NCBI RefSeq assembly: GCF_016859285.1
Contig: NC_053416.1
Coordinates: 11,087,501-11,151,500, forward strand
Length of the DNA stretch: 64,000 nt
Direction of reading: 5' to 3'
Source of the DNA: Xiphias gladius
Taxonomy: Eukaryota; Chordata; Actinopteri; Istiophoriformes; Xiphiidae
The position numbers and the translations under genes are program-made. The notes below the pieces were generated by a model. The model was not told the origin of the DNA and did no database searches. It worked only from the letters and a program-made list of their open reading frames with translations. Position 1 is the stretch's first letter; every line of letters starts with the position of its first letter. This document shows positions 1-64,000 of this stretch, in pieces.

Positions 1-3000
1 AGATCCGACCTGTGATTTACAGAAACCAAAAGGCAGAACACAGAGAGAGAGAGAAGGACAGACAGAAAGAAAGAGCTGATGGTGGAAAAGAATGAATTCT
101 TTAAGTATAATTTATAAATACATACGTGTGTTTTATGTATGTGCACGTGCGTGTGCGCGTGCGTGTGTGCGTGTTTGTGTGCACGTGGCAGTGATTGTCA
201 GCCAAGCAGAAAAGACCCCCCACGTCACCCATTAACACACTCTCACCTTTGACCTCCCCCGCCCAAACTCCACTGAATGGCTCTCTAATGGAGGCCAGAC
301 TTTGAGAGTGTGTGTCTTTGTTTCCACGTGCGTTCATACTTGGTTGCATGTGTCCATCTGTGTGTGCAAGAGAGCGACAGACAGAGAGGAAAGAGGGAGA
401 GAGTTTGTGAGTACAAAGAAAAACCAACTCCAGAGAGTGGAGGAAGTTTACACAGCCGACTCTGCAAAGCTCCAGGAGCTGCTCTATTTATAAAGACAGC
501 AAACCCTCACTACATGTGTGTGTGTGTGTGTACGTGTACACAAGAGCATGTTTTCATGTGCTGTTTGTGTTTGTGTGAGTACATTTCAGCATGTGCATGA
601 CCATCTGTGTCTGTGTCAGTGCATGTGTGTGCGTTAAAATTAATAAATACGCACAATTGAAGGCTTCCTGTTATTTGGTGGTAAGGCCAGAGGAAGTTAT
701 TTTGTGGTACACTGATAATTTTGGTCAGAACACCGGGCTATAAATACTGTCAGCACTACGCACTCCCTCCCGCCTTCCAGTCCTCGGCTCCATCCCTCCA
801 TCCCTCCCAGAAATGAAAAACTGGTGTGCTGCAGGAAAACAAGCGCACAATAAGCATGCAAGGAGTAATTTTTAGATTTCTCACAACGTCCCTCTCTCCA
901 GATTGCTCTGGGTACAAGTTCATTGTGAGGTACAGGCTTTGAGTGGCAGTAGATATGCCGAAAAAATTTCTAATATGCAAAGACCGACTCTATGTGAGCA
1001 TGAATCCACATGTGTGCATTATTATACTAGAGGTCTTTGTATGTTGACTTACATTAATCCTTACCTAAAGATAATGCAAATTCTAAGTGTCTGAACTATG
1101 ACCTTTATAACCTTTCTGATCCTTGCCTTTACCTTTACGCAACCCAAAACTCATCCTAAATCTAAATTTGACCCAAAATCAAACACCTAGCCTGAACTTA
1201 ATCCAAATCCAATCCTAAATGCAACATAAACCCCAGTCCGGTTCTGTCACCGCATAAACAAAATTACTATGCAACAGGTTTCTGTTCCAGAGTGTTCAGG
1301 CCAGTATGCTACATAAGCACAGCTTCCTTGTCTGTGCCTGTAAATACTGAATTAAATTCAGTTGAGTTTTGCTCGAATTTTGCACGACTGTGAATGAGGA
1401 CCTAATAGCATATTTTGTGTGCCAGCTTAAAATGCTTTACACTGAAGGTCGAGGCAGGCAATGTTCGATATTTTTCTTATTGTCAACAAGTCCCATGAAA
1501 ACATCAATATCAGCAATAAATTTGCCCTACTAACAAGAATTGTCTGTATAGCCAAAGCCTTATTCTTCTATACCTTACACCTCAATATCTGTCCAAAAAC
1601 TATTAAAAACACATAAAATAGAAATACAGTTGCACTGGTTCACATATTCCTTCATTATAAGGAACATGGACACTGTAATTTATTTTGAGTCAATCCCACA
1701 TGCACCATTCTGATACCATAAATACTCACCAATGCACCGAAAATGGGTATTAGTCCACCATTAAAAATAGTCCCCAACAAATGCACAATGTAATTCCTGT
1801 TTGAGGGATATTGGCTAAAAAGTACAGTGCCTTGCTGTTTAAAGATATTACTAGGCCATTTTTAAAAATAAAATGATGTATTTGTGTGCCTTTAAAAAAA
1901 AAATCATCATGAATAGGAACAAATGGCCTCGAGGTCAGAGAAATAGCTGATAAATCAAAAAGTAGAGACAGAGACTACGGCAATGTTGGTTTTGGTCCTT
2001 TCATGAGATCGGTTAACAGTAAGAAAAATATAAAATTAATAGTGCCAGTCTTATCCTTGAAGGAAAAACAACTAAAACAATTGGAAAGAAAGGGTAGACA
2101 ATTTAAACAAGTGTCAAAAATGTCAAACTTTAAAGAAGCACAGTAAGTGGTGGTCAAAAGCCTTAATATTTGAGGGTTTGACAGTAATGAGGACCTTGGC
2201 TCTTCACAAGTAGTTAAATAATGGAACACACGCCGGTACACACGGTATACAACACAGGAACACGTTCACAAATACAGAATGTACACTCACACAAAAAGAA
2301 ACACACACATACACACACTGGGACGCTGGCCTGCTACACATGCACACACTCGCACTAAAAAGGCACTCAAAGACGCATGTGGTCACTGCATGAGGCATGC
2401 CAGGAAATTCTTTCAAGGGCATGTTAATATTCCAGATGCTTTTGGATAAAAACAAGCCTCCAAATCAGAGAGCGGAAATTCGATTTGAACGCAGTTCTGC
2501 ATGGCGATACAGAGATGTTTATCTCTCCCGGCCTATCTCTGTAGCCGGATGGCTGAGTGGCCACTTAGTGTTTACCTATGATAAGGGCTTTCTGTTTGAC
2601 TACCAGTTAAGCTGCAGTCAACGGAGAGGCCACAGTGGGGAATGTAGTATTTATAAAAACCTAATTGTTGCTCTTAGTGATTCAGCTGAGTCCAGCTTGG
2701 AGCGCCACACTCCAGACCTGGGTCAAACAGGGTGGGACGCTAATTTCTGTGATCTCTTTTATCGTACTTTGGCAAAGGATAGGTGTAGCATTTGCTTTGC
2801 AGGACCCCACAAGAATTTACAGAAGGTTTAGATACCTTAAAAAGGTTTGACATAAACCTTTAACTTTACCTGTTTGTAGCCTGTACAGCTTAAATCACAT
2901 TCTACAAACTGATTAATGAATATATTATAAGTACTATTTGATGTAGAAGGACAACACATAAATAAAACAAAGGGAAAAGTGCATACTAAGAACATAGAAG

Positions 3001-3224
3001 CACAAAAGAATAACTGTAGTGTCCTCTCATGTTTGTCATGCACACATGCATACAAGCACAAATACACATGGACAGAAACACAGAAACACACCGAAATAAA
3101 AAACAGCTGCTACTTTAAAAAAAGCAAAAAACCAAATAACAGACAACATGGAGACCCAGTTTGTTTACATTTAGACCAAATGGGCTGATTTCACTTTTTG
3201 TAAGAGATGGAACTATGGAACTAC
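1..3224. other. Intergenic, no gene recognised
   Basis: Unique AT-rich sequence with GT-rich patches (120-190, 510-620) and a CA-rich patch at 2280-2350. An open frame on the plus strand at 2397-2831 has no recognised domain. FOX-like TGTTTAC beside a GATA site occurs near 2570-2585. Confidence 0.7.
120..190 (+). repeat. GT-rich degenerate microsatellite
   Basis: Imperfect (TG)n with CG interruptions. Similar GT runs lie at 510-620 and 6240-6315. Confidence 0.8.
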
Positions 3225-3225
3225 C

Positions 3226-3286
<61 letters not shown>

Positions 3287-3292
3287 CATCTA
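3225..3292 (+). repeat. (TATC)n microsatellite
   Basis: About 16 tetranucleotide units; it abuts a truncated MITE. Confidence 0.97.
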
Positions 3293-3294
3293 CA

Positions 3295-3582
3295 TGGGGT
3301 TCAACATGTTTCTATTACTTTACCCACCTTGTTTATATCAGTGAGGGCCAGGCTAAATAACATAAGCAACTCTCTGTGTAATCCAATACAGTTCAAAAGC
3401 AGCACAAACTACATCCCTCCAAAATCATGAAATCATAAAATTGAATCAACACCTCTCTAAAACAGTAAAAACAAAATCTGAGCATTATAACTTTCATGAA
3501 GGGAGGATTTATTGCAAGACTGCTATGTTAGACTGCATTAGCTTTAGCTAGGTGTACCTAATAAATTGCCAACTGAGTGTAC
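3295..3582 (+). mobile_element. MITE family A, truncated copy
   Basis: The sequence matches the reverse complement of 55087-55360 over its whole length, for example CATGAAGG(T/G)AGGATTTATTGC and GAATCAACACCTCTCTA. It ends in the shared terminus TGCCAACTGAGTGTACA. The left end is missing and replaced by the TATC array. Confidence 0.8.
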
Positions 3583-4849
3583 ACAGGCATCTGTTGCAAG
3601 GTATATATTATTATGTACGTTATGTATATGTATTATATATTACTATGCTGATCATTTTTATAAAACATAGCTATCTGTGTGCTAGTTGCTATGCCAACTG
3701 GTTGCTATTGCCAACTCTGGTAATCAGTGTTTACTAATTCTCAGGCCCCTTAATATCCATCCAAACCCACTAAAACGTATGAATAGATTACTTTTCTTAT
3801 TTTTTTAGTCCTGAAGCGTCTGTTCCTGCTCCACCTCGGACATCACCAAATGGTAGTCGTAAATGACAAGTGTTCACTGCGCGATGTCAGTATCATTCCT
3901 CACAATCACTCCCTGGTTTGTCTCGGGACTTTATCCCCAGGCAATATCGGAACTCACTGTTTACCCATCCCATAATAAGGCTCATTCAGCTGAGGACATC
4001 TTGATTAGGTCTGCTGAACGTCTGGTTCTCATTTAGCAGGGAGGATGGGACAGAAAGAGAGAGAGAAAGAAAGGAAGGGGGTTTTAGAGAGGGAGAGAAG
4101 GACAGAAAAGAGAGGTAAGTGAAAAAGGAGAGAATGGCAAAATGATGGATGGAGAAAAAGAGAGATTTTTGGATTCTGACCAACTTGGCGTCTACTGGTG
4201 AACTTGGGTTTTTATATACAGTGTGGTTGTTGAAAGGAAATTCACAGTGTCCCTAATTTTTTCTCTTCGGAGCTACTGAATTGATTTGGGACTAGACAAT
4301 GACAACACAGACTGTGTATTGATTTAGCCCAGTAGTTTACCCCAGTTTCCCCTTTGCTATTATGGCAAACTCATGCAGATCACCTACTGTCCAGGGAAAA
4401 GCTGACAAAGCTCTTGCGGCAAACATCTGATATATTCTGGTATATCTGGGTTCCCTTTGGAACATTCTTGAAACAGCTGCATGTCACCCTTTCCTGGCAT
4501 ATCATGATACGAACAAGCAAATGAGCAACTAGTGGGAATTTTCCAGAAATCTCAATCAGCCTCTCCTCTCACGCTACACACAGTATGTCACATGTTTTGT
4601 TTGCTGGTAAATTTGCTTTGATTCTATTTTGCATACATGTTGCTAGGCTCGGCACCCTGATACATACAAGCCATTAGACTTCAGTTTCTTCTGCAGACCG
4701 CTAGGATTTCTTTTTATGGAAATCTGTTGGATTGACTTACAGCAGAAAAACTGGAAAAGCTGTTTTCCTGTACTGAAAACACAAAGTTTCTCTCGCTGTC
4801 AGATGGTATAAAAGAATATTTTGACATTTTGGGAAATGATGAATGAAAT

Positions 4850-5170
4850 GTGTGTTAAATATCGAGCCAAGGGATGGTTAGCATAGCTTAGCGTAAAGCC
4901 TGGAAATGGGGGGGAAACAGCATGGCTCTGTCCAAAGTTTAAAAAAAATGTGGCTGCCAACTCCTATATGGCTCACACATTAACAGGTTATATCATTATA
5001 CGATAAATTGTGGTTTTTACGGGTGCTTATGTGGTGGTTCTTTTATGGGGTTGGGAGCTCTAGAAGCGCTGGTAGGCGGATAATGTTAAGTTGTCAGCTT
5101 AATTTTTAATGGACAGATAAGAAAGTGGTTTTAGAGAACTGAGTGGGAGAAACTATGAAAGAATGACTAC
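4850..5170. repeat. Dispersed repeat family E copy
   Basis: GGATGGTTAGCATAGCTTAG, AAGCCTGGAAATGGGGGG and ATGGCTCTGTCCAAAG align with CTTTAGCTTAGCTTAAAGACTGGAAACAG.. at 23500. The 'gctaagctaa ... gaaacag ... gctctgtccaaa' motif recurs in fish genomes. Right boundary unclear. Confidence 0.5.
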
Positions 5171-5399
5171 CAACATGTTTCCCCTCTACACTGAAGCGTC
5201 ACAGAAACCGTTCAGCTGAAGTAACTTGTAATTTTGGGTAAAAAAACACCCCAACAAAACTAAATGCTGTCTCGAGCTGATCTAAGGATCCATATTTTAC
5301 TGGGTCGGCATTGCAGATCAAAGTGCAGTAACAATAATACGGTATAATAATTATTTCGGCAATTATAAATTACTATGTAAAAATACAGGGTGGCACTAT

Positions 5400-5720
5400 T
5401 TAAACACAGTGTTCTTTTCATTTTCTTGTTCTTTTTCTTCTCATCCTTTATTTTCTGAATTAATCAGCTATTGTGGAAAATAAATTTTACAAATAATAAA
5501 AAATAGCCATCAGCTCCCAGAGTCCAAGTTGAAGTCGTCAAATTGCTTGGTTTTTTTTTTTTTTTTTTTAACTTAAAAAATCCAAATCCAAAGATATTCA
5601 TTTTACAAAAGACACAAGAGTGAAAAGTAGCAATTCTTCACATTTGAGTTGTTGGGTCCAGAGAAAGTTTGGCATTTTTGATAAACGACTTAAGCAATCA
5701 ATCAGTCATCAGGATTGTTT
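5400..5720. repeat. Dispersed repeat family B, diverged copy
   Basis: Contains CAAATCCAAAGATATTCATT and CACATTTGAG followed by CCAGAGAAAGTTTGGCATTT, then AATCAATCAGTCATCA. The same block order is seen at 32165, 36965 and 56885. I take it as a short non-autonomous DNA transposon; boundaries are approximate. Confidence 0.6.
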
Positions 5721-6030
5721 TCAGTTACAGTTCTTTCAGTTCACTACACAAATTCCATATGTGATTATCTGCAGGTGAACCTCCCTCTCGTAGGAGCACA
5801 GACAACAATGAATCCAGCAGCATTGTTGCATCAGAAAACACTGGTGTCACATTCACATGTCCTGCAGTATTCATTCAACCTCAGCAGAACACACAGACAC
5901 ACCTGCCCACGCAGAAAAACACACTCAAATATACACTGTCACGCACTCATATGCACTGCAAGACATTCAAACTAACATACACACTTACACAGTATATTTA
6001 TATGAGTGTGTAGCCAAATATGCAACATGA

Positions 6031-6060
6031 GCACATACGCATGCGCATGCGCGCGCGCGC

Positions 6061-6099
<39 letters not shown>
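6031..6099 (+). repeat. Alternating purine-pyrimidine tract: ATGCGC, (GC)n then (AC)n
   Basis: CATACGCATGCGCATGCGCG runs into (GC)6 and (AC)19-20. Nearly perfect purine-pyrimidine alternation. Confidence 0.95.
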
Positions 6100-6102
<3 letters not shown>

Positions 6103-6342
6103 CATGTTTATGTGATGGCGTAGAGTTCATGTAACAGATAAGGGACAGTAGAGTCAACAGTCCTGTAGATAGCCTGCTGATAGAGTGTTCCCTAGCTTCC
6201 GCTGCCCTTTGTTTACTTAATGATCAAGTGGATCTCTATGTGTGCATGTGTGTGAGTGTGTGTGTGCATGTGTGGGTGTGTGTATGTGTGTGTCTGTGTG
6301 GGTCTGTGTGGGTGTTTTCAAGCTTCCATTGTGCCACAACCA

Positions 6343-6500
6343 GGGGCCTGTACCACGAAGCGAGTTGAACTTAGTCTGGCTCTCTTGGGGTTGTCTGGCT
6401 TCACTGAGCCAAACATTGGCCGTCCTGGATGACCTGTATCACGACACCGGTTATCAGCTGGCTCAGTTAACTTCTATCTGGCTACGAACGCATTCGCGTG
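6343..6500. repeat. Candidate dispersed repeat with GGGGCCTGTACCACGAAGC start
   Basis: GGGGCCTGTACCACGAAGCG and, inside, GACCTGTATCACGACACCGG form a near direct repeat. The 'gcctgtaccacgaagc' start recurs, from memory, in fish repeat families. Family and right boundary unknown. Confidence 0.35.
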
Positions 6501-6560
6501 ACAGACGCGGAGTTGTTAGTGAGCATCAGCGTCGTCAGAACAATGCACGGAGTACGTAAT

Positions 6561-9414
6561 ATGATATGACATGCAGTACCTGCGGGTAAATTCAGTTCTA
6601 ATAATTAATAATACCAAATTTAACAGAATAATATTTCGGATCCTTAGAAGTTAACCTGCTCTGGTGCAGGTTAACGTTTTTCATGTTGATGTTAGTACAT
6701 TAATGTGTAAGTGGTCTTTGCTAATAAAAATAATGAGGAAAGATAACAGATCCGTCAGCATCTGAGCTTAATGAATCTGGGTATTTTACTAACCGGGAAC
6801 TGGATCCAAAATGGAACCAGCTATCGGAACCCAACCCTCGTTAAATGTAAATAAACACTTCTTGCCTGGTGCTTAAAGTCACTTTGGACTATTCTAATAT
6901 TTAAGACCATCAACTCTACCCAACCTTAGCCAAGTCTTTCAAGTATGTAAGTATAACCTTAAAAACCAGCTTTAGTTGCTACGAGCAGATATAGTATTAC
7001 AAAAGAAGATATTGTCGATTAAAAAAATGACATATGTTGTCAGTGAATGTTTTGCAGATATGCTCTTTATGAACATTTTTGCGAGTTGGCAGATATATTA
7101 ATTAAAAATGTTTCCACATTATGTTGGTAAATGATGTAATTCAGGTTCATTTATTTCAGAATATATTCTCTCGTGAAAATTTGCAGCATGTAAACATAAT
7201 TTCGAGGAGGACATGGTTGACCTGGAGTGTGTCTGGGTTTTTTTGCTTTTTGTTATTTCAGTGATCAAAGGTAAGCCTGATATTTGGTAAATCAGGAATT
7301 GAGTTGCTCTTTCAAAACACCATCTTGTACAAACTCAACCCAAAGCCAACCCAAAGGAAAAAAAAAAAAAAAATTTGGCACACATTCTCAAAGCAAAAAG
7401 AGTTCATGTTAAATGCCTGCAGACAGTTGGTTAAGCAGCTCCAGTTTTAAAGGGGCGTAATCTATTGTGCAGCATATACTTTATGCATGAAAACATGCAT
7501 ACAATTATTAGAATTATATATTAAATTATATGTATGATTATATTACACATTAAGTAACTGATGTTTCATTGCAAAGAGAAACAACTTAAGGAAGTAAATT
7601 AAACAACTCCTAAAATACAAGATTAAAAATTATTTATTGAATTGGCTCCACATCCAATTAGTAATTTCAAGTGTGATGCCAGTATATATTAGATAACGCA
7701 ACACCTAAAGAACTACATAAAAACTGTTTGTCAGTAAACGGACGTTTTGCATGTATGTGCGTTGTGCATTTCTATTGTGATTTGAATTGCCCGTCGTTTT
7801 GTCGTCTGCTTCTTAACTTTGTGAAAAATATGAATTTTTGTATTCATATTCATATTTTTTGTATTTTACCATTTGGCCACAGAACCAGATAAAAAATTGC
7901 CATCTATATCTATATCTGGCCCATTTTCCATCGGTCACTGGACACTGTTCCTTTAAAATAAGGTACAGTAAATTACATGCAATATATCACTAATTTGGTT
8001 GGTGGCATTCAGTATGCGCATGACAGAGTTTAGAACTCCCCTCATTTCACTGTGTGAGAAATACAATAAGAGATACATTAAGTGAAATAGACAAACGGGA
8101 GTTAAGAGAAAAGAGGATAACAGAATACATTTAGATAAATACAGTAGTCGAGATTCATCAGCAAGGAGGAAGAGCTCAAGCAAGAGAGAGACAGACAGGC
8201 AGTTGTCGCACTTTTCTCTCTGCAGTCTCCGATTGAACACAGAGCGGAGGAGTCATGCATCAGCGAAGGAAATTGGGAATGTGAAACATGCCAGATTAGA
8301 GAAGAAATCTGAGGGCCTGCAGACAAGCTCAATAGCTTCAACCATGGGAAAAACACACACTCAAGACACGCGCTCATACACACAAACATACTCCCGCACG
8401 TACACACACACACAACTGCAAAACCCATTCAGATTCTGAACCACCTGCTGCATTCCACAGCCAATAAGTCAGCTACTTAAGGAGCCAGCTTTTAATCAGC
8501 CAGTCAGTCAGTCAAAGAGCCAGGCAGTAAAGCAACCATCCATACCGACAGTTCATCAGCAAGACAACTAAGCAGTCAATCTGTAACCCATCCTGTCAGT
8601 TAGTGGGAGTTCACAGTTACTACTAAAATAATCTGCAAGCAAGCAGACATTTGCAACAGCAGCTCGTGACACCAAAAGAGATCAGTGCTGAGCAACAACA
8701 AGCAAAGCGACAGGGGGAAAACGTTTGGAAATATATTTTTCACTACAACAATCGCCACCAAAACACGTATATTCTGCAGGTAATTAACCGATTAGAATGA
8801 CATGAGGCTGAAAATACAAACTATGACAGACCTTCATGTACAAGGACAGATTCTGGGAGAAATAGCGTAGTTTTGTAGTAATACTGCAGATGCGAGCTGA
8901 GTGCTGGTCAGCCTGTCAGGTGGCCAGCCAGCCAGCCACCCACACATCCAGCCAGCCAGGACAGGACAAGAGCAGAGGAAGCAGTCATTATGGAGGAAGC
9001 CAGGGCGTCTTAAAGCCATTATATGCCCCTCAGAGAGAGGCAGTCAGAGGCAGCACGGATGACTGGAGCGCTTCAAAGCAGGAAGGAGCCCAGCCACCAC
9101 CACCACCTCCTCCATCGGCCTGCATGTTCAAGGGGAAGTGAGGAGTTTACAGGGTGAAATGGGGGTTAAAGGGCGGGTTGGAAGAGGAGAGATACAAGGG
9201 TATTTGAAAGTAAGCACATGATTTTTGTAGGACTTGTGGACTTTACCAGAAACGTGGTTTTGTGCAGGTTTAATGGTTGTTAGCCTTGCAGATAGTTTTG
9301 TTTTTTTGTACTGAAGTTCTGTGATTACTGCAACCATTGCCAAACAATGGAGTTGAATGGATTTGGTTTGTGGTGCGCACAACACCGAAAAATGAAAGAA
9401 GCTACTTTCCAATT
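6561..9414. other. Intergenic, no gene recognised
   Basis: AT-rich unique sequence. 8480-8640 and 8900-8965 are degenerate (CAGT)n and (CCAG)n-like runs; 8350-8420 is CA-rich. Confidence 0.7.
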
Positions 9415-9800
9415 AAAGCTGCACTAATCAATGTTTTTAATATTAACATAGGGTCAAATGATTACATGCAAAGTGAAAGGGATTGCTTGTAGCGATGAAA
9501 CCAAAGAGAATGATCACACAGCTGTAGTTCCCCTCAGGTCTACAAAGGGTTTTAGTACCTTTTAGCTCATTGTTTCAGTTTTACAGCCTGCAATTTTACT
9601 GTTTTGGTTTGCTCTCACCGCTCTCGTCTACCTTCCAGACACAGCAGGCAGCTGTTTCAACCAAAAAGCTCTGCTGAACTGACTGTACACTACCCGCCCA
9701 ACACTGAACAGCAGAATGACGAAGTTAGCAACCAGCCACTGAACATAGTGTAAATTTAAGAGCAAAACAGAATGAGACTTATATTGATTGGGAATGCGAA
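9415..9800 (-). repeat. Dispersed repeat family C, inverted copy
   Basis: CTGTTTTGGTTTGCTCTCAC, ACAGCAGGCAGCTGTTTC and the following 80 bases match the reverse complement of the copy at 27475-27860. It begins AAAGCTGCACTAATCAAT. Boundaries uncertain. Confidence 0.55.
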
Positions 9801-10957
9801 TGTCTGCTTGATGTGTAAACAGGCAAGCGTTTGCTAATTCATTTGCCATTTAAACGTCATACGTTGATATGTCAAAGTTATATTTAAAGCTTGTTCCTCT
9901 GCACACAGTTGGCTTTAAGAATACTGCTTTAAGAAACAGTCCCTATAGGGAGTACAGGCAAACAGTTGCAGATTCGCGAGGTGGTGGGTAAAGACAGATT
10001 TGTGTAAGTTGAAAATGTTTATATGACACCCCATGAATGTAAGGAGACAGAAGGAAAGAGAAGGCTCTGAAGTACAATAACAGATGCTGGATTTGCTTAT
10101 GAGTTTTAACAATGCTACAGCCACAATGTAGAGTCGATGCATCTTTGTGGCGAATAAACATGAGCTGCAAAAACACCCAGCGGTCAAATTCATGCACATA
10201 ACGTGAGGCGAAATTCATTTCAATGATCCCCCCTTGTTTTTAATTTGGAGAATTTAAGTGGATGAGACAGGATAGAAATTATCTGAGGGGATGTTTGCGG
10301 TGGGATGGGATAGAGCGGAAAGGGAGGAAGTGATGGTGGTGAGTTATAGTGGAACTTAAGGATGGAAAGTAGGAGATGAAGGATGGCGAAAGAGGTTTTT
10401 AACTGAGGGAAAATGGCTTGGCTGTAGAATAGTAAAGCCATAAACAAGAGGAAGAGTTGAACCGTTGAAGGCTTTTGGAACAAAGTGTTGCAGAAACAGA
10501 CCACTTCCTGCCCCATTTCCAAAAACAAAAAATATAACATAAAACAATGTTCTGGTGAATATTTAGGGAGTACAAGATATTTTTCAAGAATTCTCCCTTC
10601 TATGTCTTTGGAGTATGCAATAGAGATCAACATGAAGCACCAAAGGGTGCCCTTTCCTTCACCCCCAATGATCTCAGCATCCTTCTGCCCATTACCGCTG
10701 TTTTGTTGATTTTTCCACGCATACTTGTCTTCCCTCCCTTATTTCCAAGACTGTCCTCCCATAAAAAAAAAAAAAAGCCCCATAGGTCTTCGTGGAAGCA
10801 TCTTATTACAACCCTTAGTAGCGTTTTATTATGACTCACAGTTGTGTGAGACAGCATCAGCTGTTTCAACAAATGCCCCAAAACCAAATATGTTTACGTT
10901 CGAGTGACAAAGGGAGGGAGGATGTCGGGGTAGATAGACGGGTCGATAATGCCAACC

Positions 10958-11170
10958 AAGGTCCTCTAACCTTAACAAAGTACTTATTTTAACCCAGACC
11001 ATGATCTTTCCCTAAACCTACCCATATTGTTTTTGCACCTAAACCTAACCCAGCATTTACCAAAGCGTCGCCACATCAAAAAAGGAAAATTATTTACAGG
11101 GATTTTTAAACATTTTTTCTGTGGCATGTCACCTGCCACTGGTAGGGGCAGGAAACCCTCCTACGGGTCA
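10958..11170. repeat. Candidate dispersed repeat (CCTAAACCTAACC type)
   Basis: CATGATCTTTCCCTAAACCT and TTTTGCACCTAAACCTAACC are typical of an abundant fish repeat; it runs to CCTCCTACGGGTCATATCAG. A looser run of the same composition (AACCCAAAACTCATCCTAAA) is at 1135-1225. Confidence 0.4.
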
Positions 11171-11224
11171 TATCAGAGGTGAGGGACAAACGATCAATGA
11201 GGTCATTTAGATTAGAGGACTTGT

Positions 11225-11400
11225 TATTTCCCCATCCTCTATCTTTCCATCTCTCCCTCCTCATCTGTCTCCCCTGTCTGTTTTTTTTTTTTATTGCCTT
11301 TACATTTCCTACTTTACCCCTCCCTTCCCTCTATACCAGTCGCCCTCAACTCTTCTTCCTCCCCCTCCTCCCCCCTCTTCTCCTCTCCAGCACCTGTGCC
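11225..11400 (+). repeat. Polypyrimidine-rich stretch
   Basis: Mostly C/T with a T11 run at 11281. It yields an apparent ORF of low-complexity Pro/Leu/Ser which I do not regard as a gene. Confidence 0.7.
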
Positions 11401-11639
11401 CCTGCGGAGGGGGAGTTCCGGGGGAGAGGAAACCCCCAGGGCAGCCAGGCACCTCACAGATGGTTAGCAAATTACACCTTCATTACCTCTCCTCTCCTCT
11501 TCCTCTCTTCCTCTGGCCAGTGCTTCACAATGACTCGCTGTTCCTGTGGTACTACACATCTGTCAGCAGCTGACCTGTCTGCTCATAAAAGTAGCAACTA
11601 TTTAGAAAAAGTTAGGAACCTTCAGGCTTAATGGTACTT

Positions 11640-14600
11640 TTATTTTTGCATATTACTGTATTTTTTTTTTTTTAACTAAAACACAGTGTAGGCTAGGTAA
11701 AATATTTAATCTACAGCTACACTACCACTGTATAATCATAGTAGCACTGAGCACATCTTTGTTAGGAAAAAGGACAACTTGCTTTATGGCAGTTAGTCAC
11801 TAAATTGTTGTGCAAATGACACATAACACAGGTACAAAGACATGACCACATAATCCCCAGGAGGCATTTTGTAAACTGAAATCAATCATTATAAAGGGTG
11901 TGCTTATACACTGTAGAAAATGACAAGCCTGGCATGCAATTTTATCTTGTATCCGATCTTACCGGCAGTGTTTGAGGAGATGTCTTTTTGCCATTGTATT
12001 ATATTTCTGTATAGGACATCATTTTCCTTATTCCAGTACTATGTCTTTAAAACCAAATCAAAACATGAAATTCAACTTTGAAAATTTCCTTGAGATTTTT
12101 GTTTTGTTTTGTTTTATATGTAATTTCCTGGGGAAAAGTTACATTATCTCAAATAAATTGCATTTGTTCAAACAGAAATATTTTGTAAGTCATCTAACAA
12201 AAGGGACTAAACTATAAAATATAGTGAAGTTAGTTTCATGTCCATGTTTCATGTTTGCACTGCACAGCATTAACCACATAGATATGTTTTACTTGTGTTT
12301 TTTCTCTGCTTGGGATACGTGCAGAACAAATTAAGAAGGTAAATCATAATAGCAACTCTTGCAGGACTTTTATTAATAAATCACCATCATATTAGGTAAT
12401 AATTTAAACAATATCACCACAAATAGCAGGATGATCTACGAGGAACAACGACCAGCCCTAAGCTTCTTTTGGCTGTGGGTTCAGGCTCTATTTCCAACAA
12501 GATCTTTACACAGCGTCTCTGTTGGACTGGAAAGGGAACGGGTCAAAACGAGTGGGGAGGTAAAATCATAAAACAGTCTGATAGAAAGATGCTTATGGGA
12601 ACTATAAAATGGAGCACTAATCGTAATTCACTGGGGTCTTATATATGACACAACATCAACATAAGAAGTCTGTTTTCTGCTCTTCCATAGAGTTAAATGA
12701 TGTGTCTAAAACAGTAGTTCCAAACCTCTGAAAGATTTTTGAAGAATTTTCACAAGAATAGTAGCATTTAGATAAAACAGCGAGAAATGTGATTAGTGCT
12801 CTGTTGTATACACTTGGTCAAATATTGTTATTCACAAGCCACTTTTTTTTTTTTTTTTTCAAACCACATTAGCGCATCATTATGAGAAGATTCCTGACAG
12901 TGATTACTGTACATATCAGTCATGTTTGAAATATTTAGCATAACAGACCACATTAGTACATAGAGTACAGCACTGTTCTGGGACACTTAGGCTAACTGTT
13001 GAGCCCTTTTATGATGCTTACTTTATATATAAATATGCAATGTTCAAGTTAAAGATCACACTGAAAATTTGAATCCTGATGCTGCTTTTCTGCCAAAAAG
13101 TGAAATATAACTTGAGAAAAAGAGGTAACCACAAAAGGTCAAATAAAAACCACCCCAATGCTGTGGAAAACATTATGGTGCTTGTTAAATGAAGGGTTTA
13201 ACTTGTAAAAAGTGCTCTCTACATAGTATACTGACACTGTATTTTATACTAAAGTCTTATCCCCTCATAGCTAATGATTAACAATCCTGCACAATAAGAA
13301 AGTCACCATCAGAAAAAAAGGTGGGAATGCTGAACCTACCAAGTTGCCCTAATTAAGTATGCAGGTTTGGTTGCATACAGTGTGTAGGTTACCAGCTGTT
13401 TGTTAATTTGTAATGACAACTGACTGACTCACACACCCTGTATCTTATTTCCATTCCTCCTTCAGCCCAATGTGAAAGCACAGGGCCCAGTGAACCCATT
13501 AGTCAGGCTGAGGAAGGCATGGAATAATAATGAACGCACCTCACACGCATGAGCAAGTAAAGCCCCCCCCCACCGCCGCCGCCACCGCCAGTGACTTTCC
13601 AGGAGGTTTTTCCATCATGTAAAATGTATGTCCCTCTCACTTCAACAGATCTCTCCATCCTCTATCAAGCGAGGAGACTTTTTTTGTTTTTAGGCACTAT
13701 GACGTGGACCTGAACTGAACTGAAATGGCAGAAAAAGAAAAAAAAAAATCAATCACCTCTTACATATTTCTTTCTCCCAGAAGCTGTTGGAGGTTTACAT
13801 CATTTGTCATCATCATCATCATCATCATTAATCATCATGGTCACGTCACTGTATCTAATTGTAGTCTTGCATTTGGTTTGCTCATCTTCCTATGTTCTGT
13901 TGATTTTGAGGTGAAAGGGTTTTTTTATACATCTCTTGCTTCTCTTATGTGAAAACTTTTTAGTAAAAGCTTCTCACTTTTTTAGTGAGTTTTATAACAT
14001 TGTTTTCCACTACTGTATGATTGTGTAACCATATTATATGCATTACTGTTGCACAAACAAACAGATCAGACCAATATTGAAGCTACAGGGAGAAAACCTG
14101 TTATGCCGTGCTCATAGTCAGTCCGCCTTTTTGGATAAATTGTAATAGAACTGTTCGTACTCTACACCATTATTTATTTATTTATTTATTATTATTATTA
14201 TTATTATTTAAAGCCAAAAAAAATAGCATTGGAAGGCAGCTGCTGGACTGAGCAGCACATTTAAGAGAGCAGAAAATCAGATGGAAATTACTTCCTCAAA
14301 TGTGACTGCATCATATGCTTAGCTAAGGACTAGTTTTTTGAAAGACGATTTAATATTGCTGTTTATTTAATATTTTGAAAATGAACACCATTTCCCACAA
14401 TTCCTAGACATTCGCAAGCTAAACATCACGGCTCGACAGAAGATGCAAGTCCATGAGCTTGTTGAGAAGTCGTGGCTAGGTCAGACATGTGTCATAATAT
14501 AAAGACAGAAAAAAACTACAGAATGTAGAAGCTGATACAGAATCAAATTTTAGAGGCAGCATAATTGCATGTAGAGTCAATAGTAAAATGACGAAGACAC

Positions 14601-14954
14601 CTACACTCGAGTTGAAAATGTTTCAACTTTAGTGACTTTACGAATCTGCTTCATTAGCGTACAGAAACGAGGGAAAAAGGAGGGAGACTGTAGGGAAATA
14701 ACAAAAAGGAGTTTCTGGTGAGTTCTGACTTCAGTCAGAGGCTGAGCTGAATATACACATACAGACACAGTTGGTATTTCCATTGCTAGCTAGCTAACGT
14801 ACAGTTGGTACGTTAGCTGCAATCCCGTCTCCTAAAAATTATGTTCAGACATTTGTAAATTGTTTTCCCAATTATATGGTTGTGACAAATGCAATCACCA
14901 AACAAATTAAACTCATAGCAACAAGGTTCTCCCTTTTGCTTCCCCTCAATGGCT
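11640..14954. other. Intergenic, no gene recognised
   Basis: AT-rich. 13425-13640 is a more complex GC-balanced block, with an AP-1-like heptamer at 13425 and a C9/CCGCCG run at 13563-13590, which could be a conserved non-coding element. Confidence 0.6.
14172..14208 (+). repeat. (TTTA)n/(TTA)n microsatellite
   Basis: Four TTTA-type units followed by about seven ATT units. Confidence 0.9.
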
Positions 14955-15440
14955 TTAAACCTGTGATAACTGATTTCTTTCACCACTTGGGGGCTGTGGA
15001 AACAAGTTGTGAACTCAACATTGACATTTTAATATTGACAGTTGACTAGTGACACGTACAGCAATTACAGATGATCATTAGCATTCATTTTGAGCAGTTT
15101 TTCTGGCCACCTGATGAATGTAAGTCCAATATTCACTCTCTTTTAGCCCTGTTTTTGGTCTCCACCAAATCCTTTGGGGGCATATGTGGGACTAAAGCTG
15201 CTAAATGTTCTATGTTGCTCACCAGCTGTCCCTTACTTTTTCTGTCTGATGTTTGGTGCTGGGCTAGCGGTGTACAGTGGGTTATTTGAATTTTTTTTCA
15301 CTGAAAACAGATGCCTGTGTGGCCGAAATCGACCCTATGAAAGTGGTTAGAGTGAACCAACGAGCTGAAAACCTCTGTAAGGCTGAGAGGAGCTGCAGTT
15401 TTGGGTGATAATCATCTGCAGGTTCAACAATACTAGCGAA
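14955..15440 (+). repeat. Dispersed repeat family C copy
   Basis: Shares, in order, GAACTCAACATTGACATTTT, ATGTAAGTCCAATATTCACT, TTTTTGGTCTCCACCA, GTGTACAGTGGGTTAT and GGTGATAATCATCTGCAGGT with the copies at 17960 and 27475. Confidence 0.65.
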
Positions 15441-16823
15441 CCCTTTCACACGGTCATGTTGTTTTCACATTGTCACTTGATACTAAATAATAATGTATTG
15501 ATTATAGCCACATTAAAGTTGGAAAAAATCATACACACTGTTTGACCATATCTCTTTCAGATCGTTCCACTTCTTAATTGGAGCTGTGTTTGCACTGAAT
15601 GAAATATTCAAACCCAAGACTCTATGTTTTTATGGCTCCACCATTACATCAGATGGAAATGTTCTTGAAGTCTTCAAAGTCACCAAAATTAGGTCTGACA
15701 TGTTTGGAAACTTTGGGATCTCCCCTGGAATTCCAAATTAAATTCTGTGGGTTTTAACAATATTTCACTACGTAGCATGAGTTTGTACTGATGGGGTTAG
15801 GGTCAATGGGTTTAAAAGGTTAAATCATCATAAGAAAAAGAGAGCTGTGGGGACAGACATGTGTACGAGACAAGGGGACAATGCACTACCGGAGAAGAAG
15901 TGGAGCCAATGTAGACGCAGACAGGGAGATGGAGATAAAAGAGGGAGAGCCCACAGCAGGCCAGAAGTTGTCTTCTACTGTTACTGCAGTGGAGTCACAA
16001 TGCGAGCGGAGAGAGTATGAGTCATACACAGACCCCTCCCTGGCTTCTTCTCTCTCCCCCCACCCCTGACAATGAAGCTGGGTTACGTCGGACCTGACTC
16101 ATTCATTCACAGCCGAGTCTCAAGCCCACTTTGGTTATACAGATGAAATCGTGCTACTTAAGAGACCATCGCGGCTCTCATTATAGTGGTCTGACATACT
16201 TTACCGTGCTGGTTGCCTGAGCCCCATTCATAAAAATTCTGCAGTCTGTGAGTATGTGCAGGGGAAGACACATGTGCACACATACACACACAGCTCCAGT
16301 CCCTTATTTGGTTTTCTTGTATAGCTGAATGGGTTGAGGACGAGTGTGTGTCATGGCTAGGGTTTTGTGTTTAATGGCTACTGGGGGGCCACCCACACTG
16401 GGAGTGTGTTCACCTACAGTATTGTAACATACATTAGATAAATTCCCCTGAGTGTGCTCCATCTCCCCTCTATCAAATGTGACTTCCCCTATACTAAGAT
16501 TCACCTCTGTGTAGTTATTTCTACCTCCCCTCCTAACATTTTTTCCTCCTCTAGCCTCCTCTTCCTCCTCTCTCATTGGAGCAGCATCTACCTCCATGTG
16601 GTTAGCTCATCTCCTTTCCTTCCTCTCCTTCTCTCTCTGGTTAGCTCATCTCATCTCTAGGCAGTCAGCTTGTCAGGCAGCTAATTATAGTCTACGCTGT
16701 GGAGCGCAGGGCCGGATGTGACAGCACGCCGTGTTTGTGTGCGTCTGTGCACTGTATGTATGTGTGCTTATGTGTGTTAAGTGCAGACATATATGTCACC
16801 GTTGCTGTCTGTTTCCGCATGGT

Positions 16824-16871
<48 letters not shown>

Positions 16872-17959
16872 CCATATGTGTTCTTGTACATCTATCTTTG
16901 TGCGGACCTGTTCTATAGGTTTGAGAATGTATTCCATCACTGAGGGTCTTCACAAGTATAATGATGCAAAAGTGTGTGTGCGTGCATGTGTGTGCACGTG
17001 TGTGGACGAGCCACCAGCAGGATATCCAATCCCAGCCCCTCCCACACTGTACTGCAGCTCTGACTCATACAAGGTGGAGGCAGAGACAACCAGGGTCTGA
17101 TGACTGACTGGTGTGTGTGTGTGTGTGTACACATGCGGTTACATATACGCATATAGACTCATACATATGTGCTATATGGAAAAGTTAACAGGTAAGGATA
17201 TAATACAGAGTACACACATGCATACAACATATAACACTGCGGATACTTTACATAGACATGAACAGAGGCTGGGCTATATAGTCAGTTACCAGTATTATTT
17301 ATATCTATTTATACCTATTTATTGCAACGCTTGCCTCCATGGTCAGGCTTCAACTGAAACATGTTTCAACGAGCAACGTGTATCTAACATTATATCAATG
17401 CAAAAGTGGTGTCAATCAACAGAATATAAGATATTAAACGTTTACTGCAAACAGCCACAACACGTGCAATCACAGCTGTCAAATAAAAAAAATAAAAAAA
17501 CTCTTATCAGTCCAGTTTTGGAGATTTTCATGTTTTAAATACTGTTTTACATGGTTTGGGAATTTTCTACTAGTCTAGATCCATTGAAAATCCTTCACAA
17601 GCTCATTGGATAAACTTAAAATTATTTCTTCCATGGCCACAGAAAATATTCATTTCTTACTGGCTGGCAGGTGTCTGTTAAAATAATATCACATGACACC
17701 TCGAACATAGTTCCACTCAACAGTTTAAAATCACTGTTTGAGTCAGTGCGAAAGGTATATTAAATTGCAGGTAACCATAGAAACTGATCTTCTGTGTTGC
17801 GCAACTCGTACTGGTGAAACAGACCTAACCCTGAATTAAACTGGCTTCATCCGTTTCTGCTGTTCAGAGAAAACATACAGCAAGATGCAGACCAGTTTGA
17901 GCCTCAAGTCTTTCAGAGTTATGCAATTTCTTTAAACCATCATTGATTGATTTTTTTTT
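15441..17959. other. Intergenic, possible regulatory block
   Basis: 15840-16220 is GC-balanced, non-repetitive and contains two AP-1-like heptamers (16018, 16095); GT-rich to 17130; AT-rich after that. No gene. Confidence 0.55.
16824..16870 (+). repeat. (GT)n microsatellite
   Basis: About 23 uninterrupted units, in a 400-bp GT-rich neighbourhood extending to 17130. Confidence 0.97.
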
Positions 17960-18300
17960 TTTTTTTTTTTTGTCCACTTTGGGGCATTGGAAGCAAGCTG
18001 TAAACACAACATTGACATTTGACCATATAAAGGTAACATGCTGTTAGCAAACAGCTGCCTTTTTACACATATAGCAGAAACAGAGCAAAATTAGCATGAA
18101 TATGACTTTGTGTGTCTGTCCACCTGCAAAATTTAAGTCCGATGTTCATTCTCTTTTTGGCTTTGCTTTGGTCTCCACCAACTACTAAGCAGCTGCCTCC
18201 TACATCTGGAAATGAGATTCAAAATACTAAAACGCTCAGTAGAGCTGAGGGGAACTGCAGAATCAGGTGATAATTCTCTGTGGGTTCGCCACACCTAAAA
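17960..18300 (+). repeat. Dispersed repeat family C copy, internally deleted
   Basis: AACACAACATTGACATTTGA, AAGTCCGATGTTCATTCTC, TTTGGTCTCCACCAAC and GAACTGCAGAATCAGGTGAT match the family. The middle part (the GTGTACAGTGGG block) is missing. Confidence 0.65.
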
Positions 18301-21024
18301 ACTGTGCAGAACTGGGTGTGTGACAGCTCCCGGTGTTTATATTTTTTACCTATATTCTTTCACAGTTTCTGTAAAGCATGTCAAGGTGACACACGGAGGA
18401 AGTGTCTGAGTTAGACATAGGCAGTGAATGTGAACATGGATTTCTCAATGAAAGAGATGAGGCTGCGTCCATTCATATATTACGCATATAAGCACGTATG
18501 CCTGCACACACACACACACACATATAGACAGACAATAGCAACGGCTTCGCACGTAAAGGATGAGATCAACAGTCGATGTGTATCCGTTCAGATGCCATGG
18601 GAACTCTCTCTCCTCCCCTCTCTCTTTCTTCTTTATCAATCATTCTTTCCTCTTCTCCTGCTCTGCGTCTGCCTCATGGCTTCCTGTGTCATCCCCCCTC
18701 CCCCCACCGCAATAAAAGGAGAGAGGCCTGTTCATTCAAGCATTTGACCAGTCAGCTGAGCAAGGAGAGAGGAGGGAGAGAGGGAGGGAGGAGGGAGGAG
18801 GGGAGACGGAGATAAAATGTGAGGAGAGGAAAGGAGAGGAGGAAGGCTCCCTCCCTGTGATGAATAGGTCACCTGTATTACATCACCGATGGGGGATGGA
18901 GCGTTAAAGGAGAAAGAAATGAAAGGTAGGACAAAAAAAGACCAGACCCCTCCTTTCCCTTTTCTCTCTTTCTCATCCTCTTCCTCCCTGTCTCCTCCTC
19001 CTGCCTCTGCCCTTCCAGTCCCTCTCGCTCTCCTTCTCCCCTCTCCATCACCCCCTCCACTCCCCATCCTGACGGTATGAGTCACAGACAGACCAGTTCC
19101 CTTGTTGCACTGCGGAAACGTAATGTGACGTAGCCTCCATCTCTCCCTCCTTCGCCACGCGCGTCCCTCCATCTCTCCCATTCATCCGTCCGTCGCTGCC
19201 TCCCATTCATCCACCCTCTCGTCATAGCACAGCAAGTCTCCATTCACAAAAAGCCCTTTAAGCCGGGAGAGAGACACCAGGTGGATTCACAACACCAGAA
19301 CGAACACAAACTGTGTCACACCAGTAGAATATTAGGCCTATACATTTCAGTATAGTACAATAATGCAGTTTAAAACAATGAATTAAAATACAACAAGGCA
19401 GTAGCAAGTAGAACTAAATCATTAGCACTTAAAATATGACTCTTTAGCATGGAGAGCACATAAGAATAACTGAAAATCTTGGCAAATGTAATGAGTATCT
19501 TTGGCTCAAAAGTGAGTTAGTTTCACCAATACTGTATTTGGTACAATGTTGAGCAAGGTTTATTGTTGCCATGGTTACAGCATGTGCAGTCATATATGAG
19601 TTAGACTGCCCCATGATTTGTAACACTGATTAAACTGTTGACAGGAAGTATGTTTGAGGTGTCCCAATAGAGGATAAAAATGGACAATGCATCTAAAACT
19701 GAATAGAATAGGAGCACATTTTGCAATTTGCGAATAAAAAAAACAACCTAATAATCACTAAAATCAAAATGTGACAAACTGCAATAGAAAGTGAGTGAAT
19801 AAACCATGACGTACAGTACATGAAGCACGTAACTTGAACGTCCACTGGAGCATCCACTGGAGAGACGAAAAAATCACCGACGAAAACATCAGATCTGTGT
19901 GGAGCGACGAGGAGGCTGTAACCTTCTTCAAATTAGCACATGAAACAAACATAAATGCCATATTTCCATCATGATATCTACATTGTTTTTCACTGTTTAA
20001 TGTTTGACTGGAGCTCCTCTAACTGAGTCATCTCGTTACACCCTCTTCTTCCACAATGATTTAACAGCATGTGACTTGGGAATTTGCGCCTTCCGCTGCT
20101 TATTTTCAATTAACCAACTCCTAATATTGACATAATGGTACCAGATGGAAATGTACATTATTTCATACTTTCTTTTGCTGATTTTGCCAAGCATTCTGTT
20201 CAAATTTTCATTAAATTTGCATGGACACCTAGATATAGATGAATATAATAGAATGCATATGGTACATTGCATTGCCATACAATGCCATACAATGCAACGC
20301 ATGAGCAGCAGCAGGAAGATTATCATCACGGCTTCTAACCAATAGTTTCAAACAATATGCAGAAATGAAAAATAGCATAAAGGGAAAAGGCCAGGTGACT
20401 TCACACTCACACTGTCTCTCACATCACTACAGGATGAAGTCAAGGATAAACTTGTCTCTCTGGGTGTCATTCAGCGGCGTGTTATTAAACATTGGCATTC
20501 ACAGACACGCTCCCAGGTAATAACACAGACAACACGATGGATTTGTGTTTTATGACATTCGTCAGCAGTCTGTGGAAGTACGCAGTGAAGTGAGCAACAG
20601 GGGTGATTTTTCATATCATAGACTAAATAATGCCAGCCGGCAAAAAAAAGTAGGACAGATGTGATGACATCACAGTATTGCCATCGGATGATTGTTAGAA
20701 AACACTCCACGGATGGTGAACCATTTATTTGAAAGTTGCAGAATCTGGATATGATACATGTACAGTGAACGGTGACAGGGAAATAGAGCCACAGCAGCCA
20801 TGAAAAATGTCTCAGTAGGGTTAAAGCTATAACATAATACTAAGTTGAGAAATACTATATAAGTAAAATGCCATTGCATGTTGAATGCAAAATACTAATG
20901 AGCTAGTATTTCACCACTGTAATCATATCAGAGGAGGTTATCCAGGATAAAAAAAATGTATTCTGATTCCTATTGAATGGGGTAGTAATTCTAGTTTTGT
21001 TACATTTAAATTCAGTATTTCTCA
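18301..21024. other. Intergenic, possible regulatory block
   Basis: 18400-19300 contains the purine/pyrimidine tracts, an AP-1-like heptamer at 19078 and a CRE-like TGACGTAG near 19127. 19300-21000 is AT-rich with nothing recognised. Confidence 0.55.
18762..19068 (+). repeat. Polypurine tract followed by polypyrimidine tract
   Basis: 18762-18843 is nearly all G/A (GGA-rich). 18945-19068 is nearly all C/T (TCC-rich). They face each other across about 100 unique bases. Confidence 0.85.
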
Positions 21025-21262
21025 CTTAAAGGAATTGTGTGTATCTTTGAGGTCTAACGACGATACTGAATGGGTTTCCTTCCCGATTAATTGAATATTT
21101 TATAATGTGCAATATTTACATCCATGTTTTTAGCTTGCTTTCTTCTTTGCCTTTGTTAGCAAACCACCTGTCACTCAGCTGAACAGTGTAAAACTGGCAG
21201 CTTGAAAACATTGCTCCGTGGTGCTACCAGTGGTCCAAAACCCCACAGGGTACCTTTAAACT
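21025..21262. repeat. Candidate TTAAAGG-ended MITE
   Basis: Starts TTAAAGGAATTGTGTGTAT and ends CCACAGGGTACCTTTAA. The TTAA(AGG)/(CCT)TTAA arrangement is that of T2/Kolobok- or piggyBac-like MITEs. No ORF. Confidence 0.45.
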
Positions 21263-22899
21263 GGCCATCCGTCTTTGGACATTTTTAACCTTTCAGCTGC
21301 TCCCCCCTTAGAAGCCTCTGATTTTACAGACTTCCAATAAAACGGCTCATCTTATCGTTAACTGTACCTTTCACGCAGTCATAAAACTTGCATCTAGCAG
21401 TATGAGCCTGTGTGATTCTCTTTGAGCATGAAAATACAAAATTCCTCTGAGACTAAACAATCCTGCTAACAAGTTGAGGTTATTTGTGAAAAAAAAAAAG
21501 AATAATAGGGCTGTTTAAATAAGAACAGTGGCATTTCACTTGTGGTACAGAGGAATACTGTGTTTGCATTGGAGGCTCAAATACATAATCTTTCTCTGAA
21601 CGTAATCAGAAGATATGAGTCTTTCTAATCTCTCTGATTACGTAACTGTATGTACGTTATAATGGATGACATCACTAAGGTAACCTACCTACCTAACGGT
21701 CTCAGTCGTCAGAGACAGATGCCTCAGCGACTTGCGTCTGATTTTACGAATGAACGGTTGACATTCAGGTTTGCCCTGCTGGTTGGCTGAAGACAGGAGC
21801 AGAGAAAATCTCAGTGTACAGTATGATTCACCACAACAAAGTGTTAGGGGAGAGGGGGTGGTGATGTCATTGGTGGTGGTGGTGGTGGTGGGGGACTCAT
21901 CTGTGAGTCAGAGAGGAAAAAGAAGAGGAGGTGATGGAGGAGGAGGAGGAGGAAGAGGATAAGGAAGAGAGGTTGGTAAGGGAAAAAAAAAGAGAAAAAA
22001 AAGGAGTACATGGGGAGGTGGGGTACCTGCTGTGTGTGACCCATGGTAACAGGCGATGCTGGCCTGCAGATGACTCACCACTGCTTTACCAACCTCTCAC
22101 ACTCACACACACACACACACACACACACAATACACGGGATGCTCACGCCATACGCCATGACACGCAAACATGTAAAAATGCATCGTACATGCACATACAG
22201 ACTGTTTTATGGCATTAGAAGCATGTAGACTTCCAAGCAACATACACACGTTGCCTACAGGATGCTTGCACAGACACACACACACACAAGCACCACATGA
22301 AGTGAAGGGAGAGGAGGGGAGGGTCAGGATGACTCACACATCAATGATAGCACCCCTCCCTCTCCTCAGTCACACACACACACACACACAGAAGAAGGAC
22401 ATATCATTTGGATGCAACCCACATCCTCCCCACATCCTGGGGAACCTCCCCTCTGAAGCTCAGACTCACAGCGGGAGGCTCCGACCGAATGCAGTTTCTC
22501 TAAGGTGATGGGAATTCTCTGGCAGGATATTCTAACTTTAAATAATTAAGGATTAAGTCAAATTGTGAGAAGTTTGCAGTAGCGCGTCTGTTGCGGCCTC
22601 CAAGCTTCTTGTCTTAAAGGTGCTCATCTCTAAAAATCAAAATATTATCGTCAGATTCAATTTTGGTATCTTGGTATAATTTCTGTAGAGATTAGACTTC
22701 AGTGGAGATTACTCGCACTCTCCAAACCACACTAGTTGTATTTTAAACTCTAGCTTATCCCAGACTTAAGACCACATTTCCCAGAAACCCCGTCCTGTTA
22801 ACAGAATGGATATTTTAATGCCAAAGGATTCATTTATCTTTGTCTTACCGCAGATGATAAACATGATAAAGGTGTTTTTTCCTGTCGGCCTTTCACTCG
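21263..22899. other. Intergenic, AP-1-motif and simple-repeat rich
   Basis: Polypurine GGA/GAAA runs at 21910-22010, CA repeats, and AP-1-like heptamers at 21904, 22071 and 22330. No gene. Confidence 0.55.
22104..22129 (+). repeat. (CA)n microsatellite
   Basis: About 13 units; a second short run is at 22370-22391 and another at 25303-25323. Confidence 0.95.
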
Positions 22900-23104
22900 T
22901 TCAACTATTTGCCTCTTTGCAAGCTTTTCTCTATTTGCACTGATCAGTGCTCTGCAACTGTTATTAACTCTTCAAGCTGACGCTGTATACTACTGTATCC
23001 TGCTCATTGCTGCACTGTTTATGTTGTTTATTTTCTGTTTTTGTGCCCACACTGTGAATCAATTTCCCTTCGGAATAATAAAAATCAATCAGTCAATCAA
23101 TCAT
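22900..23104 (+). repeat. Candidate LINE 3' end with ATCA tail
   Basis: GTGAATCAATTTCCCTTCGG then AATAATAAAAATCAATCAGTCAATCAATCA: a 'tgaatttcccttcggga-taataaa' end followed by a tandem tetranucleotide tail is the usual 3' end of CR1/L2/RTE-like fish LINEs. No ORF is left. Confidence 0.5.
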
Positions 23105-23484
23105 ACAGCGTGCCTGATTTGCGAAGTAAAGCAATCCTAGCAGGTGGATACATCTGATCCAGAGGTGAGGTACATAATGTGAGATGCAATGACAGCTAAT
23201 CCGCCATGCTTTTGACAGTTAGACAAATGTACTTATTATTTATTGTGCTTTTTTTTTTTTTTTACCTTAGTAGCAGTAGTTTCATACATGTCAACTGCTC
23301 AATATGGCCAATATTGCACTGTTGAGCATCTTAGTTTGAGCAATTTAAATGAAAGGTTCCTTTCTCTAGAGCTCAACAATAGCAGACATAATAACCTCCA
23401 CCTCTATTCACCACACCCTGAATTAAGAGTAGGTCCAGATTTTTGCAAATACACTGATGCCACTGGCACGTCTGTATTGTGGAT

Positions 23485-23780
23485 ATGTAGCTGAAGCCAG
23501 CAGCCAGTCAGCTTTAGCTTAGCTTAAAGACTGGAAACAGAGGGAAACGGTTCGCCGGGCTCTGTCCAAAAGATGATAAAATGCAACTTCCAGCATCTCT
23601 AAAGCTCAGTAATTAATGCATTATATCTTTTCTGTTTAATCCACACAAAAACTGAAGTGTCGAAAAGACAATTCGTTGTACCTATGCACGGAGCCAGGCT
23701 AGCCCTTTCCGAACACTGCTGCTTTCCTACTGACCAGCCCACGGCATAGCATTCAGCTAACTTGAGTTATGTTTATAGGG
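23485..23780. repeat. Dispersed repeat family E copy
   Basis: AGCTTTAGCTTAGCTTAAAG, GGGCTCTGTCCAAAAGATGA, and on the far side GAGCCAGGCTAGCCCTTTCC with CATAGCATTCAGCTAAC. The GCTAGC/TTAGC-containing arms at both sides suggest inverted ends. Confidence 0.55.
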
Positions 23781-25932
23781 GAAAGCAGTTTGAAAATCTC
23801 TTGTTTCAGACATCAGGCTTTTTCCCCTAAAAATATTGTTAGACTGTATCAACTATTGTAAATTCACATCATCGTTGGACAAAAAGTCTAACAGAAGCCA
23901 GAAAAGTAAAGCTTCTCTTTGGAAAGATGGCTCACTCCCAGGCTCCCTGTAAATCAAAAAGTCTCCTCTTATCTTTTGATAGCTAAAACATGCAAGCAGT
24001 TCAGGCACTTGGCAAGCACACATCATTCCCATCAATTACTCCAAGAAATACTTCCATCTCTGTAAATCGGGGGCAGCTGACAAGACATAGACAGCTCTTG
24101 GCACAATGGAGCCGTTTTATGAATGACATCTGGATAACAAGAACACCTGCACTGGGTGACCCTGCTGGAGCAGAGACGCAATGACGTTACAGAGGGATTC
24201 AAGTGCACTGAGGCTGAATTTGTGTAAGATGTGGATTATGAGGAATTTTGTTGTTTGTGTGCTTTGCCAGAATTTACAGCTGAAAGAATGTCATCGGTTA
24301 AACCCGTCTGCACCTGGCAAAATGAAATTTGTTTATCCAAGGTCATCTGGTGACGTGGTGGTTCAGTGTTGACAGTCTGGCCTATGACCGTTATCCCACT
24401 TGTCTTCTTTCTCCTTCTCTTTTTCTCACCTTTACAGGCTATTTGTACTGTGTAAAATATAAGAAATGAACAAAAAACAATTTTTAAAATATTCAAATAG
24501 TGAGTTGTCTAAAGCTCAGACAGTTCAAAGTTCACATTTTCAGCCCAGAGCTACTGAACATCTTGTAATTTCTGACCAACAGCTTTTTCTATTTTTCCAG
24601 TGGGCTCACTGCAGAAGAGTAAATGACTTCAGGAAATCCGATTTTCAAGAAGTTCCAGTGGTGCAGCAGCACAGCCTTAAAAAGGCAAAATCAATAGTTC
24701 ATAAAGAAGAGAAACACTAGCTTAAAATGTCAACCAATATTGAGAAGTTGCTTTAGAGTATGTAGTAAACTTGTCAGATTTAGAGTTTCCTTTCATGAAA
24801 TCTCAATCTAAAAACTTTTTTTTTTTTTAATATGGACCTCAAGGCAGAAGTTTTTAAAAATAATATTCCCTGTATACAGCAAAGTACCTACCAGAAGGCT
24901 TAACACACCTTTAGACTTAAACTGAATGAAAATCTGGTTTTCTTGACTTCTCTCATCTGCTCTTGGGAACAGATCGTATTCCGAAATTGTAAAATAATCC
25001 TTTTAATGAACTGAGAGTGACACTGTACCCCAGTGACCTGTGAAAGATGGACTGAATGGAGCCAATGTCATGTCAACTGAGCACCACTAGGGGCCAATAT
25101 CCAGCTATACGATCAGGTGGGGAGGAATTCGAGATGATGTGACACTCTGTGACAGTAAAAGTTTCTAGTGAAACCAAAGACTGTTTTAGTAGGTGTGACA
25201 TGTCTTCCAGGTGGGGTGACCTTTACTTCCGGTTCCAAATGCAAGGAAAAACACTGCTGACATGTATAATTAGCCAGCCCCAGTAAATCATCTCGATTCT
25301 TGCACACACACACACACACACACGCGTCTAGTGAGTGCTAAAATTAGCCCGACTAAAAGTACGTCTCATGTCAGTAACTGAGCACGGCAGTCAGCGAGGC
25401 TTCCTCTCTCTGCAGCTGATTTTAACCTTTCAAAACTCTCCTATTTAGACATTTTAGAAGTAAAATCACTCTGGAACTACTGGACTGAAATGTTTGTACG
25501 TAAATGAATATGTTAAATCTTCAACTGTCAGTCTATACGATAGAAGTGGTATCATACAACTTGAATAAGTAGCAGAACTAAAAATAGATGTGGTGTCAGG
25601 TGATATTTTCACAGGAACCATACTACTTTTTGATAAATAGCTCAGTACCAAAATGTTAATTTTAGATTTAAATTGCAAACATTTTCCAAGCGAGATACTT
25701 AAAATTCTTGCAATAAAAATAATCATTCCACTTACAATAGAATGAAGGCAAACATAAAAACAATTACTCTTCAACATTTCATTGTTATGTTAAAAAAAAA
25801 AAAAAAAAAGTCTCTGCTCTGAATTAATATATTCCTTGTTCTTTGTAGGGCAGGGTTTCCAAATACCATCAATTTTTTCCCCTCACTGGAAACCAATGGG
25901 ATGCCAGTGACTAAGATAGGGCATTGGAATCA
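23781..25932. other. Intergenic, no gene recognised
   Basis: AT-rich unique sequence with poly(A)/(T) runs at 24818 and 25792. A CTCF-like core is at 25084. Confidence 0.65.
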
Positions 25933-25938
25933 TTTATT
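25933..25938 (-). other. Candidate poly(A) signal of ndfip1
   Basis: AATAAA on the minus strand, about 900 bases after the ndfip1 stop. The implied 3' UTR would contain the hAT-like MITE at 26221-26447. Confidence 0.35.
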
Positions 25939-26220
25939 TGACCAAAACCGTCCGATTGCACATGTGAACAGACTAGTGACAGACTTATCAGCTTATTCCA
26001 TCCCCATCACTGTGCCCTTGAGAAAGGCAGTGACCCTCAGCCTACTCCAGAAGCTCGGCTCCTGGCTACCCTGGACATCACTGCACCTTTAATCCTCTGC
26101 TGAAATACATGTATGTTAAATAATGAAAGAACATTTCTGATTACAGTGAGTTCATAGACAAATCTTAAATACACAAGGAAAGATGCATTGGGGAATGACG
26201 GGGCCCCTGATCTTCTATAC

Positions 26221-26447
26221 AAGTGGTCCTCAACCATTTTAGCCCCTGAATCCAAAACAAGCCAATGTTTTTCCCTTTTCAGCCTTGTATTACCTGAATT
26301 ATATACAATTCCACAAGGAACAAACGGTATTGGTCAGAAAATTTAAAAACACATTAATTTGATACTTGAAATATATTATTTCACATAGTGTAAATCAACC
26401 CATAACCCAAAAATTACCCACTGGTCCCTGGGCTGAGAACCACCGTT
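26221..26447. mobile_element. hAT-like MITE (GTGGTTCTCAA termini) downstream of the ndfip1 stop
   Basis: The left end AAGTGGTCCTCAACCATTTT and the right end, inverted, AACGGTGGTTCTCAGCCC match each other and the hAT-type CAGTGGTTCTCAA terminus. Flanking 8-mers TTCTATAC and TTCTAAAC differ at one base, fitting an aged hAT target duplication. 227 bp, no ORF; likely within the ndfip1 3' UTR or just after it. Confidence 0.8.
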
Positions 26448-26504
26448 TTCTAAACATGTGACTTCATCAGGTTGAAGACCTGTGGAAAAAAAATAATACA
26501 AACA

Positions 26505-26523
26505 AGCCTGCCCCCTGGTGGCT
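26505..26523 (-). promoter_or_regulatory. CTCF-like motif next to the 3' end of ndfip1
   Basis: The minus strand reads TAGCCACCAGGGGGCAGGC, a near-consensus CTCF core (CCACCAGGGGGCAG). Weaker relatives are at 25084-25097 (CCACTAGGGGCCAA), 29488-29503 (CCACTAGGGGTCAG) and 50562-50576 (inverted). Confidence 0.5.
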
Positions 26524-26833
26524 AATCAGGAGCACAGTGCATGCTGCTGCTACCAACAGATAGTAAAATAGTAAATAAGGCATTAATTTATACATCACAC
26601 ACTTCGTAATTGCAAATAGCACTTGACAGTTCACCACTAACAATTGAAGGGTTTTACAGATTTCTCAGCGTTGACTATTTTACAACAAAAAGGGACAACA
26701 GATGTATTGCCCAAATCATGTCAAGCAGAGGAAAAAAAAAAGTTCCATTCTCCTGTTTTGGTTGAAAAAGCCAGAGAGTGTGCCTCAGTGAAAGAGAGAA
26801 AAAGATAGATGGTGAGACAGAGGGTTTACGGGC

Positions 26834-27941
26834 TCAGTAGATGAAGAGGACTCGGGTGCGGGGCAGAGTGGAGAAGGTGTCAGCCATCTTGCGGATTCTG
26901 GCGTAGTTGATGAATCCTCGTATGAAGAGCAAAAAGCCTGAAAAGGAAAAATGGGTCTATGAGATTGACAGTACTAACTAGTATTACAGTACTAGTATTA
27001 CAGGCAATACACACACATACACACACACAGTGACAGTAGCGACAAATGTGGCCACTGCTCTGACTGGGTTTTTAGTTGACCAATATAAACCCTGATAAAA
27101 CAAATAACAAAAACCGAAAGATATATCTGCATTTACCAATGGAAGCTCAAGATTAAGGTACTGACTACTACATGCAGGTGTTTTGAACTGCTCAGACTAA
27201 ATTACAGGGTGAACAGAGTTTCATCTGGGTGATATGAAATGAACTTTAACATAACTCATTGAACTTAATGGCAACATGTGAGTGAATGAGTAATAACAAG
27301 GACACACTTTACAGAGATACAAAAAAGTCTGAGGTTAGCAAAGACCGTCATTCCATACTGTGTTTTGGTCAAGATCAGTGGGACAAAATTACTTTAAAGA
27401 ATTGCGAAGTAGGAGTAGTTATTTTGGGAGTTTTTTGACCTGTTTGCACTTTATAAATTTGATAAGACAGACATGTTAAAAAAAAAAAAAAAAAAAAACA
27501 CAGTTGTAGATACAGCAGATACAGAGCAACATTAGCATTTATGTTTCTGTCTACCTAACATAACCTTTCCGCTCTCTTTGGTTTCCACTAGCTCCTGAAG
27601 GAAATATCCGGCTCTTTAGCTGCAAAATGCTCCACTATGTTCAAAAGCTATGTTCAAAGCTAACTTGTATGTCTGCTGTCCACCAAGTAGATAGTATACA
27701 GTGGGTTTATCAGAAACAGCTGCCTGCTACAGCCAAAAGTGGCTGTATGAGAATGGTGAGACTGAATCAAAAGAGTAAAGTTATGGAACATGAAACCAAA
27801 ACAATGATCTGAAAGACGCTATACAGCTGAAGTTGAATAAATACTTTTGAAATCAGATTCGCCTCCATGTGCTGTGGTCAAGAGTTGAAGAAATATAATA
27901 ATCATTATCATCATCATCATCTCTATTCTGTTTTTATATTT

Positions 27942-27988
<47 letters not shown>

Positions 27989-30900
27989 GAGAGACAATAA
28001 ATGATGCCTCAACACTGGTACAATGGAGCTTCAGAGAGCAGAAATGTGTAACAAGCAAATCAAAACCTTTTGATTCATTTAAGTGCAGCGGTTGGCTACT
28101 TACCCAACACCAGAAACACCCACCACAACCAGTACTGTCCATCAAAGTAACCAGGGAAGTATGTGGAGAACTAGAGACCCAACAATACAACAGAAATGAC
28201 TGGTTAGAATAAATATGGCCAGCGCTGGTTTCACTCAAATGGTCCCTGCATTTTAAAAGTGAATGAAGAAAAAGCGCACTACAGAAACAACTTTAAAATA
28301 CTAGAGTGGTGTTTGGGGCTTCTGAGTTGTTTTTGCATACCTAAAACCATATTTTATGTGTTTGTATGTTCGCTGTGTAACGTCCGTGTGGGCTCATACC
28401 CGGACTATGAGGATCCATTTGATGAGGGAGAGGCCAAAGCCTGAGATGGCCCCGTAGCGACCGGCTGCGGAGGTGGTCAGACAGAAAGACAGGAAGAAAC
28501 CGATCCAGTTGAAGAGGAATGCCACTGGAAGGAAAAGGGAATGCTAAGAATGTCTTTCCGGCACAAATCTATGTAGAGAAGAGCTAAAGATAAAAAAAAT
28601 AATAATAATGTGTAATAAGAGAAAAACAGAGACGAATAGATTGGGTGACTAACTGAAAAAAGTGAGCATGAAGATGCCATCATTTCCTATCCTCAGCTGA
28701 TCAGCATCTTCAAAATCGTCCCTGGTCACAAAGTCTTCATCCTGCGATAGAATAAGCAACAGAAGGGCAAAACAAAAATTAAGCTATTAAAGCACTCAAA
28801 CAGTCTTTCCACAGCACAGCCAGGCAGTAGCAGAGCTTTCCGGGGCTTTAATTTATTTATTTAAAACTTTCTACAGATCAATCAAATCAATCTATTTGAT
28901 AAAGTTTGTCTTATTTTAACCAATTCACAATGATGTATTTCAAATTGTACAAATACAACACAGTGACTAAGATCAAAGTGTGATTTGATTAAGCACAGGT
29001 AAGCCACTGCTAGTGGAAACCAAGCTTTGCTGACAAAGGAGGGTAGATACAACACACAAAAAAAAAAAAAAAACAACCAACAGACCAATGGAAACATCAC
29101 AACACAGCAAGCCCATTTAATGACTATCTGGAATCAGTCAAATTCACTGGGAGAACCAGTGGATCTCATTTTACTATCAGCTAAGCACTAGCTAGCACTC
29201 TAAATACACAAACATAAAAGAAAGGTGAGGCACTGAATACATAAACACTGTAGGAACATCTGTCTTCACACAGCAAACCAGGACCAAATACACTTTCTCT
29301 CATCATACACTCTCCTCCGACTCCTCCCAGTTACCTCCAGTGAACTGCGAATTACATCGTCAAAAGTCTCCAGGCGTTCCCTGTGCTGAGGCTGCTGCTG
29401 AGCGCGAGGCAGTGTGTGGCAGAGAAACACAACACCAGCAATCAAACAGGGCTGCCCCACATGCAGTAAGGCGCAATGCATCACAGTGACCACTAGGGGT
29501 CAGAGATTAGCTGTCATTTTTCAGAAGATAAGAAATTCTTGTTTCACTGTCAACTTAAACAGAAACAGCAGCTTTCAAGATAAGTCTGCGGCCAAGTATG
29601 TATGAATTTCTGCTGCTGAGAAATAGATGGCTTTTGTGTATGCGCTCCTTCTGAGAGGCCTGCACAAAGGAGGTTAGAAATTACTGGCACGCTGTACAGG
29701 ATGAGGTGTGGTTTGCCTTTTGAAAATAAAAACGACAACTACAACGTTAGTAGAAACAAAAGAGTTCTCAAATATAGATGTTAATAAAAGAACACAAATG
29801 TTTCTCTAAACAAATGTGTCATCAAAGATTTGTGTTAAAGTATAATAATAAACATAAACTAATGTAATTTTTAGAAGAAGATATCAGTAAAGAAGGCTCT
29901 TTAGTAACGTAGTTGCAGCCATGGGAAACTAAAACGTGAACACCCATAGCTGATAGAAAGATAATTCCCAAGGCTGCATTTCACAACAATTTGTAGTGTG
30001 CCTATCCAACATTTCTAAATTTTACACTGGCAAGTATCCATAACGCCATCCTCAAGTAGAGACTGTATAATGTGATGTGGTGGCAAAGCTTGAACTAGCA
30101 GTAAAACCAGCTAGCCAGACAAAACATAATCAGAGTACGGCTGGAAATATTAGCTTATGTGGCTAACTTTAGCTACATCACAGGTTCAATACCTTTTTAA
30201 AATATGTTATCAGCACTTCAGCATTTTTTTCCCAGGGTTTTTTAATGCCACATAGAACACAATTTTATATCTTTTTCATGTTCATACTGGTCAAAGCATG
30301 ACGGAAAACCAGTAGGGACAATAAGGCCTACAATTATTTATTACAGACATGAATTTATTGACATTTATATCCCATTTTTGCCAGTACTTTCCTTGCTTGC
30401 TACAGGTTTGATGGCATTGACTAAAACTCTAAAAAAAAAAAAAGGATTAAAAAGCCTCCTGCACACACAATCAACTTTTGCACCAGTCTCACTTGTAGTT
30501 TAGAGGTGTTCAACATCTCACTAATGTTACTGTGTAACAGACCAGTGAAAATATTCAAGACCTTTGTGAATGAAATTTAATACTTAATAACGGCTATGGT
30601 CTTTTTTTTTTGAGATAACTGAGTTCAATGATTTTTAAGATTCTTCAGAACCCCAAAGATACCTTATTTTATTCTGAAGCTTCCTCCACCTTTCAATTCT
30701 TGCACCAATATTTAGTCACATTTTGGGGGAAACAAATCAAAGTGCATTGTGCACACAGGGTAGTTCAGGGGGCCTTGAAGAATGAAACATGCAAAAAAAA
30801 AAAAAAAAGGCTGAATTGCTCATGATGTGAAAAAAAAACAGTAAAATATTATAAAATGCTCTTGAATGTGAGTGATAAAACATGTTTTTTCTCCATTTTT

Positions 30901-31078
30901 GATAATCTGCAGATGTTCACTCAAGTAACAAAGGCTGGCAGCAGTTCATACAGGAAAGACAAAGATATCAGATCAGGTAAGTGAAGTACACGGCAAACAC
31001 AAAATGAAATAAACTATGTGGTGGGGCGCTAAGCACTTCCTGTCTTGTAGACAACACAAGAAGTCTTTGAGCAACAGT

Positions 31079-31147
<69 letters not shown>

Positions 31148-31148
31148 C

Positions 31149-31197
<49 letters not shown>

Positions 31198-34100
31198 GCT
31201 CACTCTTCCGGTTACCAGGGGAACAGTAGTTTCAGCTTTGGTTCTTTCTGCTTCATCATAGGAAGGTAATGTCGTTGCTACGTTGTATGATGGAGGCTTG
31301 GGGAAAACACCATCTTCCTTGTAGTCAAAGTAGGCTGAAGAAGAAATAGCACAGTTAGAAACAAAAAGGTAGCAGTTTTACTAATGCAAAGGCAGATAGC
31401 CGCCTAGTAACTACATTACATATTTACACTCAGTGGCCACTTTATAGAGTAGACGTGCCTGATCTAATGCAATCCAATACAAATGTGCCATAAAGTATAC
31501 TTTCATGATGCCTATGTTAAGGCCTTTTTTTTTTTTTTTTTTTACACTGTCATATATGTATTAAAAAATTATTAATTAATTAAAAATGTCAAATTATATG
31601 TTTTAGCATTGAGGTCATAGTTAGTGGTAGTAGTGATTTTCTGTCCTCTCCTGTATGTAAATTGGGATTAGAAACACCTCTCAATATAACGTAGTCCAGT
31701 ACATCACCAGCTTTAACTATGAACTCAATCATAACCATAACAGAATTTACACAATTTTGACAATGTTAAAACTGAAAATTATAAACCTATATTATAAAAA
31801 AGGTAGAATTTATGGCAGAGCTGTTGTATTAAATTGCAATAGACTGTACAGGTGTCCCTAATAAAGTACCCACTGAGTGTATTTTCAATGGCAAAACCAA
31901 AGCCACTATTTAACATGCGATCTCATGTATTCACATACAGTAAGCCTTTGAAGTGTTTGGTCATTGAAAAAAAGCTCTGGAAATGGAAACTATGAATTAG
32001 AATTTCCTACTTCTCACCACTGAAGACAAACTCAGACTTTATGAGATTACAAAAAAGTACTGTTTATGCAAATTTATGAGGACATCGCTCTCTATTGCAT
32101 TAGATTTTGCTCACCGACCAAATGTTTGACAAGCCCTACAGTGTTAATGCAACTTAGAACTCACCATTATTTTCATTATCAATTAATCTGCCAATTATTT
32201 TCTTGTTTAATCATTTTGGCTATACAATGTCAGAAAACTGTGAAAAATGCCTGTTGCAGTGTCCCAGAGTCTAAGGTGATGTCTTAACATGGTTTCTTTT
32301 GTCTGACCAACAGTCCAAAACCCAAAGATAAATGGTTTTCCTCTCGGATAAGATAAAGAAAAGCATTCAATTCTCACATTTGAGAAGCTGCAACCAGAGA
32401 AAGTTTGCTTTTTTGGCTTCAAAAAGGACTTAAATGATTATTTGGTCAACAGAATAGTGTGGAATAATTTCCGGTCAATCAACTAATCGATAAATTGAGT
32501 AACCGTTGATGTTCTGTAAGGTGATTAAACATGTATGAGTCAACAATTATATCAAACTTAAGATAATGCCTTCCAAAACAATCTGCTCTTCTTAAAAGTG
32601 TAAGTTCTGTGTGTTATTTCATCCACTCTATCATCTCTTGATAATGGCCAGAGTAATCAAAACAATTATGAGGTCCAACTCATCCATACTGAGTGCACAT
32701 TAACAAAGCCATTATTGCTTTAATAAATGTTGCATTTACTAAGATATTTATTTATCCTTGTGGAACTGCAAACTGTACACTACAGTTAAAGTAATCATGT
32801 TTCCTCAGGTTGTCTCCATGCAGCAAGACACAAATAAAATTCCCCCATGTGGCAGCACTGCATATGACCTCAGCACCGGAGAAACCTCTGGATGAGTCAT
32901 GGTCTTACCAGCATTGTCCACTGTGATGCTGTTGTAGGGGGGTGGAGCGTCAGTTGCTACCTGTGGTCTCTCTTCTGGGTCCTCCTCGTTGGGCAGCTGT
33001 GGGAGGTCAGAAAACCACTTCCTGGTTGATTTAAGGCTACTAGCATACTTGTCAGCACTGGACATTTTCCTTTTGGATTATATTCTTTTAGATAAAGAAG
33101 CTTCACACCGCCTATCTAGAGTTAAATGGTTATTGCAACAACCTAAAGGAACTGACACATGAAGCATCAATTGATCAGAGAAGAGGAATGGAAACTGGGC
33201 ACAGGTCAAAAAAGTTTTTCGATCATATATGAACATTACAAATAAGAAATGAGCACCTACTATAGCAAGTTTCTCTTTCTGTCATTAAAAGCAGGAAATC
33301 ACGTTACCAGCCCAATTGATTACAAGATCAGAGCCTTGTCGGTCACCTCAGACACTGAACAAGATAGACTCAGCTGTTCCTCACTCCTGATTCAGCTTAA
33401 CAAGAATTTTAAAACAAATTCACTTTTGATCAATTAACACTACTGTCAGTATCCAGGAAAGGCCAGTACCAACGGGTTTAGAAGGGTTTAAACTACAAAT
33501 AAACAATACCTTTATTTTCCCTTTGGTTTGGGTAACACTTTGTTTTAAAAAGGTCCTATAGTTTCCTATAGAGTCCTAGAAAGGAACTGATATCCAGCAG
33601 TAAACTCATAGAATTACATTACAGGGAAAACAGGGACAGTGGTGACTGGCAACTGGTACACTTGTAAGTAATTAATTCCAATTAATTAGCTCCAATTACT
33701 TGCTAGTGTAACCTAGTGAGTCATTTCCACAATCAGATAAGCTTAGCATGAAAAAATGTTATATTTGTCTAGAGGCATGCTTCAACATCCTTTCTATGGA
33801 GGATTATTAATATCTTCCATTCCAATAATAAAAGAACAATGAATGAATATTTACTTTGCTTAAAATAAATAACCTTCCTCTGGAAAATAACAACTGTGTA
33901 TAAACACAACTCAAGTAAACGGTTCTTCGAGAAGCATTAAATAAAATAGTACTTTGCAGAAACCATGACTGGAAATTGTCAAGGAGATTCATTCCGTAGA
34001 ATAAAGCACTAAACTGCCAGTTTGCACAAACCCCTCCTGAAGCCATTTTAGGCTTGAGGGATTCCCAGGAACCTCTCTGTCAGAAAGTGAGACTGTGTTA

Positions 34101-35801
34101 TTTACGTGCTGCTGATCAGGTTTTTAGAGAGTGAATGGTCAGAGTACAGCTAACACAGTGAGAGACTCAGAGTGACGCAAGAATTGTATCAGAAGTAACC
34201 CCAAAAACAAGTAATAGAAAAATACAGCTTTCCTTCCTTGGATACCCGCTGCCAAAACTGCAAACCACATTTCTAGTCATGCACAGAACATAGCCGGCTT
34301 TGTACCAGAGTAGTCTCTAATGCGTCTGCACATTAATTATTACTGCAATCAACCACATGAGCAGATTTATAATAAGGAGTGTCCATAAGCAGGTCAGCTG
34401 GCAGATTTGGCAGTTAAGCTAGATGACCTGCGAATACACCCACTGCTGTATGTCATGTGCTATCCAAACAGTAATGTTTACCAGCAGTGGAAAGCAACTA
34501 ACTACATCTATTCAAGTGCTGTACTTAAGGACAATTTTGAGATACTCGCGCTTTCCTATTTCCATTTGATGCTACTTTATACTTCTACTCTTCTATTAAA
34601 TTTCAAAGCGAAATATTTCACTTTTTGCTCCACAACATTTAGTGACAGCTCTAGATACTAGTCACTTTATTATGATTTTACATACAAAACATATGACCAC
34701 GCTTGCATTTGTTCTTTGAAAAAAATCTCATCAAGTCATTTTAGTCCCCATGTTTTCTCGGTACGTTACTGAAAAAAAAAAAAAAAATCTACCAGTTCAG
34801 GGAAAACAGTCCAGCCTGTATTCAGGGCAAATCAAACTGTTTCAAGAAGTTTCTGAAATCAGGTTTCATTTCTCTTAATTGTGCTTGTGCAGCGACTGGC
34901 TTCATGCTTCTTGTTGCAGACTGGTTCAATAAAATGAACAACAAAAAAAAAAAAACAGGCTGGCGAAATGGCCACTTACAGCCTGAATTATTTTTATAAC
35001 ACTGGGGCTTTGCACTGTTAAAGACTGACCTGCCCAACAGAACATAAAGTGGTTAAAACAACGACCAGGCACAGACAGTAAAATGCTACTTACACATTAA
35101 TGTACCAGTAACTTTACTCCAGTAACGTAATCAACTTGTAACAGACTGAAGAGACGGCATTCTACAATACTTTAACTTTTTAAACTGTAAGTAAATTATT
35201 CACTGAAAATACTTCTGTATTTAAGTAAGATTTTGAACGCAGGACTTTTACTTGTGACAGCGTATTTTTACACTGAATTCTGATTTTCCCTAAGTAGTGG
35301 AAAGTGACGTTAGCATACACAAACGGTCATCGTTAAACTCAGTTTAGTTTGCTGGCAACCTTTCCTGACACAATTCAACACTTGCTAAGTACTCAGAAAC
35401 AAGCTGAAAACGCCCGAACAGACAATCGAGTGGACATTCGCGTATAAATCTACCGCTTAGTACTCAAAGAACCGAAACGCTAGCTGGAACGGAAACGTTG
35501 GCGTCAGCGCAGCTAGCATGCTAACAGCTGCCGATGAAAACGACGCTCGTGGCAACAAAATTGACCCAATCGGCCGCCATGAATAGAAAAACCGCCGTGT
35601 TCAGGTGTTGTGACACCGACCTAACGCCGCACACCTAGTGCGACTGTGTGGATTCTTTAATCGGCTTTACGGCGTTAAACGACGTTAACGTGTTGCGTTA
35701 AAAAAAAAAAAAAAAAAAAAAAAGCTTAACGTGTCGGTTTGCTACTGACCGACGGCCCGAGTTTGTCGTACCTGCTGATATCTGGCGCTCGGTTCGTCCA
35801 T
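26834..35801 (-). CDS. ndfip1: Nedd4 family-interacting protein 1 (or 1-like), 7 coding exons, 210 aa
   Basis: Membrane adaptor that binds WW domains of NEDD4/ITCH-type ubiquitin ligases through PY motifs and activates them on Golgi and endosomal membranes (family knowledge). Exons in transcription order: 35801-35772, 32996-32909, 31334-31204, 28741-28654, 28524-28400, 28170-28104, 26937-26834. All have GT donors and AG acceptors, the phases join, and the total is 633 bp including TGA. The protein starts MDEPSARYQQ and ends LPRTRVLFIY. PY motifs are PPPY at 28-31, PPSY at 53-56 and LPSY at 62-65. Three hydrophobic segments lie near 106-128, 136-153 and 168-186. Exon 1 codes only ten residues; its ATG lies in a CpG-rich stretch and is the only start that joins in frame to exon 2. 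Intron 1 (2.8 kb) and intron 2 carry transposon copies. A possible extra 63-bp exon (29335-29397) is listed separately. Whether this is ndfip1 or the teleost ndfip1l paralogue cannot be settled here. Confidence 0.95.
27475..27860 (+). repeat. Dispersed repeat family C copy in ndfip1 intron 6
   Basis: Begins after a poly(A) run; GAGCAACATTAGCATTTATG, TTTGGTTTCCACTAGCTCCT, AGTATACAGTGGGTTTAT and GAAACAGCTGCCTGCTACAG match the other copies. Confidence 0.65.
27942..27988 (+). repeat. (TATC)n microsatellite in ndfip1 intron 6
   Basis: About 11 units, preceded by a short (ATC)n run at 27901-27921. Confidence 0.97.
29335..29397 (-). other. Candidate in-frame cassette exon of ndfip1
   Basis: A 63-bp segment in ndfip1 intron 3 with an acceptor CAG at 29400-29398 and a donor GAG|GTAACT. 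It codes for 21 residues with QQPQHRERLETF near the start and no stop. Both ends are phase 0, the same as the junction between exons 3 and 4, so inclusion would insert 21 residues between TGR83 and DED. The acceptor has a weak pyrimidine tract. I know of no such isoform; this is inference from sequence. Confidence 0.25.
31083..31186 (+). repeat. (TG)31 followed by A30 behind the ndfip1 exon 3 donor
   Basis: (TG)n at 31083-31144, then TATACAAAAATTT and a run of A at 31157-31186, then (GA)5. On the ndfip1 strand it lies 3' of the exon 3 donor (31203). Confidence 0.97.
31425..31881. mobile_element. MITE family A, full-length copy in ndfip1 intron 2
   Basis: The termini are inverted: TACACTCAGTGGCCACTTTA on the left and, inverted, TACACTCAGTGGGTACTTTA on the right, followed by a GTGTCC/GTGCCT-like block. 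About 457 bp, no ORF, AT-rich interior with a poly(T) tract near 31527. Confidence 0.8.
32165..32515. repeat. Dispersed repeat family B, copy in ndfip1 intron 2
   Basis: Carries the family blocks CAGAAAACTGTGAAAAATGC, GACCAACAGTCCAAAACCCA, CACATTTGAGAAGCTGCAAC and, at the right, TCAACTAATCGATAAATTGA. No ORF. This is the best preserved of the four copies. Confidence 0.7.
34480..35290. repeat. Dispersed repeat family D in ndfip1 intron 1, two ends around unrelated sequence
   Basis: The left part (34480-34650) has GTGGAAAGCAACTAACTACA, GCTGTACTTAAGGACAATTT and GATGCTACTTTATACTTCTA. The right part (35080-35290) has TACTTCTGTATTTAAGTAAG and GCAGGACTTTTACTTGTGAC. This TTAAGTAC-rich element is common in fish; about 400 bases between the ends are not recognised. 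Confidence 0.6.
35685..35734. repeat. Poly(A) insert between 9-bp direct repeats, ndfip1 intron 1
   Basis: TTAACGTGT at 35685-35693 and again at 35726-35734 flank TGCGTT, a run of 24 A and GC. It looks like a minimal retroposed poly(A) with target duplication. Confidence 0.45.
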
Positions 35802-36050
35802 TCCGGCTTGAGCGACTCGCGGTCAACGGCAGGAGAAACAAGCCGCCAAGACACCCGACGAAAGCGAAATTATATAACAGCACAAACTATAAACTCTCTC
35901 CTCGCAACAATGAACAGCTGTTCCTCCCTCGACTGCTCACAGTACTGTCAAGCCACACTATTAGTCGGCGTATAAAACACAAGGCTTCCTGTTAGCCTTT
36001 TTAAAACAAAGTCCATATTGAAGACCGGTGCATAACAAAGCCAAAAACGC
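35802..36050 (-). promoter_or_regulatory. Likely ndfip1 promoter and 5' UTR
   Basis: Immediately upstream of the ndfip1 ATG. CpG dinucleotides are frequent from about 35400 to 35880 and the sequence turns AT-rich beyond 36060. No TATA box is clear; a CpG-type promoter is inferred. Confidence 0.45.
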
Positions 36051-36114
36051 AGTCACTTCCTTACCTTGCTGCAGAAAATGTTATACAATAGAAATGTATA
36101 TTAGCATTAAAAAG

Positions 36115-36193
<79 letters not shown>
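36115..36193 (+). repeat. (AT)n tract upstream of the ndfip1 promoter
   Basis: About 39 AT units without interruption. Confidence 0.98.
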
Positions 36194-36197
<4 letters not shown>

Positions 36198-36964
36198 TTA
36201 AAACTGCAGTGACTGATCTGGTGAGATAAATTTAGCAAAACCCAGTTTACCCATTTTATCCTGTTTCATGGAATCCAAAGATTCATTTTGATGCTCCGAC
36301 ATCCTATTATCTTATTAATTGAGTTTTCAGGTATGTAATTCGTGATACATTTTATTAAAGTAGATCCTTAGTGCTGAAAGGCCAAAGAAGAAACAAGAAC
36401 ATATTATGTTTGTAGACACTGCGTTTTCCCCCCTAGGCCCTTGGCATTATCCAGTGATAGGTTGCAGTTTATCTGAATGTTTAGATTTTATGTAAGGTCT
36501 GTGACAATTATCAATAATCTGCATAGAAGATAAGAGCTTTTTTTTATTTGGCTAAGAGTCTTCAATCTTCAAATCCTTTCTTCTCAACTTCAGTGTTTCT
36601 TTAGATACTTCTCTCAGCTTTTGTTAGGCAGAGTGGTGCTACAACCAAAACATATTTGGCTCCCCAACGAAAAGCTGAAGTTTTCCCCTTAACAGTTGGC
36701 ACCAAAACGTTTGCAGAATTTTTCGCAAATCTACTGCAGGTAACAATGTAAACGACACACTCGTGCAACTCCCTGTAAAGAGGAACTTGTAACAATAAAT
36801 ATAATCAGTGATTCTAAAACGCTAAGAGTCAACAATAGCGACAATATCTTCGTTCAGCCATAAATGGAGCAGGCCACTGTTTAATGAGTGTGGATAAGCC
36901 ACCAATTACAGTTTCATAGTGCAATGTAAAGCATACTGCACATTCACATATATGAGAGTCGACA

Positions 36965-37240
36965 TGATTTGATGATTAATTGATAAGTCAATTGACAGAA
37001 AAATAATCGACATATATTTTGATAATCGAATATTCGTGTTAGTCACAGCAAATGGCTCCTCAAACGTGAGGAGTTTTTCTCTGTTTTATATCACAGTAAA
37101 CTGAACATCGTTGGGTTTTGGACTCTTGGTCGGACAAAAAGAGACGTTTGAAGACGTCGCCTTGGTTTGTGGGAAATTTTGAATGCAATGCTTTTATAGA
37201 CAAATAATAATGAAAATAACTGTCAGTTGCAGCCCTAATA
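36965..37240. repeat. Dispersed repeat family B, copy upstream of ndfip1
   Basis: Opposite orientation to 32165. Blocks GATGATTAATTGATAAGTCA, AAACTGAACATCGTTGGGTT, GGACTCTTGGTCGGACAAAA and a right end CAGTTGCAGCCCTAAT. Confidence 0.7.
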
Positions 37241-37479
37241 TGAGCCTTTTTTTTTATTGTTAAATAAGTTTTACAGTAAAATAAACTGCTGTTAGCACTC
37301 ACCAGCTAAAGGGGAGAATTACATATGCCCTCAGATTAAACCCTAAAAGAACATTTTTTATGAATCAGTTTTATTCTTAAAGATTTTATTCAGTCGTTTC
37401 TTTCTCATTAAGAACATGATCACTTTTGTTATTTAAAAAAAAAAAGGGACATTTCCGATGCCTTTATGTTGAAACCAAA

Positions 37480-37640
37480 ACCGATCAGTTTCCGCTCTAT
37501 TCTCGTCAATTTGTCGCGGCTCCTGTTCGCCAAGCGATTGACGTCATTGGCCAAAACAAACCCTCCACCGCCGGAGACGAGGTGCGACCACCACGGCCAC
37601 AGTACGAATGTTACACACAGCACCAGCCGGGAAAGGTACA
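37480..37640. promoter_or_regulatory. Promoter-like CpG segment with CRE and CCAAT box
   Basis: CpG-rich patch in AT-rich surroundings between ndfip1 and the 3' end of endou. It contains a perfect CRE TGACGTCA at 37539-37546 overlapping an inverted CCAAT box (ATTGG, 37546-37550), several CGCGG/CCGCCGG motifs and, on the plus strand, a donor-like GGGAAAG|GTACAA at 37636. No gene is recognised. Confidence 0.35.
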
Positions 37641-38281
37641 ATAACACTGACTCAATCTTAGCTGTCACCCAGAGATGATGTAACGCATTTTGTCCCATTC
37701 GCTTTAAATGCTGGGACAAATTACGAAAAAAAAAACAACAAAAAAAACAAAAGAAGTTTCTGTGAACTCCAGCATGAGACAACTCTGTGACCGGGGATCA
37801 CAGATAAAATATTTCTCAACTGGGTGGAGGACCATGTACAATCCCATACCAACAACCATGTCACACTGTCTGACACAAAGCTGCTGCCGGGTACACACCA
37901 ATGAAGTACTCTGGAGCCTCTTGTTTTATGGACGAGATGAGGCGTGAGTAGATGAGCAGGTTATTGGAACCAAACAAAGAGAATGGCAACATAACTATGT
38001 TATATAACCACCACTTGCACTCACTAGTACTCTTATGAAGTATATTGCATAGATTTGTACTGTATAAATTTGAAGACACAAACACGGGATGTAAATAACT
38101 GCACAAACTTTATGGTTAGATCTATTTTATTGTTTGTCCCTAGGATACCCAGTCTGAACTGAAACTGACCAAGATCAATGCCCGTCTTCAGACTCATCAC
38201 ACCTTTTTAATTACTGGATGAAATACGCACTCAGAGTGGGCAATAAAATACAAAGACAAATGCCAGTAGGTCTTGTAAGGG

Positions 38282-38287
38282 TTTATT
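38282..38287 (-). other. Candidate poly(A) signal of endou
   Basis: AATAAA on the minus strand about 105 bases after the endou TAA. The 3' UTR would be very short. Confidence 0.5.
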
Positions 38288-38391
38288 GTATCTTTATCTA
38301 AAATAAAAAGGCAACAACAATACCTGTTACACTTTGGGTGCAAGCTTAGGTGTTGGAGAAGTTTTAAATCTCAAACTGATTTCTATTCAGG

Positions 38392-41300
38392 TTACTCAGG
38401 GTTCTGGTACCTGAGGAGCACAGGGTAAGTGGTACCTATGTGCTTTTGGTTGTAGTGGTGGCAAACAATCTCCACATCGTAGAAACTGAACTGGACTTTG
38501 ACACGCTCATTGGGCGAGGTGAGAAAACAGAGAGTGTAGAGGGCGAACTCGAACTCGGGACTGACGCCGATGAAGATGCTGCCCTTGGGTTTTATACCGT
38601 TCTTCCAGCTGAACTGTAGCGCCAGGATGTGTTTGTTCTCGTCGGGCTGGAGTGAGCGAGAAGAGAAATGGCAAGTGAGGAAAGGGAGGAGGAGAGGATG
38701 CTGCGAGATGGGAGGGAGAAGTAGGATTGTTTGACAAAAGCAGCTGCGGGCTTGGTCTCGCCGGCGTGAGGAGAGGAGGCAGGGAGAAAGATGTGAGACC
38801 GATCCAGGCCTGTGCTGTGTACAGTGTCAGAAAGTCATTGTCACTCGTAACAAAGAGAAAGAAAATCTGAAACCAGTACGAACAGGACGTGACAGTGGGC
38901 CGAGAAATTAGATTTAGAGAAATTAGACACTGACATCCTGTCAGGGTTTTACATACTGGTACACACTTCCTGAGCACAGACATGTTGTGTGGAAACCCAT
39001 GTTCGCCAGGAAAAGAAAAAAAAAAAGTCAGATAAGGTAAAAAAAAAAAAATTTAAAAAGAATTCTTGTCAAAATTATGAGAAAGTAAGTCAGAATTTTA
39101 ACTTATTAAGTCAAGCTTTTGACTGAGGACCTGTTAATTTTAATTTAGTATCTCATAGTAATTAATTAGTAAATCAAACTTTTGAATTACCATCACATAA
39201 TTTTGCCTTTTATCTCACAATATTGACTAAGTAAGTCAAAATCTTTGAGTTGTCTCACACTTTTGACTTAGTATCACGCACTTTTTACTTTTTTTATCTC
39301 ATAATCTTACTTCACAAGTCAAAATCTATAACTCATCTCCTCATTTTAAGTTAGTATCTGATCATTTTGACTTTTTATCTCATCATTTTAACTCAGTAAG
39401 TCAAAATTTTTACTTAGGATAAATATTTTTCTTTTTTATCATTCATAACTTTCCATCTATTTTCTCTTCCTGGTGAAAATGGGCTTCCATATAGAACTAG
39501 ACAAAATTTGAAGAGATCCGCAAATTTTGGTAAGACTGCCCCGCTGATCAACTCAGCTGATAGCTGAGCACCTTAAAGATTTAACTGGCCAACGGGCAAA
39601 AATTAAAAAAAAATAAAAAGGAAGAAGCTTGTGAGGGAGCAAACGTGACGGCAGCAGGATGGGAGGTTTCTCATTGGTGTGAAAGAACGATGATGAGAGC
39701 AAGATAACAAAGAGTGCAAGTCAACGTGGGGGAATAGAGCGGATGAGAAAAATGGAAGACAGGTAAGTGTTTTGTCAAATATAGTTCTATCTATCTATCT
39801 AATCTAATGCAGACACAGCAGTGCTGAATATCTATTCCTGGTCCATCTTAGTTAACGCCAGAGACACACAATAACTGTATACCTTGGGTGAATTTGCATT
39901 GACGCTGTAGCCTTTGTAATCGATGTGTCCCAGCTTCTCTTGTAAGTAGAGCTGGATCCAGTTGTGAAAGCCAATGACGGTCCGCCCTCCTCTCGTCTCT
40001 CCAACAAACACGTGTTCGAACCCTGAGGAGTCTGGCCTGGTGGGAGACAGAGAGGAGAGTGTCACGCCACGAACACATTTGCTGATACGCGGTCATGCTG
40101 GTGTACTGTACGTTCCCCGTGCCATTTTGTCCTTAATTTTTCCTGAAGGATCTTGCTCACTTGTTTATACATGCAGAAACACATTTTCAAGAAGTACCGT
40201 TTCAACTGCTCATGCTCATGTCCCACCCCCCTACCCCCTTATAACTCTTAATTCAGCAGCTCGGCATCGATTCAAATGACCAGATTCTACGAAGTCATGC
40301 ACCTCTCGGACAAAATAAGGTGTTGTGTGTCTGCTTCCACCCTGAACACGCTACAAAGAAACATCTTCAGTCTGACTATGTTTCACTCGCAGCGATGCTG
40401 ACTGGATGTGTCACTCAGAGCCGGTTTCCCAGAGCAAGACAGTTACCGTTACCAGATTCCACTGGTGAAGTTACATTTAGGTGCCGCGCCAGATCCCACC
40501 CACCTGCTGGATCCTCTCCTCGCATAAAGTTCAAACCAGATCCTGTACAGCTGCTCCTTGAATTGCGTCTCATCCTCGGGAGAGAGGTGCTTCTCTACCA
40601 GGTATTTATGGGCTATCTGCAAACAAGCATGAATTTCTTACAAAATGATGTCTAGCATTATATTACATATCAGACACCTCAGAGTCTTCAGACCTGAATT
40701 GGGATCACTATTGTCCATCGTCTACATTACAAACCTCGGGACACAACTGGTTTTGGCCCTGCATTCTTGTTCTGCAGTTGCTTTCCTTGTTTGGCACTGA
40801 TGCCACTAGCAGATGTGTATGAGACGGTATATCTGCCTTACACCTACAGGACAATATCTAGAACATTTAGAGTATAACCAACCATTCAGGAGTTGGACCA
40901 GACCCAATCTAATATAGTTATGAGTAATAAAAGTAATAATTTAGTCATTGTGAGAGTGAGTTTAAGCGTATTATATGAATATTTAAACAGCTGAGCAACT
41001 CCTTATTAGTTCTCATAAATTATTTAGTAGAAACGGGCCTTTATGAGGCACGTGAAGATGGGAAGGGTTTATTCCCCGAAGTCCCCACAGCTACCTTCAT
41101 AGTGGGAGTCTGAACGATGGAGTCCAGGAACTTGTGGTTCTCTGCCACCTCCTCGGGGGTTACAATTTCTGGCTCGCCAGTGTCACTCTCATAGTTATCC
41201 AGCAGTGAGATAAAGGCTGCAGAAACAAACACACACACACACTCTTCAAAAAGTGATTTGGTGCAGTCCGGGACAAAAAAGGGTAAGTAATTTTTCATAA

Positions 41301-43160
41301 ATATAAGTAATTTTGTTTATGTGCTGTCCAACCTTAGAAACATGGATAAAACAACAATGATGAAGACAGCGAAGCAAAGCTGAATATCGAAACCTCAAGC
41401 TCAGTGGGGTATAGACAGAAAAAGTCTTAAAACTGAGACTGCGCGTCTACTCCGATACATTTGGCATGAAAAAATTCTCCATGACTCTATCTTCCTGATT
41501 GGTCATCGTCGATGGTGTGTAAGCTGACGGCAGTTTACATTTACATCATTTACATTTTTTTCACCGTCACTTTTCACACATGAAATAAATCTACTCTTTT
41601 GAAATGTAAAAAAAAAAAAAATGTACCTGCTGTTTAACCAGGTGACAGACAGCGAAGCAAGTTGCTAGAGACTATTTACAAACTAAGTACAAAAATAGCA
41701 CAGAGGGAGGAATCCTCTTTTTTTCAATGGGACATCAGCCTCAGCCTGAACTCTCAATACCAACTATTACATAACTCAGTTCCCTATAGAGCTCTGTACT
41801 AGGGCGCTGCTTTCTCTAACGTGCTGCACGACACAACTCAGTGACAAGAATCACCAGAATTAAGTGTGCCTCAGCAGTTATCATGCAGAGGAAGGCTTGA
41901 ATGAGAAGCCAGTGGTTGTACAGGAGCATCTTTCTGCATCCAGCGCAGTGAACTGTGCTTGCTCTGTGATTATGCAACATGCCACCGTTCGTCATAAGGA
42001 GATTATGAGTCGATAAAAAGGCTTTTCTCTGAGGGGAGAGGACGAGGAGGACAGTATCAAAATGGCAAATGGGGCAGTAGAATGTAAGAGGAGATCGTGT
42101 CGACGGTTCAAGTTGTGTAAGAGGCAGTGGCAGACTAGTGCAGCGTCCAGAAAAATCCAGTCGGGGGCTGCCTCATCCCACAGAAACAAGGGGACAGCAC
42201 TGAACATTGAGGCACAAAGAAAGACAGCTCACCCTGGACTAAAATAAAGTCAAATTGGTTGTGATTTTGCAACTTGTGTGAAAAAACAACTCTGTGTAGC
42301 AGTCCCCAAAAACATGCCTCTACCCTCATGCACTTACCTAAAAAGGTCTCCTTTTTGAAAATGTTTTCGTCGACAAATGTAAAAAGAGGATATCCTGCTC
42401 CATCATTGTTGTCGTTGACGGCCATGCTGTCTCCAGCTTTGCCCTGCGGCAGGAAGAGAACCACTCAAACTTTAAGATCTGACTTGTGCAAACAGGTGAA
42501 GTTTAGCACTCAATCACGGCTAATTTCGCAAGATAGATGTATTGATGATGACAATAACTAAACCGGTTAAACTATAAATATGGAATCACATAGATACTCC
42601 CCTGAAAACCTAAATTGGTTCTGCCATCTAATCTGAGGTGGCAGTTTAGATTAAGAGCCCATTTCCCATAATCTCCATTGTTTCCTGCCACATAGAGGTT
42701 CTTCACCTTTACAGTTGGCCTTAAGTTTTCTCTTTTCATACTGACGAGGGGAAGTGTAGACATAGCGACTGAGAGATAAAAGCTTCAGCTCTGTTTGCAG
42801 AGGTAAAGCAGCGCCCACATTCAGTTTTGTGCTATCAAGTAAAAAAAACCAACAGGTTTCATGGTAAATTCACAGTGTACAAAGCAGTGAAGAGGCCAAT
42901 GTATCTGAAGAGACACATTGTATTCACTTGAATTATATTGATATCTTAAAATGAGTGTTGTTGCTGTTCATTGAAGTTGCGTGTGATAAAATGGTAAACG
43001 ATCTCAATCATGAGGCCTTTAGATTACAGATAACCGACTGCACATCAATTGTAGATGTGTTTAGGGGGCCAGGTAGGAGGTCAAAGGTCAAACATGTGTG
43101 CAACAACTCCAAATGATAAGATGGTTTAAGCCGTGATGAATACAGGGAGCAGCTTCAAGC

Positions 43161-43196
<36 letters not shown>

Positions 43197-43303
43197 TGCA
43201 CCTGCAGAGAGATCCTGTAGTCTTTGCCAGGTTGGAGTCTGTTGATATCGTTGTCCCATAGCTCCTGCACCATGGCCGACAGCTCTCTGTCACTCTCAAT
43301 CAT
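38392..43303 (-). CDS. endouc: Poly(U)-specific endoribonuclease, EndoU/XendoU family, 6 coding exons, 283 aa
   Basis: Metal-dependent RNase that cuts at uridines (EndoU/XendoU family). Exons in transcription order: 43303-43202 (first coding part), 42443-42338, 41216-41095, 40616-40504, 40036-39883, 38646-38392; 852 bp with TAA and all phases consistent. The catalytic set is visible: E155-H156 in GFEHVF, E161, H172 in GFHNW and K218 in GIKPKG. Spacing equals that reported for Xenopus XendoU (E161, H162, E167, H178, K224), shifted by six. The C-terminal exon has the family segment GSIFIGVSPEFEF. I chose the ATG at 43303, just before the conserved helix with LSAMVQELWDND. The frame stays open upstream to a good acceptor at about 43368, so upstream coding exons are possible. 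With this start there is no signal peptide and no somatomedin-B domain, unlike mammalian secreted ENDOU, so a cytosolic enzyme is likely. The symbol (endou, endouc or similar) is tentative. Confidence 0.9.
39015..39440 (+). repeat. Degenerate minisatellite in the last endou intron
   Basis: Recurring blocks AGTAAGTCAAAATTTTTAC, TTTTGACTTAGTATCTCA and TTTTTATCTCATAATTT with a period of about 55-75 bases, each containing near-palindromic GTCAAAATTTTGAC-like cores. At least six units; strongly diverged. Confidence 0.8.
43162..43195 (+). repeat. (GT)n microsatellite adjoining an endou splice donor
   Basis: About 17 units; on the minus strand the (AC)n run starts six bases after the GT of the first coding exon's donor (43201). 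Confidence 0.97.
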
Positions 43304-45333
43304 GATATGGCTGCTGGGTTGTGTTCTTGGTCCCGCGGTGGATGAGCCGAGGTTTTGCAATCTACCTCTGTGGTGGACGGTAACAAAAAAGTACATTTAC
43401 TCTACACATTTTTTACTTAATATTTTACACGTTTATTATACTTTTTAGTTTTTTGTACATGCAAAACACCTAATACACAACTAAAATAGGATGCTTTGCT
43501 AACCCATCTTTGGACTTTGCCTTTATGAAGGAATTTCACATCAATTTAGTGCCAATGTTTTCCTGGTTATTTTAAGAATTTTAATACTTTTTGGATGGAT
43601 GTTGAGTTTTAAATATCTTTAAACATCTGTGGTAAGGTGTTTTAAAAATTGTAAAATGTAATTCTGAAAGAGTTAATTTTAGTAACTTTCGGGCGGTGAT
43701 AAAATGGGTGCAAACAATGGCTGCATGTCAGTGTGTCACAGTAGACAGTAGCTTCAAACCATTTCGTAATGAGTCTATTTACAGGGACTTTTCAGTAGCT
43801 TATAAAGACAGTTTTATACCAAAGATTTATTTTAAAGCAGTTAGTTCATTCATACATTAATTCTTTACGAGATTTTAGCAATGTAGCCAACTGTTGTCAT
43901 AGAGATAAAGTTTTAAATCCTATGAGGTTGTGTCTTGGACTGGAAGGGCACTGGAAGAGTTTTAAAAATAAGTTTATTGATCCATATATTTCCATTCCAG
44001 CCCTCAGAAATGAGAACACTCAATATTAATTATATTATACAATATTAATTCTTTAACTTTTTGTAATATTGTTTGAAAATATATAGTAGATTCCCAATAT
44101 GGTTCACATTAATTTGTGGTGTCTTGTGGTGACGCAATAATAAATCAAGAAAACATTCATTCATATTTACTATCCCCTTACTAAAGATGGTCTTCATTCA
44201 CAAAACCAACTTTCTACACTCTATAGAGATATTCATCCAGAACTTAAATTTGACAAGAAGGATATAGGAAGCCATCATGTCAAAAAGCCCATGCTTTGTT
44301 AAGAAGGCTCGCAGTTCACGTAGATTCAGCCACAGAAGTCCTCTCACTTTCACTGAACAGCATGTACTGTACATGTACAGCCAGTCAGGGGCCAGTCAGC
44401 TCTTTTGCCTGTTGACTGGTATATTGGTTCCTCTAGTTTTTCTGCTGGTTCACTCCAGAGAGTTCAATGGATACGTCTGGGATAAAAGTTGTCTCTCTGG
44501 CTGTGTAGGAGCTTATGTTTTATGTCAATTACTATGTAAGTATTTTGTAAATGTAGGATGATTGAGTGTTGAGTGATTTAAGATGACCCGCTGGACCAGA
44601 TGGCTACACGAGGCTTAGCAGACAGTGCCTGTAGGAGGCCGACTCACGTGCAACTTGAAACATACTAGTTCTCATTATAACTTGGCATTTACATATATTT
44701 GCGGTCTCATTGTTTATTTCTTAGTGTGAGAATGCGATATAATTGTGGAATTCTACAAGTTAGTTCTTCACTACAAACAAATAGAAGCTTTCTTATTTCA
44801 TGGTTTGGTGGTCCACTTAATTTGCTTTTGAGATTGGTCATATCTGTATATCTGATGTTGTACTGACAAGGTTTGATAGGACATTAGGTATAATTAACTG
44901 AAATGGTTTTGTTGTTATATTGTAATAAATAAAGTACAAGAAACCCGTGTATTCTAACCGATACACCACAGAGATGAGAAACTCAGCAGCCAGTGATGTC
45001 TATTAACACCATCCCACGCTTGTTCCCTGACAGATCAGTACTAATAGCTACCATTTTAACCATGATCACGGAACGATGATTCAAAAGGCTATCATGAAGT
45101 TAATGTGGGCCTGTGATGGTCCAAAGCATTGTAAAAACATAACAGCTCCGCATCAAGCCAGAGCTTATCCATCCAACTCAACACTCGTGCACCAGCGCAC
45201 CACCACTGCACTCCACAAAAAACATGGCCTACAACAGACCACACATCCATGACAGTGAGATCTGGGAACTTCATCGCCGCCATCCAAGCCCCAGGCCGCA
45301 TCCCATCAGGCCACCACATCAAAATCCACTGAC

Positions 45334-45480
45334 CTTTTTACTGTGTAAAAGTCCAGTCTCGTCCTGTTGTTATGGTTCAGTGAGGTGAGAGCGGTGATGG
45401 TTAAAGGGTCAGTGAAGTTCCTCAGCGCTGGTCAGGTGCTGCTGGTGCTGCTCTCCTGCGTTTGTGAGAGCTGGTGTCTA
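45334..45480 (-). other. Candidate non-coding first exon of the endou gene
   Basis: On the minus strand this stretch has no useful ORF and ends AAAAAG|GTCAGTGG, a fair donor at 45333-45327. A usable acceptor (pyrimidine tract then CACAG) lies at 43368 before the first endou coding exon. A polypyrimidine/C-rich region is upstream. Speculative; transcript data would decide. Confidence 0.25.
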
Positions 45481-45553
45481 TAGGGGCATAATACCAGTCC
45501 AGCCAGTCAGTCAGTCGGTGTGTATGGAGAAAGAGAGGCTGGGGCTGGAGTGA

Positions 45554-45583
45554 GGGGTGGGGGTGTGGGGGGTGGGTGGGGGG
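45554..45583 (+). promoter_or_regulatory. G-quadruplex-forming G tract upstream of endou
   Basis: GGGGTGGGGGTGTGGGGGGT continues with GGG-T-GGGGGG: five G runs with 1-3 base loops. It lies about 80-100 bases upstream of the candidate endou first exon. Confidence 0.6.
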
Positions 45584-46439
45584 CAGAGAGCACGAGGCAG
45601 GGGATGGGACAGGATAGGAGAGAGGGCCTTTTTTAAAGGGTTATCCCCTGTCAGCAACTCTAGCTAAAGGGATTACACCATGTTGTCGTCTCTTTTCAAT
45701 CTCAGGCTAAAACGTGGGCTCTTTGTTTCTTTAGTATTTCATTGTTTCTCTCTCTGTCACCGTATAACCTCTGGATCACAGGGTAAATATGGGTCATGTT
45801 TCAGGTAAGAAGATGTTGTAAAGGAAAGTATACCTAAAGCACTACAGAGGGCGAATGTTTTTTAATCAAACAGAAAAATACTCATCTTGATTCTCCATTG
45901 AATTTAAAACTGTTGAATTAGTCTTGACCTGTTGAAATGTTTTGAATGATACCATATTTACAAAAACCATTAAAAGAGTGCAAAGATATGGAAAAAACAA
46001 CTCCTGGGATATTCCTTTCCTTATGTAAATTATGTGTTGTATTAATTATGTGAAAAAACATTTACATAACATTATTTTACAGTAGCACAGCGGAAATGAA
46101 ACTTGTAAGGCGTGGTGCTCTAATTCAATCTCATCCCCCTAGTTTAATACGTGGGTGAGTCAGCAGTGTTTTTGTGTGCAAGTGAAAAAACTGCAGTCCA
46201 TAAGAAAAGTGAACCTCTGCATGACTGGACCAAGATCACTGTTAATTTAAGTAACCTAACTGTAATAAAACTTGGGAGAAATGGAAAAAAAAAAAAAAGT
46301 ATTTCAGTCAAGTCTTTCGTTGTAATGTCTCCTTTAAAGTTACATATTTTCATGTTAATATTCTGCAAAGCCTAAATGTGGTTCCTTTTATTTTTTTGGT
46401 CCCGTTTGTGAGGGACAAACAAAGAGTGTAACATCTTAA

Positions 46440-47175
46440 AAGGAAAGTAAAATAATTAACATAAACCACGGCATTGCACCATGGACGGAACATTAACGAT
46501 AAGCACCCAACTCACTTGAAGTTTCAGATGATGACTGGCAGAACATGTGGAAGATACATCACACATCCACCAATTCACAGACATGGAGGGAATTCTCCTG
46601 GAAGAACCCGGTGGTTTGTACGCAGCTAGGCCGACATAGATGTCTGAAATGTTGGAAAGTGTGTGGAGCATTTGATGTTGATCACTTTTGTATTTTAAAT
46701 TTGGAAATGTCAGGCAATAATGTTTTGGAAATGGTATGTAAAATGCTACGACAAATACTCAGATAACAGGTTCCTATGAGTTGTCTGGTGCCTTATCGCT
46801 AATTTCTCAGGAGAAGGTGTAATGGGAAGTGACAGATATTTGGTTAAATACTGTTGGTAGCAAGCAAAAACAAAAACTATTACAAGGAGCTGGGGGAGGG
46901 GGACAGCACTGACAAAGAACCAGTGGGTAATAATTGTTGAAGAAATGTTCTCATTGGAAAAATGACAAATATTGTGAGACTACAAGAAGCACAACTGCAA
47001 GCAAAATGGACCTTATACAAGACTCAAAATGGCAACATCAAAACAGAGCTGATATATCCACCAACAGGACTGTATAAATGAAAAAAATGTGAACGAATAT
47101 CCTAAACCATGTTTGTTCTTTTTTTACGGCCGTTGTTTAATGTTGAAAATCTTTTTCCAATAAAGATATAAGTGG
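46440..47175 (+). mobile_element. 3' fragment of a Tx1/L1-type LINE ORF2, with poly(A) signal
   Basis: Translation around 46510-46760 gives DDDWQNMWKIHHTS, WREFSWKNPV and the zinc-knuckle-like KCWKVCGAFDVDHFCIL, the pattern found in the C-terminal end of Tx1/L1 ORF2 proteins (CWR-CG-DH-H). Further on, in a shifted frame, ASKKTITRSWG- and W-like family residues follow. AATAAA at about 47156-47161 ends the unit. It is a dead 5'-truncated copy with frameshifts, between endou and rnf14. Confidence 0.65.
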
Positions 47176-48047
47176 GGGAGGGGGGGACTTTTAACAGCTT
47201 GAAAAACCTATGAACACCTACAACAAAATGTCTCATGACCCCGCAGCGACTGGAAACTATTATTGTTCTGCAACCCGCAGTTGGTTTCAGTTGAACATTC
47301 TGTTGCTATAGCAACCACTGCTGGCACAGTTCCATAGCGACTTAACTGACATTTTTACGTCCACCATTTTGTCAGATCTGTGACAAAGCAAACACTGTCA
47401 GGCATCTTTTTATCTACTCCTTAAATGCCTTTGTTGTAGCATTATCTGTAGGTACTCCTATTTGCAGCTGCTTTTTGAATGTTGTTTTGTGATTTAGTAG
47501 AATTTTCTATGATCAGCTTACTGCTAATCAAGCGAGCCACTATATTAGCTGTCTGGAGTTAACTGGAGTTAATGTATTGCTAATGCAACATTCTGAGTAA
47601 CTGTTAATTTACTGTTGGGATAACTTTTAAGTATTTTATGCTTTCAATTTTTTTTTTTTTTTTTTTAAATTCTACCTGTAGGTTTAGAACTTGATATTGA
47701 TCTTTCACTGGTGACAATTTGTTTCTTCCTGGCCTGAAACACAATGCAACTAATTTGACATACTTTCTATACTTCTGTGAATCCAGTTTCCATTTTTTCA
47801 CCTTTCATCTAACAGGTTTTTTATGGAATTTCATCTCTTTTGGATTTGTAAACAGTCATTTAATTTGTAAATTAAAATAAAAGCCCAATTCCTATCTTCG
47901 GCTTTTCTTTAAAGTGCGTTTAGGTCGCTGTATAGCTGTGCATCTTTACTCACAGCGAGGGCAGAAGAACTATGCTAGCACCAAAGTGCATTTTTTTTTC
48001 AGTTTCAGATCCAGTGAATAAAGTAGACAAAATGTTAAGTGGTAACA
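47176..48047. other. Intergenic between endou and rnf14
   Basis: AT-rich with a T20 run at 47650; no gene or known repeat seen. Confidence 0.6.
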
Positions 48048-48053
48048 TTTATT
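48048..48053 (-). other. Candidate poly(A) signal of rnf14
   Basis: AATAAA on the minus strand about 1.86 kb after the rnf14 TGA. I noticed no closer canonical signal; variant signals are possible. The stretch 48054-49914 would then be 3' UTR. Confidence 0.35.
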
Positions 48054-49914
48054 TTTGAGGAACGGTTTGCTGAATGCACTACAGGATTCTGCAAGTCCAG
48101 TATTCAAACTTTTCTTACATGACAAAATTAATTGACAGTGGTTCTGCATTGATGGGAAAGTGAATCCACGTGCATTTCAAGACTGAACAAGAGATTGTCT
48201 TTTTACCAGTTCAGACCAGCATCAATTCTGTTTAAGTATTCTGCACTTTTGAAGCAGCAAGGAGCAAATGATTCAACGTTGGAAAAAAAATAAAATACAG
48301 ATTTGATGCAAGGTTCAGTTTGAAACAGAACTGACTGCATGATAGTCCTCTTTCTGATCAGATTTGAAAAAATAAAATAAATTAACAATATACAAAATAA
48401 TTTTTGTATCTAACATTTTTAAGATTCTATGGCCCCTCTTTGACACTATTTGGCAACATTAAAATAACAGTTGTACATAGGGTGCGAATAATTCTAGTCA
48501 AAATTATTCGCCTTGGCTGTTTACCAAGTGAGGATTTCCTTTCTGACACCACAGTCTCTGAGTGACTTGTCTTTCCAAAACATCATAATCACAATCCCAG
48601 TAACCCAATCAGAGGATCTACTGTCATGAATATTTACTGCACTGTCCTCCATTAGTACAATTTTTATGGAAAAATATTTGACACAAACAAATAGAGAAAA
48701 TTCCCCAAAACCAATCTCATGAAATTCTTCTTTCCAACCTATTTAGCTTTTATCATAGGACGCGCAAAAAACACGTTTCTGTAAATCTAAGGAAAAAGCT
48801 AATCTAAACATAATTTTCAGATAAGGAAAAAAAAAAAAAAAAAATTGCATCCCAGGAAGAGATGACCCCAGCCTGAAAATGTAACCTAAAGAGCACACTC
48901 TGTACATAGCACATTGTGTCTGTCTGAGGGAGAAATAAGGGTTTCCCTATTCTGGTAGTCAACCAAAACAGCCTTTAAAAAAAAAAAAAAAAAAAAAAAC
49001 ACCACACAAACAACAACAAAAACAAAACAACCAAAAACCCTGTTATAGAATTCTGTCCGGGTGACAAATCTCCACTTTTGTCTCCACTGCTTTTATCCTG
49101 TATCATTGTTGTATTTGTATGAGAGTGTTGGTTAGATCATGACTTAGTTATCCACCTTGAAGTTTATCTCAAGAAGAGTTAGCTGTGTCATACTTTTGAC
49201 ATGTGACAAAATGCTAGCCAGAGGGTAATTCCTTAATATAATGGCCAGGGTACTTCATATGACAAAGAAGGGCAAATCCAGAGTCCTTCTTTTCCCTGTA
49301 ACACTCAGAAGCAAACACTTCCAATTTACCAAAACTTAGCTTTGTCGGTGACTCCAGGATTGTTAGGCTGTGAGATGAACTCATCACGAAATACATGTCT
49401 GATTAAGAAGAGAGAAATTATATCTGTAGTCATAATCTACTGTAAAATAAAGAGAAATCCAACCAATTTTTTACAGAGTTTTGAATTAAAAGCTTAGTTC
49501 TATGACACTGTCATATTTAAAGGGTTTGAAATACAAACTGGTCACTAACCCCATATCCAAGTATGTACCCTTGATAGCCAAAAGAGTGAATTTTAAAGAT
49601 TACCCGAATGACCACAGCTGTCTCACTCTTGATATAATAGCTAAAACCATTCTTTCCATTCATGACAGAATACTTTGTATACTTGACATCTGTCATTTAT
49701 CAAGTAAATATGAACAACGTATGTTCGGGCATTGAATGTTTTATACCCAAGATGCCTGATCATGTTCAAACCATAAACAATGGTTCCATGGTACTTGGTT
49801 GTGGGGGCAATGTTGTGCTAATGCAGGCATAGTGTGTGTCACAGCTGAAGTGATGGTTAAGTGAGTTAAAGTGCATTCAAATGGAGCATACAGCAGTCAG
49901 ACACTGCACGGGTG

Positions 49915-52900
49915 TCAGTCCTCCTCGTCGCTCCAGAAGGCATCCTCTTCATCAAGATCCACACCCTGGAAGAGTCTGCAACAAGCAAGAAAAGACACGT
50001 TCAACCGATGTCTTCACAGATGGAAAGGAAGTTTCAGTGAGTAATTGGCTGAAAAGAGACACGGATCACTCACTGGTTGTAACAGGGCGAATGGGGGTTG
50101 TTAAAGTGACTGTACGGGTTGACTCTGCTGAGGAGGCCCAGGCACAGCCAACAGAAGTACTGTCGACATGAGGTACAGGTCATCTTGTTACAGCCATCCA
50201 CTTTCTAGAGAGACACAGAGACAGGGCCTTAGCGGGAGGAGACTCAACTAACATCAATTAACATCATTAGTAACTGACTTAGAGTAACCTGCGACTGGAC
50301 ATAAGCTATAGTACAGAATAGGTTAGAGAGAGTTAGTGCTGTTTAACAGTCGCACTGAACATTTTTAAATATCTTTTCCTTTGTACATTTAAATCTGAGG
50401 CTTTTGAAACAGCTAATGGCCACATTGAACAGAACTGTTCACCAAACACAGGCTACAGTTACATTTCTGTTCACCAGACCACCTTCTCTCACTTTCTGTG
50501 AGTCATGTTAGTAATGAAAATAAATACTCTGTTTCATATTTAAAACTGACAGCAGTGAACACTGACCCCCAGTGGTAAAGTTCAAAGCCTGTCCTACTGT
50601 ACTGTTACTAGAAGGGTGAGCCCCCACCTGTATATTGGTTCCACAGCGTGGGCAGCATTTACAGTTCTCACTAAGCCAGTCTCTGCTAAAGGACTCCTCC
50701 ACTGCTTTCTGGATCACCCTCTTCCCAAAGCGCTGCTCCATGAACTTTTTCCCCTCGGATGTGGCTGACAGGTACTCATCTCTGAGGTTACGTAATTCAT
50801 CTGTGGCACAAGACAGAAAGCACTGGTTTTAACCTGAGGGTTGATATTGGTCAAATGTGTTACCAATTGATTCTTTTTTTTAAATATTTAACTCTTAAAC
50901 CATTCCTTTATTGGTATCTTTCAGTTATATTTGACCATAACAGCACCTGAAAACTTTTATTATTCACAATCTCTCAACTCCACAGATGTTGTGTGTTCAG
51001 CATTCAAAACCGAACATCCCAACTGTATGGTTAGTTTTTGTTCACCGTTTCTGAATTGTAATGTATTGCACTAGTAACAACAAGTATGATATTTAAAATA
51101 AAAATGCCAATTAGTATTAAACGTTCATTTCATAAAAGTATTAACTCCCTTTACTTGGAGTTGATCTCAAAAATGTGATTTTAGAGTAACTGTGGAGCAT
51201 TTGGGTGGTTGTTGATGGGGATTCATCCAAGATAAAGTCCGGGATGGCAAATGATAAAAAGAGATGGAGCAGACCAAGACAGGTGGATGAACAATGAGAT
51301 GATTGTGCATTTTTCTCCTTTAAAAACAAAAACGTAGAATCTATTAGGTAAACATGCTAGGCAAGTAACAAACCTACATGTTTTAATTGAAGGGCAGTAT
51401 CCACACCCACCAAGCCAACCTGCTGAAACCCAACTTAAAGCATTGCAAGAGATAAAAAAATAAAAAGCCCTTTTAATTATTATACAGCTGACTAAAGAAA
51501 TACAAGGCTGCCATCTGTCAGCAGCATGAAACTACACCACTATACAGAATAACAACACAAACAAAATAACTAATCTTTTCTTGTTACCCTTATAAACAAA
51601 ATTACTACATTTCCAGTAACATTACCTGCAGGGATTTTACACTGGGAGAGACCGTGATAGCCCAGCTTGCACAGTGTGCAAAAAGCATACTGGCAGGCCG
51701 AGCAAATGCCCATGGTTGTGTCTGGCTCCACCATAACAGCGGTGGCGCAGGACTGGCGGGGACAATAGACCACGTCGGCCATGAGGTCCAGACTGGACTG
51801 GAGCAGCAAACGGTCATAACGTGCAAACAGCTCCTCATCTACCAGCTGCTTCACCTGAAACATGAAGACAGAGGGAGGAAGGCAGAGGAGCAATTGGTTC
51901 ATTACAAATGATAGGGTTGGGAAACTTGAAGAGGTCAATTAGAATTTGCAGAGAGGGATTTTAATTTAACCCTCTTATTCAATCGTAAGGTGACTTCAGA
52001 ACTACAAACAAAGACATATATACACTTATACTGTATCTACTGTACAGCTCTCATACCTGCAACGGTGTGGCTAAGGAGGTACATTTGGGCTCAGGGCAAT
52101 TAAGGCACTGAACGTTGCCGTCCCGTATTTGGATCTGGAAGTATTCAGTCATGCAGGCCTTGCAGTAGACATGCTGGCACTCCTTAAAGCAGAGGCAGTT
52201 GGAGCCCAGCTTCTCTACAAAGCAGATCCCACAGCTAAACACCTTGCTGTCAAACACCCTCTGACGCTGCGCCTCGTCAAAGTCCAGGAGCTGAGGTAGG
52301 AGGTCGGCACGCGGGTCCATCAACAGGACGGCCCGTGGGTCCACTTGAGAAGGTGGCGACAACTGAGGTTCAGACTTTTCCTTCTTCACTTCTCTTTTCT
52401 TCTCTTCGGCATTTTCAGAATGACTCCCACACTGTGTCAGAGCTGAACATAATTGGTAAATGGATCAATCACTCTAAAAAAAACGACCAGAACAGGTTTT
52501 AATTGGGTTTACGATTTTTCAAAACTAACTTGATTCTGTAGTATTCCATCTCATGCAATTAAAGCTTCAAAACACCTGTGTTCCTGACAGATACAGTACT
52601 TGAGCAAAATTCGCTTACACATAACACACAGCAAAATCATGTATTTTTTCTAATTGGAAAAAAAAAAAGCTTTCCATTTGGTGATTTAGTTGAGCTTTAA
52701 TTTGACTCAGGACCCACACAAGATGTGGTTTGATCAAATAAAGCACTTGTTTGAGACACCAGCAAACAAATTAGGCAGAGTGACTGAATGTTAACTGCTG
52801 GTACTGTTCTCAGTATCAGCCAATCTACTTCACAAGACAACAGTAGTTAGAGAATAGTGGGAGAGCATATTTGTACTTGTGCTGACCTACTTCTCCTATC

Positions 52901-54831
52901 AACTTAATTCTAAATGAACGGAGTTTACGAAATATTACATGATCTACTTTTAACAGATATTATGCTGGTATCTTAGCTACTGTAGATGCATCCATACAAG
53001 GAAAAAAAAAAAAAAAAAACTACCTTAATTTAACAAAATACATACTGCACCTGTGGCTGCAGGGTCGGTTTTCCTGCGCTCACCGCTTGCCTTACTTCCC
53101 CCCCTGATGACTTCAAGAGGAGACTGGATGTTCAGAAATTCCAGGGCCTCCTCTTTGAGGAACTGGATCCATGTAAAAAGAATCACAAAGCCTTGGTTCT
53201 CCTCCCATAGCTCATCCAGGCGTCTGCACAGAGAGCACATCTGAGGAGGTAAAATGGAAAAGGAGAAGGAGCAGGTATTGAGAGTGATGAACAATAGGGA
53301 CTCTCTTTTGAGTGATACCATTTTACAAAGGACAATTACCCCTTTTCAGAGTGAAGCCACACCAAGTCTTTTGCAAAGTGATGAGATGAAGAATAGCCAT
53401 ATTGGCCTAAATGTAAGACGATATTTTTTTCTGGAAATTAGGTTTGAAAAAGTTGGAGTTATCTTATATTCAAGGACTAGACAATTACAGGTAAGTATTT
53501 ACATCATCATATATTCTGTTTGAATGGAGAGAGTACCTGAGCAACATGTTCTTCTACAGAGATTGTTGCATTGCGTATTGTCTGTAGCTTAAATGTTGCT
53601 CGACTAGCAAGTGTTCTCAAGTCCTTTATAATGAGCCTTTCTGAGTCAGTCAACTATGCAAGTATTTCGCTAGTCCAGTTTAACCAGCAGGGGTTCCTGA
53701 AGGCGCAGGTAACATGCTTTGCAGCCACTAAGGACATAAATGCATAGCAAATGAAAACAAGTTCATGAGGTCTCCCGGCGTCTTTACTGCAGAAATGAAA
53801 CCATCTTATAATCAGGTTCACTCTACATTCAGGTCAATTCTTACCTGTGCTCTGGTCATCCATTTAGAGCTGAGAGTAAAGACTGGTGAGGATGTGGATG
53901 GATAGTTTGCAGGAAGCTCAAAGTTGAGCACCAAAGGAGGTAAGAAGCAGACATTATATTCAGTTTGCTTCTCTCCTGCAACAGACAAAGGAGATGTGAT
54001 TGCATTCCTCATTAGAGTGTGTCTAACAAATATGGTTAGATTAAGAGAAAGAAGAGTAGGAGACATGAACTTTATGAAAATCATCTACAGTGCTGTGTAA
54101 AAGTTTTAGGCACAAAAGTAAAGTGGGGATGTTTCCAAAAATAATGCCACAAATAGTTTTATTTATCATTTAACTTCATACAAAGTGTCGCCTTTGACCA
54201 CCCTGCCTTTAAACAAGCACCGCTTCTCTTTACACTTGTGCAGTCTTTCAAGGCATTTGGGCAGGTAGATTGTTCCAAGCATCTTGGAGAACTTGCCACA
54301 GTTCTGCTGTGGATTTAGGCTGTCTCAGTTGCTTCTGTCTCTTCAAGTAATCCCAGACTGGCTCCATGATGCTGAGATCAGGGCTCTGTGGGGGCCAGAC
54401 CATTTGTTGTAGGACCCCTTGTTCTCCTTGTGACTGTAGATAGTTCTTTATGACCCTGGCTGTGTGTTTGGGGTCACTGTCTTGTTGCAGAATAAATTTA
54501 GGACCAATAAGACATCTCCCTGATGGTACTGCATGGATGGATAACAAGCTAAGCATCTAAAGTGCCTGAAACTTTTGCACAGTAATGTGCATTGTAGACT
54601 TCAAGCATTATTGCAAATGAGCGATGCATGAGTTGTACACCTGGCTCTTAAGGCTTTACGCAGCTCACTGACAGCTGTACCTTTGACAACAATTTTGAAA
54701 TCAGGAGGAAGCTCCAGACAGAGTTGGATCTCTCCCCCCTGTGCCAAATCCGCTCGGCGGAACTCCTCATCATCATAGATACTTGCTAAAGCAAGCAGCT
54801 CATCCTCCTGGGCTTCCTTGTCCTCAGACAT
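49915..54831 (-). CDS. rnf14: RBR-type E3 ubiquitin ligase RNF14 (ARA54), 8 coding exons, 483 aa
   Basis: RING-between-RING ubiquitin ligase; the mammalian protein acts in translation quality control and as an androgen-receptor coactivator (family knowledge). Exons in transcription order: 54831-54681, 53975-53845, 53240-53051, 52442-52057, 51854-51626, 50800-50628, 50204-50074, 49975-49915; 1452 bp with TGA and phases consistent. Length 483 aa is close to the human 474. An N-terminal RWD domain occupies about residues 10-145 and includes FLPPLVLNFELP. A charged Lys/Glu linker follows near 165-185. RING1 starts at C228 (CGIC), the IBR is near 300-360, and RING2 spans exons 6-7 with the catalytic cysteine expected at C425 in DGCNKM. 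The acidic tail ends WSDEED. The ATG is preceded by the intron acceptor and by ATGTAA (see the start-stop uORF). Intron 1 holds a decayed Tc1 element. Confidence 0.96.
54084..54597 (-). mobile_element. Internally deleted Tc1/mariner element in rnf14 intron 1
   Basis: Inverted termini TACAGTGCTGTGTAAAAG at the left and, inverted, TACAATGCACATTACTGTGC at the right both lead into AAGTTT(T/C)AGGCAC. A TA lies at each end. Inside, on the minus strand (54556-54248), is the C-terminal part of a Tc1 transposase: QQDSDPKHTARVIKNYL contains the second catalytic Asp, and WPPQSPDLSIMEPVWDYLK contains the third acidic residue (E). The N-terminal DNA-binding domain and first Asp are missing. At about 514 bp it is a fragment of a normal element (1.2-1.6 kb) and cannot transpose by itself. 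Confidence 0.9.
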
Positions 54832-54837
54832 TTACAT
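54832..54837 (-). promoter_or_regulatory. Start-stop uORF directly in front of the rnf14 ATG
   Basis: After the acceptor (AG at 54842-54841) the minus strand reads GAA ATG TAA ATG TCT. ATG at 54837-54835 is followed at once by TAA, which abuts the main start at 54831. Such minimal uORFs can stall or recycle ribosomes; here the role is inferred. Confidence 0.6.
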
Positions 54838-55086
54838 TTCCTGCAATAACAATAACACAGGGGACATAAATCCATGCTTAAATAAGTATAACAGTGGCAA
54901 CACACGGATGCGGCAAAGCCAAATACAACTACCACGCATCACACTATCAGAGAGAGCTGTAGCTAGTCAAATACAAAAACAAAAGCAGCTTTGTGTTAAC
55001 ACTCATGTTCCCTTTTGTGCATTGATTTTTTCATCAAATGCCTGTTAATCATTATCCCGGTGGCACTCTGAAAAGTGATGAGCTAT

Positions 55087-55566
55087 GCACACTCAGTTGG
55101 CAGTTTATTAGTTACACCTAGCTAAAACTAATGCAGGCCAACATAGCAGTCTTGCAATAAATCCTACCTTCATGAAAGTTAGGATATTGAGTTTTTATTG
55201 AAGCTTTTCTAGAGAGGTGTTGATTCAACTGAGTGGCCATTTTGAAGGATGGACTTTGTGCCGCTGTTGAACTGTATTGGGTCATAAAGAGAGGTGTTTC
55301 TGTTATTTAGCCTGCCCTCACTGATTTGAATGGGCTGGACAAAGTAAGAGAAACACGTGTCCATATAACGCGATCCAATTCCACAGCGGCGCAAACCGCA
55401 GTCTCCAAAATACAAAGTTGAATCGACACTTCTCCGAAACAGTTTCAACAGAAACTGACCATTATAACCGTCATGTAGGTAGGTTTTACTGCAGGACTGC
55501 TGTATTAGACTGCATAAGTTTTAGCTAAGTGTATTTAATACACTGAAAACTGAAAACTAATGTACA
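55087..55566. mobile_element. MITE family A, copy with long terminal inverted repeats, rnf14 5' intron
   Basis: The left arm (ACTCAGTTGGCAGTTTATTA then GTTACACCTAGCTAAAACTA) pairs with the right arm over roughly 80 bases through AGGACTGCTGTATTAGACTG and TTTTAGCTAAGTGTAT. The outermost right bases are diverged. The interior matches the copy at 3295-3582. Confidence 0.75.
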
Positions 55567-56016
55567 CATGTATGAGTATGTACACACAACAACTTAACAT
55601 CAGCTGATTTCGCTTAGGGCTACAAGGTGGCCCCAAAATTAGCACATTAGCCAGCATAATTTAACTTTATCCATATTAGACGTGGTCGTTGTTTAATGAC
55701 AATTCAATACTCGCCTAAATTACGGTGGTTGTTGTTTTGGTCGGGGGCGAGCTAGCACATTTCACGCCCGGAGGTAGTGAGCAAAATCGGTGGGTAACAT
55801 TAAGGGAAAGGCGTTCAAGCTAGCTAGCATTGTTAGCTAATGTAAACAGCGGCAACGGCTACAGTCGGGAGCTCGGCCCTGCTGTAACTATTCCTCTGCG
55901 GAATGACCAAACACTGCCACTTCTCCTGTATTGTTGGTCAAAGCTGCAACAAGCGACTGGAAGTGCGGTAACACCGGTACAACATCAAAAAAAAACAACA
56001 ACAACTTGTTTCTCAC

Positions 56017-56090
56017 CTTCTTACCGACTCACGTACTACTGACTCCAGCCCCTTGACTGGGTCACAACTGTGGCTGCAGTGCGCAGTGTT
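56017..56090 (-). other. Probable non-coding first exon of rnf14, 3' part
   Basis: The coding exon of rnf14 begins at a splice acceptor only nine bases before its ATG, so a non-coding exon must lie upstream. About 1.2 kb upstream the minus strand has two donors in tandem, GTAAGA at 56024-56019 and GTGAGA at 56016-56011. The 5' end of the exon is not defined by sequence. The position fits, and the flank is GC-richer than its surroundings. Confidence 0.45.
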
Positions 56091-56170
56091 GCCAGGTTTG
56101 ACTGACAAAACTCTGCCCAATCAGAGCCTAGACCCGGCCCATGCGTCGTAAAAAGTAGCCCGATTTTTAG
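56050..56170 (-). promoter_or_regulatory. Likely rnf14 promoter region
   Basis: Sequence just upstream of the inferred first exon, with CpG-containing stretches and an ATTGG/CCAAT-type core near 56116-56120. No TATA box is evident. Assignment rests on position. Confidence 0.35.
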
Positions 56171-56675
56171 TTTTCATTTAGGAGATGGGCTTTTTGTCAT
56201 TGGACGTACTGGACATCATCAAAAAATAACTGTGACACTTCAGAAAAACTAAAAACGTGACGATTCTCAGGCAAGTTCTTCGGTTATTAAGAGCGTCTTT
56301 TTTTTCTATGATTTCTAAACGGATATATGGATAAGACAAAAAACAAAAAAAAATGTGTGTAATCATGTCTGTGTATTCCGATTAGACTGATTTGACTCCC
56401 GAGTTTTGACTCCGAAACTGAGGCATTCGGTCGCCAATGGTTATAAAGTGGCCAACACGCCACCGAGCCAAGCTGGAGTTACTTTGCAGTCCCAGATTTT
56501 AGATTAAAAAAATATGTGATTAACAAATACACTGTAATTCTTTTAGATTCAACTGCCCAGCAGCATATAAAGTATTTAAACTTACCCACAGCTTACATGT
56601 GAATGCATCAATAACATCCCAATTATATAGTATACAGTATATAATAATTAAACACTGAAAAGGGCCAATCGGCAG

Positions 56676-56810
56676 AATTAGTACTTTCACTTTTGATACT
56701 TCAAATGTATTTTTCTGATAGATTTTGTACTCTTAATTAAGTAACATTTTGAGTACAGGACTTTTACTTGTTTCAGGATCCAAGTACACCCTGCACCACT
56801 GGCCTTCTGG
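56676..56810. repeat. Dispersed repeat family D, end fragment
   Basis: TAGTACTTTCACTTTTGATA, TTTTGAGTACAGGACTTTTA and CACCCTGCACCACTGGC match the right part of the 34480-35290 element. Confidence 0.55.
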
Positions 56811-56884
56811 GGTACTAGGAATGCATGACCTACAAAGATTTTTTTTTTTTTTTTAACATATTTTGCTGAGTGGTAGGACAGCAA

Positions 56885-57135
56885 CTAACAAATATTTTAT
56901 TAGTCGCTAAATCTGCCATAAATTATTATTGCTTAATCATTGATGAGAAATGCACATCTCATTGTCCCACTTGCCAAGGCTGACATGGTTCAACTGCTTT
57001 GTCTGAGTTAATAACTATCAAGGAGGACTACGAAAACCAGCAAGTATTCACATTTGAGACACTGCAACCAGGACATCTTTCTTGCTTGAAAAATTACTCA
57101 AGTTTTTAATCAACTATCAAATTTACCAACTAAGG
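56885..57135. repeat. Dispersed repeat family B, diverged copy near the rnf14 promoter
   Basis: Blocks ATTAGTCGCTAAATCTGC, TTCACATTTGAGACACTGCA and TTTTTAATCAACTATCAAAT occur in the same order as in the other copies. Confidence 0.55.
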
Positions 57136-57442
57136 TAGAGCAAGGACCCTACACAATTAATAAGTACTATGTTATAGTTACCATATCTATACTGTCACTA
57201 AAAGGTGTCCTTTCGGGACAACAAATGAAAGGCACAATCTCAAAAGCAAATGTCTACAAAGATTTTCCAAAGTTACAGGTTGTTGTAGGGTATTCACAAC
57301 CAACCATAATATGAAACCTCCATTCATCTTGTCAGACAACAAAGAAAGTGATAGCCACTGTGTTCGCTAATAATAATACATGAATATTCCTTGTCAATAA
57401 GCCATTTCTCACATCGTATGCTTTTTTTTTTTTGGTCAAGAT

Positions 57443-57851
57443 TTATTTTTGCTTTTTTTTTTTTTGGTGATGTGGCAACAACAGCAGCACCCAGAGGTGA
57501 TTTGTTAGACCAGCATTCACACTGTTAAGTAGAAAAAACAATACAAGGCTACCAGAGAACAACCAACGGACCATTGCTTTTGAATGAGAAAAGCCAAACA
57601 ATGAAATACTGCATGACAGTAACTTGTAGTATCTAGTTTCAACATACAGTACAAGTAAACTCAAAAACTCCGTCTTTCCTTTTAAAACTAAATACATAAT
57701 AATCCAGCCATTACAATTATTTATAGTGAAAAAATGCAATATTTGTCTTGTACAATTTGGAACCATCCATGTTCGTTTACAAGTGCCACTGTATCTATAC
57801 CTTATTTAGACATACTGCAATATTTTACATTTTCGTGAATCCTTTTTTATT
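57443..57851 (-). other. Candidate poly(A) signals of hspa4
   Basis: AATAAA on the minus strand occurs at 57846-57851 and 57443-57448, about 430 and 830 bases after the hspa4 stop. Either would end a plausible 3' UTR; the longer form includes AT-rich sequence. Confidence 0.35.
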
Positions 57852-58143
57852 ACTAGTTTTCTTCTGCAGAACCACTTTGCTTACAGTTCTCCAAATCTGA
57901 CATTCTTAGTTTAAATGCTCAGGAGCTGCTAAATAAAAACAATCTTAAACATAATGGCCATCAAAGAAAACACAGAGAAAGCAGTTTCCATCCCACACTC
58001 ACAACTTTTATGTCATAAAGTAGTCCATTCAATATTAATATGATGCAATATTTTTGTATTCATCTAAGAAAATGAGAAATGACATGCCGAGGAGGTCGAC
58101 TGATGAACAGTATTGATTAGGGATGCTGCTGTCTGTGTCTTCG

Positions 58144-58179
58144 AGAGAGAGAGAGAGAGCGAGAGAGAGAGAGAGAGAG
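58144..58179 (+). repeat. (GA)n microsatellite in the hspa4 3' UTR
   Basis: About 18 GA units with one GC interruption, about 100 bases after the hspa4 stop; (CT)n in the transcript. Confidence 0.95.
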
Positions 58180-58277
58180 GCTACTGTGTCATCAATAACA
58201 ATCTCATAAGAACAATAGAATCGGGGACGAGTAGCAGGACAGACGGAGGTGAAGCTCAGGGGCGGCAGCTGCAACAG

Positions 58278-61200
58278 TTAGTCAATGTCCATTTCAGGGA
58301 GCTTGTTCTCCGCCGTTTCCTGTTCCGTCCCTGCAGAAGTGGCTTTGTCCGGGTTGCATGGCTGGCTCTCTGTTCCCTCCTGCCCATTGACTGGTCCATT
58401 CTCTGTCTTCTCCTCTTTAGGAGGCTCCACCTTGGGCTTGGGTTTGGACACCACTGGGTTGCAGGTGGAATAAAGCTCCTGAACAGGGAAAGAGAAAGCA
58501 TTTGTTAGAAGAAGGATAGAAAGTAACTTTTTCCAGACGCCATTGTTGCTCATTTGGTCAGAGCTTTAAACGAAGTTAAGTCAATTTCTACGACCAATTT
58601 GTACAATGAAGACTTGTTTTACTATTTCACACAATTTGCCGCTACTACAAGATTGCAGCAGGGCTAGTTTTGTTTCCAGAGGAAACGTAATACAGATTTG
58701 TTCACTACTTCACTCCGCTCTGAGAACAAGCTATAAACAACACAGAGGAAAAGCTGACTGTCTGGTCTCCGGCTTCCCAATTCTCTCTGTTGTGTCTTTA
58801 GAGTTTGTTACCAGGGCATAAAAAAGAAGAACGACGTGTGGAAACTAATCGATGACATTGTTACTGTGTCTGGCAGCAGCAGAGACGTCAGAAACAGCAG
58901 TCCGGATGGAGTACGTAAATTACGTGCTCAACACTACACGTCCCCAGGACCACATATTCATTAGAGGGCAGATACTGCAATCTAATTTGTGTCTGTGTGT
59001 GTGAACACACCATTAGAGATTGAAAGCGGTTTTTGTGGGGCGGCAGTTGTTCGACCATTGGTTGTGTGGTGTCAACATATTCTGCCGCTTTGAGCAAAAC
59101 GTTGGGGGGGGTCATACCATCCTACACTACCTTAATTAGTTGCCGTGGCACAGAGTGCTTACAAGTTGCATTCTTGTGTACAAAGACGACAACATGAAAA
59201 AAAAAAAAAGCTCTACTTATGGTCCCTCTGAGCAAGTAGGTGCTGTTTTCATTTCTCCGCTCCCTTTTAATTTCACTCGTGTCAGTGTTAGATATTAAGG
59301 CTGCATGAAACCAGACTAATCGCAAAGCTACAGGGAGTGGATTTGGTGTGAATCCCATTTCCCTAAACCCAACAAAATGCTTACCCAGCCCTACAGTGAC
59401 TACAGTGGGGCTGTCAGACTGGCTTTGCGAGGCCCCTAGTAACAATCTACCTGGGCTTTTTTGGCATGTAGTGCGTTCAACGCTCTCTCAGTACCTTAGT
59501 CTTGGCCTTGATCTCCTGAACTTTTACCACTGGTTCCAGTGTGAGGTCCTGACTGTTCTGCTGGTTCATCTTGCTGTTCATCCAGACCATGGCGTCGTTC
59601 ACCTGCTTGTCCACCCGAGTCACCTCCAGCTCATCCAGGTGATTGTACTGCTCGTCCTGTTGGTACAAGAGCGGGTAATTTATGACACCTGTTTTGTGAT
59701 TGCTCTTATTGGCTAGTGAATGAGATATAAATGGAAGTGATGATAATCTAAACTACAATCACCCAAAACTGCTTTCAAGCAATCTCAGTGCTGTATATAT
59801 TTACATTTCACTTCTGAAGTAGAATTAATAAAGTCAATGAGAGCTGCCTTTCTAATACATCACCAACATTATCTAACTAAACAATCACTTTAATAAGCCA
59901 ACAAACTTGCTCTCTGTGCTAGGTTACCTTTGCCCTGTAAGCTTCAATGATCTTCATGTACATCTGTATTTGTCTGCCAAGATCCTCATAGGCTTTTGGC
60001 CTCTCCTCAGCTTCCATGTATCTCTCGTGGATAGGCTGGCCCATTTTCTGTAGAGAGGAACATCCTGTTTAGTTCGCCAGTCAGCCAGCAAGACAAAAAA
60101 CTGAAGAAACAAGAGTTATTCCAGTTTTTTTTTTTTTCCCCATCAGTAGATAAAAAAATGAACCAGTTATTAAATATTATTAACCTAGTTGTCAGTTGTT
60201 TAAAATATAAAAGTCACTGTCTGATTTAAAAAAAATGAATCAAGAATATCAGCTTTCTACTGTTTGGGACTTCACAAAGAATACAGCAGATAAACATGTA
60301 TCGCGCACCCCAGAGAGCCTGCAACAAGCCCCTTAAATAGTTAACTCCATGTTTAAACCTTAACAACATTAATTAATTATTGCCTGCATCCTTGGTACTG
60401 TCACTGCCACCTGTTACTCTGAACACAAGTCCCAAATCCGTACAATGAACCATTTAATGTCTTCTTAAAATATCCAAGTAACCTTTTAAATGGGAATATT
60501 GCTATTTCACTTCGTAAAACCTGCCCAGACATACAATGCATGCATGCCCGGTTACCTTCAGTTCAGCCAGTTTGTCAATGTAGACTTGTTTCTGCTGGTC
60601 CTCTCCGTCTTCATACAGCCAGTTCTCTGTGTCCTCCAGTTTTAATGAGAATGCGTCACGATCCTACATGTTGTACGGAAGCTTAGGTTAAGTTCACAAT
60701 TTACACACATCAACAGTTAAAAGCTTGATATATGTCCAGTAGATCTGTAGTTGAGGTTTAAACCCATTAAAAGTTAAAAGTGTTGCTAATTGCTCATCTC
60801 TACTGAGAAGATTAGTGTCTGTTAACATGTGTTATATCGCCATCTAGAGGACTCAAGTGGTCTACACTCACAGCTTCATTCACAAACTTCTCCAGGATGC
60901 CGTGCAGCTTGTCTCTCATGTCGTACACGTACTCTTCTACATTGTTCTTTGCATCGTTCCTCTCCTTCTCCAGCTTATCCTGCATGATCATCTTTCCCTG
61001 GAAGAGTCACAGTGAATGTGTTGCTAGTCACTCAGCTGAAGTGTTGCAGTGCGCACACACGCACACAGTGAATACAGGACATCAAACCACTTGAGGACGG
61101 ATGAACACAGAAAATGTAATTAATATTTGAGTCATATATAGATCTAGAATGTAATTTTTAAAAAATACATAGTCTACCTTTAATATATAAAATAAGAATA

Positions 61201-61472
61201 AGACCGACAGAAACCTTGGTGAAATGTTAGTCATGTTGTAGTACTTAAAATTAAACAAAATTAAGATTTTGAGTAAGAAGACCTTCATGCACAAGTGTAA
61301 GATCAAGTTTTTAATTAGAAGTGGTTTTAGAGAATCATATCATCATATCATCAGATGAACCACAGCTATTATAATATATAAAGAAATTATAAAGTGACCA
61401 ACAGTTATTCGTTTTTTGTTCTAAATTAAAACCAGGACCAGTAGGTCTCACTAGAACATTGCTTGGCCAAAT

Positions 61473-61514
<42 letters not shown>

Positions 61515-64000
61515 TGCGCTAGATATTCCTGGTGATTTTTAGAGCATTACCTCATTCTCCACAAACATATTTAGTACGTCACTGGACAGCTGCCAGTGCA
61601 AGTTGTTCTCTATGGGCAGCTCTACTGTCTTCGTTTTCACTTTGGGTTTCTTCGCCTGGGGGGGCTGGTCGTTTTTCTTCTCCTGCTTGGCGTCCTCTGT
61701 AGTTGTCTGAAAAAGGAGGGATAAAAACTTCTTTAGTCTGGGAAAATGCAGCTGCTCTAGTGGGGGAAGGACATGTTAAATGTAGAAGTTGCATGTGCTT
61801 TAGGTAAGTGGATAAGTGGTGAATCCGAGGATACATGTTTGAAAAAGTTCAATGGCAGTCGATATGATGGATATTGCTATTCTCAAAAAGATGCCTCCAC
61901 CCCATAAAACTTTGTGTGACTTCAGTCAGCTTCAGTAATTTTCCACTAGACAGTGGGATCTGTCAAGCTCCACCTTTTATTTGGAGCAAATATTCGTTTT
62001 GGCTTTTTTTACAGTCACTTTAAATTTGCAGGGGGTCGCTGTTAGACTAGAATATGCTTCTTTTGTGTGAATACATCAAATTTCCCTTGAACTCACCAAA
62101 ACATTTCTTTGAATAAAAATACACAGTCTACCACAACAAGGAGTAATACAAACATTCCAAATCCCTTATATGTTTAAATACAGTAAATTCTTTCTATAAT
62201 ATGTGTGTGTGATAACGCACAACAGGATCTTCTGTCGTATGCTAATCAACCAGTGTTAAACATTACGTTAATAAAAAGTTTAGTATCCTTAATGCAACGG
62301 TTACCTTAGTGCTGGGCGATATGGCTGAAAATGTTAACACAATAATAAATTTGTAGTTAAATTTACTGATTAGAAGAACTAATGACGATATCAACCAAGT
62401 GTAATGTTTTCTGTCCTGATCCTGAAAAAGTTTCAGGGCCTTGAGTTTCCCACATATTTAACTTCTTTTGAATCTGCCAAACAATAAACTTTTGAGGATT
62501 GTTTGTTCTGCTTATATTTATTCTGTTCTGTTTACGCTGCTATAAAATATTTAATGTGATCGTTTTTACATTTCATTGCCTCTTTCACCTGCAGAGCTCT
62601 GTTTTAGAACACTTTAGGGTCCCCGATTTCTCAGAAATACCTTATCAAGACTTGCTAAAACAACACACTTAGGCAATGTTGACCTTTTACGCAACATAGG
62701 AATTTGTCTTTGACTTAGTTTGTAGTGAGCATTTTTGATGAAACACCAAAAATGCTGACACACTGGAATATTTTTCCTGTCTACAAAGACGTAAAGCTTT
62801 TGTTGAACCTGCGCTTGTTATTGGTCACACTGATGTTATTTCTCCATTTTCACTGAATTGGCAACCACACTAATCTTCCACTTTAACATCTTCCAGCTCT
62901 CCTCGACTTTGTACGTGTTCCTTTCCGAGTTGACTTGCTGTTTAGGTTGCCCCTTGCCTAGCTGTTTGCAGAAAGCAGTGTGATTCTGCTATATATAATA
63001 TCATAAAAATATTGCGTAGAGATTGCCGTATTGCCCAGCACAAGGTTACCTCCATTTCCTCCGTCTCTGATTTCTTGTCTCCGTTGTCTCCAGCCTGAAG
63101 TTTCTGATCCTCCTGGTCCACCTGCATTTTGTTCTGACACACGGTAACAAAAGAAAATACATACATAAATGATATTACATATGCCATCTTGTGGCTGTTT
63201 TTTTTTTTACCCAAACTCTGGGTTCAGACAGCTTGAGTCAACACCAAATGTCACGGAGAAACACCAATGCATTTCTAAGTTGTAACACTGACACAGACTT
63301 GATGAGATTCAATGGGTTTTTGCAAATCCTTTTGGTTGTCCATTTCTGTTTGAGCCTTGTTCAAGATTTGACGTTATTTTCCTTCCTTTCAGAAGAGACT
63401 GCCTTTTGTGTTCGCTGCCTTTCATCACACCACAAACTCCCAACGGAATTAAAACGTCTTGGACTCAGTCTCAATTGTGTGTTTAAACCTCTCATTAGGT
63501 AATATTTGCAGCAGGCGAATTTGGTGTTTGATATCATTCATTCTCATGAGTTTATACCCATTGCTTTTAGAGTCACATTATTTTGGGGGAGAAAAAGGCC
63601 AAATGACCGCAAATGTGGTCCAACCCTTGGCTCTGCAGTGCAGATCGTGACAAACAACCCGAAATAAAATGCCAAACAAATTACAAAGAGGCACTGGAGA
63701 GAAATGGATACAACCCCTTGAAGCTGTCTTAAGCTTGTTAGGGCAAGACATCAAAATTCCACGGTGATGATAAGACTGACTATTAAAAACCAGGGTGTGG
63801 CCAGAATGACATACTTTGTGAATGGGATGTCTGGTGTGAAACAAAGCAAACAGCATACACCAAGCCAGGAGTACCTCTCATTTCTTTCTCTCACAAACAC
63901 ACAAACACACAGTATGTCATTAGTCTCATCCACCCAGTGCCAATACCCACCTCCTCTTCCTTCACTGCCTGGTCCGTCTCCATCGGCTCCTCCCCCTCGG
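58278..64000 (-). CDS. hspa4: Heat shock 70 kDa protein 4 (Hsp110 family), C-terminal third, partial
   Basis: Cytosolic Hsp110-class nucleotide exchange factor for Hsp70. Only the C-terminal region is in the window; the ATPase domain lies beyond 64000. Exons in transcription order: 64000-63951 (cut by the edge), 63133-63050, 61706-61551, 60997-60872, 60663-60556, 60047-59928, 59656-59495, 58478-58278. Together they give about 334 residues ending in NKLPEMDID and TAA; the exons after the first are whole-codon units. Family landmarks are the acidic insert near 63050-64000, [44 protein letters not shown] and [12 protein letters not shown]. The Lys-Pro-rich tail and EMDID end point to HSPA4 rather than HSPA4L or HSPH1. 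The exon 63133-63050 donor lies inside the target duplication of a hAT-like element (62307-63043). Which teleost hspa4 copy this is cannot be decided. Confidence 0.95.
61477..61511 (+). repeat. (GT)n microsatellite in an hspa4 intron
   Basis: About 17 units followed by CGCGTGCGC, about 40 bases downstream of an hspa4 donor (61550). Confidence 0.95.
62307..63043. mobile_element. hAT-like non-autonomous transposon inserted at an hspa4 splice donor
   Basis: About 737 bp in an hspa4 intron. The left end is TAGTGCTGGGCGATATGG; the right end, read inverted, is TTGTGCTGGGCAATACGG. Both are flanked by the identical 8-mer GGTTACCT (62299-62306 and 63044-63051), the target-duplication length of hAT elements. 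No transposase ORF is present. The interior is AT-rich. The GCTGGGCGATAT end is, from memory, common in fish genomes. Confidence 0.85.

Follow-up and report, generated by a model that had tools for sequence, protein, structure and literature searches.

The hspa4 locus and the element within it

The window analyzed here is a stretch of DNA 64,000 nucleotides long. Reading-frame segments on its minus strand, running from beyond its right end (L004 and L005) to 58281, encode an Hsp110 protein consistent with hspa4. The segments were typed from the reading frames and follow one another in order, and the last 318 residues, as joined from them, match yeast Sse1 with an E value of 5.4e-17, indicating Hsp110 kinship. 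The gene is known from segments rather than from a full reading frame, and its exon borders upstream of the window are partly refined. The gene name hspa4 and the origin from a fish are labels taken over from an earlier, sequence-only reading, which are consistent with the sequence. Elsewhere in the window, minus-strand reading frames at 51570-52464 resemble, by eye, exons of RING or RBR-type zinc fingers. The features discussed below are as follows, a slash marking the exon border in splice sites.

61551-61706, minus strand: next hspa4 exon, phase 0, acceptor TTTTTCAG
61707-63049, minus strand: hspa4 intron bearing the element, 1343 nt, or 598 nt minus the element and one octamer
62299-62306: left copy (GGTTACCT) of the apparent target duplication, the distal one with respect to hspa4
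62305-62421, minus strand: hypothetical in-frame cassette exon of 117 nt with an acceptor in the element and a donor in the target duplication; a prediction only
62307-63043, strand not assigned: non-coding element of 737 bp, a non-autonomous hAT element
62307-62325, plus strand: left terminal inverted repeat TAGTGCTGGGCGATATGGC, from reading the sequence, mismatch search and genome motif
63043-63025, minus strand: right terminal inverted repeat TTGTGCTGGGCAATACGGC, from reading the sequence and mismatch search
63044-63051: right (proximal) copy of the apparent target duplication, AG/GTAACC on the minus strand, the presumed working hspa4 donor
63050-63133, minus strand: hspa4 exon ending in SETEEME, phase 0, donor GAG/GTAACC, placed by consensus and paralog

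The 737-bp element at 62307-63043 has GGTTACCT on either side. As the earlier reading had stated, the two copies of this octamer (62299-62306 and 63044-63051, 745 bases apart) directly abut inverted termini, and left TAGTGCTGGGCGATATGGC and right TTGTGCTGGGCAATACGGC, the latter on the opposite strand, match at 16 of 19 positions. The octamers are identical at 8/8 positions, in keeping with a hAT target duplication. Places within three mismatches of the left terminus comprise, in the whole window, just the two ends of the element, and none arose in 100 shuffles. A structural scan looked for identical octamers lying 80-5000 bp from one another, each directly beside a terminus, with the two termini matching at 12/16 positions or more; octamers with fewer than three different letters or more than 60 copies were excluded. 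It returned a single structure from the window, this element, at 13/16; five shuffles by 2-base units yielded 0, 0, 0, 0 and 1 structures, with a top score of 12. Identical octamers turned up in 127 of 2,000,000 random pair draws and, at a spacing of 745, in 7 of 63,247 cases in the window, the element's own pair counted. The octamer alone is not rare, being present seven times in the window against 1.4 expected, a number that 1 of 100 shuffles reached. What counts as evidence is that the octamers stand directly beside the termini, not the octamer itself. When folded as DNA, the element has a z score of -2.18, none of 20 shuffles being equally stable, and we take this stability to be the pairing of the termini.

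The exon before the element ends at 63050 with GAAATGGAG/GTAACC, a border supported by the consensus and by the paralog described below, which upholds the claim that the right octamer reads AG/GTAACC across the exon end. The second donor copy that had been placed 745 bases downstream on the hspa4 strand is present in the left octamer, which reads AAG/GTAACC on the minus strand and is donor-like; its last exon-like base would be 62305. Three of the seven octamers in the window are hspa4 donors (63044-63051, 59922-59929 and 60550-60557). The latter two are further AG/GTAACC donors with C at +5, a form common to three donors of the gene; G is usual at +5 of the consensus donor.

Kinship with hAT transposons

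The proposal that the element is hAT-like is strengthened by relatives elsewhere in the genome that combine the terminus motif with 8-bp repeats, one of them holding a transposase domain. With up to two mismatches the motif occurs 119 times in the genome, both ends of the element included, versus 7 for the reversed control; a shorter exact form occurs 93 times in the 691-Mb genome, this element included once, versus 2. The right terminus of the element is off the motif at its second base, with TT instead of TA. The hAT dimerization domain PF05699 was found at at least 86 places in the genome, with 150 of 214 candidates scored. The relative that unites these features, L060 (C23:8420100-8422700), contains a 1212-bp element at C23:8421411-8422622 with the terminus motif (right terminus TAGGGCTGGGCGAT, left terminus TAGGGCTGGGCAAA) and flanks ACTGCAGC and ACTGCAGG, octamers that agree at 7/8 positions; it encloses a broken PF05699 match at 8422036-8422242 with three stops inside. 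Inverted termini are therefore common to the hspa4 element and to an element with a transposase remnant.

Flanking octamers agreeing at 7 or 8 of 8 positions were found in six relatives with the motif (L012, L026, L035, L058, L059 and L060). The last three had been picked for a transposase or octamer match, not randomly, and in L058 the transposase match behind its choice falls outside the element found there. The first locus set comprised 30 loci, one of them the window's own; in the 29 others examined, such octamers flank three (L012, L026 and L035, the L035 octamer GTATGTAT being repeat-like), 24 have none within the flank, and two with 6/8 (L009 and L017) were excluded from the count. Among 20 loci of 8 kb, two have 7/8 octamers (L038 and L049, the same as L012 and L026), 15 have none, and three with 6/8 (L036, L037 and L041) were again excluded.

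A genome search with the element returned a single full copy and, besides it, two partial matches that have diverged, counts that are lower bounds. In that search its interior matches elsewhere only at 62390-62518 (element position 84-212), at 72% in L002 and 82% in L003, and the similarity to motif-bearing loci is confined to its first 39 bases. In L003 a terminus-like TATCACCCAGCACTA stands about 0.3 kb farther on, with no left end visible. With one full copy and similarity limited to the first 39 bases, there is no second full copy that proves this element's own mobility, and one full copy plus two partial ones, as a lower bound, is not the many near-identical copies of a MITE in the strict sense. 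None of the nine reading frames lying within the element (those that continue across its right end into the exon being excluded) scored above the curated Pfam cut-off, consistent with a hAT element that lacks its own transposase and is non-autonomous; we take the three matches below the cut-off, to DUF4728 (E 0.0092), DUF4479 (0.033) and YecR (0.064), to be chance. Rfam gave no match in 61000-64000 at E up to 0.1, and a literature search with the terminus motif, judged by titles, returned nothing about this element. The shared terminus, the 7/8 octamers and the broken transposase domain in L060 lead us to conclude, as far as the sequence speaks, that the element is a non-autonomous hAT element.

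A preference of related elements for splice donors was considered and found unsupported. The terminus YAGNGCTGGGC with AGGTR three bases ahead occurs at six places in the genome versus one for the reversed control; the element's own ends do not fit the pattern and are absent from the six, one of which was read. This one, L059 (C23:39950-41950, near 41 kb), holds an element about 0.7 kb long whose termini are related and whose flanks are AGGTAACC and CGGTAACC. Its flanking octamer is nearly the same as that of the hspa4 insertion, and no gene was seen by eye in its neighborhood. Since AGGTR was preset in the pattern, finding ACC as well at one of the six places is expected with a chance of about 6/64 by our own estimate. 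The Buster branch of hAT has the target consensus nnnTAnnn (PMC3517528, PMC3499496). GGTTACCT fits this consensus, but by our count only 3 of the 16 octamers that adjoin related termini, its own included, have a central TA.

A probable insertion across a pre-existing splice donor

A paralog on contig C23 has the same phase-0 intron between the same residues (EEME/TTTE), 257 nt long and with the donor GAG/GTAGGA. The paralog intron lacks a related terminus, and the octamer is absent from the paralog sequence that was read. The hspa4 intron therefore predates the insertion, and the element did not create it. A relative on C10 was left out of this comparison, as its exon ends differently. The paralog is only a stand-in for an orthologous empty site; an empty allele did not turn up when the genome was searched with the two flanks joined, the sole match being the distal junction with three mismatches.

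The event that would have produced this arrangement can be outlined as follows. A transposase supplied in trans would have cut the donor of the existing hspa4 intron with an 8-bp stagger, from -2 to +6, and inserted the non-autonomous hAT element there; gap repair would then have duplicated the eight bases onto both sides. The ancestral empty site would have been a single AGGTAACC running into GTTGCATTAAGG with no element. The exon would have retained the whole donor GAG/GTAACC, and the element would have added 737 bp to the intron between +6 and +7, which is where, seen from the exon, it now sits with the donor whole. The proximal donor is most likely still spliced, the element and the old intron being removed together, and the distal AAG/GTAACC would be a leftover that may see rare use. 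The sequence-only reading held that the donor was split and then regenerated; the octamer does span the donor and the donor is whole, with the refinement that an insertion just after the donor names the same staggered-cut event. We regard the whole account, a hAT insertion across an hspa4 donor with the proximal donor still used and the distal one a leftover, as highly probable.

Two alternatives dispense with such an insertion into an older intron. The octamers might be alike because both are donor-like, with the termini accidental, and AGGTAACC is indeed frequent in hspa4; however, the genome counts of the terminus motif far exceed the control and the scan of the window gave no other structure of that kind, and we find coincidence scarcely credible. 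The intron might instead have been made by the element, as in Introners, whose splice sites can be supplied by target duplication (PMC9860276). An Introner constitutes its intron, so that no intron exists where the Introner is missing, whereas the element covers only 737 of the 1343 intron bases here and the paralog carries the same intron without the element, which leaves this origin a practically negligible probability.

The remaining alternatives concern the fate of the distal donor. It might be functionally used, acting as an alternative 5' splice site to the proximal donor or closing a cassette exon derived from the element, and so alter hspa4 transcripts. By splice scores based on consensus frequencies, it exceeds the presumed working donor (3.12 versus 2.24), from which it differs between -3 and +6 at -3 alone (AAG distal, GAG proximal), and U1 pairing is about equal at -6.5 for the distal and -6.6 kcal/mol for the proximal copy, all of which speaks for use. 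The proximal donor ranks fifth among the seven hspa4 donors of the window, and two others are identical to the distal sequence. Against use, the old intron contains a higher-scoring donor-like site at 62097 (4.88), which makes the distal copy unremarkable, and read-through past the exon as far as the distal donor would add 745 nt, shift the frame and meet a stop after 35 codons. The earlier statement that distal use would add transposon sequence to the mRNA thus holds with this frameshift and stop as its predicted outcome.

Six acceptors upstream of the distal donor, none farther upstream than 62540, were examined for cassette exons. Two of the six, 62421 (2.46) and 62415 (1.79), would favor use of the distal donor by giving predicted exons (117 and 111 nt) that remain open when read in the hspa4 frame, but with the two that score best, 62473 (4.23) and 62365 (3.67), the predicted exon would shift the frame and soon meet a stop. 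An in-frame acceptor partner is present at 20 of 237 comparable donor-like sites in the window, and the cassette exon therefore carries little weight. A micro-exon of 20 nt was rejected for its weak acceptors. Taken together, functional use of the distal donor appears quite unlikely, and we give very little chance to the specific proposal that the insertion gave hspa4 an in-frame cassette exon at 62421-62305 (117 nt, 39 codons) with the duplicated host donor as its donor. Such an exon would presumably lie in the acidic loop region of the Hsp110 chaperone. If it were real, the gene would have copied its own splice donor by means of a transposon and so gained a new optional exon.

Recursive splicing in the manner of twin introns is also formally permitted, in that the duplicated AG/GTAACC would allow an exact return to the ancestral order if the element were removed as a nested intron (proximal GT with distal AG) and the ancestral donor then used. 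In fungi, cases of a donor split by a nested intron are known, there without target duplication (PMC12403724). The would-be acceptor, however, scores -3.9 versus -0.8 to 8.1 for the seven hspa4 acceptors of the window, and a competing TTTTCAG (0.49) lies 20 bases upstream of it, so that we attach hardly any probability to this route. Nothing to date points to a new function arising from the insertion.

Relation to known systems and meaning

Several known systems resemble the hspa4 insertion in part. Mar of Drosophila likewise combines a short non-coding body with short inverted termini, an 8-bp duplication and relatives with transposase remnants, but it is present in many copies (PMC3517528), whereas one full copy with an almost unique interior, as a lower bound, was found here. 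Maize Ds and Ds1 are hAT elements that also make 8-bp duplications at splice sites and whose insertions donate splice sites; many of the transcripts that result from Ds and Ds1 insertions carry early stops, and the splice sites lie within the element termini (PMC5432752), in contrast to the extra donor described here, which is a duplicated host donor. Introners share with the element a splice site inside the target duplication (PMC9860276), whereas the hspa4 intron, judging by the paralog, already existed. The hspa4 case is simpler than Ds and Introners, as an existing donor was duplicated. Searches of the literature on transposons and splice sites without hspa4 as a term, judged by titles, did not find the same case.

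The insertion is an event of a known kind and leaves knowledge of hAT elements and of splicing unchanged. It illustrates clearly how a splice donor hit by a transposon can stay intact thanks to the 8-bp target duplication. The second donor remains in place, and RNA would show directly whether it is used.
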